Notes under the pieces: generated by a model | What the model saw: the letters and a program-made list of their open reading frames with translations, nothing else | Told to the model about the DNA's origin: nothing | Database searches by the model: none | DNA from: an uncultured Anaerolineae bacterium | GTDB lineage: Bacteria; Chloroflexota; Anaerolineae; JACIWP01 | DNA: 64,000 nt | NCBI GenBank assembly: GCA_938049385.1 | Contig: CALIBQ010000009.1 | Span: 1 to 64,000 of the forward strand | Direction of reading: 5' to 3' | Made by a program: the position numbers and the translations under genes | In this document: one piece after another, positions 1 to 64,000 of the stretch | How positions within the stretch are numbered: position 1 is the first letter of the stretch | Layout: each line of letters opens with the position of its first letter

Positions 1-1
1 T

Positions 2-118
2 GTGCAGCAGGAGGTAGAGGCCTGGGCGAAGACCCGCAATGCGGCGCAGGCCACCGTCGAATGGCGCTTTACCACGACCGATGCTCGGCTTAAGTTCCAT
101 CGCCTATATCATCAATAA
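2..118 (+). CDS. IS630-family transposase, C-terminal fragment
   Basis: The window opens inside a reading frame that ends with TAA at 116-118. The visible 38 residues include EWRFTTTDARLKFHRLY, which matches the conserved C-terminal tail of IS630/Tc1-type DDE transposases (typically W-F-T-T-x-D-A-R-x-K-x-x-R-L-Y). The catalytic DDE residues lie upstream of the window, so whether the gene is intact cannot be told. A palindromic repeat begins about 40 bases after the stop. It could mark the element end or be an unrelated insertion. The family call rests on one tail motif only. Confidence 0.7.
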   Translation: MQQEVEAWAKTRNAAQATVEWRFTTTDARLKFHRLYHQ

Positions 119-154
119 TTATTGTGGTGAAGTACTAGGAGGTTAGTCACTCAC

Positions 155-350
155 TTGCTGGAGATTCGCCGGCGGCTAGAAGCCGCCGGCTTAGGGAGCA
201 AAGCCCCTGCAGGGCTTGACACTGTGAGCCTGGCGCTTCAGCGCCAGGCGAAGTGTTCGCAAACACAGCCGCGGCTTCAGCCGCCAGGCCGCCCCTCCCC
301 AAATTGTAGGTTTGGACTTTTTCCACACCCTCGGTGTTGGGCTTTGGCGA
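155..350. repeat. Modular palindromic repeat, copy 1
   Basis: This intergenic stretch is a chain of short inverted repeats: CGGCGGCTAGAAGCCGCCGG near 170-190, GCCTGGCGCTTCAGCGCCAGGC near 229-250, and GGCTTCAGCCGCCAGGC near 273-290. An antisense version of GGAAAAAGTCCAAAC lies near 312-325. The same modules recur in other orders and orientations near 11.4, 30.2, 40.6, 43.6 and 57.0 kb. Reading frames through it stay open because the palindromes lack stops, but no start or family supports a gene here. It looks like a REP/MITE-like non-coding repeat. Confidence 0.8.
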
Positions 351-372
351 ATCAGGACGATGCGGATATACT
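344..372 (+). promoter_or_regulatory. Probable mtaB promoter giving a leaderless mRNA
   Basis: TTGGCG (344-349), a 17-base spacer and TATACT (367-372) form a sigma70-like promoter. Transcription would start near 379, directly at the ATG-ATG of mtaB. No Shine-Dalgarno sequence precedes that start, so the transcript is predicted to be leaderless or nearly so. Confidence 0.5.
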
Positions 373-379
373 ATATCCT

Positions 380-1645
380 ATGATGAAAGTGTATCTCGAA
401 AGCCTCGGGTGTAAACTGAATCAGAGCGAGCTGGAGCGCATGGCGCGCCAGCTTCAGCGCGCCGGCCATATGGTGGTGGACAGCCCTGCCGAGGCCGATG
501 TCTGCATCCTGAATAGCTGCGCGGTCACCCATATTGCAGCGCGCAAGACACGACAGGCACTGCGGGGCATGCGGCGGGCCAATCCGCGGGCACGTCTGGC
601 GGTAGTGGGGTGCTACGCCCAGTTGTGGCCGGCGGAGCTGTCGGCTATCGAGGGTGTGGAGGTCATTGGGCATGCGGCCGCCAAGGAGGACATCGTCACC
701 GCGCTGGGCCTGCCGGCGGAGCCTACCGCGCCGGCCGGTCCGCCGGCGCGCCGGCGCACGCGCGCCTTCGTGAAGGTGCAGGATGGCTGTAATAACCGCT
801 GTACGTACTGCGTGGTGCGCCTAGCGCGCGGCCCGGAGCGCAGTCGGCCCCTGTCCGAAATCCTTGATGAGGTGCGCGCCCTGGCCGGCGAAGGCATCCG
901 GGAAATCGTCCTCACCGGCGTGCACGTGGGCGCCTACGGCCGCGACCTGGGGCTGGACCTGGTGGACCTGGTGCGCGGCATCTTGAACGAAGCGAACATC
1001 GCCCGCCTGCGGCTCTCTTCCATCGAGCCATGGCATCTGGAGGAGCGCTTCTTCGAGCTGTGGCAGGACCCGCGGCTGTGCCGGCATCTGCATCTGCCCC
1101 TGCAGTCCGGCTGTGATGCCACCCTGCGGCGCATGGGCCGGCGCTACACGAGCGCCGAATTCGCCCGCCTGGTGGATATGGCGCGGGAGCGCATCCCGGA
1201 TGTGGCCATCACCACCGATGTGATGGTGGGATTCCCCGGCGAGACGGACGAGGAATTCGCCCAGAGCCTGGCGTTTATCGAACGCATGGGATTCGCGCAC
1301 ATTCACGTCTTCCGCTATTCGCCGCGGGCGGGCACGCCGGCGGCATCCTTCCCCGGGCAAGTGCCGGCGGAGGTCAGCGCGGCGCGCAGTGACGCCGTGA
1401 TCGCCGTCGGGGAGGCATCGTCGCAGGCGTTCCGCCGGCGCTTTCTCGGCCGGCGCATGTCCGTCTTATGGGAAAGCCGCGATCCGGAGAACGGCCTGTG
1501 GAGCGGTCTGACCGATCACTATATCCGCGTCTGGATGGCCAGTGAGGAGGACCTGCACAACCGTCTGATGGATGTGGAGCTGGTGGAGCTGTTCGAAGAA
1601 GGGATGCTGGGCCGGCCGCCGGCAGACCTTCCAACTCCCCACTAA
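380..1645 (+). CDS. mtaB: tRNA t6A37 methylthiotransferase MtaB
   Basis: Radical SAM methylthiotransferase predicted to convert t6A to ms2t6A at position 37 of ANN-decoding tRNAs. From the chosen start the protein has 421 residues, a normal family length. The N-terminal UPF0004 domain carries the three cluster-binding cysteines C11 (LGCKLNQ), C47 (NSCAVT) and C78 (VVGCYAQ). The radical SAM motif CNNRCTYC covers 137-144, and a short TRAM-like region closes the protein. MtaB is preferred over MiaB because of the GCKLNQ opening and the short C-terminus. The open frame extends upstream through the repeat, but homology begins at MMKVYLESLG, so ATG 380 (or 383) is taken as the start. Confidence 0.93.
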   Translation: MMKVYLESLGCKLNQSELERMARQLQRAGHMVVDSPAEADVCILNSCAVTHIAARKTRQALRGMRRANPRARLAVVGCYAQLWPAELSAIEGVEVIGHAAAKEDIVTALGLPAEPTAPAGPPARRRTRAFVKVQDGCNNRCTYCVVRLARGPERSRPLSEILDEVRALAGEGIREIVLTGVHVGAYGRDLGLDLVDLVRGILNEANIARLRLSSIEPWHLEERFFELWQDPRLCRHLHLPLQSGCDATLRRMGRRYTSAEFARLVDMARERIPDVAITTDVMVGFPGETDEEFAQSLAFIERMGFAHIHVFRYSPRAGTPAASFPGQVPAEVSAARSDAVIAVGEASSQAFRRRFLGRRMSVLWESRDPENGLWSGLTDHYIRVWMASEEDLHNRLMDVELVELFEEGMLGRPPADLPTPH

Positions 1646-1704
1646 ATCAACGCATCCCCTACTATCAAGGCTCTGAAAACCCCCTGGCATCCCCTCAACC
1701 CCAA

Positions 1705-1732
1705 TTGACAAGGCCAGCGTTTCCGGTAGAAT
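1705..1732 (+). promoter_or_regulatory. Promoter of the ROK regulator-xylulokinase unit
   Basis: TTGACA (1705-1710), 16 bases, TAGAAT (1727-1732), about 50 bases before the ROK gene start. This is a near-consensus housekeeping promoter. No clear palindromic ROK operator was seen around it. Confidence 0.7.
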
Positions 1733-1783
1733 ATAGGCATAGTTTGTTGGGGCACAAAACTTATCCGGTCCTGGAGGTCGAAG

Positions 1784-3010
1784 ATGTGGGGGGTACGCGC
1801 CGTGCCGGCGGATCAGGCGTTGGTGCGCCGGCTGAACACCATGATGGTTTTCGAAGAGGTTCGTCGGGCCGGCCCAATTGCGCGGGCGGAGATCGCCGGC
1901 CGCACCGGCCTGAACCGCAGTACCGTCTCCAGCATCGTCAACGCCCTCCTGGAAGAAGGCCTCCTGGTGGAGACCCAGCGCGAGGCGCCCACTATCGGCC
2001 GGCCGGGCATTCTGGTGGACCTGAACCCGCACGGCGGCTGTATCGTCGGCATTGAGATCGGCGTGGACTTCCTCTCCGCGGTGCTGAGCGATTTCGCCGG
2101 CGGCATCCTCTGGCGCCGGCGCGATCCCTCTGACCCCCAAGTGCATCAGAACATTGTCATCCAGCGCGCCGAGGAGCTGGTGGACCAGGCGTTGGCCGTG
2201 GGCAGGGAACACGGCCTGCGTCCATTAGGCATCGGGCTGGGGGTGCCCGGCCTGGTGAACTTCCGCCAGGGAAGGCTCCTCTTCGCCCCCAACCTGCGCT
2301 GGCGCGATGTGCCCTTCCGTCTGCTGTGGACACAGCGCTTCGGACTGCCAATGATTGTCGAGAACGAGGCCAACGCCGGCGCGCTCGGGGAATATTACTA
2401 CGGCGCGGCGCGCGGCGTGGAGAACTTCATCTTTCTGAGCGCCGGCGTCGGGCTGGGCGGCGGCATCATCATCCACGGCGAGCTGTTCCGCGGGAGCGGC
2501 GGATACGCCGGCGAGATCGGCCATATGCGCATTCAACCCGAAGGCGACCTCTGCGGGTGCGGCCGGCGCGGCTGTTGGGAGACCCTCGTCGGGCCGCGCG
2601 CCATTATCCGCCGCGTCCGCGCCCTGCTGGAAGACGCGCGCCCCAGCCTGATTCGCGAGCTGGTGCAGGATAACTTAGATGCCCTTACTATGGAGACTAT
2701 TGTGGAAGCCGCCCGCCGCGGCGATGAGGTCGCGCTGGAAGCGCTCCGCCATGTGGGGTACTGGCTGGGCGTCGGGATGGCCAATCTAGTGAATGCCTTC
2801 AACACGGAGCTGTTCGTGCTGGGCGGTGCGCTGAACCTCGCCGGCGATTTCCTGTGCCCCGTGATCGAGAGCGTCGTGCGGGAGGAGGCCCTGGCGCCGG
2901 CGCTTGAAGTCTTCGCCATCAAGCGCTCCGCCCACGGCACCGACGCCTGTGTCATGGGGCTTGTCGCCCTGGTAATCAACCATACTGTGGAACAGCTCGC
3001 CGGCCTGTAG
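1784..3010 (+). CDS. ROK-family transcriptional repressor (XylR/NagC-like)
   Basis: A 408-residue protein with an N-terminal winged helix (AEIAGRTGLNRSTVSSIVNAL, about residues 40-60) followed by a ROK sugar-kinase-like domain. The ROK zinc motif CGCGRRGCWE is present near residue 260, together with the glycine-rich stretch GVGLGGGIIIHGELF. Having both domains marks it as a regulator and not a glucokinase. It sits 54 bases upstream of a xylulokinase gene on the same strand, as is usual for XylR, so xylose or a related sugar is the likely inducer; that part is inference. ATG 1784 is preceded by a CTGGAGGTC ribosome-binding site. Confidence 0.88.
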   Translation: MWGVRAVPADQALVRRLNTMMVFEEVRRAGPIARAEIAGRTGLNRSTVSSIVNALLEEGLLVETQREAPTIGRPGILVDLNPHGGCIVGIEIGVDFLSAVLSDFAGGILWRRRDPSDPQVHQNIVIQRAEELVDQALAVGREHGLRPLGIGLGVPGLVNFRQGRLLFAPNLRWRDVPFRLLWTQRFGLPMIVENEANAGALGEYYYGAARGVENFIFLSAGVGLGGGIIIHGELFRGSGGYAGEIGHMRIQPEGDLCGCGRRGCWETLVGPRAIIRRVRALLEDARPSLIRELVQDNLDALTMETIVEAARRGDEVALEALRHVGYWLGVGMANLVNAFNTELFVLGGALNLAGDFLCPVIESVVREEALAPALEVFAIKRSAHGTDACVMGLVALVINHTVEQLAGL

Positions 3011-3064
3011 GCCTTGTCCGGCGGCAGAAGCTATATCAACGCTACATCTATAGAGGTGAACGCC

Positions 3065-4582
3065 ATGCGGTACCTGATGGGCATTGACGTATCTACGACT
3101 GGGGCGAAAGCCCTGCTGATGGATGAAGCCGGCCGGGTGCTCAGCTCTGTCAGCACCCCGCTTTCCTTGTCCACGCCGCGCCCGCTGTGGAGCGAGCAGG
3201 ACCCCCACGAATGGTGGGCCGGCACCTGTGCCAGCATCTCCGCCGCCATCGGGCAGGCCGGCGTGAATGCATCCGATATCCTGGCCGTCGGCCTGACAGG
3301 ACAGATGCACGGTCTGACCCTGCTGGATGAAGCGGGCCGGGTCCTGCGGCCGGCCATCCTCTGGAACGATCAGCGCACTGGCAAGCAGTGTGACGAGATC
3401 CGGAAACGGGTGGGGAAATCCCGGCTCATCGCCATCACCGGCAACGATGCCCTGGCCGGCTTTACCGCCCCCAAAATCCTGTGGGTGCGGGAAAACGAGC
3501 CAGCGGTCTATACCCAGGTGCGCCACATCCTTCTGCCCAAGGACTACGTCCGCTACCGCCTGACCGGCGGTTTCGCCATTGACAAAGCCGACGCCGCCGG
3601 CACCCTCTTGCTGGACCTGAAGACCCGCCAGTGGTCCCGGGAAGTGCTGGAGGCCCTTGATATTCCCGCGGAATGGCTGCCCGAAGCCTTTGAAGGTACG
3701 GAGGTCACCGGCAGAGTGACGCCGGAGGCTGCACAAGCTGCCGGCCTGCTGGCCGGCACGCCGGTCGTCGCCGGCGGCGGGGACCAATCTGCCCAGGCGG
3801 TGGGCGTGGGCGCCATCCGGCCCGGCATCGTCGCGCTCACACTCGGCACTTCCGGCGTGGTATTTGTGAGCACCGAACAGCCCTTCTATGAGCCGGAGGG
3901 ACGCCTGCACACCTTCTGCCATGCTGTGCCGGGCCGCTGGCATTTGATGGGGGTCATGCTCTCGGCCGCCGGCAGTCTGCGTTGGTTCCATGACAGCGTC
4001 GCGCCGGAGCTGGATTACGATGCCCTGCTAGCGCCGGCCGCCGAGATACCCGCCGGCTGTGAGGGGCTTTGCTTCCTCCCTTACCTCACTGGCGAACGCA
4101 CCCCGCACCCCGATCCGCTGGCGCGCGGCGCCTTTGTGGGGCTCACCATCCGCCATACCCTGGCCCATATGACCCGCGCCGTCCTGGAAGGGGTGGCCTT
4201 TGGCCTGCGCGACAGCTTTGAACTGATCCGGCAGGTGGGCGCGGCGCAGATTCAGGAGGTGCGCGTCTCCGGCGGCGGCGCCCGAAGCCCGCTCTGGAGG
4301 CAAATCCTGGCGGACGTGCTGGGCGTGGAGCTGGTGACAGTGAATACCACCGAGGGCGCGGCCTACGGCGCGGCCCTGCTTGCCGGCGTGGGAGCCGGCG
4401 TCTGGCCCGATGTCGAAGCCGCCTGTGCCGCTACCATTACTATCACCGGCCGGACCAAAGCGAACCCTGACCAGCACGCCCGCTACGAGCGCAGTTATCA
4501 GGCATATCGGCAGTTATACCCTGCCCTGGCATCTTGGTTCCACGACAGCGCGATCCATGCCGCGACGGAGGAGGCCCCATGA
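3065..4582 (+). CDS. xylB: Xylulokinase (FGGY family)
   Basis: Predicted to phosphorylate D-xylulose with ATP to D-xylulose 5-phosphate. The 505-residue protein begins with the ATPase-fold loop [17 protein letters not shown] and carries [13 protein letters not shown], a substrate loop with WNDQRT, the adenosine-side LGTSGVVF and [16 protein letters not shown], all typical of XylB. ATG 3065 follows GAGGTGA; an upstream in-frame extension has no homology and was not used. Its TGA overlaps the ATG of the YjbQ gene (ATGA), so the two are probably translationally coupled. No xylose isomerase is visible nearby. Confidence 0.92.
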
Positions 4583-4992
4583 AATCCCATACCGAGTATC
4601 TCTGGTTCAACACCCGTCAGCGCCGGGAATATATCAACATCACCCCGCAGGTGGAGCGCATCGTCGCGGAAAGCGGCGTGCAGGAAGGGCTGGTGCTGGT
4701 CTCGGCCATGCACATCACCGCCGGCGTCTACGTCAACGACGCCGAAAGCGGCCTCATCCGCGACATTGACGAGTGGCTGGAGAAGCTGGCGCCCTACCGC
4801 CCCGACTACCGCCACCACCAGACCGGCGAGGACAACGGCGACGCCCACCTCAAGAGCCTGCTCATCCACCACGAGGTTATCCTGCCCATCACGAAGGGCA
4901 AGCTGGACCTAGGGCCTTGGCAGCAGGTCTATTACGCCGAGTTCGACGGCCAGCGGCGCAAGCGGGTGGTGGTCAAAGTGATCGGGGAGTAG
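4579..4992 (+). CDS. YjbQ/UPF0047 family protein
   Basis: A 137-residue member of the YjbQ (UPF0047) family. The family fingerprint is clear: [21 protein letters not shown], then [17 protein letters not shown], with conserved His/Asp/Glu residues around the predicted metal site, and [13 protein letters not shown] near the end. Some members have thiamine-phosphate synthase activity in vitro, but the in vivo role is unsettled. It is coupled to xylB by a 4-base overlap, and its 3' end overlaps the convergent P1 hydrolase gene by 20 bases. Confidence 0.88.
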
Positions 4993-5971
4993 CGCCGGCG
5001 CGGCGGAGATCACGCGCCGCCGGCAGGCCTCCCAGCCCTTCCGCGGCCCGCACCCCGCGCACGATGGCCTGTGCCACCGCCTCCGCCGCCAGCGCCCCCA
5101 CCAGGGTAACCGGCGCCTTCTTGCGGCCGGTGGAGAGCGCGAAGATGGTATCGCCGTCGAACATGGTGTGTGCCGGCCGCACCGTCCGGGCGATGCCGTC
5201 CTGCGCCATCTGCGCCACCTTATTGGCCTGCGCCTTGGTAAGGGTGGCATTGGTCGCCACAACGCCGATGACGGTGTTGCCGGCGAAGCCCATGGCCGCC
5301 CGACCGATCAGACCCTTCATGGCCTCGACAGAATCCGCCAGCCCATCGCCGGAGAGGGTGCGCAGGCCGGCGATGACCTCGCCTGTCGCTGGGTCCACCA
5401 CATCCCCCAGCGGGTTCACAGCGACAACGGCGCCCACCAGGACCCCGCCGGCGAGCGCCAGCCCCAGGCCCAGCCCACCCTTCATGGCGCGTCCCATGCC
5501 GAACAGCTTGCCCAAGGTAGCGCCGGTGCCGGCGCCGACGTTGCCCTCGCGCGTCTCGCCCGAGGATGCGGCCTGGGCCGCTGTGTACCCCATCGCCGCG
5601 TCGGGACGCGCCTTTGGGTCGCCGATGGCCAGGTCATACAGCACCGCCGCCGGCACAATGGGCACCCGTGCCGCGCCGGTCTCATACCCGATGCCCTGCT
5701 CCTCCAGATAGCGCATGACACCGCTGGCAGCGTCCAGGCCGAAGGCGCTCCCGCCGGTCAGGACGACCGCATGTACGCGCTCCACCAGGTTCTCGGCACG
5801 CAGTAAATCGGTCTCGCGTGTGCCTGGGGCGGAGCCGCGCACATCCACCCCGCCCACCGCGCCGGCGCGGCACAGCACCACCGTACAGCCGGTGATGCCG
5901 GCCAGGTCTGTCGCGTGACCAACCTCAATACCGGGCACCGCGGTGATGCCAAAGGGAGCCGGCTTTGTCAT
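4973..5971 (-). CDS. P1-family N-terminal-nucleophile hydrolase (DmpA/ThnT-like)
   Basis: A 332-residue member of the P1 peptidase family (DmpA, BapA, ThnT), which self-cleaves to expose an N-terminal Ser or Thr nucleophile. The family motifs are [17 protein letters not shown] (about 70-86) and [12 protein letters not shown] (144-155). The cleavage site is G-N232-T233-VIGVVATNA, so the predicted nucleophile is Thr233 after Asn, as in the pantetheine hydrolase ThnT. The ATG lies one base after the stop of coaBC and has a GGAGGAG site, so it is the last gene of the pantothenate/CoA operon. A role in pantetheine or beta-alanyl peptide salvage is inferred from that context; the family alone would only say aminopeptidase/amidase. 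Confidence 0.88.
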
Positions 5972-5972
5972 C

Positions 5973-7199
5973 TCATCTCCTCCCCTGGACAGAGGCCTGC
6001 AGTTGATCGCGCACGAAATCCCAGATGCGGTGCGCCACTTCCTCCTTGGTCATCAGCGGCAGGGCCTGACTGCCGGCACGGCTGATGAGGATGACGCGGT
6101 TGGTGTCCACCTCAAAGCCGCTGTCCGGCGCCGTAACATCGTTGGCGACGATGAGGTCCAGGCCCTTACGCAGGAGCTTCTCGCGGGCATATTCCTCCAC
6201 CTGCTGGGTCTCAGCGGCGAAGCCGACCAGCACCGCCAGCGCGCCCCATTCCTCCCGCCGGCGTGCCACCTCCCCCAGGATGTCCGGCGTGCGCTCCAGC
6301 TCCAGCACCAGCTCGCCGGCGGTCTTTTTGATCTTCTGCTCCTGGCGCACCTTGGGCCGATAGTCCGCTACGGCCGCCGACATCACCAGCGCCTCGCACC
6401 CCGGCGCCCAATGCACCACCGCCTCATACATCTCCTGCGCCGATTCCACCAGCACCCGCTCCACACCGCGAGGGCATTCCAGCCACGTGGGGCCGCTCAC
6501 CAGCACCACCTGGCCGCCGCGATCGCGCGCTGCGGCCGCCAGGGCATAGCCCATCTTGCCGGAGGAGCGGTTGCCGATGAAGCGCACTGGGTCCAGCGCC
6601 TCGCGGGTCCCGCCGGCGGTGACCAGGAGCCGCCGGCCGGCCAGGTCACCTTTCAGCCCGATGATGCGCCGCGCCTCCTCGAGGATTTCCGGCGGCTCGA
6701 CCATACGGCCCAGCCCAAACCCGCCGGAGGCCAGTCGGCCCTCCGCCGGCCCGATGACGTACATGCCGCGCTCGCGCAGGAGCGCCATATTGGCCTGCGT
6801 GGCGGGGTTCTGCCACATGTGCATCTCCATAGCCGGCGCCAGCAGGATGGGACAGCGCGCCGCCAGCGCCGTGGTGGTCAGCAGGTTGTCCGCCATCCCA
6901 TGGGCCAGCTTGGCGATGGTGTTGGCAGTCGCCGGCGCGATGATCATCAAATCGGCCGATTGCCCCAGCGCCACGTGGCTGATGGCGATGTCTTCATCAG
7001 GAGCGAACATGTCTACCCGAACCGGCCGGCCGGTCAGCGCTTGGAAGGTCAACGGAGCCACGAACTGGACTGCCGCCGGCGTCATGACCACATCTACCAG
7101 GGCGCCGGCCTTCACCAGCCGGCTGGCCAGGTCCGCAGACTTATAGGCGGCGATGCCGCCGCTCACCCCCAGGACGATGCGTTTGCCCTGCAGGTTCAT
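5973..7199 (-). CDS. coaBC: Bifunctional phosphopantothenoylcysteine decarboxylase/synthetase
   Basis: Second and third steps of CoA synthesis from pantothenate: ligation of 4'-phosphopantothenate with cysteine (C-terminal CoaB) and decarboxylation to 4'-phosphopantetheine (N-terminal CoaC flavoprotein). The 408 residues show the FMN-binding GVSGGIAAYK, His75 (ISHVALG), APATANTIAK, and the CoaB signature TAGGTREALDPVRFIGNRSSG. Two usual active-site residues differ from E. coli: PAMEMHMW has Glu at 125 where Asn is usual, and RLASGGFGLGRM has Ser at 158 where Cys is usual. It lies 9 bases downstream of coaX on the same strand. Confidence 0.94.
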   Translation of the reverse strand: MNLQGKRIVLGVSGGIAAYKSADLASRLVKAGALVDVVMTPAAVQFVAPLTFQALTGRPVRVDMFAPDEDIAISHVALGQSADLMIIAPATANTIAKLAHGMADNLLTTTALAARCPILLAPAMEMHMWQNPATQANMALLRERGMYVIGPAEGRLASGGFGLGRMVEPPEILEEARRIIGLKGDLAGRRLLVTAGGTREALDPVRFIGNRSSGKMGYALAAAARDRGGQVVLVSGPTWLECPRGVERVLVESAQEMYEAVVHWAPGCEALVMSAAVADYRPKVRQEQKIKKTAGELVLELERTPDILGEVARRREEWGALAVLVGFAAETQQVEEYAREKLLRKGLDLIVANDVTAPDSGFEVDTNRVILISRAGSQALPLMTKEEVAHRIWDFVRDQLQASVQGRR

Positions 7200-7208
7200 C
7201 GCACTTCC

Positions 7209-7994
7209 TCACTTTCTGGCAGTCTCTTTCTGGTTCAGTTCCCAGATCAGGCGCAGGCCGTCCAGTGTCAGCCAGGGGTCCACCACGTCGAACACCTTGG
7301 TAGCCGGTGCTAGGCGGGCGGCCAGGCCGCCGGTGGCGATGGTGCGCATGGCCGGCCCCAGCTCCTGCCGAAAGCGCTCCACCATCCCCTCCACCAGGCT
7401 GACATAGCCCATGAACACGCCAGAACGCATGCTCTCCACGGTGTTGGTGCCGATAATTTTCGGCGGCTGGGAGAGGTCAATGCGTGGGAGCTGGGCGGTG
7501 CGCATGACTAGCGCTTCCAGCGCGGACTCCAGGCCGGGGGCAATGGCCCCGCCGAGATAATCCCCTTCCTCGGAAATGGCGTCGAACGTGGTGGCCGTGC
7601 CGAAATCCACAATGCACGCCGGTCCGCCGTACTTGCGGAAGCCGGCGGCGGCGTTGACGATGCGGTCTGCGCCGACCTCACGCGGGTTATCCACGCGGAT
7701 GCGGACGCCGGTGCGTACGCCGGCGGAGACCACCAGGGGCGAGATGTGAAGGTAGCGCTCGAACATTTCGCTGAAGATACCGGTCAGCGGCGGCACCACA
7801 CTGCACATGCAGACGGCATGGATATCGTCGGCCCGTTTGCCGGCGTAGTTCAGCATCTGCAGTAACAGCAGGCCGTACTCGTCCGGCATGCGGTGATAGT
7901 CGGTCATGATGCGCCAGTGCGTGGAAAGCGCCTCTCCGTCATATACCCCCAGGACGATATTGGTATTGCCGATGTCCACACATAGCAGTGCCAT
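7209..7994 (-). CDS. coaX: Type III pantothenate kinase
   Basis: Phosphorylates pantothenate in the first step of CoA synthesis. The 261-residue protein has the family hallmarks: CVDIGNTNIVLGVYDG at the N-terminus, REVGADRIVNAAAG with the catalytic Asp, VDFGTATTFDAISE, and GGAIAPGLESALEAL. Length is typical for CoaX. It is followed at once by coaBC and preceded by an ECF S-component, giving a compact uptake and activation unit. CoaX needs a monovalent cation and is insensitive to CoA feedback in characterised members. Confidence 0.95.
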   Translation of the reverse strand: MALLCVDIGNTNIVLGVYDGEALSTHWRIMTDYHRMPDEYGLLLLQMLNYAGKRADDIHAVCMCSVVPPLTGIFSEMFERYLHISPLVVSAGVRTGVRIRVDNPREVGADRIVNAAAGFRKYGGPACIVDFGTATTFDAISEEGDYLGGAIAPGLESALEALVMRTAQLPRIDLSQPPKIIGTNTVESMRSGVFMGYVSLVEGMVERFRQELGPAMRTIATGGLAARLAPATKVFDVVDPWLTLDGLRLIWELNQKETARK

Positions 7995-8021
7995 ACTGCT
8001 CCCTCCTTCGCTGGTCTGCCA

Positions 8022-8564
8022 TCAGAGCCGGGCGTGTCGGCGGCGGGCCAGCCCTTTCCAGGTCGATACCACTGCCACCACGATGATGACCGCCACCGCA
8101 ATTTCGGGTAGGCCGTGGGTGATACCCACGGTAAAGGCAACGCCCGGAGTCATATACCCGCGCCAGACCGCCGCACCCAGCACCAGCACCGTGTTGGTCA
8201 GCGTGCCCACCGCCGCGGACACCGCCAGCGCCAGGAACTCGTTCAGCCGGCGCAGAGCGATATACGTCAGCCAGGCGGTGATGCCGATGAAAATGCGCGG
8301 CAGGATAGCCACAAAGGGGTCCTTGAACATGGGGATGGTGGCCTGAAAGAAGCTGAAGATGCCGAAGACCAGGCCGATGATCCCTCCGACCGCCGGCCCC
8401 TCCATGATTCCGCCAAGGATGGCCGGCACGTGCATAATGGTGGCGTTGCCGGCCGGCGTCGGCACAGGGATAAAGCCCAACCGCGTCGCTCCGAGCAAGA
8501 TGGCGATGGCCGCCAGCACGCCGGCGGTGACCACCCGCCGCACCAGTTTGTCCGTCCCGTTCAT
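8022..8564 (-). CDS. ECF transporter S component, probably for pantothenate or a precursor
   Basis: Membrane substrate-binding subunit of an energy-coupling-factor transporter. The 180-residue protein is hydrophobic with about six segments. It contains IMHVPAILGGIMEGPAVGG, FFQATIPMFKDPF and ILPRIFIGITAWLTYIALRR, which fit the PanT/HmpT-like S-component group. ATG 8564 sits behind an excellent AGGAGGTG site; a longer upstream frame has no homology. It is encoded between ecfT and coaX, so pantothenate, or possibly pantetheine, is the most economical substrate guess. That substrate is inferred from context only. Confidence 0.82.
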   Translation of the reverse strand: MNGTDKLVRRVVTAGVLAAIAILLGATRLGFIPVPTPAGNATIMHVPAILGGIMEGPAVGGIIGLVFGIFSFFQATIPMFKDPFVAILPRIFIGITAWLTYIALRRLNEFLALAVSAAVGTLTNTVLVLGAAVWRGYMTPGVAFTVGITHGLPEIAVAVIIVVAVVSTWKGLARRRHARL

Positions 8565-8584
8565 GTGCGCACCTCCTGACTGGA

Positions 8585-9442
8585 CTAGAATGGGAAACTT
8601 CTGCGGAACCAGATGAAGCCGGCCGACAGCAGGGCCGTGATGAAAATGATTATCACGTCCGCCGGCTGCATCTGGAGCTGTACCAGACGTGTGCGGCCTC
8701 GGCCGCCGGCGTAACAGCGCGCCTCCATGGCAACGATCAGCTCCTCCGCCCGCCGAAAGGCATCCAGGAACAGCGGCACGATAAGCACCAGCATGGCGCG
8801 CGCCGTGCGCCAGAAACGCCATCGGCCGCCGGCTCCGATATCCGCCCCGCGCGAGGCCTGCGCCTTGGCCAGTGTCTCCAACTGCTCCGCCAGAAGGGGG
8901 ACAAAGCGCAGTGCGAGGATAAAGATGAGGGAAATCTCATGGGCCGGCACCCCCAGCCGGCCAAACGGCCGCAGCATGTCCTCCAGCCCGTACGCCAGAT
9001 AGGCCAACGGGGTCGTGTTCGTCAGGATGCTGGCCAGGATCATCAGGTCCACAAAGCGCGCCAGGGAGACCAACACCAACTGCAGGCCACTGCTGGTGAT
9101 GAAGATAGGCCCCCAACGCAGGAAAGTAACCACCGGCAGGGTGCTGGTAACGGACGGGTTACCGTAAAAGGCCAACTGCATCAGCGATAGAGCAATGATG
9201 AAGGGGAGCGCCGGCCGCACCCCGTTCAGCACGTAGCGCAGGGAGATGCCGGCGGCACGAATCAATGCCAGGCATATCCCCAACAGGAGGATATTGGCCA
9301 GGTAAGATGTATTCACCGTCAGCGCCAGCGACAGCAACAGCACCACGGTGATCTTGGCGCGCGGGTCCATGCGGTGCACGAGCGAGTCGCCCGGCAGATA
9401 TTGGCCAATAGTGATATGCCTCAGGAGCGCAAAATCCTGCAC
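8585..9442 (-). CDS. ecfT: ECF transporter transmembrane subunit EcfT
   Basis: Membrane coupling subunit that transmits ATPase movement to the S component. The 285-residue protein has several membrane spans and the cytoplasmic coupling region with two Ala-Arg-Gly-like motifs, QASRGAD near residue 205 and MEARCYAGGRGRTRL near residue 240. The opening LPGDSLVHRMDPRAKI is characteristic of EcfT/CbiQ. The start overlaps the end of ecfA2 by 22 bases, indicating coupling. Confidence 0.9.
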   Translation of the reverse strand: MQDFALLRHITIGQYLPGDSLVHRMDPRAKITVVLLLSLALTVNTSYLANILLLGICLALIRAAGISLRYVLNGVRPALPFIIALSLMQLAFYGNPSVTSTLPVVTFLRWGPIFITSSGLQLVLVSLARFVDLMILASILTNTTPLAYLAYGLEDMLRPFGRLGVPAHEISLIFILALRFVPLLAEQLETLAKAQASRGADIGAGGRWRFWRTARAMLVLIVPLFLDAFRRAEELIVAMEARCYAGGRGRTRLVQLQMQPADVIIIFITALLSAGFIWFRRSFPF

Positions 9443-10284
9443 AGTTCCTCCACCGCTTGTTCGAATCGGATGGCGAACGGGTCCACGTCATGTCCCTGCC
9501 GGCGCAGTTCCCCCAACACCCAACTGGTGACCGGCTGATCCAATCCCAAGGACGCCAGCAGATCGGCGCGGGCAAAGACCTCCGCCGGTGTACCTTCTGC
9601 CACCATGCGCCCCTCCGCCATGACGTAGACCCGGCCGGCCAACGCCGCGACCTCTTCCATATCGGAGGAAACTACGATGACCGTCATGCCCTCTTCGGCG
9701 TTCAGCCGGCGCACCTGTTCCAGCCACTCCTCACGGGTCAGCGGGTCCAGCCCGGCCGATGTCTCATCCAAGATGAGCACGCGCGGCCGCAGGGCCAGCA
9801 CGCCGGCGATGGCCACCTTGCGCCGCTCCCCGCCGCTGAGCGCCGCGGTGGGGCGGTCCACAAAAGTCTCGAAATCCAGACCGACGACCCGCATGGCCCA
9901 TTCCACACGCCGGCGAATTTCCTCGCGGGCCAGCCCCATCTGCCGGGGGCCAAAGGCGATGTCGTCCCCCACCAGCGTCTCGAAGAGCTGTCGCTCTGGG
10001 TGCTGGAAGACGATGCCCACCATCTGACGCAGGCGGCGCAGGTCCACCGCTGGGTCGGCCAGGTCCTGTCCGTCTATGATGACATGACCGGATTCCGCCG
10101 GCCGCAGGAGGCCGTTGCAGTGCTGGAGCAGGGTGGACTTGCCGGCGCCGGCTGGTCCGATAAGCCCCACGATTTCGCCGGCGTATACCTCCATAGATGC
10201 GCCACGCAGGGCCACCGCCTCCAGCGGTGTACCAGGGAGATAGGTATAGTGCAGATCGCGAATCGTGATCAGTGGTTCGGTCAC
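9421..10284 (-). CDS. ecfA2: ECF transporter ATPase EcfA2
   Basis: One of two ABC ATPases of the ECF module. The 287 residues contain Walker A GPAGAGKST, Q-loop VFQHPERQLFE, signature LSGGERRKVAIA, Walker B VLILDE and the D-loop SAGLDP. It overlaps the upstream ecfA1 gene by 4 bases and the downstream ecfT gene by 22. The Q-loop QHPE form and the position as second ATPase gene support the A2 assignment. Confidence 0.92.
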   Translation of the reverse strand: MTEPLITIRDLHYTYLPGTPLEAVALRGASMEVYAGEIVGLIGPAGAGKSTLLQHCNGLLRPAESGHVIIDGQDLADPAVDLRRLRQMVGIVFQHPERQLFETLVGDDIAFGPRQMGLAREEIRRRVEWAMRVVGLDFETFVDRPTAALSGGERRKVAIAGVLALRPRVLILDETSAGLDPLTREEWLEQVRRLNAEEGMTVIVVSSDMEEVAALAGRVYVMAEGRMVAEGTPAEVFARADLLASLGLDQPVTSWVLGELRRQGHDVDPFAIRFEQAVEELCRILRS

Positions 10285-11150
10285 AGCCGCCCTCCCGCCG
10301 GCACATGCACCGCATGGGCATGCACCGCCTGGACCAGGGCCGTACGCGTCAGCGGCAGGGGGACGAAAGCCACCCCACTGCGGGCATGGACCGCCTCCGC
10401 CAGCCGCGCCGGCGTCGGGGGCACCAGCCGCAGTTCACGCAGACGCTCCCGCTGAGAAAAGACCTCCTGCGGCGTGCCCTCCAGCGCGATCTTCCCGCCG
10501 GCCAGGACAATAATGCGCTCAGCCAGGGCCGCCTCCTCCATAAAGTGGGTGATGGCAATGATGGTAGTGCCGGCGGCGTGCAGTCGCCCGACGACCTGGA
10601 GCACCTCAGCGCGGCTGGCCGGGTCCAGCATGCTGGTGGCCTCGTCCAGCACCAGGCAGGCCGGCTCCATGGCCAGCACGCCGGCGATGGCGACCCGCTG
10701 TCGCTGACCGCCAGAGAGCAAATGGGGCGGGCGGTGGCGCAGTTCCCACAGCCTAACGGCCTGCAGAGCTTTCTCGACGCGCTGGACCAGCGCCGGCCGG
10801 GGCACCCCCAGGTTCTCCGGTCCAAAGGCCACATCCTCTTCCACCAGGGTGCCCACAATCTGATTATCCGGGTCCTGAAAGACCATGCCGACAATGCGGC
10901 GAATGGCCAGGGTATGGCGCGGGTCCGTGGTGTCCATGCCCTGGACGTACACCTTGCCGCGCGTGGGCAGGAGCAGGGCGTTGAGATGGCGGGCGAGGGT
11001 GGATTTGCCCGAGCCGTTGTGGCCGACGATGGCGACGTACTCGCCCCGCCGGATGGTCAGGGAGATGCCGTTCAGCGCCGGCACGGCGTCTGGCTCGTCG
11101 GCGCGGTACGCAAAATATACATCTTCCACACGAATCAAGACGTCATCCAT
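10281..11150 (-). CDS. ecfA1: ECF transporter ATPase EcfA1
   Basis: First gene of the ECF-CoA operon. The 289-residue ABC ATPase has Walker A GHNGSGKST, Q-loop VFQDPDNQIVG, signature LSGGQRQRVAIA and Walker B CLVLDEATSMLDP. Start ATG 11150 (MDDVLIRVEDVYFAY) agrees with homologues; an upstream in-frame extension runs back through the leader terminator and was rejected. Ribosome binding is weak (GGGGGCTTGGGC before the ATG). A terminator hairpin ends about 20 bases upstream of the start, so expression is probably controlled by read-through. Confidence 0.92.
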   Translation of the reverse strand: MDDVLIRVEDVYFAYRADEPDAVPALNGISLTIRRGEYVAIVGHNGSGKSTLARHLNALLLPTRGKVYVQGMDTTDPRHTLAIRRIVGMVFQDPDNQIVGTLVEEDVAFGPENLGVPRPALVQRVEKALQAVRLWELRHRPPHLLSGGQRQRVAIAGVLAMEPACLVLDEATSMLDPASRAEVLQVVGRLHAAGTTIIAITHFMEEAALAERIIVLAGGKIALEGTPQEVFSQRERLRELRLVPPTPARLAEAVHARSGVAFVPLPLTRTALVQAVHAHAVHVPAGGRL

Positions 11151-11169
11151 GCCCAAGCCCCCAATGCAA

Positions 11170-11199
11170 CAAAAAAGCCCACAGCACACGACTGTGGGC
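11170..11199 (-). terminator. Intrinsic terminator in the ecfA1 leader
   Basis: On the minus strand GCCCACAG, a 7-base loop and CTGTGGGC are followed by a run of six T. It lies inside the transcribed leader, about 20 bases before the ecfA1 ATG and after the promoter at 11329-11356. It therefore acts as an attenuator and not as the end of another gene. Its first arm overlaps a segment that can pair with the start of the leader. Confidence 0.85.
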
Positions 11200-11325
11200 G
11201 CCTTTCCGGCATTTCACTGGAATATGGCGTCGTCTCGGTCGCGTGCCGATCCAAGCGACTGCTGGTGCAAATGATTATCAATGGCTCACTGCCGGCGCCT
11301 TACCGGTCAGCGGCACCCATTCGAT
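11200..11325 (-). promoter_or_regulatory. Candidate attenuator/riboswitch leader of the ECF-CoA operon
   Basis: The leader between promoter and terminator can form competing structures. TGGGTGCC (11319-11312, minus strand) can pair with GGCGCCCA (11202-11195), which contains the 5' arm of the terminator. Alternatively AATGG (11321-11317) pairs with CCATT (11284-11280), closing a hairpin whose upper stem is CTG-A-CCGG against CCGGCAG. A further GTCGC/GCGAC stem lies downstream. No conserved core of the TPP, FMN, cobalamin, THF, purine, SAM or lysine classes was recognised. Pairings were found by eye; ligand and function are unknown. Confidence 0.45.
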
Positions 11326-11328
11326 ATA

Positions 11329-11356
11329 ATTATACCACTGCTGTAGCTTTTGGCAA
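11329..11356 (-). promoter_or_regulatory. Promoter of the ECF-CoA operon
   Basis: On the minus strand TTGCCA (11356-11351), 16 bases, perfect TATAAT (11334-11329). The predicted start near 11322 gives a leader of about 170 bases before ecfA1. Confidence 0.75.
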
Positions 11357-11369
11357 AGTGAGAGGCTGA

Positions 11370-11400
11370 GAGATTCGCCGGCGGCTGGAAGCCGCCGTTT
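11370..11400. repeat. Modular palindromic repeat, copy 2 (short)
   Basis: AGATTCGCCGGCGGCTGGAA followed by GCCGCCG repeats the first module of copy 1 near 165-190 with one substitution. The palindrome CGGCGGC...GCCGCCG lies between the divergent promoters of the ECF operon and rpsO. Confidence 0.7.
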
Positions 11401-11438
11401 CAACCACCGGGCTCTTTCAGCACCCTCACCCGCAGAAT

Positions 11439-11467
11439 TTGCTGATGCTTACATTTTATGCTATAAT
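11439..11467 (+). promoter_or_regulatory. rpsO promoter
   Basis: TTGCTG (11439-11444), 17 bases, perfect TATAAT (11462-11467), about 50 bases ahead of the rpsO start codon. Confidence 0.7.
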
Positions 11468-11517
11468 CAAAATAGATAACAGAACTTGCCAGACTGATGC
11501 GGAAAAGGAGGATTTCG

Positions 11518-11787
11518 GTGTCCCTCACAAAAGCGGAAAAGGACGCGATTATTCAGGAATTTCGCGTCCATCCTAACGATACAGGTTCACCCGAAGTGCA
11601 GATTGCTCTGCTCACCAAGCGTATTAATGAGCTGACGGAGCATCTGAAGGTGCACAAACATGATGAGCATTCGCGGCGCGGCCTGCTGAAAATGGTCGGC
11701 CAGCGGCGGCGACTGCTCGCGTACCTCAGCCGCACGGATGCGGAGCGCTATAAGACCCTGATCAATCGGTTGGGCCTGCGCAAGTAA
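11518..11787 (+). CDS. rpsO: 30S ribosomal protein S15
   Basis: Primary 16S rRNA-binding protein of the 30S platform. From GTG 11518 the product has 89 residues, the canonical S15 length, and begins (V/M)[14 protein letters not shown]. The diagnostic stretches [16 protein letters not shown] and [20 protein letters not shown] are intact. The start is fixed by an AAGGAGG site six bases upstream; a longer frame beginning at 11497 would contain that site and was rejected. It is followed by pnp, the conserved bacterial order. Confidence 0.97.
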
Positions 11788-11955
11788 CATCGCTTCTGCA
11801 GGGTTTATTCTCTGGATACGATGTCTGTCTGGCGGACGCCTGTAATGCCCGAAGACGTGGGGCTGAGGGGTCCGCATTTTCGTTATTAGGCAATTTGTGA
11901 TACAGTATCATTGGTCGTAACGACAATGGACATATCGGGCAGGACATGGTGCGGT

Positions 11956-12050
11956 GGCCAGAAGGGACAGGAATTGGGAAGCATGCCCAAGGGTCGGAAT
12001 GATGTAGTCCGGCGCTCTTGGGCCGGCTTCCCAGTCCCTGACCTCTGGCC
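11956..12050 (+). promoter_or_regulatory. Long hairpin in the rpsO-pnp intergenic region
   Basis: An extended imperfect stem: GGCCAGA (11956-11962) with TCTGGCC (12044-12050), CAGG with CCTG, GGGAAGC (11976-11982) with GCTTCCC (12026-12032), and CCCAAG (11986-11991) with CTTGGG (12017-12022), closing a 25-base loop. In E. coli a hairpin at the same place is cut by RNase III and lets PNPase repress its own mRNA; this structure is positioned to do the same. The rest of the 367-base interval 11788-12154 shows no gene. Confidence 0.6.
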
Positions 12051-12154
12051 CCCGATGCTCGCCTTGCTGAGCCATTCAGCCGGCGCATCTCCCATGCCTG
12101 CCCCATGTCCCTTGTCTCCGTAACGCATTTCTCAACAAAGGGAGTAGTACAACT

Positions 12155-14407
12155 ATGGAAGTGAAACGGTATGTTGCAAAAGTGGGCGAGCGAGAGGTCA
12201 TTATCGAGACTGGGAAGCTCGCCGGCCAGGCAGGCGGCGCGGTAACGGTACGCTGTGGCGATTCCGTACTGCTGGCGACCGCCACTGCGGCGAAGGAACC
12301 GCGCGAGGGGATTGACTTTTTCCCGTTGAGCGTGGAGTTTGAGGAGCGGCTGTACGCGGCCGGCCGCATCCCCGGCAGTTTCTTCCGTCGCGAAGGAAAA
12401 CCCACCGAACAGGCCATTCTGCAGGCGCGCTTGATCGACCGCTCCATCCGGCCTCTGTTCCCCAAGGACTTCCGCAATGAGGTCCAGGTTATCGTCACCG
12501 CCCTCTCCTCGGATGAGGAGAACCCGCTGGACATCCTGGGCATGATCGGCGCCTCGGCCGCCCTGACGATTTCCGACATCCCCTGGGAAGGTCCTATCGG
12601 GGCTGTGCGGGTGGGCTATGTGGACGGTCAGTTCGTCTTCAACCCCACGCTCCCGGAGCTGGAGCAGAGCCTGCTGGACATCCGCCTCGCCGGCTCGGAG
12701 GATGCCATCATCATGGTCGAGGCCGGCGCCAAAGAGGCCCCTGAAGAGCTGGTGCTCCGGGCGCTGGAGGCCGGCCACCAAGCCATGCAGGACCTTATCC
12801 GCGTCCAGCGCCAGATGCGCGAGGAAGTGGGCAAGCCCAAGCTCGCGTACGAACCGGTGCAGTTGTACGAGGCGCTGGCGGAGCGCGTGCGCGCCATGGC
12901 CACCGAGCCCATCAAGCAGGTACTGCTGGAGAAGGACGATAAGCACGGCCGGCGTGAAGCCCTCGATGCCCTGCTGGAATCCATCGTGGAACAACTGACC
13001 CAGGAGCTGGGCGAAGAGAACCTGGACCTGAACACGGTCAAGACCACCTTCGACGACATCGTCAAAGCAGAGGTGCGGCGCGCCATCCTGGAGGAACAGC
13101 GGCGCCCTGACGGCCGCAGGCCGAACGAACTGCGCCCGCTGTACTGCGAGGTCGGGCTTCTGCCGCGCACCCACGGCTCCGGCCTCTTCGTGCGCGGCGA
13201 GACCCAGGTGCTCACCATCGCGACCCTGGGCACCACTGCCGAGGAGCAGAAGCTGGACAGCCTGGACTCCGAGGAAGCCAAGCGCTATATCCATCATTAT
13301 AACTTCCCGCCCTTCTCCGTGGGCGAGGTGCGGCCCTTGCGCGGCCCCGGCCGGCGCGAGATCGGCCACGGCGCGCTGGCAGAACGCGCCTTGGTGCCCG
13401 TCCTGCCTTCGGAAGAGGACTTCCCGTACACCATCCGGCTGGTCTCGGAGGTGCTCTCCTCCAACGGCTCCAGCTCCATGGCCAGCGTGTGCGGCAGTAC
13501 CCTGGCGCTGATGGACGCCGGCGTGCCCATCAAGCGGCCGGTGGCCGGCGTGGCGATGGGCCTCATTACCGACGGCCAGCGCCATGTCATCCTCACCGAC
13601 ATCCAGGGCCTGGAGGATCATGAGGGCGACATGGACTTTAAAGTTGCCGGCACACGCGAGGGCATCACCGCCCTGCAGATGGACATCAAAGTGAAGGGCA
13701 TCTCCACTCAGCTCCTGGCCGAAGCCCTGGCACAGGCGCGGGAAGCCCGCTTGCAAATCCTGGACTTCATGGCCCAGACCATCAGCGCGCCGCGGCCCGA
13801 ACTGTCGCCGTATGCGCCGCGCATCATCAAGCTGACCATTGACCCATCCAAGATCGGCATGCTGATCGGCCCGGGCGGCAAAGTGGTGCGCAAGATTCAG
13901 GAGGACGCCAAGGTCGAGATCCAGATCGAGGAGGACGGCACGGTGTACATCGCCGCTCGCGCCGACTCCAAGCCTGACCTGGCGGTGCAGATGGTCGAGC
14001 AAATCACCGAGGAAATCCAGGTCGGCAAGATTTACACGGGCAAAGTGGTGCGCATCACCGACTTCGGCGCCTTCGTGGAGATACTGCCGGGCCAGGACGG
14101 TCTCGTGCACATCTCACAGTTGGCCGACTACCGCGTGCCGCGCGTGGAGGATGTGGTGCGCGTGGGCGATGAGGTCATGGTCATGGTAACCGACATCGAT
14201 TCCGACGGGCGGGTGCGCCTTTCTCGCCGTGCGGTGATGGAGGGCTGGACGCCTGAGGAAGCGCGCATGCACGACCGTCCGCCGTCGTCCAATAAGGGCG
14301 AGGGCGGACGGCCCCGCGGCGAATCAGGCCGGCCGCCGCGCAGCGGCGGTGAGCGCGGCGGTGGAGAACGCTCCGTGCCCTCCGGCCCCCGCCGGCGCGG
14401 CCGCTAA
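12155..14407 (+). CDS. pnp: Polyribonucleotide nucleotidyltransferase
   Basis: 3'-5' phosphorolytic exoribonuclease of mRNA decay. The 750 residues hold two RNase PH cores (first from MEVKRYVAKVGEREVIIETG; second with EQRRPDGRRPNELRPLYCEV and GPGRREIGHGALAERAL), a KH domain with IGMLIGPGGKVVRKIQE (about 570-585) and an S1 domain (GKVVRITDFGAFVEILPGQDG, about 630-650). The last 45 residues are an RG/GG/P-rich basic tail (GERGGGERS), which may add RNA affinity. ATG 12155 follows AAAGGGAG. Confidence 0.97.
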   Translation: MEVKRYVAKVGEREVIIETGKLAGQAGGAVTVRCGDSVLLATATAAKEPREGIDFFPLSVEFEERLYAAGRIPGSFFRREGKPTEQAILQARLIDRSIRPLFPKDFRNEVQVIVTALSSDEENPLDILGMIGASAALTISDIPWEGPIGAVRVGYVDGQFVFNPTLPELEQSLLDIRLAGSEDAIIMVEAGAKEAPEELVLRALEAGHQAMQDLIRVQRQMREEVGKPKLAYEPVQLYEALAERVRAMATEPIKQVLLEKDDKHGRREALDALLESIVEQLTQELGEENLDLNTVKTTFDDIVKAEVRRAILEEQRRPDGRRPNELRPLYCEVGLLPRTHGSGLFVRGETQVLTIATLGTTAEEQKLDSLDSEEAKRYIHHYNFPPFSVGEVRPLRGPGRREIGHGALAERALVPVLPSEEDFPYTIRLVSEVLSSNGSSSMASVCGSTLALMDAGVPIKRPVAGVAMGLITDGQRHVILTDIQGLEDHEGDMDFKVAGTREGITALQMDIKVKGISTQLLAEALAQAREARLQILDFMAQTISAPRPELSPYAPRIIKLTIDPSKIGMLIGPGGKVVRKIQEDAKVEIQIEEDGTVYIAARADSKPDLAVQMVEQITEEIQVGKIYTGKVVRITDFGAFVEILPGQDGLVHISQLADYRVPRVEDVVRVGDEVMVMVTDIDSDGRVRLSRRAVMEGWTPEEARMHDRPPSSNKGEGGRPRGESGRPPRSGGERGGGERSVPSGPRRRGR

Positions 14408-14435
14408 ACGGCAGATGATGTAGATAATTTAGGAT

Positions 14436-14463
14436 GGAGGGACCGGGCCGGCCCGGTCCCTCC
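14436..14463. terminator. Perfect 28-base palindrome after pnp
   Basis: GGAGGGACCGGGCC (14436-14449) is followed directly by its exact complement GGCCCGGTCCCTCC (14450-14463). As RNA it gives a very stable stem with a minimal loop. No U-run follows, so it may act as a factor-dependent stop or a 3' mRNA-stabilising hairpin between pnp and lepB. Confidence 0.6.
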
Positions 14464-14504
14464 TCTGCACATCCTGGCCTTTCAATACGATGGGATAGCC
14501 ACAC

Positions 14505-15095
14505 ATGAACGAGGAATATCAACCCAGCCCCATGCCATCTCAACCGGAAGATATGCTGGCACCTCCGCCGGCCGGCCGCCGCCCACCCCTGCTGGCCTGG
14601 CTGAGGGAAATCGTCGAAACCCTCCTGCCGGCGGTGGTCATCGCTGTGCTCATCAACATGTTCCTAGCGCAGGCGACACGCGTCTATGGGCAAAGCATGG
14701 AACCCACCTTGCACACCAACCAGCGCCTCATCGTGGAGAAAATCACCTACCGCTTTCACGGCCCGCGCCGGGGCGATATCGTGGTGCTGAAGCTCCCGGA
14801 GCACAGCGAGGAACTGCTCATCAAGCGGGTCATCGGACTGCCGGGGGAGAAGGTGGAGATTTACGACGGGACGGTGTACATTGACGGCCGGCCGCTGGAC
14901 GAGCCGTATCTGACGCAGAAGACGCCCGGCAGTATGCCGGCGGTCGTTGTGCCGCCTCTGCACGTCTTTGTGCTGGGGGATAACCGCGCCGCCAGCAATG
15001 ACTCGCGCGCTTTCGGCCCGGTGCCCATCACCAACATCGTGGGCAAGGCCTGGCTGTCCTACTGGCCGCCGCAGGCGGTGAAGGTGTTTGATTGA
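14505..15095 (+). CDS. lepB: Signal peptidase I
   Basis: Membrane serine-lysine protease that removes signal peptides from exported proteins. The 196 residues have a proline-rich cytoplasmic N-terminus, one membrane span (LPAVVIAVLINMFLAQ, about 41-56), the catalytic Ser64 in GQSMEPTL, the general base Lys107 in IKRVIGLPGEKVEI, and the box GDNRAASNDSRAFGPVP. All S26A motifs are present. It ends just before the permease-phosphatase fusion gene. Confidence 0.94.
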   Translation: MNEEYQPSPMPSQPEDMLAPPPAGRRPPLLAWLREIVETLLPAVVIAVLINMFLAQATRVYGQSMEPTLHTNQRLIVEKITYRFHGPRRGDIVVLKLPEHSEELLIKRVIGLPGEKVEIYDGTVYIDGRPLDEPYLTQKTPGSMPAVVVPPLHVFVLGDNRAASNDSRAFGPVPITNIVGKAWLSYWPPQAVKVFD

Positions 15096-15121
15096 CTGAT
15101 GGAGGACAGGCGCCGGCGGGA

Positions 15122-16933
15122 ATGAGCGAACAGAAGCCCGAACTGCCGCTTCCACAATCCATATCCAAACGTTGGAGCGCCCAGGCCAAACTGGTGGTGG
15201 TCATCGCCGCTATGGTCGCGGCGGTGTGGGTGCTGTTCCGCTTCAGCGCCTTGCTGTCCCCGCTCATCATCGCCATCATTCTGGCCTACCTCCTGACGCC
15301 GGTGGTGAACTGGCTCCATCGGCATGCCCGCTTCCCGCGTGTGCTCGCCCTGCTGGTGGTCTACCTCATACTGCTGGGCCTTATCAGCGTAGTGCCCCTG
15401 CTGGTGATCCCGCCGCTGGTGAGTGAGTTCGGGAATTTTCGGCTCGACCTTGAGAGCATCATCGTTAACGTCATAGGTTTCCTCTCGCGGCCTATCAGCA
15501 TCCTGGGCTTCGTGCTGGAGCCTCCCAATATCTACAACCAGCTTGTGGATACCCTGCGCAACCTGCTGTCGCCCATGGCGGTCAGCGCCGTCAGCATCCT
15601 GGTGGGCATCGCCAGCAGTGTGGTGTGGATGATTTTCATCCTCGTAGTCTCCTTCTATCTGATTAAGGACGCGGACCTCATCACGCATTATCTACGAGGG
15701 ATGATACCGCCGGCACTCCGCCCCGATGCGGATCGGCTGATTGCCGAGATCGGAGATATCTGGAACTCCTTTTTCCGCGGACAGCTCGTGCTGAGCGCCA
15801 CCATCGGGGTGATCACCGGCGTAGTGGTCACGGCCTTGGGATTAAGCAACGGTGCGATCCTCGGCCTGCTCGCCGGCATTCTGGAGGTCATCCCCAACTT
15901 CGGGCCGGTGCTGGCGGCAGTCCCTGCCATCCTGCTGGCGCTGTTCCAGGGTTCCAAGTTTATCCCCATCGGCAACGGCTGGTTCGCGCTGGTCATCGCC
16001 GGCGCCTACATCCTCATCCAGCAAATTGAGAATAACTACCTGGTGCCGCGCATTATCGGACGCAGTGTCAAACTGCATCCGGTGGTAGTACTGGTGGGCG
16101 CGGTGGCCGGCGCCTACCTGGGCGGCATCCTGGGCGTGTTCCTGGCCGCACCGGTCATCGCCACGCTGCGGGTGCTGGGCCGTTATCTGTACCGCAAAGT
16201 ACTGGATATGGAGCCGTTCGAGCCGGTGCTGGTGCCCCTGCGCGAGCCGGAACCCATGCCCATCGCCGGCATGCTCTGCGGCAGGGAAATCAACGCGGTG
16301 CTCTTTGACCTGGATGGCACGCTCATGGACACCGATGATGCCATGATTGACGCCTGGGCGGAGCGCATCAAGGCCGCCCACCCGGCCTGGTCTTCCCCGG
16401 AACTGCGGAGCGCCCTGCGCCGGCTGGTCATGGCCGGCGAAAAACCCACCAACGCGTTCCTAACCTTTCTGGACCGGCTCGGGCTGGACCGGCCGGCGTT
16501 CCGCCTGAAAGCCCAGTTGGATGCTATTCGCAAGGAAGGCGAGACATCCTTCCGGCCTATGGAAGGGGTGCAAGAGGTCCTTCGGTATCTCCACCCTCGC
16601 TTCAAGCTGGGGATTATCACCACGCGCTCCCGCCAGGAAGCGCAGGCGTTCTTGAGACAGGCCGGCCTGGACGGCCTGTTCCATGTCATTATCACCCGCG
16701 ACGATGTGGAGCGGCTGAAACCTCATCCGGAATCGGTCTGGCGCGCCGCGCTGGAACTCGGGGTCCCGGCCCAGCGCTGTGTGGTAGTGGGGGATACCGC
16801 TGTGGATATCCAGGCGGCCAAGGCCGCCGGCGCCCTGGCCATCGGGGTGCTGTCGGGCTTTGGCGACGAGAAAGACCTGGCGCAGGCCGATGTCATCCTC
16901 AACTCCATCCGCGACTTGGACAAGTGGCTGTAA
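15122..16933 (+). CDS. AI-2E family permease fused to a HAD-superfamily phosphatase
   Basis: One uninterrupted frame of 603 residues. Roughly residues 20-360 are an AI-2E/PerM/YtqA-type membrane domain with about eight spans (ILAYLLTPVVNWLHR; ILEVIPNFGPVLAAVPAILL; IENNYLVPRIIGRSVKLHPV). From about residue 395 a HAD phosphatase follows with all motifs: FDLDGTLMDTDD (motif I), IITTRS (motif II), the Lys in RLKPHPESVW (motif III) and VVGDTAVDIQAAKAAG (motif IV), resembling phosphoglycolate phosphatase. A basic/proline-rich linker joins them. ATG 15122 was chosen; TTG 15092, preceded by AAGGTG and overlapping the lepB stop, is an alternative start. Confidence 0.88.
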   Translation: MSEQKPELPLPQSISKRWSAQAKLVVVIAAMVAAVWVLFRFSALLSPLIIAIILAYLLTPVVNWLHRHARFPRVLALLVVYLILLGLISVVPLLVIPPLVSEFGNFRLDLESIIVNVIGFLSRPISILGFVLEPPNIYNQLVDTLRNLLSPMAVSAVSILVGIASSVVWMIFILVVSFYLIKDADLITHYLRGMIPPALRPDADRLIAEIGDIWNSFFRGQLVLSATIGVITGVVVTALGLSNGAILGLLAGILEVIPNFGPVLAAVPAILLALFQGSKFIPIGNGWFALVIAGAYILIQQIENNYLVPRIIGRSVKLHPVVVLVGAVAGAYLGGILGVFLAAPVIATLRVLGRYLYRKVLDMEPFEPVLVPLREPEPMPIAGMLCGREINAVLFDLDGTLMDTDDAMIDAWAERIKAAHPAWSSPELRSALRRLVMAGEKPTNAFLTFLDRLGLDRPAFRLKAQLDAIRKEGETSFRPMEGVQEVLRYLHPRFKLGIITTRSRQEAQAFLRQAGLDGLFHVIITRDDVERLKPHPESVWRAALELGVPAQRCVVVGDTAVDIQAAKAAGALAIGVLSGFGDEKDLAQADVILNSIRDLDKWL

Positions 16934-16934
16934 T

Positions 16935-16966
16935 ACAAAACGGCCAGGCAGTTCCCCGTCTGGCCG
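16935..16966 (-). terminator. def terminator
   Basis: On the minus strand CGGCCAG, a 12-base loop, CTGGCCG and TTTTGTA, just downstream of the def stop. The hairpin also follows the convergent permease-phosphatase gene, so it may serve both. Confidence 0.75.
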
Positions 16967-16986
16967 CATGTGGTTCAACCTCATGA

Positions 16987-17526
16987 TTATGCCTTCTGCT
17001 CTTCCGGTGCCTCCAATGGCACGACCTCCCCTTCGGGCGTCACCCGTCGGAGCAGTTCGGGAGATTCCACCCGATCAATGAACAGGATGCCGTCCAAGTG
17101 GTCAATCTCGTGCTGAAAGGCGCGCGCCAGGAACCCCTCTGCTTCCACGCGGGTAGGCCGGCCGCGCACATCCTTGCCCTTCACCGTGACCTTCAGCGCC
17201 CGCCGCACCGGACCGATGATATTGGGGATGGAAAGACAGCCCTCGTTCTCCACTTCCTCTTCCGCACTGCGCTCGACGATTTCGGGATTGACAAGGGCAA
17301 AGAGCTTGCCAGCGAGGGGATGATCATATTCCTCCGGCAACTGCACCACGATGACGCGTTGGGAGACGCCGATTTGCGGCGCGGCCAGCCCCACCCCATC
17401 GGCAGAGCGCATAGTCTCGGCCATATCATCCACCAGTTCCTGGAGCGCCTTGTTGAATTGGGAGACCTTTTTGGCCGGCCGGCGCAGGACCGGCTCCCCT
17501 AAGGTGTATATTTTCCGCACAGTCAT
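16987..17526 (-). CDS. def: Peptide deformylase
   Basis: Metalloenzyme that removes the N-formyl group from nascent proteins. The 179 residues carry the three family motifs: GVGLAAPQIG (motif 1), EGCLSIP with the metal-ligand Cys (motif 2), and HEIDHLDG with both His ligands and the catalytic Glu (motif 3). The acidic extension after LFIDRVESPELLRRV is short. It is monocistronic, with its own promoter at 17566-17593 and a terminator behind it. Confidence 0.96.
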   Translation of the reverse strand: MTVRKIYTLGEPVLRRPAKKVSQFNKALQELVDDMAETMRSADGVGLAAPQIGVSQRVIVVQLPEEYDHPLAGKLFALVNPEIVERSAEEEVENEGCLSIPNIIGPVRRALKVTVKGKDVRGRPTRVEAEGFLARAFQHEIDHLDGILFIDRVESPELLRRVTPEGEVVPLEAPEEQKA

Positions 17527-17565
17527 GGCATGATCTCTTCGCCTGCGCTAAGGTTTAGTAAAATT

Positions 17566-17593
17566 ATTATACTCTGAACATTATTTCTGTCAA
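17566..17593 (-). promoter_or_regulatory. def promoter
   Basis: Minus strand TTGACA (17593-17588), 16 bases, TATAAT (17571-17566): both boxes are perfect. It lies about 40 bases before the def start. Confidence 0.85.
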
Positions 17594-17636
17594 AAAGTGC
17601 CGCTCGGCGCGCCGGCCGGCCCCTCCATACACAAAC

Positions 17637-17667
17637 GATGACAGTCACCTGCGCGGTGACTGTCATC
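17637..17667. repeat. GTGACAGTCACC hairpin, copy A
   Basis: GATGACAGTCACC, a 5-base loop, GGTGACTGTCATC: a 13-bp stem between def and the BtpA gene. Almost the same hairpin occurs at 36204-36238. It lies behind the BtpA-gene stop on the minus strand and upstream of the def promoter, so it could also act as an operon-end structure. Confidence 0.75.
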
Positions 17668-17722
17668 TGACATTACCTGAACGGCTTTCCCTTGAGCCAA
17701 GAGTGCATCCAGAATCGGAGCG

Positions 17723-18541
17723 TTAGCCCAACGAGCGGCGCAGTTCCCGTACCTTGTCCATGAGGGCTTTGACCCGGCGCACGTCCACAGGATTCCAAAT
17801 ACTGCCGTCCACCTTGAAGGCAGTGCCGATAATAGCGCCGTCAGCAATAGCGAGCTGTTGTTCCACATTTTCCTGGCGCACGCCGGTGTTGGCGAAAACG
17901 GGCACGTCCGGGACGGCGTCTTTCACCAGCTTGAGCACCTGGGTGGAGGTTTCTGCGCCGGCGGTCAAACCGGACACACACAGCGCGTCCGGCTCCGCGT
18001 TGAAAACCGTGGAGCGCGCGATATCGGCCACTGAGCGGTTGCCAAGATATGCGGCGGCTTCCGGCACGATGTTGAAAAAGAGTTTGACGTGGCCGGCGCC
18101 GATGGCGTGCTGATGGCGCACGACCTCACCGCAGTTGGTGTTCCACAGCCCGAAATCCGATGCGTAGACGCCGGTAAATATCTCACGCACGAACTGCGCG
18201 CCGGTAGCCATGGCTAGGTCAATGGAAGCGCGCGGGTCCCAGAGCACGTTGACGCCGAAGGGCACGCGGATGGCCGGCTTGAGCTGGGCGATGATGCTGG
18301 CCATACAGGCCACCGTGATGGTGTCCACTTTGGTCAGGTAGGGCAGGCTGAACTCGTTCGAAAACATGACGCCATCCACCCCACCCTCTTGGAGAGCCAG
18401 CAGGTCGGCGCGCGCCTGCTCGTACACCCAATCCAGGCCCTTGCGCGGATCATATTTGGGGTCGCCGGGCAGTGCCTGCATATGGCACATGGCAATAATG
18501 GGTTTTTTGACTCCGAAAAACTCTTCCGTCCAATATGTCAC
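17723..18541 (-). CDS. BtpA/SgcQ family protein
   Basis: A TIM-barrel protein of the BtpA family (272 residues from the chosen start). Clear motifs are KPIIAMCHMQALPGDP near the N-terminus, GVDGVMFSNEFSLPY, VPFGVNVLWDP, and the phosphate-binding C-terminal part PVFANTGVRQENVEQQL...DGAIIGTAFKVDG. BtpA is named for a photosystem I factor, but most bacterial members, such as SgcQ, lie in sugar operons and are of unknown activity. GTG 18541 is chosen because GGAGG sits six bases upstream; an ATG 18 bases earlier would overlap that site. It is the last gene of the DeoR-controlled sugar operon. Confidence 0.85.
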   Translation of the reverse strand: MTYWTEEFFGVKKPIIAMCHMQALPGDPKYDPRKGLDWVYEQARADLLALQEGGVDGVMFSNEFSLPYLTKVDTITVACMASIIAQLKPAIRVPFGVNVLWDPRASIDLAMATGAQFVREIFTGVYASDFGLWNTNCGEVVRHQHAIGAGHVKLFFNIVPEAAAYLGNRSVADIARSTVFNAEPDALCVSGLTAGAETSTQVLKLVKDAVPDVPVFANTGVRQENVEQQLAIADGAIIGTAFKVDGSIWNPVDVRRVKALMDKVRELRRSLG

Positions 18542-18606
18542 CGCGTTCCTCCATACCATGTGTGAGATATCGGCGAATATGGCCGGCCTTGGGAAGGCGC
18601 CGGCGT

Positions 18607-20148
18607 TTATCCTTCCCCTGCTACATGTTGCGACAGGCGGTGCATCAGGGAGCGGGTCGCCTGATACAGTTCCCGGAATACGGCGTAGTGGAAGTCATAT
18701 GCGGGCCGGTCCTTCCCGTCGGGATGGACAACCTCTCGGACTTTCACCCACTGACGGATGTCCGCCAGGCTCTGGAAGAGGCCGATACCGCGGCCGGCCA
18801 GGAAGGCATCGCCGTAGGAAGCGCCGATCTGCTGGGCAGGGATATGCAGTTGCACCCCACAGGCGTCGGAGACGATACCCATCCACAAGCGGTTCTTCGT
18901 TCCGCCGCCCACCGCCAGGATGCGCGCCGGCCGCACTCCTTCCTGCTCCATCACCTCCAGGTTGTGGCGGATGCCGTAGGCAACCCCTTCTAATAGGGCG
19001 CGGTACACGTCGCCCTTCGTGTGTTCCAGGCGCAGGCCGAACAGCACCCCGACAGCCTGCGGGTCATGGAGTGGGGTGCGCTCGCCGGCGAAGTAGGGCA
19101 GGGCGATCAATCCTTTGGCGCCGGCAGAGGACTGCGCCGCCAGCTCGGCGAACTGCGCGTAGGCGTCCGGGCCACCGTTCTTTTCCTGCTCCACCTCCCA
19201 TGTGCCGAACTGGTCGCGGAACCAGGTGGTCAGACTGCCGGCGGTGGACATGCCGCCCAGGAAGGAGTATGCCCCTTCCTCCAGGAAGTTAGAGCTCCAG
19301 AAATGCTCGGTCTGGATCAGCTCCGCGGTCTTCATGATGAAGAAGATACTGCTCCCGAACATGAGCATCATATCGCCGAAATCGGCGACGCCGGCGCTGA
19401 GCGCCTCGGCCGCGGCGTCGGTGGTGCCGGCGACCACTGGCGTGCCCTCTGCCAGCCCGGTCTCCTGTGCCGCCTCTCTGGTAACCTTCCCCACCACCTC
19501 ATAGCTCCAGTATGCCTTGGGGAGCCGGTCCAGCGGGACGATGTGGGCGGCGATTTCGGGGATCCACTGCCGGCGCCGTACATCATAAAGTGGGGCATAG
19601 CCGGCGGCAGTGTAGATGTCAATGGACGGTACACCCGTCAGCCGATACACCAGGTATGCCTCGCTGGTCAGGAACCAGCGGGCGCGGGCATAGACCTCCG
19701 GCTCGTTGTTGCGAATCCACAGGATTTTCGGTCCGGACGCCTGAGAGGTCAGGTGGGAGCCGCTGATGCGGAAGATGGTCTCTTTGCCAAGAACGCTCTC
19801 GAGCTGAGCGATTTCCTTCGAGGCGCGCGTATCGATGCCGTAGAGGATGCCCGGGCGCAGGGGCCGGCCGGCTTCATCAATCGGCAGGACGCAGGAACCG
19901 ATGGCACTGGTGCCGATAGACAGGATGTCGGTCGGGCGGATGCCGCTCTTCTCCAGCAGCGCGCGCACGATGACGACGAAATCGTGCCACCACACGCCGT
20001 CCGCGTCCATCTCAAAGTGCCCCGGCTTCGGCATGTCCATTCCGTGCGGCACTGTATGGCTGGCCACCAGCGTGCCGTCCGGCTTCACCAGCACCCCTTT
20101 GGAGGAATAGGTCCCGATATCCACGCCCAACAGGTATCCTTCCGCCAT
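18607..20148 (-). CDS. FGGY-family carbohydrate kinase
   Basis: A 513-residue sugar kinase related to xylulokinase, L-xylulose/lyxose kinases and the AI-2 kinase group. It opens with LLGVDIGTYSSKGVLVKPDG (phosphate 1 loop) and has a middle section with SQASGPKILWIRNNEPEVY, MFGSSIFFIMKT, and the FGGY signature region ALPYFAGERTPLHDPQAVG, then AVGGGTKNRLWMGIVSDA (adenosine site). It is encoded downstream of a complete sugar ABC importer, so it should phosphorylate the imported sugar or its isomer. The exact substrate cannot be read from the sequence. Confidence 0.88.
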   Translation of the reverse strand: MAEGYLLGVDIGTYSSKGVLVKPDGTLVASHTVPHGMDMPKPGHFEMDADGVWWHDFVVIVRALLEKSGIRPTDILSIGTSAIGSCVLPIDEAGRPLRPGILYGIDTRASKEIAQLESVLGKETIFRISGSHLTSQASGPKILWIRNNEPEVYARARWFLTSEAYLVYRLTGVPSIDIYTAAGYAPLYDVRRRQWIPEIAAHIVPLDRLPKAYWSYEVVGKVTREAAQETGLAEGTPVVAGTTDAAAEALSAGVADFGDMMLMFGSSIFFIMKTAELIQTEHFWSSNFLEEGAYSFLGGMSTAGSLTTWFRDQFGTWEVEQEKNGGPDAYAQFAELAAQSSAGAKGLIALPYFAGERTPLHDPQAVGVLFGLRLEHTKGDVYRALLEGVAYGIRHNLEVMEQEGVRPARILAVGGGTKNRLWMGIVSDACGVQLHIPAQQIGASYGDAFLAGRGIGLFQSLADIRQWVKVREVVHPDGKDRPAYDFHYAVFRELYQATRSLMHRLSQHVAGEG

Positions 20149-20166
20149 TGCCGACCCTCGTCGCTG

Positions 20167-21234
20167 TTAGAGCAGGACTTTGCCGTTCTGGAAGATCAGC
20201 TTGCCGTCGAGATAAATCTCTCCTTCCTGGCGCATATCTTTGATAATATCCCAATGGATGGCGGATTGGTTCGTCCCGCCCACGTGCGGATACGCCCGCC
20301 CCAGCGCGATGTGGATGGTGCCGCCCATTTTTTCATCCAGGAGGATGTCCTTGCAGAAATGGGTTACCGCTGGGTTGGTGCCGATGGCGAACTCCCCGAT
20401 GCGGCCGGCGCCAGCGTCGGTGTTCACGATGGCCTGCAGAAAGTCCTGGTTGGTCGAGGAGCGTGCTTCCACGAGCACCCCTTTCTCCCAGCGCAGGGTA
20501 ATGTCGTGCATCAGCCGGCCGGCCAGCACACCGGGGAAGTCGAAATAAATATAGCCGTCAACCGAATCTTCTACCGGCGCGGTGGCAATCTCCCCATCCG
20601 GCATGTTCATGTGCCCATCAGCGACGTCCCAGGTGCGGCCGGCGACGGAGAAGCGCAGGTCGGTTCCCTTCCCGACCACGTGCACCTCTCTGCCCTTGTT
20701 CAACGCATCCGCCCACCGGCGCCACTCGTGGGAGACCGCCGGCCAGTCCAGGAAGCAAGCGTCGAAGAACATGTCGGTGATGGTTTCCTCATCCACGCCG
20801 GCCTGATAGGCCAACGCCGCGTTGGGCACGCGCACCAGGCACCAGCGCGTCTTCTGCCAGCGCAAGGTTGAGATTTGCCCCATAGCTTTGCGGAGCAGGG
20901 AGAGCTTCTCGGCGGGGATGTCCCAGAAGACGTCCAGGTTATGCGCGCCGCGCAGGCCGAAGTAGACATCGGCCCATTCCATGCCGTAGGCTTCGATCTC
21001 CGGCACCCAGCCGATTTGTTCCGGGGTGCCGTGCTTCAGCACCAAACGGTTCAGCTCCTCGGAGAGAAACTGCACCTGGGGATAGGCGCCGGCCTGGATG
21101 CATGCGCGGTAGACCGCATGCATGAGGGGATAGGTCTCCAGCTCCACGAAGGCGATCATCACGCGCTCGCCAGGGCGCACGCCGGCGGAATAGTTCACCA
21201 GCAACTGGCCGAGCTGTATCCACCGCTTATCCAT
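20167..21234 (-). CDS. M29-family (thermophilic-type) metallopeptidase-like protein
   Basis: A 355-residue protein of the M29 family (AmpS, AmpT, PepS). The C-terminal metal site region is preserved: IGEFAIGTNPAV (Glu ligand), DEKMGGTIHIALGRAYPHVGG (Glu, His, Tyr) and QSAIHWDII (His and Asp ligands). ATG 21234 (MDKRWIQLGQLLVNYS) matches the family start; a longer open frame running into the permease gene has no homology. It is unusual for an aminopeptidase to lie inside a sugar importer-kinase operon, so the true substrate may not be a peptide. Confidence 0.85.
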   Translation of the reverse strand: MDKRWIQLGQLLVNYSAGVRPGERVMIAFVELETYPLMHAVYRACIQAGAYPQVQFLSEELNRLVLKHGTPEQIGWVPEIEAYGMEWADVYFGLRGAHNLDVFWDIPAEKLSLLRKAMGQISTLRWQKTRWCLVRVPNAALAYQAGVDEETITDMFFDACFLDWPAVSHEWRRWADALNKGREVHVVGKGTDLRFSVAGRTWDVADGHMNMPDGEIATAPVEDSVDGYIYFDFPGVLAGRLMHDITLRWEKGVLVEARSSTNQDFLQAIVNTDAGAGRIGEFAIGTNPAVTHFCKDILLDEKMGGTIHIALGRAYPHVGGTNQSAIHWDIIKDMRQEGEIYLDGKLIFQNGKVLL

Positions 21235-21253
21235 GCGTTCGCTCCCGCGTTTG

Positions 21254-22306
21254 TTATGAGCTTTGGGCACGGCGCCCGCGGATGAAGTAGTTAGCGATGA
21301 AGACCAGGACGAGCAGGACGCCCCAGGCGAAGTCTTTGAAGAACGTACTGCCGCGCACGCCGGACAGGGCCATTTGGAAGCCTGTGGACAGAATCTGCAG
21401 GATGACCACGGCGATGAAAACGTCAATCACTCTACCCATGCCGGGGTTCACGTTGGCCAGCACGCAGATAAGGATGGTCAGCAGGACGTATGTGGTGGCG
21501 CCGTACTCATATGCCGCTGACATGGTGCGGCCCATGATGAGGATGCCGGTCACCGCCGAGAGGATGCCGCCGTACATGTAGGCACCCATAATAATGGCGC
21601 GGTTATTAATGCCAGAGAATTCCGCCGCCACCGGGTTGGAACCCAGCAGGCGCATCTTGAAGCCAAAGCTTGTGCGGTCCAAAAGGATATAGGTCAAGAT
21701 CGTAAAGCCAACAAAGATAAGGAAAGGAATAGGGATACCCAGAATGGTCTGGGCCCCGATGACGGAGAGCTGGGTCGGGAAGCCTGTGACCGTGGCGCCG
21801 CCGGTCAGGCCAACCGAAATACCGGTATACAGGGTCATCGTGGCCAGGGTCGCCAGGATGGGTGGGACCCCGACGTAGCCGATGAGCAGACCGTTGATGA
21901 CGCCGCATACCCATCCTACGGCGATGGCGATGAGGAAGGCGACCGCCAGATACAATGTCACGACTGCGCCGGCGGCGTCCTTGGGGATGTACCTCACCAT
22001 GAAGAAGCCGGCCAGCACTGCGGCCAGGTTGGATGTGGCGTTGACGGACAGGTTAATGCCGCCCGTGTAAATGGAAAGCATCATCGCCAGCGTCAGCACC
22101 CCCAGCTCGGGCATTTGAAACCCCATGGAGGTGATACTGCGCACCGTGAGAAACTTCTCCACGATGATGGAGAAGAACATGAACAGAATGACAGCGAGCA
22201 CCAGCAGTTGAACAGTTTCACTGCCGATGCGGATTTTTCCGAACGCGCCGGCAAGCGGCTTGCGGCGAATGGGTGCGGCGGGTTTGTCGTTGGTTCCTTG
22301 CGTCAT
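21254..22306 (-). CDS. Sugar ABC transporter permease (RbsC/LsrC-like)
   Basis: Second permease of a CUT2-type ABC importer. The 350 residues contain eight to ten hydrophobic segments and the family stretch MMLSIYTGGINLSVNAT, VGWVCGVINGLLIGYVGVPPILATLATMTLYTGI and LLGSNPVAAEFSGIN (cytoplasmic coupling loop). It is about 20 bases downstream of the first permease gene. Confidence 0.9.
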   Translation of the reverse strand: MTQGTNDKPAAPIRRKPLAGAFGKIRIGSETVQLLVLAVILFMFFSIIVEKFLTVRSITSMGFQMPELGVLTLAMMLSIYTGGINLSVNATSNLAAVLAGFFMVRYIPKDAAGAVVTLYLAVAFLIAIAVGWVCGVINGLLIGYVGVPPILATLATMTLYTGISVGLTGGATVTGFPTQLSVIGAQTILGIPIPFLIFVGFTILTYILLDRTSFGFKMRLLGSNPVAAEFSGINNRAIIMGAYMYGGILSAVTGILIMGRTMSAAYEYGATTYVLLTILICVLANVNPGMGRVIDVFIAVVILQILSTGFQMALSGVRGSTFFKDFAWGVLLVLVFIANYFIRGRRAQSS

Positions 22307-22327
22307 CCTTCTATTCTCCGTCCAAAA

Positions 22328-23332
22328 TTATGCCGCTTCTGTGGTGCGGCGGAGCCGGCGGGCGCGCTGGGCGCGAATAGCTGGAATAGAAGTGAACACC
22401 ACCAGAATGATGCCCACCACCAGCTTTTGCCACTGCACCGGGATGCCTGTCAGGATGAGGGCGCGGTTGATAATCTGGATCAACAGCACACCCAATGCAG
22501 TGCCGATGACCGTGCCGCGCCCCCCGGTGATGGAGGCGCCGCCCAAGATGATACCGGCCAGCACATCCAGCGGTTGGGTGATGAAAAGCACAGGGTTGAA
22601 GTAGCGGCTGAGGAAGCCCTGGGTCACGCCGGCGATGGCCGAGAGCACCCCCATCAGTGCGAACGCCACCATCCAGATAAAGTTGACGTTGAAACCACTG
22701 CGGATGGCGACCTCTTTGTTCCCACCGATGGCAAAGAGGCCGCGGCCGATGATGGTGTACTTCAACAGCCACCAGACAAACACCCCGACCACCACCGCAT
22801 AAATGATGGAAACGTGCAGGCCGGTCTGGCCGACATAGGGGTCCTTGGCTGTAACCAGGAAGCGCGCGTAATAGCCAACGGTGCCTTGGGGCAGGTCGAA
22901 GTTGGCGGTGGCGCCGATGAAGAAGAGGTTGAAGCCGTACCACATGGTGTACAGGGCCAGTGAGACGTTGAAGACCGGCAGGTTGAAGCGGGTGACCAGG
23001 AAGCCCATCAGGAGGCCGGCCAGCAGGCCCATGGCGCCGGCAATGAAGAAGTACAGCAGGGTGCCGCCCTCATAGCCCAGCTTCAGCAGGAACATGTGGG
23101 TGGTGTACGAGGTCATGGCGGCAATGGCGACGAAAGAGATATCTACCCCGCCGGCGATCATCAGCGGCAGTACACCGAAGGACATGATAAAATACACGAT
23201 GGAGGCGCGCAGGGTATCGAACAGGGTCGAAACGGAAAAGAAGGCGGGATTGATGATGCCCACCACCAGGGACAGCGCCACCAGGATCAGGAAAATGATG
23301 AACTCGTGGGTTCGGATAGCCTTTTTTAGCAT
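22328..23332 (-). CDS. Sugar ABC transporter permease (RbsC/LsrD-like)
   Basis: First permease of the same CUT2 importer, 334 residues. Motifs include GVLPLMIAGGVDISFVAIA, LAGLLMGFLVTRFNLPVF, ALYTMWYGFNLFF, the coupling-loop sequence AIGGNKEVAIRSGFNV and LAGIILGGASITGGRGTV near the end. Two different permeases instead of one homodimeric one resembles the AI-2 (LsrCD) and rhamnose-type systems. Confidence 0.9.
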   Translation of the reverse strand: MLKKAIRTHEFIIFLILVALSLVVGIINPAFFSVSTLFDTLRASIVYFIMSFGVLPLMIAGGVDISFVAIAAMTSYTTHMFLLKLGYEGGTLLYFFIAGAMGLLAGLLMGFLVTRFNLPVFNVSLALYTMWYGFNLFFIGATANFDLPQGTVGYYARFLVTAKDPYVGQTGLHVSIIYAVVVGVFVWWLLKYTIIGRGLFAIGGNKEVAIRSGFNVNFIWMVAFALMGVLSAIAGVTQGFLSRYFNPVLFITQPLDVLAGIILGGASITGGRGTVIGTALGVLLIQIINRALILTGIPVQWQKLVVGIILVVFTSIPAIRAQRARRLRRTTEAA

Positions 23333-23345
23333 CTCACGCCCTTTG

Positions 23346-24860
23346 CTATCTGGATTCGACGGTCGCCGCCGCGACCAGTTCCGCGTTCAGCGCCTGTTCG
23401 GTGATCTCCTCGCGGCGGAACTCGCGAGCGATGCGGCCGGCACGCATCAGCAGGATGCGGTGACAGGTCTGCATCAGCTCCGGGATATCGTCGGAGATGA
23501 GCAGGATACCCATGCCCTGATGGGCTAACTGGCGGATCAGCTCATGGATTTCGACCTTGGAGCCCACGTCCACACCTACGGTCGGGCCGTTCAGGATGAG
23601 CACCTTGGGACTGCGGGCGATCCATTTGGCCAGCACCACGCGCTGTTGGTTGCCGCCGGAGAGCGTCTTCACGGGCAGTTCCCCTGACGGGGTCTTGACT
23701 TCCAGATGGCGGATCCAGCGCTCGGCCTCGGCGGACTTTGTCCGCAGGTCCAGCAGGCCAAGCCGGCGCAGGAAGCGCTCTATCAGTGTCACGGTGATGT
23801 TATCCGCGATGGGCTGGTCCAGGAACAGCCCCTCGCGAATGCGGTCTTCGGGCACATAGCCAATACCATGCGCTACCGCATCAGTAATACTGCGGATGAC
23901 AACCTCTTTGCCCTCGATGAAGATGCGGCCGGCGTCGGCCGGCAGTGCCCCGAACAGCGACAGGGCCAGCTCCGTGCGGCCGGAGCCCAGCAGGCCGGTC
24001 ACGCCCAACACCTCATGGGCCTTCAGCTCAAAGGAGACGTCGTAGAAGCCGCCGTGTAGGGTAAGCCCTTCCACGCGGAGCAAGGGGGGTGCTGTCTCGT
24101 CAATTTTTTCGAATGTGACGGCGCTGGTGTCGAGCCGGCGCCCGGTCATATAGTAGGCCATGGTGGGGATATCCAGGCCGGCGGCCCCCTGGTCCAGCAC
24201 CTTTTTGCCGTTGCGGAAAATAACGGTGCGGTCGGCGATCTCCATCACCTCGTTCAGCTTGTGGCTGACGAAGAGGATCGCCAGCCCTCTCTGCTTCAGC
24301 TCGCGGATCACGTTGAACAGGGCCTGGATCTCCCGCTGGGTGAGGGCGGTCGTCGGTTCGTCCATAATAATAATGCGTGCGTTGGCCAGAAGGGCCTTGA
24401 TAATTGCGATGAGCTGGCGGTCCGCCGCCGGCAGGGTCTCCACCACGGCGTCCAGCGGCAGGGAGGCGTTGATTCTTGCCAGTCCCTCTCTGGCAATCTG
24501 CTCGACCTCCTTCCAATCCACCACTTGCTTGCCGCTGGCCAGGAGCTCATTGATGGCGATGTTCTCGGCGACGGTCAGGTTGGGGAAAAGGGAAAAGTCC
24601 TGGTAGATGACCTGAATGCCCTCGTGGATAGCCTCGATAGGCGTCAGGCGTTTGTAATGATGCCCGTTGATGTAAATGTCGCCCTCGTCCGGGGTGTAGA
24701 CGCCGGAGATGATTTTGATCATAGTGGACTTGCCAGAGCCGTTCTCGCCGACCAGACAGCATATCTCGCCGGCGCGAATCGTCAGGCTCACGTCGTCCAG
24801 CGCCACCACACCCCCAAACCGCTTGCTGATATGCTCAGCGCGTAACAGATCTTCCGCCAT
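23346..24860 (-). CDS. Sugar ABC transporter ATP-binding protein, double-domain
   Basis: Energising subunit of the CUT2 importer, 504 residues with two ABC domains. The first has Walker [10 protein letters not shown] and Walker [12 protein letters not shown], with the signature replaced by [12 protein letters not shown], as is normal in this family. The second has a degenerate Walker A ([10 protein letters not shown]) but a canonical LSGGNQQRV and [12 protein letters not shown], where Asn replaces the usual catalytic Asp-Glu pair. Such asymmetry is typical of RbsA-like proteins. ATG 24860 follows AAGGGTG; the frame is open further upstream through the intergenic hairpin, but without homology. 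Confidence 0.9.
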
Positions 24861-24917
24861 AAGGTAACACCCTTTCCCAGAAAATGAAAGGTGGGACAGT
24901 CTGCACTGCTCGGAATG

Positions 24918-24957
24918 CCCCCATATATGGCGGCTTGCCGGCCGCCATATATGGGGG
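24918..24957. repeat. 17-bp perfect inverted repeat between SBP and ATPase genes
   Basis: CCCCCATATATGGCGGC (24918-24934), a 6-base loop, GCCGCCATATATGGGGG (24941-24957). It follows the binding-protein stop within the operon. Such hairpins commonly protect the 5' cistron and raise binding-protein levels relative to the membrane subunits; that role is inferred. Confidence 0.75.
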
Positions 24958-24990
24958 TGCACAGCGTCAAGCCGGAAAGTAGCGGCCGGT

Positions 24991-26034
24991 TTAGAAGGGA
25001 TACTTGTCCATATTGCTGGCGTCAATCTTGATCCAGGCGGAGCCATAGATCACCGGCACGCCGTTGACGCCTTTGCGCAGGATAATCTTCTCATAGCCGG
25101 GCACGCCCAGGTCCATGCCGTCGGTGATTTTCTCGCCCTTGATGAGCTTGTACGCCACCACCATGCAGGCATAGCCGGCCGTGGCCGGGTCCCAGGCCAT
25201 CGCCAGGTCCACCGCACCGGTCTTCAGCAGTTCGCCGGCGTAGGAGGTGATACTGGTGCCCACAACAGCGATCTTGTCCTGCAGGCCAGCTTCCTCAATG
25301 GCGCGGCCGGCACCCACGACATCGCCGGCGGCCGAGCCCAGCACGCCCTTGATGTCCGGATGCGTGCGCAGGACGTCCTTCATGGTGTTGTAGGCCACTT
25401 CCATGTCCTCTTTGGACTCGTACTTGGCGATGAACTGCATCTTGGGATAATTCTTCTCGGCGTAGGCCTTGGCGCAGTCCTGCCACTCGTTGTGGGAGGC
25501 GTTGGTCAGGGAGCCGACGAACTGGATGTACTTGCCTTCCTCGCCGGTGCGCTTGGCGAGTTCTTTCATCATTTCCTCGCCGTAAGCGCAGTTGTCGAAG
25601 GCCTCTACGTCATAGTGCAGGGTGCCCTCCTTGGCCGTGGCGGCCTCGTGGCCGATGACGATGATGCCGGCGTCCATGGCCTTCTTCTGGGCCGGCTCGT
25701 TCTCCGGCACGCCGTAGGGCACGTTGCAGATGGCATCCACGCCCTGGGCGATCAGGTTTTCAATGATGGCAACCTGCTGGGCGGAATCCACCTGGGAGGG
25801 GCCTTCCATGAAGGCCTTCACACCATAGTCTTTGCCAAACTGGAGCACGCCCTCTTCCAGGCGCTTGAACCAGTTGAAGGCGATGGACTTGACCACAGCC
25901 GCGAAGACCAACTGCTTCTCCGGCGCCTTGGTAGGAGCCTGAGTTGCGGGCGCGGGTGTGGCCGCCGGCGCGCAGGATGCCAGCATGGCCGCAATCACCA
26001 GAACCGACAGCACCATGAAAACGCTCTTTTTCAT
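24991..26034 (-). CDS. Sugar ABC transporter substrate-binding lipoprotein
   Basis: Extracytoplasmic receptor of the importer, 347 residues. A lipoprotein signal peptide ends in the lipobox LASC with Cys21, followed by an Ala/Pro/Thr-rich tether (APAATPAPATQAPTKAPE). The rest is a type I periplasmic-binding fold (VDSAQQVAIIENLIAQGVDAICNVP; GIIVIGHEAATAKEGTLHYDVEAFDN; GVLGSAAGDVVGAGRAIEEAG) closest in style to RhaS/LsrB/RbsB proteins. It has a strong GGAGGAGG site and is the first importer gene after the DeoR regulator. Confidence 0.92.
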   Translation of the reverse strand: MKKSVFMVLSVLVIAAMLASCAPAATPAPATQAPTKAPEKQLVFAAVVKSIAFNWFKRLEEGVLQFGKDYGVKAFMEGPSQVDSAQQVAIIENLIAQGVDAICNVPYGVPENEPAQKKAMDAGIIVIGHEAATAKEGTLHYDVEAFDNCAYGEEMMKELAKRTGEEGKYIQFVGSLTNASHNEWQDCAKAYAEKNYPKMQFIAKYESKEDMEVAYNTMKDVLRTHPDIKGVLGSAAGDVVGAGRAIEEAGLQDKIAVVGTSITSYAGELLKTGAVDLAMAWDPATAGYACMVVAYKLIKGEKITDGMDLGVPGYEKIILRKGVNGVPVIYGSAWIKIDASNMDKYPF

Positions 26035-26217
26035 AGCCTCCTCCTATCACACAGATTGGCATTGCGGAACATGGACCACTTACCCTGGGACTGTGAAGCG
26101 CTTCTTCTACATAACAGTTTCATTTCATCAACTACGCGGAACCCTCACCTCCTTTCTCTGCCCTTGTCTGGCGCAAGATGCACCTCGCGTAAAGGGCGTA
26201 TATGGGACGGAAATACC

Positions 26218-26991
26218 TTACGCCAGCACGACCTCGACGCCCATTTGGCGGATTTGTTCGAGCATTTCGGGGGGAGCGCCGGCGTCGGTGACGATCCTGT
26301 CCACAGCGGTCAGGGGAGCGACACTCACAAACGTGGTTACGCCGAACTTACTGCTGTCAGCGACAACGATCTTTTCCCGCGCACTGCGCAAGAGGTTCTT
26401 TTTTACCTGGGCATCTTCCATGTTATATTCCGTCAGCCCGTCTTCCAGGCTGATGCCGGCGATGCCGATAAACGCCTTGTCCACATGGAACTCCTGATAT
26501 GCCCGCTCCGGCAAAGCACCGATCATCGAAAGCTCGCGCGGCCGGACGATGCCCCCCGTGATGATCAGACGCGCATCCGCCTCCAGTGAAAGTACATCCA
26601 CCACCCGGTTGGCGATAGGCAGGCAGTTGGTGATAATGGTGAGATTGCGCTTGCCCTTCAGCCAACGCACAATCTCCAGAGTGGTCGTCCCCACATCCAA
26701 TGCGATGCTGTCGCCATCATATATCAATTCCGCCGCCTTGCGCCCGATTGCCGCCTTGATCTCCTGGTTCTTGGTGGCGCGCATGGGAAAAGGCGGCTCG
26801 TAACTGCGGCCGAGATTGGCTACCGCACCGCCGTGAATGCGCCGCAAAAGGCCCCGGCGGTCAAGCTCGTTCAGGTCCCGACGAGCGGTCATTTCGGAGA
26901 CGTTGAAGAGCTGGCAGATTTCGGGGATGGTGATGCGGCCTTTTTCCAAAACGATCTCGATGATTTTGCTGTGCCGCTCAACCGCGTTCAT
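26218..26991 (-). CDS. DeoR-family transcriptional regulator
   Basis: A 257-residue repressor with an N-terminal DeoR winged helix (ITIPEICQLFNVSEMTARRDLNELDRRGLLRRIHGGA, about 20-55) and a C-terminal sugar-phosphate sensor domain with the DeoRC motifs IALDVGTTTLEIVRWL, VIITNCLPIANRV-like ITNCLPIANRVVDVL, LIITGGIVR and VVADSSKFG. It is the promoter-proximal gene of the sugar ABC operon and probably senses the phosphorylated sugar made by the FGGY kinase. Repeated GTTCG-type sites in its promoter suggest autoregulation. Confidence 0.92.
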   Translation of the reverse strand: MNAVERHSKIIEIVLEKGRITIPEICQLFNVSEMTARRDLNELDRRGLLRRIHGGAVANLGRSYEPPFPMRATKNQEIKAAIGRKAAELIYDGDSIALDVGTTTLEIVRWLKGKRNLTIITNCLPIANRVVDVLSLEADARLIITGGIVRPRELSMIGALPERAYQEFHVDKAFIGIAGISLEDGLTEYNMEDAQVKKNLLRSAREKIVVADSSKFGVTTFVSVAPLTAVDRIVTDAGAPPEMLEQIRQMGVEVVLA

Positions 26992-27007
26992 AGCCCGCCC
27001 ATCTTAC

Positions 27008-27066
27008 GTTCGTTTCTGTTTAGATAATACACCAAAAATGTTCGAATGTCAATAGATCAAACGAAC
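27008..27066 (-). promoter_or_regulatory. deoR-type gene promoter with three GTTCG operator elements
   Basis: Minus-strand TTGACA (27052-27047), 17 bases, TATTAT (27029-27024). Plus-strand GTTCGTTT (27008-27015), GTTCGAA (27040-27046) and inverted AAACGAAC (27059-27066) flank and overlap the promoter. DeoR-family regulators often bind repeated TTCG/CGAA-type sites. The arrangement is directly visible; its use by this regulator is inferred. Confidence 0.65.
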
Positions 27067-27084
27067 ATAGAAGCTTAAAATTTC

Positions 27085-27113
27085 GCGCCAGCCGGCATGA
27101 TGCCGGCTGGCGC
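27085..27113. other. Perfect 13-bp hairpin between divergent promoters
   Basis: GCGCCAGCCGGCA, a 3-base loop, TGCCGGCTGGCGC. It lies between the deoR-type promoter and the promoter of the HAD gene. An A/T-rich tail (GAAATTTTAA) follows on the minus strand, so it could stop antisense or upstream transcription. Confidence 0.55.
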
Positions 27114-27115
27114 AC

Positions 27116-27144
27116 TTGTACTCGCGGCATCTCCGTGCTATATT
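27116..27144 (+). promoter_or_regulatory. Promoter of the HAD-family gene
   Basis: TTGTAC (27116-27121), 17 bases, TATATT (27139-27144), about 45 bases before the chosen ATG. Confidence 0.5.
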
Positions 27145-27191
27145 GAAATTGAACATGGAAATTGACAGCTCCGCAGAGGAGCATCATCACC

Positions 27192-27677
27192 ATGACAGAG
27201 CGCGCCGGCATCCGCATTGAACTCCCCGGACAGGGGGACCTGACCATCCGCGCCCTGGTGCTGGACCTGAACGGCACGGTGACAACGGACGGTTCTCTGG
27301 TCCCCGGCGTTGTTGAGCGAGTCCGCGCGCTCCAGCCGTTCGTGGAGATCTTCCTGGTGACCGCCGATACGCTGAGAACAGCCAGCACCATCGCACAGGA
27401 ACTGGGTTGTGAACTGCTGGTGCTGGAGAGGGGCGAGGAAGCGGAGCAAAAGCGGCACTGGGTACGGCAGATAGGCGCCGGCCATACGGCGGCTATCGGC
27501 AACGGCGCCAACGATGCCCTCATGTTGCAAGAAGCGGCCCTGGGCATCGCGGTCATCGGGCCGGAGGGAGCGGCCGTGCCGGCCCTGCTGGCCGCGGACG
27601 TGGTGGTGCCCGATATCCGCGACGCGCTGGACCTGCTGGCGCGGCCGGCACGGCTGATCGCGACCTTACGGCGGTAG
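27192..27677 (+). CDS. HAD-family hydrolase resembling the P-domain of P-type ATPases
   Basis: A 161-residue stand-alone HAD protein. Motif I is LDLNGTVTTDG, in which the usual second Asp is replaced by Asn, so the acid-base residue of phosphatases is missing. Motif II is the Thr in LVTADT, Lys82-type residue lies in the EEAEQKRHWV region, and motif IV is AIGNGANDALMLQEA, as in P-type ATPase P-domains (COG4087-like soluble ATPase relatives). No membrane segment is present. ATG 27192 has a GAGGAG site. The function is unknown. Confidence 0.78.
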   Translation: MTERAGIRIELPGQGDLTIRALVLDLNGTVTTDGSLVPGVVERVRALQPFVEIFLVTADTLRTASTIAQELGCELLVLERGEEAEQKRHWVRQIGAGHTAAIGNGANDALMLQEAALGIAVIGPEGAAVPALLAADVVVPDIRDALDLLARPARLIATLRR

Positions 27678-27681
27678 AGTG

Positions 27682-28329
27682 CTAGCCCCCAAAGCGGAAC
27701 GAGGCGAGCATCTGCTCCTGATACGGCGTCAGGGCAATCAGCCGATAGACGTATCCGCTGTGCGCGCAGAAATGAAACTCATTGGGAGCCATCAGCGTCG
27801 TCAAGGTCACCCGCACGCACTGCGCGCCGCCGATGGTCTCGTCGGTCTGCTCGCCCTGCAGTGCCGCGTGGGACTCGATCCACTGCCGGAGCGGCAGTCC
27901 TGAGGGGTTAGAGAACACCTCGACACTGAAGTTGGGCGGCTGTAGCTGGGCGGTCTCGCTCTCGGCAAGCTGTTTTTCCAACAGCCGGACCCGATGCAGC
28001 AGGTTCGGGTCGATCTGACTGAGCAGTTCTACCTCTTCCAGAATCACATAATTGTCAGGATATTGGAAGGAAAAGCCGAACCGCTCGTCGCGATAGGCAA
28101 GCCATTGGACGGGTGCAGGACCTGGCATGGTTGTCCCTCCGGCGGGTCCGCCGGCCGGCGCGGTGCCCGGTTCGGTACTGCCCGGCGTGTCTCCAATCAG
28201 GACTCCGCCCGGCGTGTCGGTAGGTTGGCCGGCCGGCGGACCCGCCCCGGGCAGATATTCGGGCGTGCCGACACAGCCGGCCGCCAGCATGAGCAGGATA
28301 CAGCTCAGCAAAACAAGATACCTGGTCAT
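27682..28329 (-). CDS. Lipoprotein with Pro/Gly/Thr-rich tether
   Basis: A 215-residue predicted lipoprotein with signal sequence and lipobox LAAGC near residue 19. A 60-residue low-complexity linker rich in Pro, Gly and Thr follows, then a compact domain starting VQWLAYRDERFGFSFQYPDNYVI. The phrase RFGFSFQYP resembles the start of PsbP-like/DcrB-like small surface domains found in many Chloroflexota and Firmicutes lipoproteins. ATG 28329 has a GGGAGGAAAGAGG leader. It is convergent with the HAD gene, four bases apart. No specific function can be named. Confidence 0.75.
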   Translation of the reverse strand: MTRYLVLLSCILLMLAAGCVGTPEYLPGAGPPAGQPTDTPGGVLIGDTPGSTEPGTAPAGGPAGGTTMPGPAPVQWLAYRDERFGFSFQYPDNYVILEEVELLSQIDPNLLHRVRLLEKQLAESETAQLQPPNFSVEVFSNPSGLPLRQWIESHAALQGEQTDETIGGAQCVRVTLTTLMAPNEFHFCAHSGYVYRLIALTPYQEQMLASFRFGG

Positions 28330-28418
28330 CCTCTTTCCTCCCGCTGGTTCTGCGCCTTTGCGGCTCGAACAGCCGCATTTTAGACGCCTGCAGGAAGGGA
28401 TTGGTTCCCCTGGAGCGC

Positions 28419-28456
28419 ACAGAGAAGGGCGGTGTGTTCTCACCGCCCTTCTCTGT
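28419..28456 (-). terminator. 16-bp hairpin after the serine protease gene
   Basis: ACAGAGAAGGGCGGTG, a 6-base loop, CACCGCCCTTCTCTGT. It lies between the protease stop and the lipoprotein start on the minus strand. There is no U-run, so it is a probable terminator or processing hairpin. Confidence 0.6.
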
Positions 28457-28479
28457 CCTATCAAAATCCCGAGGCGACG

Positions 28480-29616
28480 TTACGGTGCGACTGCCCAGTC
28501 CCACAGGGTCTTGACGTTAGAATCGAAGTAAGGGGAGAAAAGTTCCTTAGTGTAACCACTGCGCCGATGGCTGTTCACGCCGTTCAGGTAGTTATTGGTG
28601 GCGAACTGCCAGATCCACGGGCCGCCGCTGCAGCCGCCCGTCATGTCGCATCCCACGCCCATGGGCTTCGGCGTAGAGCCGAACGGGCTGTCGTAGGCGT
28701 AGGAGGACTGGCAGGCGATCATGCGCTGGCCGTTGAACGGCGAGGCGGCAGGATAGCCCAGTTCCCACCAGTGCAGGACGCGGCTCTGGTTCCAGGCGAA
28801 CCCCAGATACCCAACCACCTGGGTGATGGTCTTGCCGGCGGCGTTCTTGTTCAGCCGGCCGGCCCCCACATCCTTGGCGGCGTCCGCACTGGTGTACCAC
28901 GGCGTCCGGACGGCCAGAACCGGCGCAGTCCACTGCCCGAATGGGGCCGATCCATCTTTGTACGCCGGCACGAACACCACGTTGGTGGACCAGCCGGTGT
29001 TCTTGTTGTCCCCCTTATGCAGGCAGTGGCCGGCGGTCATGATGCTGTTGCTGTTGTAGTCCTTCCCGATCACCGCGGCAGAGCAAACATACGAGACACC
29101 GTACTGCGTGAAGAACAGCTTGCCGATGGTGATGAAGGGCCACTTGACCGTGTAATTCACGATGGTCCAGACCGCATGCCGGGTGAAGGGCGGCGGATAG
29201 CTGTAGCCCAGGAACTCGGCGGCCGCCTCAAAGACCCCATCCTCTTCCAGGAGCTCCAGCGCGTCCAGGGCACCCTGGGCGGACTGATCTTTGAGCGGGA
29301 CCGCCCCCTTGATGGCGCCAGCCGGCCCATCGGGCCCTGCCAGCACGTCAACCGTCAGCGCACCCTCAAAGGTCATTTCCGGCATAGGGTACGGGATAGC
29401 GGCCCTCATCTCTTCCGCGGTCCAGGGTCGCGCTGCCATGACGAACACGCCGTCCTCGTCCGAGGTGCGGAACGGACCAGCGCCGGGCTGTGCCGCCTCA
29501 CCGCTCGAGGACTGCGCAGGGATGTCGGCGCTTGCCGGCACTAACTCCGACAGCGCAACCAGCAGGATCACACTCAGGATCATGGAGAACAGCTTCAGGA
29601 ATTTGTTGCGGGACAT
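28480..29616 (-). CDS. Secreted trypsin-like (V8/glutamyl-endopeptidase-type) serine protease
   Basis: A 378-residue exported protease. The N-terminal signal peptide (KLFSMILSVILLVALSELVPASA) is followed by a propeptide-like region to about residue 150. The chymotrypsin-fold domain then has VCSAAVIG, the catalytic His in IMTAGHCLH, a candidate Asp in the DGSAPFGQW to DVGAGRL region, and the nucleophile in GCDMTGGCSGGPWIW. The pattern resembles V8-like/Glu-specific secreted proteases (YpgQ, Blase). The start has AGGAGG seven bases upstream. It is likely self-processed outside the cell. Confidence 0.85.
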   Translation of the reverse strand: MSRNKFLKLFSMILSVILLVALSELVPASADIPAQSSSGEAAQPGAGPFRTSDEDGVFVMAARPWTAEEMRAAIPYPMPEMTFEGALTVDVLAGPDGPAGAIKGAVPLKDQSAQGALDALELLEEDGVFEAAAEFLGYSYPPPFTRHAVWTIVNYTVKWPFITIGKLFFTQYGVSYVCSAAVIGKDYNSNSIMTAGHCLHKGDNKNTGWSTNVVFVPAYKDGSAPFGQWTAPVLAVRTPWYTSADAAKDVGAGRLNKNAAGKTITQVVGYLGFAWNQSRVLHWWELGYPAASPFNGQRMIACQSSYAYDSPFGSTPKPMGVGCDMTGGCSGGPWIWQFATNNYLNGVNSHRRSGYTKELFSPYFDSNVKTLWDWAVAP

Positions 29617-30182
29617 ATGAACCTCCTAGGTGATACATCTTCTGTGTGCATGGTCATCACGATTTCGCGCTGTCCCGGCAGTGGCCCCATTCCCCGCACC
29701 TCCTTTCTATGGAGATTCATCTCTGCCGGCCGCCCCATCTATCCACCAACATGCGGTCAGCGTGACCGCACGTGGTACACCCATATTTGATGCTGTCCGC
29801 GCGGGTTGACGCCGCCCTATCAGTTCCCGAGAGCAGTTAGGGAACATGAACTGGCCGGCACCACAAGATCACCAGAGCAAGATGCCGGCGCAGTCAGGGT
29901 ACGATGCGTCCCCGAACGTCGGAGCCGAAGCCCGTATGCAGTTTACAGTGGAAGCAGTGTGCACAATGTGCAAGAATGGAAAAAGGAAGGGAGAAGAAGA
30001 AACGGTTATGTGTAACAACGGATTGCCGATTCAGAGGACCGACTGGCCTCCATCCAGTCCCAACAGACCACAAGGGGACAAAAACGCCACAGAATCCACA
30101 ACCGCCGTCCAACTATGTACCATGCAAGTTTCTATCAAAATTATATATCAATTCCGGGGAAAAGTCAATAAATAGAGTGAGG
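29617..30182. other. Intergenic region without a convincing gene
   Basis: About 570 bases upstream of the protease. A palindrome TGCGGTCA-GCG-TGACCGCA lies at 29752-29770. Several short open frames exist (for example near 29806-30175), but none has a good ribosome-binding site or recognisable product. Base composition here is less GC-rich than in the neighbouring genes. The downstream part, to 30477, holds a palindromic repeat and a terminator. Confidence 0.6.
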
Positions 30183-30315
30183 GCGTTGGAAAAGTCCAAA
30201 CATACAATCTGAAGCCTGGCGGCTGAAGCCACAGCAACAACTGCGAAGCCTGCGCAGGCAGGCTTCGCGAAGTCGGCGCCGGCCAACTTCGCAGGCACAG
30301 CCGAGGGTTCGACCG
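30183..30315. repeat. Modular palindromic repeat, copy 3
   Basis: Begins GTTGGAAAAGTCCAAACATA (30185 on), then GCCTGGCGGCTGAAGCCA (30215 on) and GCGAAGCCTGCGCAGGCAGG with CTTCGCGAAGTCGG (30243-30280). Each module recurs in copies 4 and 6. It lies downstream of the PTS/dehydrogenase operon. Confidence 0.8.
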
Positions 30316-30410
30316 TTGGGCAAGTCCGATCCTGCCCATACGGCTCTGTCAACATCTCCACAAGCGTAAGGGCACAGCGGTACTTTGCCCCTATGCTTCG
30401 GCAGAAGAGA

Positions 30411-30449
30411 GAACCTCCCACAAGGGTTAAGAGCCCTCATGGGAGGTTC
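30411..30449 (-). terminator. Terminator-like hairpin after the PTS-linked operon
   Basis: GAACCTCCCA (30411-30420) pairs with TGGGAGGTTC (30440-30449), with an inner AGGG/CCCT stem. It lies about 30 bases after the stop of the dehydrogenase gene on the minus strand. Confidence 0.65.
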
Positions 30450-30477
30450 GCAAGACGGCCAGCCGCGCCGGCGGGTA

Positions 30478-31518
30478 TCACATAGTAACCACCACCCGAT
30501 AGGTGTCCAGCTTCAGGGCCTCCTGGAGTCCCTCTTCGAGCTTCTCGAACGGGAACACGCGCGAGACGAACGGTTTGAGATCGATCTTCCGCTGGGTGAT
30601 GAGCCGCACCGCCTCCCAGACATCCTGGCGGTCCTGGCTGACCGTACCAGTAAGCGTTACCTCTTTGTTGTGGAAGATGTTGGGGTCCACGGAGATTTTC
30701 GTGCCCCGAGGGTGGATGCTGGAATAGACCATCACCCGACCGCCCTTAGCCGCCAGGTTGACCGCCAGCTCTACCAAGGGGCCGGCCGCCGTGGCACAGA
30801 AGATGACGTCCGCGCCGCGCCCATTGGTGGCCTGCTTCACGCTCTCGGCCAGGTCCTGCTCAAAGGGATTGATGACGATATCGGCACCCATCTGGCGGGC
30901 GAACTCGGCGCGCGGTGCATTGGGTTCGCTGACCATGACGCGGGTGCCGGCCTGTTTGGCCAGCACGAGATGGAGCATGCCCATGATGCCGGCGCCAATG
31001 ATGAGCACGTTCTCCCCCCGCTCCAGGCGTGCCTTGCGCACACTGCGCACGACGCAGGCCAGCGGCTCCGTCAGGCACAGCTCTTCGAAGGGGATGTCAT
31101 TGGCGCCCTTGTATAACTGATAGTCATCCATCAGGACATATTCCGCCAGGCCGGCCGGCCCGGGCACGTCCGTGTCAAAGAACGGCGCCCGAGCGTTGTC
31201 GCAGATATTGTCCAGCCCTTTGCGGCAGGACTCGCAGTAGCCACAGCGGGTCAGGAGCGAGGCGACCACCCGGTCGCCGATCTTGGCGTCGGTGAAGACC
31301 TTATCCCCCAGCTTGACAAGCTCGCCGGCCACCTCATGGCCGCCGGCGAGCGGGTAATACGGTTCTTCCCCAATGTACATGCGCTGTTCCCAGGTGCACA
31401 GCCCACAGGCCCGCACCCGGATCAGCGCCTGCCGAGGGCCGGGTTCAGGAATAGGAACCTCATCAATGCGGATCTGTCGGGGTCCGACGAACACAGCACG
31501 ACGATATGTGTTGGTCAT
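30478..31518 (-). CDS. Zinc-dependent medium-chain alcohol/polyol dehydrogenase
   Basis: A 346-residue MDR-family oxidoreductase. The catalytic zinc site is seen in RACGLCTWEQ (Cys) and GGHEVAGELV (His-Glu). Only part of the structural zinc lobe is plain, as RCGYCESCRKGLDNIC with four cysteines. The NAD(P)-binding Rossmann motif is VLIIGAGIMGMLHLVLA. Such enzymes oxidise secondary alcohols of polyols or sugar phosphates (sorbitol, threonine, gluconate-type). It is the last gene of the PTS operon, after an aldolase, so it probably acts on the imported sugar derivative. Confidence 0.9.
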   Translation of the reverse strand: MTNTYRRAVFVGPRQIRIDEVPIPEPGPRQALIRVRACGLCTWEQRMYIGEEPYYPLAGGHEVAGELVKLGDKVFTDAKIGDRVVASLLTRCGYCESCRKGLDNICDNARAPFFDTDVPGPAGLAEYVLMDDYQLYKGANDIPFEELCLTEPLACVVRSVRKARLERGENVLIIGAGIMGMLHLVLAKQAGTRVMVSEPNAPRAEFARQMGADIVINPFEQDLAESVKQATNGRGADVIFCATAAGPLVELAVNLAAKGGRVMVYSSIHPRGTKISVDPNIFHNKEVTLTGTVSQDRQDVWEAVRLITQRKIDLKPFVSRVFPFEKLEEGLQEALKLDTYRVVVTM

Positions 31519-31528
31519 GGTACTCCTC

Positions 31529-32323
31529 TCATGTCAGGAATTTCATGGCCTCGTCCACGGAACAGCCTTGATGGACGATGGCGACGATGGCCGCAGTGAT
31601 GCGGTCCGGGTGCGGGAACTGGGCGATATTGCGGCCGATGGCCACCCCAGCGGCGCCGGCCTGCATGGCCCCGTGAATCTTTTCCAGCAGACTGCGCGGG
31701 TCGCCGGCCTTGCCCCCACCCAGCACCACCAGCGGGACATAAACCTGGTCCACGATGCGACGGAAGCTCTCCACGTCGCCGGTGTACTCCGTTTTGATGA
31801 AATCCACGCCCAGCTCTGCGCCGATGCGGCAGGCATGGCCGATGTTCTCAGGGGTCCACCACTCGCGCGGGTTCTCGAAGCCGGCCGGCAGCATCTCCGC
31901 CATCACCGGCATGTGCCACTCGGCCGCCTGCGAGATGATTTCGGACAGGTACGGCAGGGTCTCGCCCTCGAACTGTGAGCCAGGCATGCCCATCACACCC
32001 ACGGCCTCAGCGCCAATGCGCAGGGCATCGTAGACGTCATAGACCAGCTTCATGGGACCGCGCGTTTTGGCGAGGCCGGAGGAGCCGCCATCACAGCGCA
32101 GGATGATGCCCATGTCCCCGATTTCCTCAGGGAAGCGCTGGCAAATGCCGTACGTGGTCAGGATCGCGTCCGCTCCGCCCTCCTGCACCTTGCGAATGAC
32201 CTCTCCCGGCTTTTCCAGTCCCTCCATCATGCCGAAAGCGGCGGCATGATCCATGGCAAAGATAACGGTCTTGCCATCGGGGCGGAAGATGCGCTTCCAG
32301 CGATGTGTTTTCAATCCCTTCAT
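31529..32323 (-). CDS. Class I aldolase of the DhnA/LsrF type
   Basis: A 264-residue TIM-barrel aldolase. The Schiff-base lysine is likely in GVDFIKTEYTGD, and the phosphate-binding loop is VVLGGGKAGDPRSLLEKI together with GVAIGRNIAQFP. The start region TVIFAMDHAAAFGMMEGL fits DhnA-type fructose-bisphosphate/LsrF/AroFgamma-like enzymes. ATG 32323 has an AAGGAG site. Lying between a PTS permease and a dehydrogenase, it probably splits a ketose phosphate. Confidence 0.85.
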   Translation of the reverse strand: MKGLKTHRWKRIFRPDGKTVIFAMDHAAAFGMMEGLEKPGEVIRKVQEGGADAILTTYGICQRFPEEIGDMGIILRCDGGSSGLAKTRGPMKLVYDVYDALRIGAEAVGVMGMPGSQFEGETLPYLSEIISQAAEWHMPVMAEMLPAGFENPREWWTPENIGHACRIGAELGVDFIKTEYTGDVESFRRIVDQVYVPLVVLGGGKAGDPRSLLEKIHGAMQAGAAGVAIGRNIAQFPHPDRITAAIVAIVHQGCSVDEAMKFLT

Positions 32324-32418
32324 GCTATTTCTCCTTGAGAGTGTATGTATCACAAGCAAGTGTGTAAATGGATAAACATATGCCCGGATCAGTCGGGCGG
32401 ATAATTCCTGGTAGAGAA

Positions 32419-32454
32419 GGTGGGAGCGCGGCGGTCGCGCGTCGCGCTCCCACC
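32419..32454 (-). terminator. 12-bp hairpin between PTS permease and aldolase genes
   Basis: GGTGGGAGCGCG and CGCGCTCCCACC enclose a 12-base GC-rich loop. It is within the operon, just after the IICD stop on the minus strand. With no U-run it may attenuate rather than end transcription, lowering expression of aldolase and dehydrogenase relative to the transporter. Confidence 0.55.
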
Positions 32455-32470
32455 AGGGCCGGCAGTATCG

Positions 32471-34261
32471 CTATCCGCCGAGCAGACCAACCTTGATGGC
32501 ATTGCCGGCCTCATCAATACCCGGCCAAATGGGAATAGCTCCCAACACACCCAGGATGATAATCACTGCCATGATCAGGGTGGGGGAGACATTCTTCTTG
32601 GCAACCAGCCACCAGACCAACAGTACCAGGATCAGCGGCAGGAGGTTGGGCATGAAGCTGTCCAGCATCCCCTGGATGCGGAAAGTACTGCCGCCGATGA
32701 AGAAGGCCACAGGCGTGGAGAGCTTGACGAATTGGACGGCCAGCACGCCCATGACGAAGTTGCCCAGCACGCCGGCACCAGTGATGACCATTTGCAAAGC
32801 ACCGCTCTGCAGGATGCTGGTCACCGCGGCACGGCCCTGGACATAGCCCTGCCACCACAGCCACCACCCGACGATCCAGATGAAGGCGGCTACGGCCACC
32901 AGGTAGAACAGGGGACCGATGATGTTACCCCGCGTCGCCTGAGGCTGGCCGCCCAGCGCAATGCCGATACCGATGGCCAGGGCGATGGGGATGACAATGC
33001 CCTGCTGGATGGTATCGCCCACGCCGGCCATGGGGCCCATCAAGCCGGTCTTGACGCCGTTGATGGCATCATCGCTGATGTCCGCGCCGGCGGCTTTCTC
33101 CTCTTCCATGGCGATGACGATGCCATGGATGACGCCGCCAATGTCCGGCTGGGTGTTGAAGAAGATGAGATGGCGCTTCAGGGCGGCACTGATGTCTTCC
33201 TTGGTCTTATACAGCTTCTCGATGATGGGGGTCATGCTGTGGGCAAAGCCCAAGCCCTGCATGCGCTCCCAGTTGTAGGTGGAATGGGAGAAGAAGAGCC
33301 AGCGCAGCCAGGCCTTGAAGACGTCCTGGCGGGTCAGCAGGCCGGGAGCCTTGCGGGCCTGTGCCTGTGCCTCGGCCGCGGCTGGTGCGGCGGCCGGCAT
33401 CCCATGCACCCACAGCACATGCAGGTACGCGACACACGCGGCGATGATGGCCATCATGAGCAAGTTGACTTTGCCGCCAATCATGGTGGTGACCACGAAG
33501 CCGATGAAGAAATACGGCCACACAGTACCCCGCAGGAGGAACTTCAGGTTCAGCGCGATACCGAGGGCGGCCAGCATGCCGCTGGCCGTGAAGAGACCGT
33601 TCATCACCCAGATCGCATTCTGGGCGATCCAGTTCAGCGCAGCACCCACAGCGGCGGAGCCCAGGTATGCCGCCAGTGCTACTGGCACGGCATACAAAAT
33701 GAAGAGGAAGGGCTGGGAGTAAATATAGTTGCTACGGGCAACTGCTTTGATATTGCCCTCCTCCGCAAAGCGGTCCGCCCAGTGAGGGATGATGGAGCAC
33801 AGCGACATGCGTAGGGACCAGGTCAGGCCGCCCAGCAGGCCCAGCGGCGCGGCCAGAGCCAGGGCCGCCTGAATGTCCAGGCCGCCGCCCAGCACCAACG
33901 CCGTGCCCAGGTAGCCGGCCAGGCCCGGGTCACCTGGCAGAGAGCCGCCGGCGGAAATCCAGCCCAGGTACAGCACGTTGATGTTGGCGCCGATAGCAAT
34001 GCCCTCTGCCGGCCGTCCCATCACGATGCCCACCAGCGTGCCGGCGATCAGCGGCCGGTACAGCACAGTGAAGCCCAGGTTGGCAAACCAAGGGGACAGC
34101 GCGAGGTAGTACATGATGCCGATAATTGCCGCCATGAGTAAGCTCATGCGCACCGCGCCGGTCTGCTGTGCCGGCATGGCATGCACGGCAACCGCGCTGG
34201 CCAGCATGAGCACCAGACTGACGATCATGGCGACCGCGAGCTGTTTCCGTCTCACTTTCAT
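32471..34261 (-). CDS. Mannose-class PTS permease, fused EIIC-EIID
   Basis: Membrane part of a mannose/sorbose/fructose-type phosphotransferase system in one 596-residue chain. The N-terminal half has EIIC features (TVLYRPLIAGTLVGIVMGRP, AIGANINVLYLGW) with many membrane segments. After an Ala-rich linker near residue 300 comes a full EIID: LLTRQDVFKAWLRWLFFSH, RMQGLGFAHSMTPIIEKLY, FFNTQPDIGGVIHGIVIAMEE and GLMGPMAGVGDTIQQGIVIP. IIC and IID are separate genes in most characterised systems, so this is an operon-level fusion. IIB and IIA are encoded just upstream. Confidence 0.92.
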   Translation of the reverse strand: MKVRRKQLAVAMIVSLVLMLASAVAVHAMPAQQTGAVRMSLLMAAIIGIMYYLALSPWFANLGFTVLYRPLIAGTLVGIVMGRPAEGIAIGANINVLYLGWISAGGSLPGDPGLAGYLGTALVLGGGLDIQAALALAAPLGLLGGLTWSLRMSLCSIIPHWADRFAEEGNIKAVARSNYIYSQPFLFILYAVPVALAAYLGSAAVGAALNWIAQNAIWVMNGLFTASGMLAALGIALNLKFLLRGTVWPYFFIGFVVTTMIGGKVNLLMMAIIAACVAYLHVLWVHGMPAAAPAAAEAQAQARKAPGLLTRQDVFKAWLRWLFFSHSTYNWERMQGLGFAHSMTPIIEKLYKTKEDISAALKRHLIFFNTQPDIGGVIHGIVIAMEEEKAAGADISDDAINGVKTGLMGPMAGVGDTIQQGIVIPIALAIGIGIALGGQPQATRGNIIGPLFYLVAVAAFIWIVGWWLWWQGYVQGRAAVTSILQSGALQMVITGAGVLGNFVMGVLAVQFVKLSTPVAFFIGGSTFRIQGMLDSFMPNLLPLILVLLVWWLVAKKNVSPTLIMAVIIILGVLGAIPIWPGIDEAGNAIKVGLLGG

Positions 34262-34273
34262 CGCCGCGCCTCC

Positions 34274-34771
34274 TTATTTGCGCTTCAACTCAGCATACAG
34301 GTCCGCGAACTCTTTGGACTTCTCGCCTGGCACGGTCAGCAGGGTGATGCGGACGCCCCGGTCCATCAGGTCTTTCATGATGGCAATCTCCTCGTCCGAC
34401 GCCGCGATATTTTTGAAGATATTGCGCCGGCCGGGTCCGGACCCGATACCCCCAACGTTGAGGGCATTGTAGGTCAGCCCGCCCTCATACAGCCGGCGGG
34501 CCACCTGCGGGGACCGCATCAACAGCATGGTAGTACTGCGGTTCTGCGTTTCCTGGCCCAGGGTCTGGACTGCCGCGTCGACGGCATAGACATCCACCAC
34601 CAGGCCAGGCGGCGCCGCCAAACGCATCACCTCCTGCATATAAGGGTCCTGCGCCAGTTGGTCATCAATGATGACGATGCGTTTGAACGGCTTGTGCTTG
34701 CACCAGACAGCGATCACCTGTCCGTGAATAAGACGATCATCAATGCGAACTAGGCCCCACTCATCAGCGAT
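34274..34771 (-). CDS. Mannose-class PTS EIIB, with apparent ATC start codon
   Basis: Cytoplasmic phosphocarrier between IIA and IICD. Reading from ATC at 34771-34769 gives 165 residues beginning (I/M)ADEWGLVRIDDRLIHGQV, with the phosphorylated His16 in RLIHGQV, a normal family length. No ATG, GTG or TTG exists in frame upstream of that histidine. The first standard codon is GTG 34717, which would drop the active site. A near-perfect AAAGGAGGTGAT site lies nine bases before the ATC. Either initiation is at a non-standard codon, or a G-to-C change or read error has hit the start. The remainder (WCKHKPFKRIVIIDDQLAQD; APPGLVVDVYAVDAA) is typical. Confidence 0.82.
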   Translation of the reverse strand: MADEWGLVRIDDRLIHGQVIAVWCKHKPFKRIVIIDDQLAQDPYMQEVMRLAAPPGLVVDVYAVDAAVQTLGQETQNRSTTMLLMRSPQVARRLYEGGLTYNALNVGGIGSGPGRRNIFKNIAASDEEIAIMKDLMDRGVRITLLTVPGEKSKEFADLYAELKRK

Positions 34772-34868
34772 GGCTCATCACCTCCTTTCCAGGCCAGATT
34801 GTGTACGGCTCCTCAAGACAGTTCGCCGTGCCAGGCGAAGAACCCCCCACCGGAAAACGCGTATATCA

Positions 34869-35300
34869 CTAGCCGGCCGAAACCTGGTTGGCATTGGCCG
34901 CCATGGTCTTGCGGAACATCGGCCCCAGGTTCTTGATCGAGTCCCGGCCGGCCTCGGTGATCATCGCGGCCAGCTCGCTGGCCGGCATCTCATCCCGACA
35001 CATCAGCAGTTCCAACAGCATCGGCAGGTTCACGCCAGTAACGCACTCCACCCCACGTTCCATAATTTGGCGGGCAGAGACATTGTAGGGCGTGCCTCCG
35101 AAGAGGTCCACCAGCACGAGCACTTCTTGGCCGGCGAGCGGCTCCAGCACCGCTGTCAGACGTTCTGTCAGCGCTTCGGGACAATCCTCCGGCTGGAGCG
35201 AGACCGCATACACCCCTTCCTTCGGCCCCACGATCATCTCCGCCGCCCGGATGAGCGCCGCGCCCAAATCCGCATGGGAAACGATGACGATGTGAACCAT
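34869..35300 (-). CDS. Mannose-class PTS EIIA
   Basis: First phosphoryl acceptor from HPr in this PTS. The 143 residues begin MVHIVIVSHADLG with the phosphorylated His9. The family motif VLVDLFGGTPYNVSARQIM follows, then VTGVNLPMLLELLM. ATG 35300 has AGGAG seven bases upstream; a longer upstream frame runs into gntR and was rejected. EI and HPr are not in the window. Confidence 0.92.
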   Translation of the reverse strand: MVHIVIVSHADLGAALIRAAEMIVGPKEGVYAVSLQPEDCPEALTERLTAVLEPLAGQEVLVLVDLFGGTPYNVSARQIMERGVECVTGVNLPMLLELLMCRDEMPASELAAMITEAGRDSIKNLGPMFRKTMAANANQVSAG

Positions 35301-35323
35301 GTCTGCTCCTAGTATGAGAGATA

Positions 35324-36070
35324 TTATCTGGCCTCCTGGCCTTCCAGCACCAAGGTGAGGTGATACCACTCACCGCAGTAGCTTGAGAAAGAGTATTCCA
35401 CCACCTCGCCGCTGTCGAGGAAGGTCAGGCGTTGGGCACGCAGGACCGCCGCCGGCGGCGCCAGCCGCAGTAACCTCGCTTCCCGGTCATCCGCCAGGCA
35501 GGCACTCACCTGTTCCTGAGCATAGGCGATGCGCAGTCCATATTTGCCCCGCAGAAGCCCGAACAGCGACTCCCTCCCCAGGTCATGCGCCAGGATACCT
35601 GGGCAGAGGCGGTGCGGGAGATAACAGGTATGGATGGCCAGAGGGATATCGTTGACCAGGCGCAGGCGTTCAACCTTGACGACTTCCTCATTGGGGGAAA
35701 CACGCATGGGGCCGGCAAGTTCCTCTGGTATTGGAGAAATCAGAGCGGTTTCCAGAAGGATGCTGGAAGGGGAGAGGCCGGCGCGCTGGATATCGCTGGT
35801 GAAGCCTCCGAGAGATACGTGCACGGAGACGCGCACCTGGGGCGCGGCGACGAACGTGCCCTGGGCCGGCACCGTGCGGATCAGATGCTCGCGTTCCAGC
35901 TCCTCCATCGCCCGGCGCACGGTGGTTCGGCTGACGCCGAACATCTCGCACAACTGGCGCTCAGAGGGAAGACGTTGGCCCGGCATTAGACCGCCCTGCG
36001 CAATCTGCGCGGCCAGCGCGGTTTTCAATTGAAAGTGCAGAGGAACCGAACCATCGCGCTGTAAGACCAT
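35324..36070 (-). CDS. GntR/HutC-family regulator of the PTS operon
   Basis: A 248-residue repressor with an N-terminal GntR winged helix (PLHFQLKTALAAQIAQGGLMPGQRLPSERQLCEMFGVSRTTVRRAMEEL, about 10-57; motif quoted in parts: LPSERQLCEMFGVSRTTV) and a C-terminal UTRA ligand domain (VERLRLVNDIPLAIHTCYLP; YSFSSYCGEWYHLTL). It is the first gene of the PTS operon. A perfect palindrome overlaps its transcription start, so autorepression relieved by a sugar phosphate is likely. Confidence 0.92.
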   Translation of the reverse strand: MVLQRDGSVPLHFQLKTALAAQIAQGGLMPGQRLPSERQLCEMFGVSRTTVRRAMEELEREHLIRTVPAQGTFVAAPQVRVSVHVSLGGFTSDIQRAGLSPSSILLETALISPIPEELAGPMRVSPNEEVVKVERLRLVNDIPLAIHTCYLPHRLCPGILAHDLGRESLFGLLRGKYGLRIAYAQEQVSACLADDREARLLRLAPPAAVLRAQRLTFLDSGEVVEYSFSSYCGEWYHLTLVLEGQEAR

Positions 36071-36118
36071 CCGACCACCTTTGGGAACAGCAATACACTG
36101 CTGTGAGAAAGAAGTGGC

Positions 36119-36144
36119 TGTGAACTGGTAATTACCAGTTCACA
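36119..36144. promoter_or_regulatory. GntR operator palindrome
   Basis: A perfect 26-base palindrome with half-site TGTGAACTGGTAA and centre GGTAATTACC. It lies directly behind the -10 box of the gntR promoter, covering the expected transcription start. HutC-subfamily operators typically have a GGT-N-ACC-like dyad, which fits. Confidence 0.85.
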
Positions 36145-36172
36145 GTATACCACAATTTGTTGGGGATGTCAA
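36144..36172 (-). promoter_or_regulatory. Promoter of the gntR-PTS operon
   Basis: Minus strand TTGACA (36172-36167), 17 bases, TATACT (36149-36144). The operator palindrome begins at the last base of the -10 box. Confidence 0.85.
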
Positions 36173-36203
36173 TAGGTATTTTCGCGGGTTTACGAAAAGC
36201 AAA

Positions 36204-36238
36204 CAGGTGACAGTCACCTGCGAAGTGACTGTCACCTG
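36204..36238. repeat. GTGACAGTCACC hairpin, copy B
   Basis: CAGGTGACAGTCAC, a 7-base loop, GTGACTGTCACCTG: a 14-bp stem just behind the stop of the downstream MttB-like gene on the minus strand. It shares its core and loop (CTGCG) with copy A at 17637-17667. Confidence 0.75.
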
Positions 36239-36260
36239 ATGAGACGAGGAAAGAGAACCG

Positions 36261-37700
36261 TTACAGCACGATGCCAGCGATCTCGCGCCGGATGCGCGTA
36301 TCCACCTCATCTGGCCAGCGTGCCGGCTGATGCGATTGGAGGATATGCCGCGCTTTCTCGCGGGCGCGGTCGCGGGCGGTCTTGGCGCCGGCGGCGACCC
36401 AATCCTCGCGCGACTCCCGGTCGCTGAGGGTCGGGAAGTAGAACTCGCTGCGCAGATGGCGCGCCGTGTGCTCCTCCGCCAGGAAGTTGCCGCCTGGCCC
36501 AACCGTCGCGATTACCTCCTGTGCCAGCGCCTCGGTGCTGACCTCAATGCCCCGCACTGCCCGCATCGCCATGCCGATGACCTCGTTATCAATGACGTAC
36601 TTCTCGTAGCTGGCGACCATGGCGAACTCCATCAGGCCGGCCGCGTCGTGGATGAAATTGGCGCCCGAGAGCGCCGCCATCAGCGTGGTCATGGCACCCT
36701 CGTAGCCGGTCTGGACATCCAGCGCCTTGGAATCGGACATACCGGAGGTGGCGTAGCAGGGCAGGTTCCAGTAATGGGAGAGCTGGGCGACGCCGGCGTT
36801 CAGCAGACCCTGCTCCACCGCCCCAGAGAGATAGCCCATATTGCGCAGGTCGGTGATGGTGCCCACATAACCGGGCAGGCAGGGCGACCCTTTGCGGGTC
36901 AACTGCACCAACGTCACGCCGCTGAGCGCCTCCGCCGCCCACTGGGCCAGATGGCCGGCCAGGGTGATGGGGGCCGTGGCGCCGCTCAGCGGCTCCACCG
37001 AGATGCTGACGGGCAAACCGCGGCGGACGATCTCCAGCATCATGTCGGTGTAGTGCGCGTCCATCTTGAGCGGGCTGATGAGACAGATGATGAACGAGAG
37101 GATGGGCCGCTCGCGCAGGGCATCGGGACCGCCGGCGATGATCTCGCCCATGCGAATTACCTGGCGCACCCCTTCCAGCGTATAGACGCCGCCCTGAATA
37201 TGCTTACTGCAGTTGGACAGCGAGGCATAAAAACGGTTGACATCCACCTGCTCCACCGGCAGTTCGTTGGGATACACCGGGATAACGATAAAATGGACGT
37301 TGTCCAGGGCATCCACGAGCCGGGCGATGTCCGCCACATCCTGGGTCGTGGATTTGCGCTTGTTGCCCTCCAGGTCCAGCACGTAAATGGTGGTGCCGCC
37401 GGTGCCCAGGTAGACGCGGTTGCCCTCCAGGACCAGGTCGTGGCGCTCATCGCGGCCGGCCAGCAGGACACGCGAGGGCGCGCTGGCGATGGCATCCTCC
37501 ACCATGGCGCGCGGGATGCGCACCACGCGCGTGTCGCGATCCACCTTGGCGCCGGCGGCCGCGAATATCTCGAACGCCTCCGCGCTGTTGACCTGGGTAC
37601 CCACTTCCCAGAGGATATCCAGCGCCACCTGATGGATGCGCCCCACCGATTCAGGGGACAGCGGCCGATACTGGCCTCCTTCGAAACCTCCAGAACCCAT
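36261..37700 (-). CDS. MttB-superfamily (non-pyrrolysine) methyltransferase-like protein 1
   Basis: A 479-residue protein of the trimethylamine methyltransferase superfamily (COG5598). The N-terminus (LSPESVGRIHQVALDILWEVG) and the barrel segments LVDALDNVHFIVIPVYPN, SNCSKHIQGGVYTLEG, TLAGHLAQWAAEALSGVTL and YATSGMSDSKALDVQTGYE are diagnostic. No in-frame TAG is used, so it belongs to the non-pyrrolysine branch, which includes glycine betaine and other quaternary-amine demethylases. No corrinoid protein gene is next to it. It is the last gene of a four-gene unit with an EamA permease, an IclR regulator and a paralogue. Confidence 0.87.
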   Translation of the reverse strand: MGSGGFEGGQYRPLSPESVGRIHQVALDILWEVGTQVNSAEAFEIFAAAGAKVDRDTRVVRIPRAMVEDAIASAPSRVLLAGRDERHDLVLEGNRVYLGTGGTTIYVLDLEGNKRKSTTQDVADIARLVDALDNVHFIVIPVYPNELPVEQVDVNRFYASLSNCSKHIQGGVYTLEGVRQVIRMGEIIAGGPDALRERPILSFIICLISPLKMDAHYTDMMLEIVRRGLPVSISVEPLSGATAPITLAGHLAQWAAEALSGVTLVQLTRKGSPCLPGYVGTITDLRNMGYLSGAVEQGLLNAGVAQLSHYWNLPCYATSGMSDSKALDVQTGYEGAMTTLMAALSGANFIHDAAGLMEFAMVASYEKYVIDNEVIGMAMRAVRGIEVSTEALAQEVIATVGPGGNFLAEEHTARHLRSEFYFPTLSDRESREDWVAAGAKTARDRAREKARHILQSHQPARWPDEVDTRIRREIAGIVL

Positions 37701-37745
37701 GTTGCTCTCTCCTTTCCTTACGATATATATGGAATTGGCGATATG

Positions 37746-38171
37746 TCAGCCAAGCGTCAGCACCACAATGCCGCCCACCGTCAACAGCATCCCGACGATG
37801 GTCTTGATCTGCACCGGCTCGCCGCCGAACAGGATGCCCATCAGCGCACCGAACAAGGGCGAGGTGAAGGCGATAGGCATGACTCGCCCAAGGGGCGCCC
37901 CCTTGATGGCGGTGTAAAAGCAGAGCATGCCGGCCGCGCCGGCCACAACCCCGCCGCCGATGACCATCATCAGCAGTGCCTTAGTGCCGGCCTGGGTGAT
38001 GCTCTTCCACTGGGAGAAGCTGACCGCTCCCAGGATGACCAGCGCCACCGCCGTGCGGATGGTGATGCCCATCTGCGGCGAGAGATTGCCCAGATGCAGG
38101 CCTCTTTTCTCGAAGAACCCTCCGATGCCCCAGCAGGCGGCCGTCAGAATGGCGAACAGTTCCGGCGACAT
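37746..38171 (-). CDS. Single-domain EamA/DMT-type permease
   Basis: A 141-residue membrane protein with about five hydrophobic segments and the EamA pattern (AACWGIGGFFEKRGL at the start; FYTAIKGAPLGRVMPIAFTSPLFGALMGILFGGEP; ending IKTIVGMLLTVGGIVVLTLG). It is half the usual EamA length, so it should act as a homodimer, as small multidrug-resistance-type proteins do. It lies between the IclR and MttB-like genes and could import or export their substrate. Confidence 0.85.
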   Translation of the reverse strand: MSPELFAILTAACWGIGGFFEKRGLHLGNLSPQMGITIRTAVALVILGAVSFSQWKSITQAGTKALLMMVIGGGVVAGAAGMLCFYTAIKGAPLGRVMPIAFTSPLFGALMGILFGGEPVQIKTIVGMLLTVGGIVVLTLG

Positions 38172-38181
38172 GTGATTCTCC

Positions 38182-38994
38182 TCATGGCTTCAGATGTGCG
38201 GATGCTTCCGCCGGCACGTATCCCAGCCGGCGGGAAATCTGTTCAGCGGCTTCCACGAGTTCCACTGCAATCTTGGGAAGCAGTTCAGCAGTCACGCGAT
38301 AGGCCGGCCCGGAGAGGCTGATGGCGGCGCAGACCCTCCCTGAGCGTTCCCAGACCGGCGCCGCGGCGGAGTTCAGGCCCTCCTCCAGCTCCTCCTGTGC
38401 CAGGGCATACCCCTGCCGGCGCACGCGCTCCAACTCCTGCTCCAGCTCCTCTCGCGTGGTGATAGTGCGCGCGGTGTAGCGGTGCAGATGCAGTCGCGCC
38501 AACACGGCCGCGCGCTCCTCCGCCGGCAGAAAGGCCAGCAGGACCTTGCCCGGCGACGTGGCGTGCAGGGAAGTGCGTTTGCCTACCCAGCCGATGTCCT
38601 TGATCTGGCGCTCCGCCGGCACCGACTGCTCGATGTTCAAGGCCGAGTCATGGTGCAGGATGACCAGGTTCGCCGTTTCGCCGTAGCGGGATGCAAGCGC
38701 GTCCAGATATGGCTTGGCAATGAGCCGCAGATCCGCATGGCCCGCCACCTGGCCGGCCAGCACGATGAGTTCCGTTCCCAGGCGGTAGCGGCCGGTCTCC
38801 GGGTTCCGCTCCACCAGCCCCTCCAGCTCCAGCGCTCCGAGGAGCCGCGAGACCGTGCTCTTATGGATGCCCAGCCGGCGGCTCAGCTCCGCCACGCTCA
38901 GCTCCGGCTGGTCATGGCTGAACGCTTTCAGGATGGCAACGGCTTTGCGCACCGCCTGTGTGCCGGCGGGAGCACGTTCCGACTCATCCGGCAT
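38182..38994 (-). CDS. IclR-family transcriptional regulator
   Basis: A 270-residue regulator. The winged-helix part is AVRKAVAILKAFSHDQPELSVAEL followed by SRRLGIHKSTVSRLLGALEL (about 15-60). The C-terminal IclR effector domain has GKRTSLHATSPGKVLLAFLP and ISLSGPAYRVTAELLP. ATG 38994 has GGAGGAAGG, which lies inside the end of the upstream MttB-like gene; the genes overlap by 11 bases. A palindrome near 40472-40484 in front of that gene is a possible binding site. Confidence 0.92.
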   Translation of the reverse strand: MPDESERAPAGTQAVRKAVAILKAFSHDQPELSVAELSRRLGIHKSTVSRLLGALELEGLVERNPETGRYRLGTELIVLAGQVAGHADLRLIAKPYLDALASRYGETANLVILHHDSALNIEQSVPAERQIKDIGWVGKRTSLHATSPGKVLLAFLPAEERAAVLARLHLHRYTARTITTREELEQELERVRRQGYALAQEELEEGLNSAAAPVWERSGRVCAAISLSGPAYRVTAELLPKIAVELVEAAEQISRRLGYVPAEASAHLKP

Positions 38995-40444
38995 GCCCTT
39001 CCTCCAGCCCATCATGCACGCCGAAGCGCTCCCGCAGAAGGGCATCCTGCTCCGGCGAGAGGCAGGGGACCGCCGGCTCCGCCAGCAAGTCCATCACCCA
39101 CTGGGCCGCCCGCTGGCGCGCCGAGCTTTTGCCGGCGGAGATCCACGTTTCTCGCGCGCCGCGATCCATCAGCCGCGGGAAGACCATCTCCTCCCGCATA
39201 TGCCGCAGGGTGTGCTCGTCCATGAGGTAATGCCCGCCTGGTCCGACGCGCCGGATAGCCTCGCCGGCCATATGCTCTGCATCCACGGCGATGCCCCGCA
39301 TGACGCGCTTGACCATGAGGATGATGTCATTGTCCAGCGCCATCTGCTCATAGGACACCGCGTTCATGTTCTCGATCATGCCGACGGCGTGATGGATGTA
39401 GGAGGCGCCGGCCATGGCGGTCAGCAGTAGGGTCAGGGTTTTCTCGGCGCCGGCCTGGAAGTCCGGCACCTTGGCATCGCTCATGCCGGCGGAGCAGTAG
39501 ATCGGCACGCCGTAGAACTGCGCCAATTGGGCGGCGCCGGCCTGCATCAGGCCGAATTCCGGTGTGCCGCCCAGATAACCGCCGGTGCCGGGGTTCATCT
39601 GGCCGGGGATATAGCCGGCCAGCACCGGTGTGCCGCGCCGCACGAGCTGGGTGTAGACAATGCCGGCGAGCTGTTCGGCGTTGAGCTGGACCAACGTGCC
39701 GGCCAGGGTCATGGGAGAGGTGGAGCCGGCCATAGGCGCCGAGGACAGGGCCACCGGCATGCCGTGCTCGCACCAGAAGGTCAGGATTTCGGTCACGTCC
39801 GGGTCAAAGGTCAGCGGGGAGACCATCCAGGAGGTCATACAGGAGATGAAGGGACGCTGGCGCAGGGCTTCCTCACCGCCGGCGAGCAGACTGCCCATTT
39901 CCAGCACCTGCCTGGCACCCTGTAGGTTAATGAGTCCGCCCATAATGTGTTTGGTGGTGTGCCGCAGTGCGGCATGAAAGCGGTGTGCGGCGATCTTGTC
40001 TGGCGGGATGTCGGTCGGGGTCACCGGCAGGACGAAGAAGTCTACCTGCTCCAGGCGTTGTGCCAGCCGGGCGAGCTGGGCGACATCCCGCAGGAGCGCC
40101 GGCCTCACGTCATCCTCGCCTGGCGGCAGTACCAGGCTGGGGGAACCGCCGGTGCCGAAGTGCACGCGCCGGCCCTCCAGCAGTATGTCGTTCTGGCCGT
40201 CGCGGCTGGCGAGGAGAACGGAACGGGGCACGCTGGCGAGCGCGTCCTCGACCATGGAAGCGGGGATGCGCACCCGGTTGCCCTGCACTGGTGCGCCGGC
40301 GTCCTGGAAGCGCCGGCGCGCGCTCATCAACGGGACCTCGACACCGACCTCGGCGAGGACGGCCAGCGATTCCTGGTGGATGGCCCGCAGGTCGGCCGGC
40401 GACAATGGTGCGAACTGCCCCCCTTCCACGGCTTGCCGGATCAT
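38984..40444 (-). CDS. MttB-superfamily (non-pyrrolysine) methyltransferase-like protein 2
   Basis: A 486-residue paralogue of the protein at 36261-37700, and the promoter-proximal gene of the same unit. Matching segments are LSPADLRAIHQESLAVLAEVGV, TTKHIMGGLINLQGARQVLEM, GSTSPMTLAGTLVQLNAEQLA, YCSAGMSDAKVPDFQAGAE and GPGGHYLMDEHTLRHMREEM. ATG 40444 follows GGAGG at seven bases; TTG 40459 would include that site. The two copies differ strongly in sequence, suggesting different substrates or a heteromeric complex. Confidence 0.87.
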   Translation of the reverse strand: MIRQAVEGGQFAPLSPADLRAIHQESLAVLAEVGVEVPLMSARRRFQDAGAPVQGNRVRIPASMVEDALASVPRSVLLASRDGQNDILLEGRRVHFGTGGSPSLVLPPGEDDVRPALLRDVAQLARLAQRLEQVDFFVLPVTPTDIPPDKIAAHRFHAALRHTTKHIMGGLINLQGARQVLEMGSLLAGGEEALRQRPFISCMTSWMVSPLTFDPDVTEILTFWCEHGMPVALSSAPMAGSTSPMTLAGTLVQLNAEQLAGIVYTQLVRRGTPVLAGYIPGQMNPGTGGYLGGTPEFGLMQAGAAQLAQFYGVPIYCSAGMSDAKVPDFQAGAEKTLTLLLTAMAGASYIHHAVGMIENMNAVSYEQMALDNDIILMVKRVMRGIAVDAEHMAGEAIRRVGPGGHYLMDEHTLRHMREEMVFPRLMDRGARETWISAGKSSARQRAAQWVMDLLAEPAVPCLSPEQDALLRERFGVHDGLEEGHAG

Positions 40445-40471
40445 CGCGCACCTCCGCAAATGATATAGTGA

Positions 40472-40484
40472 TGCATATTATGCA
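40472..40484. promoter_or_regulatory. Candidate IclR operator
   Basis: TGCATA-T-TATGCA, a 13-base palindrome between the promoter and start of the mttB-like/iclR unit. IclR-family operators are often 13-15 base palindromes near the promoter. Assignment is by position only. Confidence 0.45.
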
Positions 40485-40509
40485 ACAATGTCCTATATTC
40501 TACAACACC

Positions 40510-40538
40510 ATTATCGCGCTGCTCGGTAGATTTGTCAA
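40510..40538 (-). promoter_or_regulatory. Promoter of the mttB-like/iclR operon
   Basis: Minus strand TTGACA (40538-40533), 17 bases, GATAAT (40515-40510), about 65 bases before the first gene. Confidence 0.65.
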
Positions 40539-40548
40539 ATGCCCATGA

Positions 40549-40737
40549 CGGGGATGTTGAAAAAGTCCAAACATGCAATCTGTGGAAGAGCGGCCTGGCG
40601 GCTGAAGCCACGGCAACAACCGCAAAGCTTGCCTGCGCAGGCTTCGCGAAGTCGGCCTGCGCCGACTTCGGAGGCACACAGCCGCGGTTTCAACTGCCAG
40701 GCGATGAGCCAATACCCGCTTTTTCAACACCCCTCAT
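40549..40737. repeat. Modular palindromic repeat, copy 4
   Basis: Begins GTTGAAAAAGTCCAAACATG, then GCGGCCTGGCGGCTGAAGCC, TTGCCTGCGCAGGCTTCGCG, AAGTCGGCCTGCGCCGACTT and GCCGCGGTTTCAACTGCCAG, ending near CTTTTTCAACACCC. The terminal GTTGAAAAAG and CTTTTTCAAC are inverted repeats, so this copy looks complete, about 190 bases long. Confidence 0.82.
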
Positions 40738-40745
40738 GACGGGGC

Positions 40746-40773
40746 TTGACAAGCCGAACATTTGTGCTATAAT
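40746..40773 (+). promoter_or_regulatory. Promoter of the radical SAM gene
   Basis: TTGACA (40746-40751), 16 bases, TATAAT (40768-40773): both boxes perfect, 20 bases before the ATG. The -35 box lies just beyond the end of repeat copy 4. Confidence 0.8.
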
Positions 40774-40792
40774 CAGAGCAGGAGTGGTCAAA

Positions 40793-41935
40793 ATGGAAGT
40801 GCTGGACAAGCTCCTGCGGTTGGGAGAGGATTCCCGCTTCGATGTCTGTGATGCGTCGTGCGGCTGGCCGGCGCGCCAGTCCATGGAACGCGCCAGCCGC
40901 TATATCACCCGCGTGGCGCTCCCCAACGGAAGCTCCACCGCAGTGCTGAAAGTCCTGCTGTCCAATATCTGCCAGAACGACTGCGCCTACTGTGCCCTGC
41001 GCGCCGGCCGTGACGCGCCGCGCACCGCCTTCACCCCGGAGGAGCTGGCGCGCTGTTTCGAGCAGATGTGGCGCGCCGGCATGGTGCAGGGCATCTTCCT
41101 CAGCTCAACCGTAGGCCTGAACCCCGTCCGCGAGATGGACCGCCTGCTGGCCACCGCTGAGATCATCCGCCGGCGTCTGGAATTCCCCGGCTTCATCCAC
41201 CTGAAAATCCTTCCCGGGGCAGAGCCGGCGCAAATCGAACGGGCCGTCGAACTGGCCGACCGCATCTCCATCAACCTGGAAGTACCTAGCGCAGAGCATC
41301 TCTCCCTCCTGACCAGCAAGAAGCGCTTTGACGAACAGCTTCTGGCCGGCTTGAAGCTGGCCAGCCGGCTGGTGCATTCGCCGGACCCCCGCCGTAAGGC
41401 GCGCAGTGTTACCACCCAGGTCATTGTCGGGGCGGCGGGGGAGAGCGATCAGGACATCCTGGGGACGGCCTGGCGGCTTTACCGCCGGCTGGGGCTGGCC
41501 CGCTTCTACTACAGCGCCTTTCGCCCCATCCCCGATACCCCGCTGGAGAGCAAACCAGCCGCGCCGCTCCAGCGCCAAAACCGCCTGTACCAGGCGGATT
41601 TTCTCCTGCGGCACTATGGGTTCCAGTTAGAGGAAATCCCCTTTGATGCCCAGGGGAATCTGCCGGCGGAGCAAGACCCCAAGCAGATCTGGGCGTTGGC
41701 GCATCCCCAGCTCTTCCCGGTGGAGGTGAACCGCGCCAGCCGGGAAGAGCTTCTGCGCGTGCCCGGTATCGGCCCGCGCAGTGCCTCCCGCATCCTGCAG
41801 GCCCGCCGGCAGACCCGCCTGACGGAGCTGTCCCATCTGCGTGCCATGGGCGTGAATGTCCAGCGTGCGGCTCCTTTCGTGCTCCTGAACGGCCGTGCGC
41901 CGGCGCGCCAGCTCAGCCTGTGGCCCGAGGGGTAA
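40793..41935 (+). CDS. Radical SAM protein with helix-hairpin-helix domain (putative DNA modification/repair)
   Basis: A 380-residue protein. The radical SAM cysteines are in NICQNDCAYCALRAGRD near residue 66. A second part of the barrel is visible in LSSTVGLNPVREMDRLL and ISINLEVPSAEHLSLL. The C-terminus carries a helix-hairpin-helix motif, VNRASREELLRVPGIGPRSA, that normally binds DNA. This combination marks the family annotated as putative DNA modification/repair radical SAM protein; its reaction is unknown. The HhH domain and separate strong promoter suggest action on DNA, not on a metabolite. Confidence 0.88.
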   Translation: MEVLDKLLRLGEDSRFDVCDASCGWPARQSMERASRYITRVALPNGSSTAVLKVLLSNICQNDCAYCALRAGRDAPRTAFTPEELARCFEQMWRAGMVQGIFLSSTVGLNPVREMDRLLATAEIIRRRLEFPGFIHLKILPGAEPAQIERAVELADRISINLEVPSAEHLSLLTSKKRFDEQLLAGLKLASRLVHSPDPRRKARSVTTQVIVGAAGESDQDILGTAWRLYRRLGLARFYYSAFRPIPDTPLESKPAAPLQRQNRLYQADFLLRHYGFQLEEIPFDAQGNLPAEQDPKQIWALAHPQLFPVEVNRASREELLRVPGIGPRSASRILQARRQTRLTELSHLRAMGVNVQRAAPFVLLNGRAPARQLSLWPEG

Positions 41936-41964
41936 ATCGGCCCCCACTTCCAGGATATCCGCTG

Positions 41965-42612
41965 ATGCGCTACGTCTTTCTCTCTGACATCCATGGACAT
42001 CTCCGCCGGCTGGAAGCCGCCCTCTCATTTACGGCTTCAATGCGACCGGACCGTATCATTTTCCTGGGAGACATCGGCGGCGATGCATGCTTCCGCCGGC
42101 TGTTCGAGGCCGGCGCCATCGGGGTCTTCGGCAACTGGGAGGTGTCTGGCTGGAGCCAGCTGGCTGAACCGGTCCAGCAGGCAGTCCGGCAACTGCCGGC
42201 CTTCCTGGAAGAGGACGATTTCATCGCCGCCCATTCCCTGCCTTTTCCATTAATGGGAATAGGTGGGCCGGCAGAGGTGCAGGCCCACATGCGGCAGGAG
42301 CAGATCCACTGGCGCGCGCTGTTCCCCTATCTCACAGATGAGCACGTTCGCTGGCAGGCCTGGGCGGAACTGCTGGCGCGCGGCCGGCGCTTCCTCTTCT
42401 ATGGACACACCCATCAGCAGTTGAGCTGGTCGCTGGATGCCAGGGGCAGGGAGCGCATGCTCCGGGGCAACATCCTGCACGCTTCTCCTGATATGCATTA
42501 TCTTATCGGCGTGGGGAGCATCTGCCGGCCGGACGACGGCCCGGGCATCACGCTTGTCTCGTATGACGCGCCTGCCGGCATGGTGCAGTGGCACCGTCTC
42601 CCCGAACCGTGA
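41965..42612 (+). CDS. Metallophosphoesterase family protein
   Basis: A 215-residue calcineurin-like phosphoesterase. Metal-ligand motifs are present in order: FLSDIHGHLRRLEAAL (D-x-H), IIFLGDIGGDACF (GD), VFGNWE (GN-x-E in place of GNHD), AAHSLP (the usual GH-type His) and FYGHTHQQLSW (GHTH). The substitution of His by Trp in the GN(H/C)(D/E) position weakens the typical active site. It follows the radical SAM gene by 30 bases, probably in the same transcript. Confidence 0.85.
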   Translation: MRYVFLSDIHGHLRRLEAALSFTASMRPDRIIFLGDIGGDACFRRLFEAGAIGVFGNWEVSGWSQLAEPVQQAVRQLPAFLEEDDFIAAHSLPFPLMGIGGPAEVQAHMRQEQIHWRALFPYLTDEHVRWQAWAELLARGRRFLFYGHTHQQLSWSLDARGRERMLRGNILHASPDMHYLIGVGSICRPDDGPGITLVSYDAPAGMVQWHRLPEP

Positions 42613-42621
42613 ACCTCTGAA

Positions 42622-42650
42622 TTGTCAACAAGCCGGCGCGCAGTTATAAT
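42622..42650 (+). promoter_or_regulatory. Promoter of the DUF2085 gene
   Basis: TTGTCA (42622-42627), 17 bases, TATAAT (42645-42650), 35 bases before the ATG. Confidence 0.65.
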
Positions 42651-42685
42651 AGCCGGCGACTGCGACAAACGCCTAGGACCCGTCC

Positions 42686-43480
42686 ATGTCAACCCATCCC
42701 AGCAATAGAAGGAATCTGCTCCTCGCCGCGGCAGCGCTGACCATATTGTTCGTCCTAGCATGGCTCCAGCCGGCCGTCCTCCTGGACGCCGGCGATTATA
42801 TCGGCTATGCCGTCTGTCACCAACTGCCAGAGCGGTCCTTTTTCCTGGCCGGCCGGCGACTGCCGCTCTGCGCCCGCTGTAGCGGCACGTTCCTGGGGGT
42901 GTTCACCGCGTATGCGGCGGTGATGCTTCGCCGGCGAACGCGCTGTATCTCCCTTCCCCCCATACCCATCACCGCACTGCTTCTGCTGGGCGTCGGTCTC
43001 TGGGCGGCTGACGGATTAAACTCCTATTTGGAACTGTTCGGTCTGCCGCATCTATATCCCCCGCATAATGCCCTGCGGCTGGCCGCCGGCACGCTGAACG
43101 GCCTGGCGCTGGGCACGTTGGTATGGCCGGTGACGGCGATGACGGTATGGAAAGAGCCGCGGTCCGCGCCGGTTCTAACGGGTTGGGGGGAATATGGAGC
43201 ACTGCTCGCCGCCGGCGGGATCGAGAGCGCATTGATCCTGCTGGGCTGGCCGCCGACGCTGTACCTGCTGGCACTGCTGAGCCTGGCCGGCGTGCTCGCC
43301 ATCCTACTGACCGTGAACACTCTCATCGTGGTAGTGCTTCTGCGGCGTGAGGGGAGGGCCCATACCCTGCGGGATTTGGCACTGCCGGCCGGCACTGCCG
43401 CAGTGGTGAGCGCTGGCATGATCGCCGGCATGGACGTCCTCCGCAGGTGGCTCACTCTCACATACCATTTGCCCTTTTAG
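42686..43480 (+). CDS. DUF2085 integral membrane protein
   Basis: A 264-residue protein with six or seven hydrophobic segments. The DUF2085 signature is plain: YAVCHQLPERSFFLAGRRLP followed by LCARCSGTFLGVFTAY, where CHQ and CARCSG may bind a metal. The family has no assigned function. The gene has its own promoter and ends before repeat copy 5. Confidence 0.85.
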   Translation: MSTHPSNRRNLLLAAAALTILFVLAWLQPAVLLDAGDYIGYAVCHQLPERSFFLAGRRLPLCARCSGTFLGVFTAYAAVMLRRRTRCISLPPIPITALLLLGVGLWAADGLNSYLELFGLPHLYPPHNALRLAAGTLNGLALGTLVWPVTAMTVWKEPRSAPVLTGWGEYGALLAAGGIESALILLGWPPTLYLLALLSLAGVLAILLTVNTLIVVVLLRREGRAHTLRDLALPAGTAAVVSAGMIAGMDVLRRWLTLTYHLPF

Positions 43481-43539
43481 CCGAACACGGCCAGAATGAC
43501 CAAAAAGCTCCGGAGCCCCTTACTGCGTCCCCTTACCGA

Positions 43540-43680
43540 GGGATGCTGAAAACGCTCACAAACGCCGCGGTAGAGGACCTTCCTGACGACTGGAAGCGTG
43601 CCTACAAAGCAAAGCCCCCTGTGGGGCTTGGCACCGTGAGCCTGGTGCTTCAACTGCTAAGCAGGCTTTTCACCCTGTTC
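43540..43680. repeat. Modular palindromic repeat, copy 5 (degenerate)
   Basis: Contains GGATGCTGAAAACGCTCACA, then GCAAAGCCCCCTGTGGGGCT and TGGCACCGTGAGCCTGGTGC followed by TTCAAC. The GCAAAGCCCC...GTGAGCCTGG module matches copy 1 and, in reverse, copy 6. It fills the gap between the DUF2085 gene and the promoter of the surface-protein gene. Confidence 0.75.
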
Positions 43681-43737
43681 CACCGCATGCTTGACAATTT
43701 ATTCAGACAAATGGGTGCAGAAGTGAACAATTTGTTA

Positions 43738-43766
43738 TTGACACCGCATGGGCCAGATGGTACAAT
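43738..43766 (+). promoter_or_regulatory. Promoter of the exosortase-target gene
   Basis: TTGACA (43738-43743), 17 bases, TACAAT (43761-43766). Transcription from about 43773 leaves an 85-base leader to ATG 43858, but only about 12 bases to ATG 43785. Confidence 0.75.
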
Positions 43767-43857
43767 AAAAATTGTGAATATACGATGCCGAATGATGCTC
43801 CACCGGTCCCGCTGGGAGTGTATGTAAGCGTGCCCTGTTTGGCAAAGGTGGTGGGGA

Positions 43858-46193
43858 ATGAAAACCCGAGCGATCGTGATCGTGCTTGTTGTTGGGCTGG
43901 CAATGGCCCTGTTGGGCATTGCCGCCTACGGGATGACCTATCCGGATGCGCCGGCCCTGCCGGCCGGTCTCTCTCAGAAGACCCTGACCCCCTCATCCCG
44001 GTGGAAGAGAATGACTGGCATATTCTGAACCCCGCCGGCGGTGAACCGGACCAGGTCTCCTACAGCGTGTGCGGATGGGTGCTGACCCCCACCGAACCCT
44101 ATCAAGGCATCCAGGGAGCTACCGCCATCTTCTACGTCTGGGACGGCACGAGCTGGGTAGCGGTGGATTACGCCGTGTCCGCCGGCATCACCGGCTACTT
44201 TGTCCTGCGCTACAGCGGCCCGCCGGCGCTGGGCTTCGCCATCCGTGAGATCAATCCCCCCGGCTATACCTCCGTCAAGGCCGAGGGGCCGGCCGGCTGG
44301 GTGGTCGTGAACCCCGACCGCTTGGAGTATTTCGGCGATTACCCGGTGGGGTGTGTCTTCTTCTACGACCAGCCACCGACCACCGCCACGCCCACAGCCC
44401 AACCTACCCCGCGGCCGACTTCCACGCCAACCCCGACCGCTACCTTTGACGTAACGACCCTGATATTCCAAGGCAATGTCTATCGCGGGCCGGTGGGGCA
44501 CACCGCCTCCGGTATTTACGGTGTTACGGTGCAACTATGGGGTTCTACCTCACCGACATCCTTGGGAACACTGCTGGCCCGCACCAGCACCGGCACTGGC
44601 GGGGCGTACACGCTGGTGAGCAACCTGGGCTATCCCTATTACCATATCATCGAGGTTGACCCACTGGGCTATATATCGGTAGGCGCGGCTTCCGCCAGCG
44701 GCGGTGTGGTGGTCAACGCCAACTGGATCCGCCATCAGCCGACCGCTGGCGGCACGTATCCCGGCAACAACTTCTGGGACAACTATGTGGCGCCGACCCC
44801 CAGTCCCACCCCATCGGTCATGCCCCTTTTCTTCGCCGGCTACGTGGAGCTCGACCTGCCGAACCCGGTGGGCATCCCCGGTGCCGCGGTTACCCTCTAC
44901 GCCTTGAAGGACGGCGTCTGGCAGCCGGCGGACAGCACCCTGACGGATGAGTCGGGACACTTCGAACTGGCCTACCTGGGTGATCCGGCGGCTGGCTACG
45001 CCATCGTGGAGACCAACCTCCCCGGATACGTCTCAGTACGTGCCGAGGTGCCGGACCCCGCATGGGAAATCATCAGCCCGGACGAAGTGCGCACATACAG
45101 CCAGGAAAAAACCACTGGCTGTGTGTATTTCTTTGATATTTACGAAGGCCCCACGCCCACACCCACCAATACGGTAGTCTTCCCGCCGACCTCCACGCCT
45201 ACCCCGACCCCTACCCCGGTTTGCTGGGTGACGCACCTTGAGGCGGAACAGGGGAGCCTGGTCGCCCCGATGACCATCGGCGACCATCCCGAGGCGTCGG
45301 AATGCGATTATGTGTTCACCCCCAAGGGCTATGGGGCCAACGGCACGGTCTCTTTTAGGGTAGAGGTGCCGCAGACTGCCCAGTATGTTATTTGGGCGCG
45401 CGCATGGGGACCGGACTCTGCCAGCAACTCTTTCTATGTCTCGGTGGACGGCGCGCCGGAGGTACAGTGGGAGCTGCCACAGGCCGGCTGGACATGGGTC
45501 AAGGTCTCCAACGCGCTGACCAGTCAGCCGCTGGTGCTGACCTGGGGCGCCGGCACCCACACCATTGTCTTCCGCACCCGCGAGGACGGCTCCCGCCTGG
45601 ACGCGATCGAGGTGGCGGAAAATGACCCCGCTTGCCAGTGGCTGAACGTCATCCCCTGCCTGCCGCAAGCTACGCCAACACCAGAGGCCACCGCGACACC
45701 GACGGAGACACCGCCGGCCACCGCAACCCCGACGCCGACCGACACTGCCACCCCACCGCCTACGGCAACCGAGACACCCGTTCCCACGGAAACCGCTACC
45801 GCGACGCCGACGGAGACGTCCACCGCTACTTTCACGCCGGAGCCAACCCTTACCAGCACACCGACCGTCACTGGCACGCCGCCGGCGACCTTCACGCCGA
45901 CCGCCACGCCCACGGAGACGCCGGTGCCCACTGCGACGCCGACGGCTACAGTCCCGACGCCGACCCGCACGCATACACCGACCTTCACGCCGGCGCCTAC
46001 GGATACCCCGACGCGGCCAGCTACCGCTACCCGCACGGCAACACCCACCCGGGCTCCGACCCGCACCCCGACGCCGACGGCCACGCCCGTTCCGCCCGAG
46101 GAGATCCCGGAGGCCGGCACCTGGATGCTGATGGCCGGCGGGCTGGCAGGGTTGGCCAGCTACCTGCGGCTGGCTCGCCGCCGGCGCAGATGA
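43858..46193 (+). CDS. Large surface protein with PEP-CTERM-like sorting signal (frameshifted)
   Basis: Predicted substrate of the adjacent exosortase. ATG 43858 (site AAGGTGG) starts [20 protein letters not shown], a clear signal peptide, but that frame stops at 44026. The rest of the protein is in the -1 frame, open from at least 43785 to 46193. A missing base or slip, for example in the C-run 43988-43992, would join them. The body has three SdrD/Cna-B-like repeats (about 44060-44375, 44455-44790, 44825-45155), a CBM6/35-like module (about 45230-45630, ending RLDAIEVAE), a Thr/Pro stalk (45665-46095), and the C-terminus [20 protein letters not shown] followed by a basic cluster RRRRR. Reading from ATG 43785 instead would give no signal peptide. 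Confidence 0.82.
45665..46095 (+). repeat. Low-complexity Thr/Pro-coding stalk repeat
   Basis: About 430 bases of imperfect 6-base repeats (ACGCCGACG, ACACCGACC and similar) coding for TPTPT/TATPTE units in the surface protein. This looks like a cell-wall-spanning or O-glycosylated stalk between the ligand-binding modules and the C-terminal sorting signal. Confidence 0.8.
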
Positions 46194-46210
46194 TGGGACA
46201 AGGCTGTATG

Positions 46211-46247
46211 CTCCCGTCAGAGGCAACTCTGACGGGAGTTTTTATTT
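46211..46247 (+). terminator. Intrinsic terminator of the surface-protein gene
   Basis: CTCCCGTCAGAG, loop GCAA, CTCTGACGGGAG, then TTTTTATTT. It lies 17 bases after the stop and overlaps the 3' end of the convergent EpsI gene. Confidence 0.92.
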
Positions 46248-46922
46248 CGTCGGGCGAGAAGCGCGAGTGAAAATGGAGGAGACGAAGTCCTGCGCGATAT
46301 CCAGGGCTTCCTGGGGGGAGGTATCCTCGGCGGCGGCCGGCACGGTAACTTTGAAAAGCACCAGCCCGGCGGCCGGGTCGCGCCCTTCGTCCGGCCAGAG
46401 ATAGAAATACCAGACGAAATGGCGCTGGGAACCTTTGCCGGCGTCCAGGTAGAGGGCGTAAATGTCCCCGTCGCGGAGAGGAATGGGAGCGGCGCTCAAG
46501 GCTGTCTGCCAGCCGTCGGTGCTGTAGCAAATTTGCGGGGGATGGAAGCTCTTCGACTTGCGGCTCCCGATGAGGCTGAGCCAGAGGGTTCGGCCGGCGG
46601 AATCTTTATACCGGCGAAAGATATACTGTTCTGGCTCCAGCAGGATGAAGACCTCCAGGTTGGTCTGGGGGATATCCTGCCCTTTCCATGCGCCGATCTC
46701 CAGCGGCAGGTCGGCCAGGTTGGGTCCCAGGCGAAAATCATAGGGCGTTTCCACGATGCGCCACTGATCGGTCTGGCGCCAGTTATCAATGTCGGCCACG
46801 AAAGTGCGGGCAGAAGATGGGCGCAGGTTCGCCGGCCGGCGCGCCATAAGCACTGCGCTGGCCAGGATAGCGATGCCTAACAGGCCGGCAATGCTCAGAT
46901 ATCGGAGCGTATCCCGCGACAT
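46242..46922 (-). CDS. EpsI-family (exosortase-associated, DUF3485) protein
   Basis: A 226-residue protein with one N-terminal membrane anchor (IAGLLGIAILASAVLMARR). The EpsI/DUF3485 core follows: PLEIGAWKGQDIPQ, then SKSFHPPQICYSTDGWQTAL, the latter being the family signature (HPPxxCYxxxGW). In many species this domain is fused to, or encoded next to, exosortases. The gene overlaps the exosortase gene by 28 bases, so the two are translated together. Confidence 0.88.
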   Translation of the reverse strand: MSRDTLRYLSIAGLLGIAILASAVLMARRPANLRPSSARTFVADIDNWRQTDQWRIVETPYDFRLGPNLADLPLEIGAWKGQDIPQTNLEVFILLEPEQYIFRRYKDSAGRTLWLSLIGSRKSKSFHPPQICYSTDGWQTALSAAPIPLRDGDIYALYLDAGKGSQRHFVWYFYLWPDEGRDPAAGLVLFKVTVPAAAEDTSPQEALDIAQDFVSSIFTRASRPTK

Positions 46923-47728
46923 TGCGCCGCCCAGCTCACCCCCATTAAAAGAAGTACCGCCACCACGAAGAGCACGGGGCTGGAATAATCATGGAAATAG
47001 CGCAAGCCGGCCTCCGCCCCCCAGAGATGTGCCACCAACAGCAGAAGGGCGACGCGCACGATGTTGGCCGCCAGCGCCACCGGCACGGCCATAGCGAGCA
47101 GTACCCAGCGCGCCCATGCCGGCCCATCCACCAGGTAAACGAACAACGCAGTCAGCGTCAGCAGTGCTACGATGGAGCGCAGTCCACTGCAGGGTGCGCC
47201 CACCTGCAGGGAGCAGGACGGCAGGGTAATTTGTGCACCCTGCACCTGGGCGGGGATGCCCCACAGCCGCGCCAGGGCGGTGGATGCGGAAGCGGTGACG
47301 CTCTGCAGGGGCACACTAGCCTGTTCCACGAAGGGCAGGGGCGCGGCGAACCAGGTGAAGGCCAGGGGGAAAGCCAGCATACGCAGGGCCGGCACGCCTA
47401 GGAAAAAGGTTACCAGGCCGGCCACCAGGATAGGCAGGGAAAGGGCGGAGATATAGGGCGCGCGCCAGGCACTCCCGATGAGATGCGCCGCCAGACCGAT
47501 CCCCATCCCCAACAGTCCACGGTTGTCCGGCGACCGATACCAGAAGGCGCGCCGCCGGCGCCAGATCAGCACGCCGGCGATGATCAGCACCAGCGGCCCA
47601 TGGGTGTAATAGTCGTTGCTCCACCACTCGTGCGCCAACCAGCGCAGGGTCGGGAAATATAGAATGCCCACCAGCAGTGCCAGCGCCATCGCGGCAAACA
47701 GCCGGCGCTTGCGGATCAGTGTCCTCAT
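46895..47728 (-). CDS. Exosortase (PEP-CTERM-type transpeptidase)
   Basis: A 277-residue polytopic membrane protein with eight or so spans. The exosortase/archaeosortase catalytic residues are all present: Cys180 in GAPCSGLRSIVALL, Arg225 in ANIVRVALL and His246 in YFHDYSSPV. These cut sorting signals of the PEP-CTERM type and transfer the protein to a surface anchor. The only candidate substrate in the window is the convergent gene at 43858-46193, whose C-terminus is a PE-A-G-T-W variant of that signal. Confidence 0.92.
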   Translation of the reverse strand: MRTLIRKRRLFAAMALALLVGILYFPTLRWLAHEWWSNDYYTHGPLVLIIAGVLIWRRRRAFWYRSPDNRGLLGMGIGLAAHLIGSAWRAPYISALSLPILVAGLVTFFLGVPALRMLAFPLAFTWFAAPLPFVEQASVPLQSVTASASTALARLWGIPAQVQGAQITLPSCSLQVGAPCSGLRSIVALLTLTALFVYLVDGPAWARWVLLAMAVPVALAANIVRVALLLLVAHLWGAEAGLRYFHDYSSPVLFVVAVLLLMGVSWAAQCRGIRSDI

Positions 47729-47764
47729 TCCCCACTCAAACTCACAGGGCCGTAGGGGCCGGCG

Positions 47765-48862
47765 TCATTCATCGGGATAACTCTGGAACAGACGCCCCCA
47801 CGGGCTTTCGTTCAGCCACTTCTCCACGATCGGGCGCCCCTTGCGCGGGTACCAGTAATGGTCGTGATAGTACTCGCTGGCGAAGATAAAGATGTTCACC
47901 AGCGGCGTCTGGAAGAAGAGTTTCTGGAAGACCTTCAGCGGGGAGCGCCACAGCAACATACCTACGCCCGTGCCCAGGTTGACGCCGACAGAGAAGTTCC
48001 AGCGTTCGTTGGCCACCTCCGGCATGCCGACAATCTCGATGTCGCGCGGGTTGCCGTTGCCCAGTCCGCGTTCGGTGGCATGGGCGATATACGGGATTTT
48101 CATGGGGTCGAAGCCCATCATCATGGCGGCCACCGCGTCGATGGCCACCTGGTCCGCCGAGGCCAGGATAACGTCCTTCTGATGGGGGACCAGGGTGCGC
48201 GGGCCGGGGCCACTGCCGGCGGTGGTGCCGTCCATGGTGCAGAAAATGCCAGTATGGATTTCTTTCTGGATAGCCAGCAGGTCCACCAGCGTATCGTGAA
48301 TCCAGGTGTGGGTGTAATGGCGGTGGACGTTCAGCAGGCCGCCAAAAGCGTTCTTCATGGCGCCGGTGGTGACCGTGTAGCTGTGGGTCTTCACCGTGGG
48401 CAGATGGACGATGTTCTTGCCGATGAAGTAATCGGGGATATAAATGCCGTGGCGGTAAATTTTGTCCAGCACCGCCATTTTGGCTTTGGGTTTGTACTCG
48501 ACCCAGGTCATGTCCTCTGGCTTGAAGTTGTACTTCTTGGGGATGCCGTATTTGGCCAGCACCGGGCCGAATTTGTTGTAGCGGTCCCCCAGGTCAGCGA
48601 TGGTGACCACGGTTTTGTTGTGGACATCCACAATATCATGAAAGCCGGCATCTTTGAGGGCCAGGATGGTGCCCTCCAACTGCCACGGCGTGGTGTTGGC
48701 ACCAGGATAGAGCAGGTGCCAGCTAATATTGTCCTTGAGGATGGTGGTCGCGGAGGGGTCGAGCGCCTCGCGCATGCCGGCCAGCTCGCAGAGCCGGCGG
48801 TAGTCATCTAACACAGTCTCGGGTTTGGTGCGCAGTACTGCCACCACCGATTTCTTAGCCAT
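47765..48862 (-). CDS. DUF362 domain-containing protein
   Basis: A 365-residue member of the DUF362 family. The typical stretch VHLPTVKTHSYTVTTGAMKN followed by AFGGL is intact, as are TTILKDNISWHLLYPGANTT and ASADQVAIDAVAAMMMGFDP. Some relatives carry iron-sulfur domains; none is seen here. The role is unknown. It lies 36 bases behind the exosortase gene in the opposite reading direction of the surface protein, and may be unrelated to it. Confidence 0.8.
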   Translation of the reverse strand: MAKKSVVAVLRTKPETVLDDYRRLCELAGMREALDPSATTILKDNISWHLLYPGANTTPWQLEGTILALKDAGFHDIVDVHNKTVVTIADLGDRYNKFGPVLAKYGIPKKYNFKPEDMTWVEYKPKAKMAVLDKIYRHGIYIPDYFIGKNIVHLPTVKTHSYTVTTGAMKNAFGGLLNVHRHYTHTWIHDTLVDLLAIQKEIHTGIFCTMDGTTAGSGPGPRTLVPHQKDVILASADQVAIDAVAAMMMGFDPMKIPYIAHATERGLGNGNPRDIEIVGMPEVANERWNFSVGVNLGTGVGMLLWRSPLKVFQKLFFQTPLVNIFIFASEYYHDHYWYPRKGRPIVEKWLNESPWGRLFQSYPDE

Positions 48863-48923
48863 AACAGCCTCCTGAACGTGCAGTGCAGGTTCAAGATATA
48901 TGAGAAAAGCTGAACCAGATCAA

Positions 48924-49697
48924 TCACAGAGCAAATTCCGCCGCTATAACTGTATGGTCGGAAGGCTTATCGGCCAGGCGCGGCTCCATGTCCACCCAAC
49001 AGCGGGTACATTTCTCCGCCAGCGGCCGCGTCGCCCAGATATGGTCCACGCGCCAGCCTAGGCCGCGCTCGATGGCGCCGCGAACGCGGTAATCCCAAAA
49101 GGTGTAGATGCGCTCATCGGGATGGAACTTGCGGAGCAGGTCTATCCAGCCCCATTCGCGGACCCGTTCCAGCGCCTGGCGCGCCAGCGGATGGAAGTCC
49201 ACGTGGTTTTTCAGTCCCTCGGGATTGTGCACGTCAATGGGTTCGGGAGCAACGTTGAAATCGCCCATCCACAGAATGGGATCCGCCGGCGAGTAATGCC
49301 GCTCGAACAGCCGGCGCAGTCGCTCCAGCCACTCCAGCTTATACTGGAACTGCGGAGAGTCCACCGACTGCCCCTGCGGGACATACGTGTTGACGACGAA
49401 GATGCCGTCGTACCGGGCGCGGATGAGGCGGGCCTCATCCGGTTCACCGCCGTCATCGAAGCCAAAGACGACATCCTCCAGAGGCTCGCGGCTGATGACC
49501 GCGACGCCGGCATAAGCCTTCTGGCCGCGGAAGACCACATGGTAGCCGGCGGAGCGAATTTCATCAGCGGGAAACTCGGCATCCTGCACCTTGGTCTCCT
49601 GAATGCACAGGAGGTCGGGCTGTTCTTTGGCCAGCCAGGCCAGGATAATGGGCAGGCGCGCCCGAATAGAATTGGCGTTATATGTCGCGACTTTCAT
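48924..49697 (-). CDS. xth: Exodeoxyribonuclease III
   Basis: AP endonuclease/3'-5' exonuclease of base-excision repair, 257 residues. The fold motifs are in order: [29 protein letters not shown] (catalytic Glu), [20 protein letters not shown] (Tyr), [15 protein letters not shown] (Asp-Asn), [12 protein letters not shown] and [12 protein letters not shown] (His). ATG 49697 has GGGAGTG; the longer upstream frame has no homology. It is divergent from the LexA-boxed FtsK-like operon. Confidence 0.93.
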
Positions 49698-49859
49698 GGG
49701 AACACTCCCGGCATGCACAAACGGCCCCGGACACAAGATCGCACTCGACAATATACCATCGAGAGGGATATCTGCAAAATCGGGCGGATGACAGGATTTG
49801 CCCCATCCGATGGATAATATCCCAACAGACCCCCCGCCGCATTTGGGAAAACAACCCCC

Positions 49860-49888
49860 TTGACGCCCTACCCGGCCGGCGATATACT
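49860..49888 (+). promoter_or_regulatory. Promoter of the FtsK-like operon
   Basis: TTGACG (49860-49865), 17 bases, TATACT (49883-49888). The LexA-type box begins four bases after the -10 element. Confidence 0.75.
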
Positions 49889-49891
49889 GTA

Positions 49892-49909
49892 ATAGAACAA
49901 ATGTTCTAT
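49892..49909. promoter_or_regulatory. LexA-type (SOS) box
   Basis: ATAGAACA-AA-TGTTCTAT, a perfect inverted repeat containing GAAC-N4-GTTC (49895-49906), the form used by Gram-positive-type LexA. It covers the predicted transcription start, so bound LexA would block initiation. It also contains an ATG (49901) in frame with the first gene, but ribosome-binding evidence favours ATG 49925. Confidence 0.8.
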
Positions 49910-49924
49910 CCGGAGGATTCCCAC

Positions 49925-51025
49925 ATGGCAGGCTCGGTCCAGCGAAGACTGCTGGAGATGCAGGCGGACCGCATTGAGATGGTGCTGGCCGCACACCAGG
50001 CCGCCGGCCGGGTCTGGGGAGGGGTCATCTCCCCGCGCGTCATCACCTTCCACCTCACGCCGCTGATGGGCACCCGCCTGCGCAAAATCACCCAACTCTC
50101 CGAGGAGATCGCCATGGCCTTGGGGGTTTCGTACTGCCGCATTTATCGGGAGGAGGGGACATTACGGGTGGAAATCCCACGGGAGGATGCGAAGCAGGTG
50201 TCACTGCTGGAACTGTGCCGGCAGGCCCGGCCGGCCGTTGCCGGCACCGCCATCCTGGGCGTCCAGAAGGACGGAAAGACCCTCATGGTGCGCCTGAGCA
50301 GTCCCGATGTGGTCCATATCCTGGTATCCGGCACGACCGGTTCGGGCAAAACCGAGCTACTGCGGGCCATTGTGGCGAGCATGGCGTATCTGCACCGCCA
50401 GAGCGAGTGCCAGATAGTGCTGGTGGACCCGAAGGGACGCGGCCTGCGGGTATTTGACGGCCTTCCGCATTTGCTGTATCCGCCGGCCAGCACCATTCCC
50501 GACGCGGCGGCGGTGCTGGTGGATGTCGTCATCGAGATGGAGCGCCGCGACCGACTAGGTATTGACCGGCCGGAGATCGTGGTGGTGGTGGATGAACTGG
50601 CTGACCTGCTCATGCAGGGAGGAGAAGAGGTGGAGCGGAGCTTGACCCGGCTGGTGCAGAGAGGGCGCGGCGCCGGCGTGCATGTCATTGCCGCGACGCA
50701 GAAACCCTCGGCCGAGGTCATCAGTTCCCTGCTCCGCAGTAACTTCCCCATGCGCATCGTCGGGCGGGTAGTGAACCCGGCAGATGCCTATCTGGCCGCC
50801 GGCGTGGGCGGCACCAATGCCGAACGCTTGATGGGGCGCGGGGACATGCTGGCGGTTCTGCAGGGGCAGGTCATCCGCTTCCAGGCGGCGCACATCCCGG
50901 AGCCGGCCATCCGCCACCTGGTGCAATGGTTGAAAAACCGCTATGCCGGCCGCGCCGTTCTGGACGTGCCAGCCATCTCCGACGCCGGTGACGTAATTCC
51001 GATAAATAGTGGAGGGATGCGATGA
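49925..51025 (+). CDS. Soluble FtsK/SpoIIIE-like DNA translocase, LexA-boxed
   Basis: A 366-residue motor protein. Residues about 30-90 resemble the FtsK alpha domain ([31 protein letters not shown]). The RecA-like motor follows with Walker A GTTGSGKT (136-143), [13 protein letters not shown], Walker [13 protein letters not shown] (218-229), [20 protein letters not shown] and [10 protein letters not shown]. There is no N-terminal membrane part and no gamma (KOPS-reading) winged helix, so it differs from cell-division FtsK. ATG 49925 has GGAGG at eight bases. It heads a four-gene operon under a LexA-type box, which points to a DNA-damage or element-transfer role. Confidence 0.88.
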
Positions 51026-51393
51026 AAAAGGTGGTGATGGCGCTGATAGGGGTCTTTATCCTGGCGCTCTGTATCACAGTTGCCAAACGCATGAGCAGTG
51101 ATGCGATGGCAGTGGTGGTGGGCATGGTCTGCGGTGTGGCCGCCAGCATTCCGACGAGCCTGCTCATGCTGTTACTGGCCCGGCGCGATGATGCGGAGAA
51201 CGCGCCGGCATCTCCTGGCCTGCCGCAGGTGCCCAACATCATGATCATAAATCCGCCGATGACCAATCCCGGTCTGTACTATCCGAACATGTCGGGCATG
51301 GCCTACCTGCCGCCGGCGGCATCGGGCGGCGCTCGCCAGTTCGAAATCCTGGGCGAGCCGGAGGACATTTCCGGACAGCGGCGGTATTTCTGA
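51022..51393 (+). CDS. Small membrane protein of the FtsK-like operon
   Basis: A 123-residue protein starting in a 4-base overlap (ATGA) with the FtsK-like gene. Two membrane segments are plain: VVMALIGVFILALCITVA (about 4-21) and AVVVGMVCGVAASIPTSLLM (about 29-48). The C-terminal half is a polar tail rich in Pro, Asn, Gly and Tyr (PNIMIINPPMTNPGLYYPNM). No family was recognised. It could anchor the soluble motor to the membrane, since FtsK-type motors normally have such a part in the same chain; that is inference. Confidence 0.75.
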   Translation: MKKVVMALIGVFILALCITVAKRMSSDAMAVVVGMVCGVAASIPTSLLMLLLARRDDAENAPASPGLPQVPNIMIINPPMTNPGLYYPNMSGMAYLPPAASGGARQFEILGEPEDISGQRRYF

Positions 51394-51728
51394 TGGGGAA
51401 ATGCGCCATGGCTTCACAGCATGCTCAGCAGGTGCAGTTGCTGGACTGGCGGCTGGGGTATTTCCCTGCCCGCTTCCGCTGGCGCGGGCAGGTGCATCAG
51501 GTGCTCCATGTCCAGCGTGTCTGGGAGGAATGCCGCGCTTGGCCCCGCCGGCGGCAGTTTCGCTGTTACCAACTGCTTTGCTCCGCCGGCCCATTCATCC
51601 TGCGGCATGATCTTTTGCACAACCTCTGGCAGGTGGTCAGTGCGCCGGCATGCAATGCCCATGCGCAGTGGGAGGATATGCCCCGAGGGAGGTCCTGGCA
51701 TGCGGGTCGGTTTGCTCTGGTTCGATAA
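51393..51728 (+). CDS. DUF6504-like small protein
   Basis: A 111-residue basic, Trp/Arg-rich protein sharing one base with the preceding stop (TGATG). The sequence LGYFPARFRWRGQVHQVLHV followed by QRVWEE and later PFILRHDLLHNLWQVV has the pattern of DUF6504-type proteins (P-x-x-F-x-W-R-G ... V ... W). Homologues in other bacteria have been noted near SOS polymerase genes. That comparison is from memory and not from a search. The start could also be ATG 51408. Confidence 0.6.
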   Translation: MGKCAMASQHAQQVQLLDWRLGYFPARFRWRGQVHQVLHVQRVWEECRAWPRRRQFRCYQLLCSAGPFILRHDLLHNLWQVVSAPACNAHAQWEDMPRGRSWHAGRFALVR

Positions 51729-51948
51729 TCGCTCGAATGCCCCACTGGAGGAGAAAATTCGGCAGGCCGCCGTGCGCTACCGGCAGAAGTTCGGCCGGCC
51801 GCCCAACTGCTGTTACGTGCATCCCGACACCCTGGCCGGCACCCCCAAAGAGTTTGTGCAGGTCAACGGCTTTGCAGTGCGGGTGATTCCTGTGAGGAAC
51901 GTCCTGCCCCATCACTTCTGGATCGGTTTTGAGGAAAATCCCCAGTAA
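51700..51948 (+). CDS. Small protein at the end of the FtsK-like operon
   Basis: An 82-residue product from ATG 51700 (site AGGGAGGT), overlapping the DUF6504-like gene by 29 bases. It begins MRVGLLWFDNRSNAPLEEKI and continues with RYRQKFGRPPNCCYVHPDTL, ending in VRNVLPHHFWIGFEE. The Cys-Cys-Tyr-x-His segment may bind metal. Nothing identifiable otherwise. Coupling, site and composition support a real gene. Confidence 0.72.
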   Translation: MRVGLLWFDNRSNAPLEEKIRQAAVRYRQKFGRPPNCCYVHPDTLAGTPKEFVQVNGFAVRVIPVRNVLPHHFWIGFEENPQ

Positions 51949-51963
51949 CTGCCCCCCATCGTT

Positions 51964-51990
51964 CCGGAGCGGGCGCACTGCCCGCTCCGG
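51964..51990. terminator. Hairpin between the FtsK-like operon and holA
   Basis: CCGGAGCGGGC, a 5-base loop, GCCCGCTCCGG, in the 44-base gap between convergent genes. No U-run; probably a shared bidirectional stop. Confidence 0.6.
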
Positions 51991-51992
51991 CC

Positions 51993-53030
51993 CTACACCT
52001 TTTCCGATGCCCTCGTAAGACGCACGATGAGCCGCTCCAGGGCAACCGCCGGCTCCATCTGACCTGTCTTGATCGCCTGGTCCGCTTCCAACAGCCGGTC
52101 ATAGATGAACTGCAGTTCCTCTTTGCGGTAGCGCAGGGCCTGCTTCTGCACTTTCTCGGCGGTGAACTGGTGCACGCCCAGCCGTTTCGCGACGGCCACT
52201 GCCGGCAGGCGTTCTCCCTCCAGCCCCTTCGCCTGGGCGATCAGGCTGAACTGCCGGTATATCATGTGAAAGATGTACAGCGGATGTGCGCCCTCCTCCA
52301 TCAGCTTGCGCATCTCCGCGACGGCGGTCTGCCAGCGCCGCTCACTGATGGCGTCCACGATAACGAAGATACTGCTTTCGCGGGTGTGCGGGGTCAGCAG
52401 GCGCACTTGCTCGACGGTGACGGTGCCTCCTGGCCCCACGTACAGGGCGAGCTTGGTGATCTCCTGGTCCAGGGTGCGCAGGTCCTCCCCCACCGCGTTG
52501 GCGAGGGCGTTCTGCGCGCCGGCGTCTATCCGGACACCGTACAAGCCCGCCCTTCCGGCCATCCAATCCATCAGCTCCTTGCCCCGTTTGGAGGAAAACT
52601 CCCAGACCTTGCACAGCGCCGGCTGTTTCCTGGCCCATTCCAGAATGCGGGCGCGGACAGCCTTTCCTTCCAGACCGGGGTCGTACAGGACCAGGTCTGT
52701 GGTGGGAGGGATGGCCGGCAGATACTCCAGCAGTGCCTTGGCAAAAGACGCGGGGCCCTCTTGAGCGGCCTCCTGCGCCGCCTCTTCGCCGGCGGACGCG
52801 GCACCGCCTGACAGGCGGGCCAGCAGTCCCCGTACGATGACCAGCCGGCGCTCGCCCAGGAACGGCAGGGAGTCGCAGTGGTGCCGCAGTTCCGACAGGC
52901 TCAGGCGGGCGCCTTCCAGGGTAGTGCGGTTCCACTCAGCCCCCGGCATGCCGGCCCCATGCTCCTGCATCAGCTTATGCAGAGCTTCTTCGCAGGAGAA
53001 GTCATCCTTGCCGAAAATCAGGTAAATCAT
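51993..53030 (-). CDS. holA: DNA polymerase III subunit delta
   Basis: Clamp-loader subunit that opens the sliding clamp. The 345-residue protein begins MIYLIFGKDDFSCEEAL (the usual start plus degenerate AAA+ fold), with FLGERRLVIVRGLL, VLYDPGLEGKAVRARILEWA and IFVIVDAISERRWQTAVAEM (domain III). Length and order fit HolA. Its ATG overlaps the stop of the DUF6391 gene (ATGA). Confidence 0.92.
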   Translation of the reverse strand: MIYLIFGKDDFSCEEALHKLMQEHGAGMPGAEWNRTTLEGARLSLSELRHHCDSLPFLGERRLVIVRGLLARLSGGAASAGEEAAQEAAQEGPASFAKALLEYLPAIPPTTDLVLYDPGLEGKAVRARILEWARKQPALCKVWEFSSKRGKELMDWMAGRAGLYGVRIDAGAQNALANAVGEDLRTLDQEITKLALYVGPGGTVTVEQVRLLTPHTRESSIFVIVDAISERRWQTAVAEMRKLMEEGAHPLYIFHMIYRQFSLIAQAKGLEGERLPAVAVAKRLGVHQFTAEKVQKQALRYRKEELQFIYDRLLEADQAIKTGQMEPAVALERLIVRLTRASEKV

Positions 53031-53569
53031 GTTTCACCCGGGCCCAGCTCGATATAGTGCACGGGCATTTTGCCCCCGAGCAGGCGGCGTTCCACGCGGG
53101 TGATGTGGAGGTTCCCGATATGCGCGTCCGTGGTGATATGCTTCTGGACATTATAGGCCAGCGGCTGAGAGAAGAGGAGCGCGGCACTCAATGCCAGCAG
53201 AAGCTGGGGGAATTCCTCCCACCAGGGGGCGCGCCGCCGGCGCAGGAACAACGATGCCACCAGCCCCCCGACGAGGGAGCTGACAGCCAGGTTGGTGCCG
53301 CAGCGCGGATGAACGGCCAGATGCGATTCGCCGGCGCGCAAGCGCGCCAGCGCTTCGGTAACTGCGGAGATCAGCGTCTCGGTGGGGACAGCGCCATAAA
53401 TATAAAAGCCCGCCGGCGTGCTCCGTCCCATCACTTCCAGGCCGGGATAGCGCTGGGACAGAATGTGGACGGTGGCATGCTCCACGGCATGGTTCTGGCG
53501 GGTGCGTTGAAACAACCGGCCCAACAACTGCAGGGGCGACTCCGCCCCGGGCGTTCCTTCGAAGCGCAT
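53027..53569 (-). CDS. DUF6391 membrane-associated protein
   Basis: A 180-residue protein. A central His-rich stretch NHAVEHATVHILSQRYPGLEVMG and later GESHLAVHPRCGTNLAVSSL are DUF6391-like, followed by two hydrophobic segments (VGGLVASLFLRRRRAP; LLLALSAALLFSQPLAYNV). The conserved His/Cys residues suggest a metal site. Function unknown. ATG 53569 (site GAGGATGGAACC) is favoured; an ATG 30 bases upstream is possible. Confidence 0.72.
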   Translation of the reverse strand: MRFEGTPGAESPLQLLGRLFQRTRQNHAVEHATVHILSQRYPGLEVMGRSTPAGFYIYGAVPTETLISAVTEALARLRAGESHLAVHPRCGTNLAVSSLVGGLVASLFLRRRRAPWWEEFPQLLLALSAALLFSQPLAYNVQKHITTDAHIGNLHITRVERRLLGGKMPVHYIELGPGET

Positions 53570-53591
53570 GGTTCCATCCTCTCGTGGGAAG

Positions 53592-55157
53592 TTATGCATC
53601 GCGCAGGCCCAGCAGTTCAAAGACGCGCAGTTCCTGCCGCCGGCCGGCCAGCGATACTGGACCGAGCGCGCGCACCTCTACCCGGTCGTAAATGTGATGC
53701 AGGGTAGGTTCGCTGAGCAGGATTTGGTTCGGCCCCGCCATTTCCTGAAGCCGGCGGGCAACATTCACTGCATCGCCAATGGCGGTGTAATTGCGCGCCT
53801 GCTCAGTGCCCACATTGCCGACGACAGCTTCGCCGGTAGCGATGCCGATGTGGACTGCCAGACGCAGGCGCGCCGGCAGTTGGTCGTGAAGGCGCGCGAT
53901 GGCTGTCCGCAGTCCCAACGCGGCATTGGCCGCCCGCAGAGCATGGTCCGTCTGAGGGAGCGGCGCGCCGAAAAGGGCCATGATGCCATCTCCTAGGAAC
54001 TTGTCCACCGTGCCCTCGAAGGCCATGACGGTGCGCGCCATGATGGACAGGTATTGATTGAGCATGTTGATGAGTTCCTCAGGAGCCAGCTCTTCGCTCA
54101 ATGCCGTGAAACCCTGCAAATCGGCAAACAACACGCTGACCTCGCGCCGCACGCCTCCGAGCTGAACGGCCTCCGGGTCAGAGAGGATGCGCTCCACCAC
54201 CGATGGGGGGACGTACATCTGGAAGTACTGGCGGATGCGCTGTTTCTCGCGCTCCTCCTCCGCCTGGAGGTTCTCAAAATCCTGGGCGTAATGCAGGGCG
54301 ATGGCGGCATAGCCGGCCAGCATGGCTAACAACTGGATGTGATGTTCCTCGGGGCGTTGGGAACCAGCCGGCCACAGCGCAACCAGGACGCCCATGGCAT
54401 GATCCCGCAGGACCAGGGGGATGTAGGCGCAGGCGGCGCCGGCCTCCCCCTCGCTGGCCACGGCCGGCTTCTGCGAACGCAGAATCTCCTGAGCGCGCTG
54501 GACGCAGGCCGCCGGCAGTTTCCCCAGCGCGGACGCAGACCGATCACGATACCCCTCGGCGACTACTCGGAGTCCGCCGGCCTGGGGGAGCAGGACGTAC
54601 ACCGCCTGGACCGGGAGCAGGTATATCACCGCGTCGGTGACCCTGCGCAGTAACACGTCGGTATCCAGCACCGCAAGCACGGACTGGCCGACCGCGTACA
54701 GGGTGCGCATTTCGCGAAGCCGGCGCTCCAACTGCTGGTTGGCCTGCAGTAGGCGGGCCATCAGCGCGTCCCGCTCCGCGCGCAGGCGGCTTTCCAGCAG
54801 GGCGCCTTCAATGGCTGTCAGCATTTCCTGTACCGTGAAAGGCTTGATGACGTAATCGCGGGCGCCCAGCCGGAACCCACGCACCGCGATTTCCTCAGAA
54901 CCGTGAAAGGTCATGAGCACCACGGGGATGCGCACGCCCTGCTCCTGCAGGCGCTCCAGCACGGTCAACCCATCCAGTTTGGGCATCTGGAGGTCGAGCA
55001 GGATGAGGTCAGGCTTATCCTCAACAGCCTTGCGCAGAGCCTCCTGGCCGTCGTAGGCGATGATGGGGCGAAAGCCATGGGGGGTCAGGACAGCGTCGAT
55101 GATGAACTGCACGTTCTCTTTATGGTCGTCGGCGACCAGGATGCGTTCCTTTGCCAT
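53592..55157 (-). CDS. REC-GAF-class III adenylate cyclase
   Basis: A 521-residue signalling protein. Residues 1-120 form a receiver with LILLDLQMPKLDG (phosphoacceptor Asp) and DYVIKPF (Lys). A coiled linker leads to a GAF domain (about 165-310), then a class III cyclase. The cyclase keeps the metal-binding Asps in VSVLFADLQGFTALS and KFLGDGIMALFGAP, the adenine-selecting Lys in DKFLGDG, and NYTAIGDAVNVARRLQ (transition-state Asn/Arg region). It should make cAMP under control of a histidine kinase. A REC-histidine kinase and several receivers are encoded just upstream. Confidence 0.9.
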   Translation of the reverse strand: MAKERILVADDHKENVQFIIDAVLTPHGFRPIIAYDGQEALRKAVEDKPDLILLDLQMPKLDGLTVLERLQEQGVRIPVVLMTFHGSEEIAVRGFRLGARDYVIKPFTVQEMLTAIEGALLESRLRAERDALMARLLQANQQLERRLREMRTLYAVGQSVLAVLDTDVLLRRVTDAVIYLLPVQAVYVLLPQAGGLRVVAEGYRDRSASALGKLPAACVQRAQEILRSQKPAVASEGEAGAACAYIPLVLRDHAMGVLVALWPAGSQRPEEHHIQLLAMLAGYAAIALHYAQDFENLQAEEEREKQRIRQYFQMYVPPSVVERILSDPEAVQLGGVRREVSVLFADLQGFTALSEELAPEELINMLNQYLSIMARTVMAFEGTVDKFLGDGIMALFGAPLPQTDHALRAANAALGLRTAIARLHDQLPARLRLAVHIGIATGEAVVGNVGTEQARNYTAIGDAVNVARRLQEMAGPNQILLSEPTLHHIYDRVEVRALGPVSLAGRRQELRVFELLGLRDA

Positions 55158-55195
55158 GATTCGCCCTCTGGAGAGCGCTGTATGCGAAACTTCCC

Positions 55196-55987
55196 TTATG
55201 ACATGCTTGGCCGGCCGGCATTTGCCCCTTCAAGGAGGCAGCGGCTGGGTGCCGCCGGCGGCAGGACGGCGAACGGGCGTCCTGGACGAGGGAGGGAAAA
55301 CCGCAGGCGCCATACGGCGATGACCGCCTCCAGAAACACCCGCCGCGACATCTTCGAAGCGCCCTGCACTCGGTCCACGAAAATGATAGGGATTTCCTTG
55401 ACGCGGAAGCCGGCCAGCAGTGCCCGATAGGTCATCTCGATCTGAAAGGCATAGCCGGTGGTCTGCACCTGGTCCAGCGGCAGGGCTTCCAGCACCTGCC
55501 GGCGGAAACACTTGAAACCGCCGGTCAGATCGCGAATGGGCACGCCGAGGATGGTGCGGGCGTACAGGCTCCCGCCCTGGCTCATCAGCCGGCGCGAGAG
55601 GGGCCAGTTGCGCACGCCGCCGCCAGGCACATAGCGCGACCCCAGCACAAGGTCGCAGTCGCGAATTTCCTCAACGAACACGGGAAGCATGGCCGGATCG
55701 TGGGAGAAGTCAGCGTCCATCTCGAAGATGAGCTCCGCGCCGAAATCCAGTCCCCAGCGGAAGCCGGCGGCATAGGCAGTACCTAGGCCCATCTTGCCGG
55801 GACGATGCAGGACGTGCAGACGGGGTTCCCGGTGGGCCAGCTCTTCCGCCAGCGCGCCGGTGCCGTCCGGGGAATTATCGTCCACGATCAGGATGTGGAA
55901 GGCATCCCCTTGTTCCAGTACCCTGGGGATCAGTTGCTGGATATTATCTCGCTCGTTGTAGGTTGGGATGACGACCAGATAGCTCAT
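55196..55987 (-). CDS. Family 2 glycosyltransferase (polyprenyl-phosphate mannosyltransferase-like)
   Basis: A 263-residue GT2 enzyme of the dolichol-phosphate mannose synthase type. Motifs: VVIPTYNERDNIQQLIPRVL, LIVDDNSPDGTGALAEEL, FEMDADFSHDPAMLPVF (DXD-like), LGSRYVPGGGVRNWPLSRR and TGGFKCFRRQVLEALPLDQV followed by the RTYFFQIE-like GYAFQIEMTYRA. No C-terminal membrane domain is present. It lies within a signalling gene run. Confidence 0.9.
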   Translation of the reverse strand: MSYLVVIPTYNERDNIQQLIPRVLEQGDAFHILIVDDNSPDGTGALAEELAHREPRLHVLHRPGKMGLGTAYAAGFRWGLDFGAELIFEMDADFSHDPAMLPVFVEEIRDCDLVLGSRYVPGGGVRNWPLSRRLMSQGGSLYARTILGVPIRDLTGGFKCFRRQVLEALPLDQVQTTGYAFQIEMTYRALLAGFRVKEIPIIFVDRVQGASKMSRRVFLEAVIAVWRLRFSLPRPGRPFAVLPPAAPSRCLLEGANAGRPSMS

Positions 55988-56058
55988 GCCGATATATCCG
56001 GTAAGAAAAGTTGGCCGGCGGAAGCGAACACTGCGGCGCGGCCGGCTGCTGCCTCGCT

Positions 56059-56457
56059 CTAATGATCCGCCCTCACAAAACGCTGTAGCGCCACTCCTAC
56101 CCGCACCAGCAGTTGGCGCGTGCTGAAGGGCTTGGTGATGTAGTCCACCCCGCCCACATCCAGCCCTTTGACGATGGTTTCCTCACCCTGCCCGGTGCAC
56201 AGCAGGATGGGGATGCGGCTGGTCGCTGGATCGTTCTTGAGCCGCTGTGCGACCTCGACGCCGTCCAGCTTGGGCATCAGCACATCGAGGATAACGAGGT
56301 CAATATGGTTGGCCCGCTCCTGAATCACCATCAGGGCCTCCTCTCCATCATAACAGGCGAGCACCTCATGGCCGGCCCTGGTCAGTGCCGAGGCCATCAA
56401 ATGTACAAGGTCCTTGTCGTCATCGGCGATCAGGATGGTCGGAGCACGCGTCCCCAC
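56059..56457 (-). CDS. Single-domain response regulator
   Basis: A 132-residue stand-alone receiver. Acidic pair in TILIADDDKDLVHLM, phosphoacceptor Asp in LVILDVLMPKLDGVEV, Ser/Thr in LLCTGQG and Lys in YITKPFSTRQL. GTG 56457 is chosen because AAAGGA lies about eight bases upstream; the frame is open further but without receiver homology. No output domain, so it acts by protein-protein contact or phosphorelay. Confidence 0.85.
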   Translation of the reverse strand: MGTRAPTILIADDDKDLVHLMASALTRAGHEVLACYDGEEALMVIQERANHIDLVILDVLMPKLDGVEVAQRLKNDPATSRIPILLCTGQGEETIVKGLDVGGVDYITKPFSTRQLLVRVGVALQRFVRADH

Positions 56458-56530
56458 AGCAGTGTCCTTTCGGTATTCCCGGGTTTCCACTCTGCCGGCC
56501 GGGCAGGCTACAAGACGCACAGCGGATGCG

Positions 56531-56911
56531 TTATAAGGCTATAATGTCGCGTAAATAATCCATCAGCTCACGGGTGGAGAAGGGCTTGACGATGTAGCCG
56601 TCCGCTCCCAGCTCCAGGCCGTAGTCCACCTCATCGGAGCGGCCTTTGGCGGTCAGGAAGACCACTTTCGTCGTGCGCCGGCGTTCATCTGCCCGCATGC
56701 GCTGGAGCACATCGTAGCCGCTGACTCTCGGCATCATGATGTCCAGCAGTACCAGGTCAAAGTGTTCTTGTGCCAGCAGTTCGAGCGCCTCTTCCCCGCC
56801 GGCGGCTTCTTGAACGGTCCAACCCCTGCGTTCCAGGGTCAGTCGCACCAGCTTGCGAGTGTCTTTCTCGTCATCAACGATCAGGACCTTGACGGCCGGC
56901 ATACCGCCCAT
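56531..56911 (-). CDS. Single-domain response regulator
   Basis: A 126-residue receiver with KVLIVDDEKDTRKLVRLTL (acidic pair), LVLLDIMMPRVSGYDVLQRM (Asp), VVFLTAKGRSDEV (Thr) and YIVKPFSTRELMDYL (Lys). ATG 56911 has GGGGGC four bases upstream; ATG 56902 is an alternative. Together with the REC-kinase at 57260-58501 it could form a phosphorelay. It is separated from that gene by repeat copy 6. Confidence 0.88.
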   Translation of the reverse strand: MGGMPAVKVLIVDDEKDTRKLVRLTLERRGWTVQEAAGGEEALELLAQEHFDLVLLDIMMPRVSGYDVLQRMRADERRRTTKVVFLTAKGRSDEVDYGLELGADGYIVKPFSTRELMDYLRDIIAL

Positions 56912-56974
56912 GCGTGCCCCCTTGTGCAGGCTGACAGAATACACATCATATCTGGGAAAGGCTTCATTGTCAAT

Positions 56975-57160
56975 CCTAAACCTGGCAGTTGAAACTGCGG
57001 GCCTGCGCCGACTTCGCGAAGCCTGCCTGCGCAGGCAGGCTTCGCAGTTGCTGCCGCGGCTTCAGCCGCCAGGCCGCGGTGTTTGTGAAGCACCCCGCTT
57101 GACGCTGGAGCACCAGGCTCACGGTGTCAAGCCCCACAGGAGTTTCGCTTCGTAAGCCGG
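56975..57160. repeat. Modular palindromic repeat, copy 6
   Basis: Contains AACCTGGCAGTTGAAACTGC, GCCTGCGCCGACTTCGCGAA, GCCTGCCTGCGCAGGCAGGC, GCGGCTTCAGCCGCCAGGCC and, in reverse orientation, the CACCAGGCTCACGGTGTCAA module of copies 1 and 5. It is nearly the reverse complement of copy 4 in its first half, and it splits the signalling gene run. Confidence 0.82.
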
Positions 57161-57259
57161 CGACGGATCTTCCTGGGCCGAGTCGAGAACAGCCAAGAAG
57201 GTACTGAAACCCACCCTCTGTCCCTTTCCCATCCGTGGGAAAGGGGAGCATGAAAGCCG

Positions 57260-58501
57260 CTACCCCTCCAGCAGGGGCAATTGTACCCTGAACGTGGAAC
57301 CCTTTCCCAGCTTGCTGGCCACAGAGATATGCCCATCGTGCAGTTCGACCAGCGATTTGGCGATAGGAAGCCCCAGCCCGGTGCCGTAGGTGGCTTCCTG
57401 GCGGGAGTTTTCCGCCCGATAAAACTTCTCGAAGATGCGCTCCAGGTCCTGCTCGGGGATACCGATACCCGTATCGCTCACTTCCACGAGTGCCCGCCCG
57501 TTGTCGGGATAGGCACGCACGGTCACACAGCCGCCGGCCGGTGTGTATTTGCAGGCGTTAGACAGCAGGTTGTTGAGCACCTGGATCATGCGCTCCCGAT
57601 CCGCCCATATCCACAAGGGCTGTGGGGCTAGGTCTAATGTAAGCTGGAGGTTCTTGGCCCGGAACTGTGGATGCAGGGAGCGCACCGCCTCTTCCACCAG
57701 CTCCTGCAGTCGCAGTCGGGTTTTCGCCAGCCGCAGGTTGCCGGCCTCGATGCGGGAAATGTCCAGCAGGTCATTGGCGATCGCGATCAGGCGCTTACAG
57801 TTGTCCAGGACAATCTCCAAATATTCGCGCTGGGCATCATTAATCGGGCCGTCGGTTTCATCGAGCAAAAGTTCCACGTACCCCTGAATATTGGTCAAAG
57901 GAGTGCGAAGCTCGTGGGAGACCATAGAGATGAACTCCGTTTTCAGCCGGCCGGCTTCCTCCAAATCGGCATGCGCCTGCTCCAGCTTACGGCGCGCCCG
58001 CTCCAGCTCCGCCACGCGGCGCATCAACTGCAGAGAGCTTTCCCGCAGTTGATGGGTGAGGCGTTCCTCCGTGGCGCGAAGCCGGCTTTTCTCAATATGC
58101 TCTCGGACGACGGATGCAACGCGTTGATAGTGCAGGGGCTTGACCAAATAATCCGAGGCGCCCAGCTTCATGGCCTCGACAGCCATCTCTTCAGAACCGT
58201 GGGCGGTCATGATGATCACCGGCAGGGCCGGCGCACGCCGCTTCAGGCTGGTGAGCACGGACAGGCCGTGCAAATCGGACATCAGCATGTCCAGCATCAC
58301 CAGGTCGGGCGGTTGCTTTTCGAATAGCTGCAGGCCCTCTTTGCCGGTCAGCGCGGTCACCACGCGAAAGCCGGCGTCCGCCAGGGTTACTTCCAGCAGT
58401 TTGGTATTCAGGCGGTCATCGTCAATCAGGAGCACAGTCTGCTTTGGCTCTTCGGCCAGCAAGGAGGGAACCGCCGGCCCTCGCGAATCCGCTCCACACA
58501 T
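57260..58501 (-). CDS. Receiver-histidine kinase hybrid (REC-HK)
   Basis: A 413-residue soluble kinase with no membrane segment. Residues about 20-140 form a receiver (TVLLIDDDRLNTKLLEV; LVMLDMLMSDLHGLSVL; IMTAHGSEE; YLVKPLHYQ). A coiled coil follows, then the H-box MVSHELRTPLTNIQGYVEL, N-box LNNLLSNACKYTPAGG and G-boxes VSDTGIGIPEQDLERIF and YGTGLGLPIAKSL. The N-terminal receiver makes it a relay kinase. The start at 58501 overlaps the upstream receiver gene by 76 bases and lacks a strong ribosome site; TTG 58462 is an alternative. Confidence 0.9.
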   Translation of the reverse strand: MCGADSRGPAVPSLLAEEPKQTVLLIDDDRLNTKLLEVTLADAGFRVVTALTGKEGLQLFEKQPPDLVMLDMLMSDLHGLSVLTSLKRRAPALPVIIMTAHGSEEMAVEAMKLGASDYLVKPLHYQRVASVVREHIEKSRLRATEERLTHQLRESSLQLMRRVAELERARRKLEQAHADLEEAGRLKTEFISMVSHELRTPLTNIQGYVELLLDETDGPINDAQREYLEIVLDNCKRLIAIANDLLDISRIEAGNLRLAKTRLRLQELVEEAVRSLHPQFRAKNLQLTLDLAPQPLWIWADRERMIQVLNNLLSNACKYTPAGGCVTVRAYPDNGRALVEVSDTGIGIPEQDLERIFEKFYRAENSRQEATYGTGLGLPIAKSLVELHDGHISVASKLGKGSTFRVQLPLLEG

Positions 58502-58881
58502 TCGATGAGCTGTTCCACCGGCACGGGCTTCTGAAGCACCAGGTCCGCGGAAAGGAAAGCCTCCACCACCCCGAAACCGTTCTCCCGCAGGGGTTTGACC
58601 GCCTCGATGTCAAAGGGGGAAAGGAGGATAACGAGTATGCCGGCCAGCGCAGGGTCTCTTTTGACATGTTCGCAGATGACAAACCCATCCCGATTGGGGA
58701 GCAGGGCGTCGAGCACGGCCAGCGAAGGCTCTAGGTCACGAAGTTTTGCCAGGCCTTCCTCGCCGTCATTGGTCGTCCAGACCCGATAGCCCCGCCTCTG
58801 CAGGGCTTGCGCATAGATGGCGCTCTGCGTGGAGTCCTCCAGGACAAGCAGGATCGAATACTCCCTATCCTCTGCCGACAT
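58426..58881 (-). CDS. Atypical receiver-domain protein
   Basis: A 151-residue receiver, the first gene of the run. It has the phosphoacceptor Asp in LAVLDALLPNRDGFVICEHV, a Ser in VILLSPFD at the Thr position and Lys in LVLQKPVPVEQL. The acidic pocket LLVLEDSTQSAIYA has Glu-Asp in place of the common Asp-Asp. Start ATG 58881 has GGAGGGTGAGC. It overlaps the REC-kinase gene, so the two are probably co-translated. Confidence 0.85.
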   Translation of the reverse strand: MSAEDREYSILLVLEDSTQSAIYAQALQRRGYRVWTTNDGEEGLAKLRDLEPSLAVLDALLPNRDGFVICEHVKRDPALAGILVILLSPFDIEAVKPLRENGFGVVEAFLSADLVLQKPVPVEQLIECVERIREGRRFPPCWPKSQSRLCS

Positions 58882-58903
58882 GCTTGCTCACCCTCCAGGC
58901 AGG

Positions 58904-58932
58904 ATAATACCCCAAACAGGAGGGTGTGTCAA
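58904..58932 (-). promoter_or_regulatory. Promoter of the signalling gene run
   Basis: Minus strand TTGACA (58932-58927), 17 bases, TATTAT (58909-58904), just before the first receiver gene. Confidence 0.8.
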
Positions 58933-59074
58933 GGGATGAACGCTGCCGGCAAGCGCGATTTGCCGCTCGATTTAATCTTGCATTAACCCACCAGAGGTAG
59001 GATGATAAAGGCTGTTCCGGGAAGGTATGCGCAATAGTGCGGGACAGTGTCGTAGAACACAAGGAGGTTTCCCT

Positions 59075-60298
59075 ATGAAAAGAATACAACATCGTGTGAT
59101 GGTGGTGATTGGGATGGTGTTGATCCTGGGCCTGCTGGCCGGCTGTGGTTGGGCGGGGGCAGTGCACACCCTTGTCAGTCCGGCCGCTACGGCGATCTCG
59201 GAGATCGCCTCTACGCCGACCCCGACCCCTGCTGTGCAGAAGGCCGCAGTTTCCACGCCGGCGGTACAGTCCAGCGCACTGCCGGCCGGCATCCTCGAGG
59301 AAGAGGAACTGCTGACGCGCCTGTATGACGAGGTCAGCCCATCTGTCGTCCATATCCGAGTGGCCCAGCAGGTCTCGGGATTTTCCGGCTTCGCCGATGA
59401 ACTGTATCGGCGCGGTGAAGGCTCAGGCTTTGTCTGGGACACGGAGGGCCATATTGTCACCAACGACCATGTGGTGGAAGACGCCGCCATTGTCGAGGTG
59501 CATTTTAAGGATGGGACGATCCTCGAGGCGGACGTCGTCGGCACGGACCCCCAGAGCGACATCGCCGTCATCAAGGTGGACCCGACCCAGGTCGCGCTGA
59601 AGCCGGTAGCCCTGGGTAATTCGGACCAGGTGAGGGTAGGACAGCTTGCCGTTGCCATCGGCAATCCCTTCGGCCAGACTTGGACAATGACGCGCGGCAT
59701 CGTCAGCGCAGTAGGGCGCGTGATCCAGTCGGGCCTGTCGCGCTTCTCCATCCCAGAGGTGATCCAGACCGATGCGGCCATTAACCCCGGCAACTCCGGT
59801 GGCCCTCTGCTGAACAGCCGCGGCGAGGTCATCGGCATGAACACCATGATCATCTCCCAGACGGGCGCCAGCGCCGGCGTTGGTTTTGCGGTACCCAGCA
59901 ATATCATTGCGAAGGTAGTGCCGGCGCTCATCTCCAAGGGGTCTTATGCTTATCCTTGGCTGGGCATCACGGGACGCGACCTCTTGCCCCAAGATGTGAA
60001 AGCGATGGGCCTGCCCGTACGGCAGGGAGCGCTGGTGCTGGAGGTGGCCGCCGACAGTCCAGCGGATAAGGCCGACCTGCGCGGCAGTGAGCGCGTCATC
60101 CGCGTCCAGGGCAAAGAGCTTGCGACCGGCGGCGATGTCATTACCGCTATAGACGATACGCCGGTAACGGGTATGGACCAGCTTATCTCCTATCTGGTGC
60201 GCAAGACCCAACCGGGCCAGCAGGTCACGCTGACCATCATTCGCGACGGGAAGGAGAAGAAGGTCACTGTCACCCTGGCGGAGCGGCCAAAGGAATAA
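59075..60298 (+). CDS. HtrA/DegP-like serine protease, lipoprotein-anchored
   Basis: A 407-residue S1C protease. The signal sequence ends in the lipobox LLAGC (Cys24), followed by a TPTPTP linker, so it is tethered outside the membrane. The catalytic triad is His132 (TNDHVVED), Asp162 (SDIAVIK) and Ser241 (NPGNSGGPLL). A PDZ domain occupies the last 100 residues (YPWLGITGRDLLPQ; GALVLEVAADSPADKADLRG). Start ATG 59075 has AAGGAGG. It likely degrades or refolds misfolded envelope proteins. It is divergent from the signalling run. Confidence 0.93.
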   Translation: MKRIQHRVMVVIGMVLILGLLAGCGWAGAVHTLVSPAATAISEIASTPTPTPAVQKAAVSTPAVQSSALPAGILEEEELLTRLYDEVSPSVVHIRVAQQVSGFSGFADELYRRGEGSGFVWDTEGHIVTNDHVVEDAAIVEVHFKDGTILEADVVGTDPQSDIAVIKVDPTQVALKPVALGNSDQVRVGQLAVAIGNPFGQTWTMTRGIVSAVGRVIQSGLSRFSIPEVIQTDAAINPGNSGGPLLNSRGEVIGMNTMIISQTGASAGVGFAVPSNIIAKVVPALISKGSYAYPWLGITGRDLLPQDVKAMGLPVRQGALVLEVAADSPADKADLRGSERVIRVQGKELATGGDVITAIDDTPVTGMDQLISYLVRKTQPGQQVTLTIIRDGKEKKVTVTLAERPKE

Positions 60299-60427
60299 GG
60301 CCGGCGGTAATTTCGCTGTCTGGCCCTGGATAGGATATATTCACTCACTGGCACAGTGCAAGGTGTCCCATGGGCCGGCCGGCGCCCTTATGGGACACCA
60401 TCCCGCGTAGAGGAGGAACTGCCGGAG

Positions 60428-61384
60428 ATGATAGAGGTAAAGCATCTCAGCAAATCGTACGGTATGGTGCAGGCGGTGAAGGATGTCAGCTTCCATGTGG
60501 ACGCCGGCGAGGTCATTGGCCTGCTGGGGCCCAACGGCGCCGGCAAAACCACCCTCATGAAAATCCTCACCGGCTATCTCCAGCCGGACGAGGGAGAGGT
60601 CTGGGTGGACGGTATTGATGTAGTGGCCGATCCCCTGGCCGTGCAGTCCCGCATCGGCTATTTGCCAGAGAACGCCCCTCTCTATCCGGAGCTGACGGTG
60701 CAGGCCTACCTGCGGCTGATGGCCGATCTGCGGCAGATTCCGGCGGAGCAGCAGCCGGCCCTGCTGACGGAGGCCATCCTGGCCGCCGGCCTGCAGGATT
60801 ACCTGACCCGCCCCATCGGCGAACTGAGCAAGGGCTACCGCCAGCGCGTGGGCATCGCCCAGGCCATCCTGCACAAGCCCAAACTGCTCATCCTGGATGA
60901 GCCGACGGTTGGGTTGGACCCGACGCAGGTGCTGGAGGTGCGCCGGCTCATCCGCCGGCTGGCGAAAAACAGCACGATCCTGCTCTCCACCCATATCCTC
61001 TCCGAGGTGGAGGCGACTTGTCAGCGCGTTATCATCTTGATGAACGGCGAGGTGAAGGCCGATGCCCGCCTGCAGGAGCTGGCAGCTACCTCGGAGGCGG
61101 TACTGGTGCTGGCGGAAGCGGTGCCTGGGGCACTGACCGCTTTGAAAGGCCTGCCCGGCGTGCGTTCGGTGGAGCGGTTCGACACTCCCCAGGGAGTGGA
61201 ATATCACATTCGCGGCGAGAACGGGGTGGACGTGCGGCCGGCAGTTTTCCGGCTGGCACGCGAGCAGGACTGGCCGGTGTATGAACTGCGGCGCCATGTG
61301 CGCACCCTCGAAGCGGTCTTCAACGAGCTGGCGACCTCCGCCGGCAGTATCCCAGCCAAAGCGAAGGAGGTGCGTGCGGCATGA
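60428..61384 (+). CDS. ABC transporter ATP-binding protein (GldA-like)
   Basis: A 318-residue ABC ATPase: Walker A GPNGAGKTT, Q-loop GYLPENAPLYPELTV, signature ELSKGYRQRVGIAQAI, Walker B LLILDEPTVGLDP, and H-loop STHILSEVE. The YLPEN Q-loop and SKGYRQR signature place it with the GldA/CcmA-type exporters. ATG 60428 follows AGGAGG. It overlaps the next gene by 4 bases (ATGA) and pairs with it. Confidence 0.92.
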   Translation: MIEVKHLSKSYGMVQAVKDVSFHVDAGEVIGLLGPNGAGKTTLMKILTGYLQPDEGEVWVDGIDVVADPLAVQSRIGYLPENAPLYPELTVQAYLRLMADLRQIPAEQQPALLTEAILAAGLQDYLTRPIGELSKGYRQRVGIAQAILHKPKLLILDEPTVGLDPTQVLEVRRLIRRLAKNSTILLSTHILSEVEATCQRVIILMNGEVKADARLQELAATSEAVLVLAEAVPGALTALKGLPGVRSVERFDTPQGVEYHIRGENGVDVRPAVFRLAREQDWPVYELRRHVRTLEAVFNELATSAGSIPAKAKEVRAA

Positions 61385-64000
61385 AAGCGGCTTGGAACCA
61401 GGTCCTGGCGGTTGCGCGCAAGGAACTGCGGGCCTACTTCGGCTCACCTATGGCGTTCATTTTCGTCGGGGTGTTCCTTATCGTCACCCTCTTCACCTTC
61501 TTCTGGGTGGACACTTTCTTCGCCCGCAACATCGCCGATGTGCGGCCGCTGTTCCGCTGGATGCCGGTGCTGATGATCTTCTTGGTGGCCGCGCTGACCA
61601 TGCGGCAGTGGAGCGAGGAACAGCGCGCCGGCACGCTGGAGGTGCTGATGACCCTGCCGGTGCGGCCGGCAGTGCTGGTGCTGGGCAAATTTCTGGCCAC
61701 CATGGCGCTGGTGGCACTGGCGGTGGCACTGACCATCTTCCTGCCCATCACCGTCAGCATCCTGGGAGACCTGGATTGGGGCCCTGTCATCGGCGGGTAT
61801 CTGGCGACCCTGTTGATGGCCGGCGCCTATGCCGCCATCGGGCTGTTCATCTCCTCCCGCACCGACAACCAGATCGTCTCCCTCCTGCTGACCTTGCTGG
61901 TGGGCGGCGCGTTTTACCTGGTCGGTTCGCCGGGCGTGACCAAACTGTTTGGGGAGACGCCGGCGGAAATCCTGCGCGCTATCGGCACGGGGAGCCGGTT
62001 CGAGAGCATTGAGCGCGGCGTCATTGACCTGCGCGACCTGGTTTACTACCTCTCGCTGACCGCCTTTTTCCTGGTGGCGAACGTGGTGTCCCTGGAGAGC
62101 AAGCGCTGGAGCCAGGGACCCAGGAGCCGGCCGCACCGCCTCAACGCCCTCCTGCGCATCCTCCTGGTCGGGGCCAACGTGCTGGCGCTGAACGCCTGGA
62201 TGTTCCCCCTGCATGGTCTGCGCGCCGACATCACCGCCGGCAGGGAGTACAGCTTGTCCCAGGTCACGCGCGATCTCATCCGCGGCCTGGAAGAGCCGCT
62301 CCTCATTCGCGGTTATTTCAGCGAGCGGACGCACCCCCTGCTCTCGCCGCTCATCCCCACTATTCGCGACATGCTCCAGGAGTATGAAATCGCCTCCGGC
62401 GGCAGGATTAAAGTGGAGATCATAGACCCCCGCAGTAACTCCGAGCTGGAGGCGGAGGCCAATCAGCTCTACGGCATCCGGCCAACGCCCTTCCGCATTG
62501 CCGGCCGCTACGAGGATACCATCATCAGCTCCTATTTCGATATCCTGGTGCGCTATGGCGACCAGTACGAGGTGCTGGGCTTCGACAACTTGATTGAAAT
62601 CCGGCCGGCCGGCGGTGGGGAATGGGAGGTCGGCCTGCGCAACCTGGAATATGACCTCACCCGCGCCATCAAGCGCGTCGTCTACGGCTTCCAAAGCCTG
62701 GATGCCCTCTTTGCCAAAATCGAACAGCCCATCCGGCTGACGCTGTATGCCACGCCGGATACCCTGCCGACAGAGCTGAAAGATATCCCTGGGCTGGTCG
62801 AAAAAGTGGCGCGCGACATCGAGAAGACCGCCGGCGGCAAGTTCATCTTTACCATGGTGAACCCGCGCGACCCGCAGGCCGGCGTATCGGCGGAAGAGCT
62901 GTACAGCACCTACGGCATTCGCCCCTTCGCTGTCAGCTTGTTCTCCGACCAGACCTATTACCTGCACGTGGTGATGCAGGCCGGCGAGGACATATCTGTG
63001 ATGTACCCCACAGGCAGTATGACCGAGGCGGACGTGCGTTCGGAGATCGAGGCCGGCATCAAGCGCGCCGCGCCGGGCTTCCTGAAGACGGTTGGCATCT
63101 GGCATCCATCGGAAGAGCCGGTGCCCAACATGTTCGGCGGATACTCCCAGCCCGTCTCCACCTGGTCCTTGGTGCGGGATCAGCTTTCTCAAGAGTACAA
63201 CCTGAAGAGCGTGGACCTGAGCGCCGGCCGGGTGCCCGGCGATGTGGATGTGCTGGTCATCATCGGCCCCTACCAGTTCACGGACAAAGAGCTGTATGCC
63301 GTGGACCAGTACTTGATGCGCGGTGGGGCGGTTATTGTGGCCGGCGGACGCTACCGCCTCTCACCGGTACAGTTCGGCGGGGCCATCTTGATGGAACCTG
63401 TCAAGGACAGGCTGTTCGAGATGCTGGCGCATTACGGCGTGACGGTGGGTGAGGGCATGGTGCTGGACCCGCAGAACGAGCCGTTCCCCATCCAGGTGGC
63501 GCGCACCGTTTCCGGCGTCAACGTGGTGGAAATCCAGCAGTTGCGCTATCCCTATTTCGTGGATGTGCGGGCCAGCGGTATGGCCAAGAACCATCCTATT
63601 GTGGCGAACCTGCCGGCGGTAACCCTGCAGTGGGTCTCCCCGCTGGAAGTAGACCCCGAAAAGAATAAAGAGCGCGAGGTGGTGGAACTGCTCCGTTCTA
63701 CAGATGCCTCATGGGTGCGCACCACCAACGACGTCCAGCCCAACATGCAGGCCTATCCGGAGCTGGGCTTCCCGGTGGAGGGGGAGCAGAAATCCCGCCT
63801 GCTGGCGGTAAGCATCCGCGGCAGTTTCGAGAGCTACTTCAAGGATCGTCCCAATCCTTTCCTGGAAGCCGGCGCGGCGCAGGAAGGGGAGAATGCCGGC
63901 ACCGCCCAGGAATCCGATAAGTCGTTGGGCATGACTACCGTGGAGAAATCGCCGGAATCGGCCCGGCTGGTGGTCATCGGCAGTTCCGAATTCCTGGACG
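61381..64000 (+). CDS. Fused GldF-GldG type ABC exporter subunit (3' end outside window)
   Basis: One open frame from ATG 61381 to the window edge, at least 873 codons. Residues about 1-250 are an ABC-2 permease of the GldF type (WNQVLAVARKELRAYFGSPM; EEQRAGTLEVLMTLPVR; SRTDNQIVSLLLTLLVGG). After residue about 255 a GldG-type auxiliary domain follows with a membrane span (ALLRILLVGANVLALNAWMF), ADITAGREYSLSQVTRDLIR, and later PGDVDVLVIIGPYQFTDKEL and MRGGAVIVAGGRYRLSP. The expected C-terminal membrane helix lies beyond 64000. GldF and GldG are separate in Bacteroidetes; fused forms occur elsewhere. The name does not imply gliding here. Confidence 0.9.
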   Translation, partial: MKAAWNQVLAVARKELRAYFGSPMAFIFVGVFLIVTLFTFFWVDTFFARNIADVRPLFRWMPVLMIFLVAALTMRQWSEEQRAGTLEVLMTLPVRPAVLVLGKFLATMALVALAVALTIFLPITVSILGDLDWGPVIGGYLATLLMAGAYAAIGLFISSRTDNQIVSLLLTLLVGGAFYLVGSPGVTKLFGETPAEILRAIGTGSRFESIERGVIDLRDLVYYLSLTAFFLVANVVSLESKRWSQGPRSRPHRLNALLRILLVGANVLALNAWMFPLHGLRADITAGREYSLSQVTRDLIRGLEEPLLIRGYFSERTHPLLSPLIPTIRDMLQEYEIASGGRIKVEIIDPRSNSELEAEANQLYGIRPTPFRIAGRYEDTIISSYFDILVRYGDQYEVLGFDNLIEIRPAGGGEWEVGLRNLEYDLTRAIKRVVYGFQSLDALFAKIEQPIRLTLYATPDTLPTELKDIPGLVEKVARDIEKTAGGKFIFTMVNPRDPQAGVSAEELYSTYGIRPFAVSLFSDQTYYLHVVMQAGEDISVMYPTGSMTEADVRSEIEAGIKRAAPGFLKTVGIWHPSEEPVPNMFGGYSQPVSTWSLVRDQLSQEYNLKSVDLSAGRVPGDVDVLVIIGPYQFTDKELYAVDQYLMRGGAVIVAGGRYRLSPVQFGGAILMEPVKDRLFEMLAHYGVTVGEGMVLDPQNEPFPIQVARTVSGVNVVEIQQLRYPYFVDVRASGMAKNHPIVANLPAVTLQWVSPLEVDPEKNKEREVVELLRSTDASWVRTTNDVQPNMQAYPELGFPVEGEQKSRLLAVSIRGSFESYFKDRPNPFLEAGAAQEGENAGTAQESDKSLGMTTVEKSPESARLVVIGSSEFLD

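What the first reader, a model, noticed from the sequence alone, without database searches (positions are those of the whole stretch)
11170..11356. Candidate orphan riboswitch/attenuator controlling the ECF-CoA operon
A strong promoter, a leader of about 150 bases and an intrinsic terminator stand before ecfA1. The leader start TGGGTGCC can pair over 8 bp with GGCGCCCA, which overlaps the terminator's first arm. A competing local hairpin (AATGG/CCATT plus CTG-A-CCGG/CCGGCAG) uses the same 5' bases. Mutually exclusive pairing of this kind is the hallmark of conditional termination, and no known riboswitch core was recognised.
Basis: partly seen in the sequence, partly recalled or inferred. Interest (0 to 1): 0.7.

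Follow-up and report, generated by a model that had tools for sequence, protein, structure and literature searches.

The report
pan-motif RNA controlling vitamin B5 uptake
The stretch before this vitamin B5 (pantothenate) uptake and coenzyme A operon is a diverged copy of a known RNA control element, the pan motif, followed by a transcription stop; what the pan motif senses is unknown, so the example matters mainly as a clue to how bacteria control their coenzyme A supply.

Summary
The promoter, ~150-nt leader and intrinsic terminator before ecfA1 are real (minus strand). The leader is not an unrecognised element: it is a diverged tandem pan motif (Rfam RF01749), two hairpins each carrying the two bulged A's that define pan. 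Rfam scores it 24.3 bits, below the 36.2 cut-off, so a standard scan misses it. A model built from other families of the class, without this genus, scores it 61.5 bits (E 7e-13). It is the only pan match in the 3.4-Mb genome. In 102 relatives, 17 of 22 base pairs show compensatory changes, and nearly all sit before pantothenate or CoA genes, 43 of 101 before ECF-PanT operons like this one. A terminator follows in 79 of 101 leaders (22 expected). Across the class the 3' strand of pan hairpin 2 is complementary to the terminator's 5' arm, so hairpin 2 and antiterminator exclude each other. Most likely this is negative-feedback transcription attenuation of pantothenate supply. Effector unknown (metabolite or protein). 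New member of a known orphan family; new here are its link to the uptake/CoaX/CoaBC operon and the inferred antiterminator.

The parts
11329..11356 (-). sigma-70-type promoter, TTGCCA-16-TATAAT with extended -10
   Evidence: TGGTATAAT also in sister species
11284..11314 (-). pan hairpin 1: GC-CGCUG-[A11307]-CCGG loop CCGG-CAGUG-[A11286]-GC
   Evidence: covariation
11229..11259 (-). pan hairpin 2: GUCG-CUUGG-[A11250]-UCG-GCACG-CGA-CCGAG-[A11233]-CGAC, nearly invariant across relatives
   Evidence: 100% identical in the genus
11226..11315 (-). whole tandem pan motif (RF01749) match
   Evidence: 24.3 bits Rfam; 61.5 bits, E 7e-13 with a model that leaves out this genus
11177..11199 (-). intrinsic terminator hairpin, T-tract to about 11168, about 18 nt before the ecfA1 start
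   Evidence: terminator after pan in 79/101 relatives vs 22 expected
11312..11319 (-).
   Evidence: forms in silico here, not in sister species
10281..11150 (-). ecfA1, ECF transporter ATPase
   Evidence: TIGR04520 above cut-off
9421..10284 (-). ecfA2, second ECF ATPase
   Evidence: TIGR04521, 302 bits, below its cut-off of 330
8585..9442 (-). ecfT, ECF transmembrane component
   Evidence: TIGR02454, E 6e-17, below cut-off
8022..8564 (-). ECF S component, probably PanT (pantothenate)
   Evidence: PF12822; best PDB match 4rfs_S E 1e-9, then 6zg3_C E 0.04
7209..7994 (-). coaX, type III pantothenate kinase
5973..7199 (-). coaBC, phosphopantothenate-cysteine ligase / phosphopantothenoylcysteine decarboxylase
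   Evidence: TIGR00521

Best explanation
The leader is a tandem pan-motif RNA coupled to an intrinsic terminator. It acts as a transcription attenuator for the operon ecfA1-ecfA2-ecfT-panT-coaX-coaBC (pantothenate import and conversion towards CoA). When the pathway product is plentiful, an effector (metabolite or protein, unknown) holds the two bulged-A hairpins, the terminator forms and the operon is off. When it is scarce, pan sequence is released, pairs with the terminator's 5' arm and transcription continues. Shown here by computation: pan membership, conserved structure, downstream genes, conserved terminator, and class-wide complementarity of the hairpin-2 3' strand to the terminator arm. 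Inferred: the effector, the sign (off when replete), and which segment is the antiterminator in this genus.
For: Rfam pan is the best of the weak hits (E 0.046) and this is the only pan match in the whole genome. A leave-genus-out model scores 61.5 bits against 11.6 for the next place in 64 kb. Pan lies directly before ecfA1 orthologues in many families of the class, and one such leader, G024:C24, reaches Rfam's cut-off at 36.3 bits. Covariation: 95.5% of cells paired, 17 of 22 pairs with two-sided change, 0 of 500 shuffles as high; slid controls 26-45% paired. Gene census: 43 ECF, 39 panB/panE/panD-type, 5 coaX of 101; other phyla likewise. Terminators 79/101 vs 22 expected. Hairpin-2 3' strand fits its own terminator arm better than others' arms (0/5000 permutations; one genome per family, median p<0.001; other classes and phyla p=0.009) and fits pan-linked terminators better than unrelated ones (p=1.5e-8). 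Other leader regions show no such fit.
Against: In this genus the hairpin-2/terminator-arm complementarity is weak (-7.6 kcal/mol, mid-rank), so the antiterminator here is not identified. 22 of 101 leaders show no terminator by my criteria. No effector or expression data. The structure-guided alignment A2 leans towards the structure.
Confidence: 0.85

Rival explanations
1. One reading: a new orphan riboswitch whose switch is the TGGGTGCC/GGCGCCCA antiterminator competing with the terminator.
For: The helix is in the lowest-energy fold of this species' transcript cut before the terminator 3' arm and is the best of 70 leader/arm combinations.
Against: Zero predicted probability in both sister species, whose hairpin 2 and terminator are identical to the window's. 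The region shows no own-arm preference in the class (p=0.88). 2-7% by chance. The core is a known family.
Confidence: 0.12
2. A variant of the best explanation: pan is a protein-binding site (Weinberg et al. 2010 suggested a dimeric protein), and a pathway protein bound to the tandem hairpins sets termination.
For: Simple tandem hairpins with bulged A's; suggestion in PMC2864571.
Against: No candidate protein was found or searched for here; the RNA is shared by many phyla, which would need an equally widespread protein.
Confidence: 0.45
3. Constitutive partial terminator preceded by a stem that does not regulate it.
For: The full-length fold always favours the terminator.
Against: Strong cross-phylum conservation and covariation, with one pathway downstream.
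Confidence: 0.04

Closest known systems
pan motif RNA, Rfam RF01749 (Weinberg et al. 2010, PMC2864571)
   Same: Tandem hairpins, each with two conserved bulged A's five base pairs apart; 5' leader of pantothenate-pathway genes
   Different: Scores below Rfam's cut-off; precedes the uptake/CoaX/CoaBC operon, whereas the paper lists panB, panC and aspartate decarboxylase genes; a linked terminator and hairpin-2 antiterminator are inferred here
ECF-PanT pantothenate transporter (structures 4rfs, 6zg3; PMC7755397)
   Same: S component of the same family
   Different: Dedicated operon with its own ECF module and coaX/coaBC, under pan RNA
Riboswitch and protein-dependent transcription attenuators in general (e.g. 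TRAP/trp leader, PMC3913778)
   Same: Mutually exclusive antiterminator and terminator in a leader
   Different: Sensor is the tandem pan motif; effector unknown

Membership tests
[quoted passage not shown]
   Both hairpins have them, 5 bp apart
pan motif (RF01749) | Tandem arrangement (most members) | tested here: met
   Hairpins at 11314..11284 and 11259..11229
pan motif (RF01749) | Homology to family members by covariance model | tested here: met
   The window itself is below Rfam's cut-off (24.3 vs 36.2 bits). A model from relatives without this genus gives 61.5 bits; relatives reach Rfam's cut-off, including the ecfA1 leader G024:C24 (36.3 bits)
pan motif (RF01749) | Upstream of pantothenate-synthesis genes (context, as described in 2010) | tested here: inconclusive
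   Here the genes are pantothenate uptake, kinase and coaBC rather than panB/C/D; the same RNA precedes panB/panD-type operons in relatives and other phyla
Transcription attenuator | Intrinsic terminator between leader RNA and first gene | tested here: met
Transcription attenuator | Conserved mutually exclusive antiterminator | tested here: inconclusive
   Met for the class; not identified for this genus
Riboswitch | Direct binding of a metabolite by the RNA | not testable with these tools
   Needs in-line probing or similar

The most novel reading that the evidence does not exclude
pan is a true metabolite riboswitch for a coenzyme A pathway compound (pantothenate, phosphopantothenate, CoA or similar), the class that Breaker (2022, PMC9971707) lists as missing, working by handing its hairpin-2 3' strand over between aptamer and antiterminator. 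Its regulon would include transporters not known to carry pantothenate.
Probability: 0.35. Interest if true: 0.85.

Novelty: new member of a known kind. Interest (0 to 1): 0.48.

Why it matters
A 2022 review (PMC9971707) names coenzyme A as a surprising gap among riboswitch ligands. The pan motif has been an orphan since 2010 in the literature I could search. This locus and its relatives show one RNA before pantothenate synthesis, pantothenate uptake and the first CoA steps alike. That narrows the candidate signals to compounds downstream of both supply routes (pantothenate itself or later). The inferred hairpin-2 antiterminator gives a simple in vitro termination assay, and transporters next to pan become testable candidates for pantothenate-type uptake.

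Tried and rejected
H1 3' strand, linker and H2 5' strand as antiterminator partners: no own-arm preference. Other Rfam families at E<10 (STnc310, Thr_leader, P1, snoZ242): weak matches far below their cut-offs, treated as chance. pan control of panB in this genome: panB is present on contig C20 with no pan match anywhere else in the genome, and panC is absent. Literature searches for a pan or CoA riboswitch ligand found none in the open-access library; subscription papers were not searchable. The first family scans of the S component used a wrong frame and gave nothing; redone.

Full report
WHAT IS THERE. On the minus strand, a near-consensus promoter (11356..11329) is followed by a leader of about 150 nt, an intrinsic terminator (11199..11177) and ecfA1 starting at 11150. 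The operon is ecfA1, ecfA2, ecfT, an ECF S component, coaX and coaBC. The S component matches Pfam ECF_trnsprt, and its best PDB matches are 4rfs_S and, weakly, 6zg3_C. I know 4rfs from background knowledge as the Lactobacillus brevis ECF-PanT complex; the ECF-PanT paper PMC7755397 cites both 4RFS and 6ZG3. PanT is therefore the likely identity, supported by the neighbours coaX and coaBC, but substrate specificity is inferred.

IT IS A PAN MOTIF. Rfam at gathering thresholds finds nothing here. At a permissive threshold the best of five weak matches is pan, RF01749, 24.3 bits against a cut-off of 36.2, E 0.046. Read by hand, both hairpins have the pan geometry: outer stem, bulged A on the 3' side, five base pairs, bulged A on the 5' side, inner stem, loop. 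Hairpin 1 is GC-CGCUG-A-CCGG...CCGG-CAGUG-A-GC; hairpin 2 is GUCG-CUUGG-A-UCG-GCACG-CGA-CCGAG-A-CGAC. This is the only pan match in the 3.37-Mb genome.

INDEPENDENT TESTS. Among 60 relatives, 14 have pan matches at E<=1 and three exceed Rfam's cut-off. Leaders of ecfA1 orthologues, found by protein search without reference to RNA, carry the same two hairpins in many families. An alignment of 20 such RNAs gives 95% paired cells and 14 of 22 pairs with two-sided changes. A model of it finds pan in 114 of 396 genomes of the class. With 102 matches, 17 of 22 pairs show two-sided change, 0 of 500 shuffles as good, and slid controls drop to 26-45% paired; that alignment was fitted to the structure, which flatters it. 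To avoid circularity for the window I rebuilt the model without this genus: the window leader scores 61.5 bits, E 7e-13, and the next place in 64 kb scores 11.6.

GENES CONTROLLED. First recognised gene after 101 pan matches in the class: ECF-PanT operon 43; panB, panE, panD or an associated Rossmann-type protein 39; coaX 5; an oligopeptide-type ABC binding protein 7; none 7 (two at contig ends). A pattern scan of named genomes with the hairpin-2 consensus found it in Chloroflexota, Bacillota, Deltaproteobacteria, Acidobacteriota, Myxococcales, Nitrospinia, Binatia, Dadabacteria, Spirochaetia and others (capped, and a few may be chance). 63 of those loci pass the model. 57 of these are followed by panB/panD/panE-type or ECF-PanT genes and three more, by eye, by panC. 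A Spirochaetia genome has the window's gene order type, ecfA1-ecfT-panT-coaX (L180). The 2010 description lists only panB, panC and aspartate decarboxylase operons and proposes a dimeric protein binding site.

MECHANISM. A terminator lies shortly after pan in 79 of 101 leaders against 22 expected from shuffles. I asked which part of each leader is complementary to its own terminator's 5' arm more than to other leaders' arms. Only the hairpin-2 3' strand plus flank is (-11.8 against -10.7 kcal/mol, 0 of 5000 permutations). With one genome per family (28 families) the effect is -1.6 kcal/mol, median p<0.001. In a separate set from other classes and phyla p=0.009. Pan-linked terminator arms often read GCC(Y)CTC or GCCTTCTCGG, complementary to CCGAGACGGC; unrelated terminators from the same loci rarely do (31% vs 1% for GCC-N0-2-CTC; energy test p=1.5e-8). 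Control terminators were found by a similar simple scan and some may not be real. So hairpin 2 and an antiterminator share a strand: pan intact means terminator, pan opened means readthrough. Feedback by a pathway product is the natural reading for supply genes, but the sign and effector are inferred.

THIS GENUS. Here the hairpin-2/arm fit is weak. It is probably incidental or species-specific. The antiterminator of this genus is unresolved.

NOVELTY AND LIMITS. The element is a new, divergent member of a known orphan family. New, as far as the open-access library shows, are the ECF-PanT/coaX/coaBC association, the terminator-linked hairpin-2 antiterminator, and pan before other transporters. 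A 2022 review states that no CoA riboswitch is known, so pan's ligand question matters, but nothing here separates a metabolite sensor from a protein-binding site.

Noticed in passing
L010, L011, L024, L060, L070, L106 (relatives): pan RNAs directly before an oligopeptide-type (SBP_bac_5) ABC transporter binding protein: candidate pantothenate or pantetheine-type uptake system
   Followed up: partly
L121, L130, L132 (relatives, family f10): pan-like RNAs with a very long linker before what look, by eye, like mannose-family PTS IIB/IIC genes, in genomes that also have pan before ECF-PanT
   Followed up: partly
L094, L105 (relatives, family f44): pan RNA (terminator clear in L105) before what looks, by eye, like a PhnD-type ABC substrate-binding lipoprotein
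   Followed up: partly
window 11373-11397: A dispersed ~24-nt repeat (CCGGCGGCTGGAAGCCGCC type) with 36 further partial copies in the genome, just upstream of the promoter
   Followed up: no
window 36641-36740 and 39385-39484 (-): Two PYLIS_3 (pyrrolysine insertion) Rfam hits in two MttB-like genes whose reading frames have no in-frame TAG, so they are probably non-pyrrolysine homologues
   Followed up: partly
G000:C20:30772-31557: Genome has panB but no panC match (completeness about 98%), and panB has no pan leader; this fits dependence on imported pantothenate
   Followed up: partly

Follow-up and report, generated by a model that had tools for sequence, protein, structure and literature searches.

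Organization of the locus

The stretch of uncultured Anaerolineae DNA analysed here (64,000 nucleotides, called the window below) contains a compact four-gene operon, preceded by a promoter and a LexA-type operator. The features are as follows.

49860-49888, + strand: sigma70-like promoter, TTGACG-17-TATACT, with 10 of 12 consensus positions matched
49893-49908, strand. (none given): LexA-type operator TAGAACAAATGTTCTA, a 16-bp palindrome over the expected transcription start
49925-51025, + strand: gene 1, FtsK-like motor, 366 aa, alpha domain and motor
51022-51393, + strand: gene 2, two-span membrane protein, 123 aa, with a proline-rich linker and the C-terminal peptide RQFEILGE
51393-51728, + strand: gene 3, DUF6504-like protein, 111 aa; the start could be 51408
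51700-51948, + strand: gene 4, small WFD/CYVHP protein, 82 aa, one alpha/beta domain

The core of the operator, GAACAAATGTTC at 49895-49906, is an exact match to GAACN4GTTC, and the genes overlap by 4 bp (genes 1/2), 1 bp (genes 2/3) and 29 bp (genes 3/4). An earlier note on this DNA had described a GAAC-N4-GTTC dyad in front of four overlapping genes, and both parts of that description are confirmed. The distance from the promoter end to the box is 4 bp, and a GGAGG ribosome site is present in the leader. Reading by eye places an exonuclease III-like gene upstream of the operon and a DNA polymerase III delta-like gene downstream of it, each encoded on the opposite strand. No integrase or phage genes were recognised adjoining it. 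Elsewhere in the window, within the region 43785-47728, an 802-aa repeat protein with a PEP-CTERM-like tail is encoded, which adjoins exosortase-like and EpsI-like genes (opposite strand).

Compared with L039, the dN/dS values of genes 1-4 are 0.07, 0.14, 0.25 and 0.12, respectively, and the range against same-genus relatives is 0.25-0.32 for gene 3 and 0.12-0.15 for gene 4. All four genes are thus under purifying selection. The scenario of a decayed integrative relic, raised earlier as a possible refutation, is contradicted by these values and by the wide conservation described below, and we consider it ruled out, although the pair formed by genes 1 and 2 is also found in viral contigs.

The LexA-type operator

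Taken by itself, the bare 12-mer box is weak evidence, because about 0.44 matches to GAACN4GTTC are expected by chance in the window. The longer form AGAACN4GTTCT was counted by pattern search over the whole 3.37 Mb genome, where it occurs 5 times, compared to 0 for the reversed control. The only convincing lexA of the genome has a box of the same type, ACTAGAACAGATGTTCATG, at its own promoter. For recA (C25:30354, L133), no exact GAACN4GTTC was found within 300 bp upstream.

What we regard as decisive, beyond chance, is the conservation of the box over the 57 loci examined for the FtsK-like family. It is present at most 1500 bp upstream in 51 of them, 30 of these having it within ca 260 bp, while the background rate in the remaining DNA of the same loci is 0.012 per 1500 bp; in the other six, no exact box is found over that distance. 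At least two boxes are found in 23 of the 57 loci, and the 78 boxes of the family give the consensus tAGAACRnnYGTTCTa. The same two promoter hexamers (-35/-10) are found in many relatives with the box between them or directly behind them; many have it in the interval from TTGACA to TATAAT, or have two boxes spaced ca 27-35 bp apart. Furthermore, one or two lexA-type genes lie alongside in 21 of the 57 loci, and the boxes in front of these genes have their core in common with those of the FtsK-like operons. With the box in 51 loci and a lexA-type gene beside 21, the proposal of an SOS operon is far stronger than it could be from the window alone, and LexA control, as predicted from the operator, is close to certain.

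Other boxes of this type were found in the same genome. A near-identical one, TATAGAACAAATGTTCTAATC at C57:19037 (L011 position 2038), precedes the gene of a 61-aa ribbon-helix-helix-like protein (MNRHSEQHWV...), which is likely a second SOS target. The box AGAACATCAGTTCT at C23:15013 (L017 position 2015; L068 position 7015) is located ca 70 bp ahead of what, read by eye, is a terminase-like gene with a portal-like gene behind it; this phage head module is possibly under direct LexA control. The box AGAACGCATGTTCT at C38:94442 (L069) lies ca 400 bp before an hrcA-grpE-dnaK-like cluster. A weak LexA-domain match at C38:93861 was considered as a second LexA and dropped; it sits in an HrcA-like frame.

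The FtsK-like motor

The product of gene 1 scores 39.3 bits against FtsK_alpha (PF17854, Pfam cut-off 22.9) and 109.7 bits against FtsK_SpoIIIE (PF01580, cut-off 24), with the alpha domain preceding the motor and with both Walker A (GTTGSGKT) and Walker B intact. It belongs to the FtsK/SpoIIIE motor family. There is no match to the gamma domain among the listed Pfam matches, and the chain stops ca 25 residues past the last motor helix, this end being disordered in the predicted model. The membrane N-domain is also absent; the protein begins at the alpha domain, and the spans sit in the next gene. Gene 1 is therefore not a full-length FtsK orthologue, and the earlier description of an alpha domain and a motor that lack the membrane and gamma parts proves correct. 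Compared to Pseudomonas FtsK, some 45 residues before the Walker B strand are missing in addition to the gamma domain.

The predicted model (pLDDT 85.5) has its best PDB match in 6t8b, an FtsK motor on dsDNA (Z 39.6, 337 residues, 2.5 Å). One alternative to be weighed here is a DNA export or transfer motor, like TcpA or Streptomyces TraB, that would act from cell to cell after damage. TcpA (6o1x) does align with the model, at Z 28.4, but TcpA and EccC range between Z 27 and 29 and the FtsK motors thus align much better; the plasmid_TraB family model gives 32.6 bits, which is far under its cut-off of 800, and no relaxase, secretion or conjugation genes were recognised beside the operon. We find this alternative very improbable, and segregation or clearing of DNA is the better guess. 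Concerning membership in a defence system, the only PADLOC matches are with larger or other proteins, and they cover just the motor part of these.

Relatives of gene 1 (P0001), counted at E <= 1e-55, occur in 193 of the 396 sampled genomes of the class, and in 101 of the 234 good ones. The nearest named relative is from an 'Anaerolineae bacterium' MAG, with 93% identity. The genome of the window encodes two full-length FtsK besides gene 1, and the tree separates these from a single clade (100% SH-aLRT, branch 1.12) made up of the host copies and a set of viral copies. The longest branch of the FtsK-like tree belongs to the single diverged copy lacking a membrane gene, that of L056 (G144), in which the Walker B glutamate is lost (DH for DE).

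The membrane partner

We now consider gene 2, whose C-terminal stretch is ARQFEILGEPED. Hydropathy gives exactly two spans in 65 of 66 membrane-protein sequences. The tail that follows the spans is 51-134 residues long and contains 15% proline in these 66 sequences, and in 61 of them the pattern R-x-[FYW]-x-[VILM]-x-G is found within the last 50 residues, compared to 0.3 for shuffled tails. Tethered docking motifs usually look like this, with a fixed peptide at the end of a variable linker. The even number of spans and the flanking positive charges would place the tail on the cytoplasmic side.

The membrane-protein gene is present in 198 of the 396 genomes, 178 of which also have the FtsK-like gene (Fisher p ~6e-69). 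In 55 of the 57 loci the two genes form a same-strand pair, with a median gap of 50 bp, and no fusion of the two (Rosetta stone) occurs among the loci. Seven loci with a membrane-gene match and no FtsK-like neighbour were read; six of these lie at a contig edge, where three keep a cut FtsK-like piece, and the seventh, L265, genuinely has no FtsK-like gene at that place. Neighbourhood conservation, which had been suggested as a check, is seen both for the box (51/57) and for this pairing (55/57). The idea that the membrane protein supplies the anchor gains indirect support from the near-obligate pairing and from the conserved tail peptide. The protein is likely to tether the motor, and the peptide would dock on it, although the tail could bind a different partner instead.

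Small membrane proteins under LexA control are often division inhibitors, as in the case of YneA and SosA (PMC13396833, PMC6851548), and one can envisage that the two-span protein plays the YneA/SosA/SidA role in this lineage, with the FtsK-like protein as its helper or target. The membrane gene is indeed near lexA-type genes in many loci, and L265 (G310 contig 13) has a LexA-boxed lexA-like gene with the membrane gene directly after it and the FtsK-like gene absent; another full copy is present in that genome. On the other hand, the membrane protein is near-obligately paired with an ATPase motor, it has two spans, a long tail and a conserved end peptide, and the same pair is found in viral contigs without the SOS box. 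We therefore judge a division inhibitor to be unlikely, and retain the tethered motor as the preferred reading.

Optional members of the operon

The protein encoded by gene 3 reaches 19.7 bits against DUF6504 (PF20114), under the cut-off of 24.2, while three orthologues score 24.9, 28.2 and 36.3 bits. The resemblance to DUF6504 noted previously is a weak match in the window protein itself, whereas the orthologues are above the cut-off. No DUF6504 relatives were found among the viral contigs or among the plasmids. A connection of DUF6504 to the ImuB/DnaE2 mutasome was considered and dropped; none of the operons showed a recognisable polymerase gene. Gene 4 contains LWFD and CYVHP stretches, and the CYVH part of the CCYVH motif pointed out earlier is largely conserved among relatives. 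Its predicted model has a pLDDT of 86, but a fold assignment was abandoned, as the matches are weak (best Z 5.7, capsid and chorismate mutase folds) and not interpretable. Both genes are optional, the DUF6504-like one being present in 20 of the 57 loci and the WFD one in 17.

The operon of some relatives opens with a second LexA-like gene and a gene for an eight-cysteine protein. In the second LexA-like proteins (L137, L171, L172, L040, L041, L048, L049) the Ala-Gly cleavage site is replaced by Ala-Ser, and their self-cleavage may differ. The eight-cysteine protein, of ca 145 aa, is encoded just before the FtsK-like gene in L134, L135, L137, L141, L149, L151, L153, L168, L169 and L055. It matches no Pfam or NCBIfam family and was found in 20 of 199 genomes, but not in that of the window; within the SOS operon it may be a metal or Fe-S protein.

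Viral and element copies

The FtsK-like gene is also present in the IMG/VR contigs L174-L187 (36-50% identity), accompanied by the membrane gene in 12 of the 14, which means that the pair is a portable unit. Within the stretch examined, the box is found in 2 of these 14 copies, compared to 51 of the 57 chromosomal loci. LexA control is thus a feature of the chromosomal form of the pair, and since the viral pair is mostly box-free, its basic job is not tied to SOS. In L175, L177, L178 and L183 the viral FtsK-like proteins have a helical-looking C-terminal segment, perhaps a DNA-reading domain, that the host copies lack. The phage and plasmid collections contain only relatives of ca 30% identity, which is generic for FtsK motors. 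Element-like genes are grouped on one short contig of the window's own genome, C64 (L073); among them are a WFD relative, an HNH-like gene and a different FtsK-like gene.

These copies raise the option of a module derived from a phage or another element, with a function in segregation, exclusion or host take-over, which in hosts has come under LexA control and acts against or for mobile DNA instead of caring for the chromosome. The occurrence of the FtsK-like gene and, mostly, the membrane gene in the viral contigs points in this direction, as do the ParA-like genes in L180, L183 and L184 and the WFD relatives in the viral contigs L254-L257 and the element-like L073; a terminase gene is found in L185. 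However, no integrase or structural genes were recognised beside the host copies read, the host copies are widespread and under purifying selection, the direction of transfer is not settled by the tree, and some of the viral contigs may be misassigned. An element-derived module is in our opinion quite doubtful.

Proposed mechanism

The reading that we favour, and hold to be fairly probable, is that of an SOS operon supplying a two-protein, membrane-tethered FtsK-type dsDNA translocase. LexA bound at the promoter would keep the operon off, and upon damage its cleavage would allow transcription, as the conserved promoter-overlapping boxes suggest. The FtsK-like protein would form a hexameric motor on dsDNA, judging from its domains, Walker motifs and predicted fold, and would be held by the two-span protein through the RxFxVIGE-type C-terminal peptide on its flexible linker. 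Because the gamma domain is absent, KOPS-like polarity signals would not be read, and the motor may pump whatever DNA is at the membrane. We infer that the cellular job is clearing or segregating DNA; the most likely task would be to handle unsegregated or damaged chromosomes at closing septa, the septal part in particular being suggested by analogy. The two full-length FtsK of the genome would cover the routine work, and the DUF6504-like and WFD proteins would be optional accessories.

A more specific formulation, for and against which we see about equal grounds, is a split FtsK: an SOS-only, gamma-less pump in which a soluble alpha-plus-motor protein is captured by the RxFxVIGE-type peptide of a separate membrane hairpin, and which is shared between chromosomes and phages. 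This formulation includes that the chromosomal form is LexA-controlled and the phage or phage-plasmid form mostly not, and that some relatives co-encode the second LexA-like repressor and the eight-cysteine protein.

No description of the operon was found in the open-licence literature. The individual parts are of known kinds (an SOS operon, an FtsK motor, a membrane adaptor); what is new is the way in which they are combined, along with the split architecture, the tail peptide and the fact that viral contigs share the pair. Little of the SOS response has been charted outside model bacteria. If the proposal is true, an emergency DNA pump with a detachable membrane anchor is maintained separately in cells, which would offer a direct test of how an FtsK motor acts without polarity signals. 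The conserved tail peptide, being short, lends itself to testing as an interaction motif.

Comparison with known systems

The motor fold of gene 1 is shared with TcpA of pCW3 and EccC of type VII secretion, but these work in conjugation or secretion contexts and have different flanking domains, and no such neighbours were recognised at the operon. YneA, SosA and SidA are, like the gene 2 product, small membrane proteins; theirs are SOS-induced and gene 2 is predicted to be so. They differ in having no FtsK-type motor in the same operon and a tail that is built differently.

Closer precedents exist for the operon as a whole, and they make its proposed reading plausible. The E. coli ftsK/dinH gene is SOS-induced (PMC4080785), and Streptomyces has a small membrane protein, SmeA, that directs the FtsK-like SffA to septa (PMC9380542); the smeA gene of S. 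venezuelae is a LexA target (PMC4255298). E. coli FtsK has the alpha and motor domains and an SOS-regulated promoter in common with gene 1. It is, however, a single polypeptide with a membrane N-domain, a linker and a gamma domain, whereas the operon encodes a short extra paralogue without gamma, the membrane part being in a second gene. The likeness to SmeA-SffA considered here is one of arrangement: a small membrane protein gene lies beside an FtsK-like gene, here in 55 of 57 loci. Unlike the operon, smeA and sffA are sporulation genes that are down-regulated by mitomycin C, and their occurrence is limited to streptomycetes and a few relatives. According to the published work (PMC9380542, PMC4255298), it is not known what exactly SmeA and SffA do, and the analogy therefore fixes no function. 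The best reading is that the operon pair works like SmeA-SffA or E. coli ftsK/dinH, on a separate branch.
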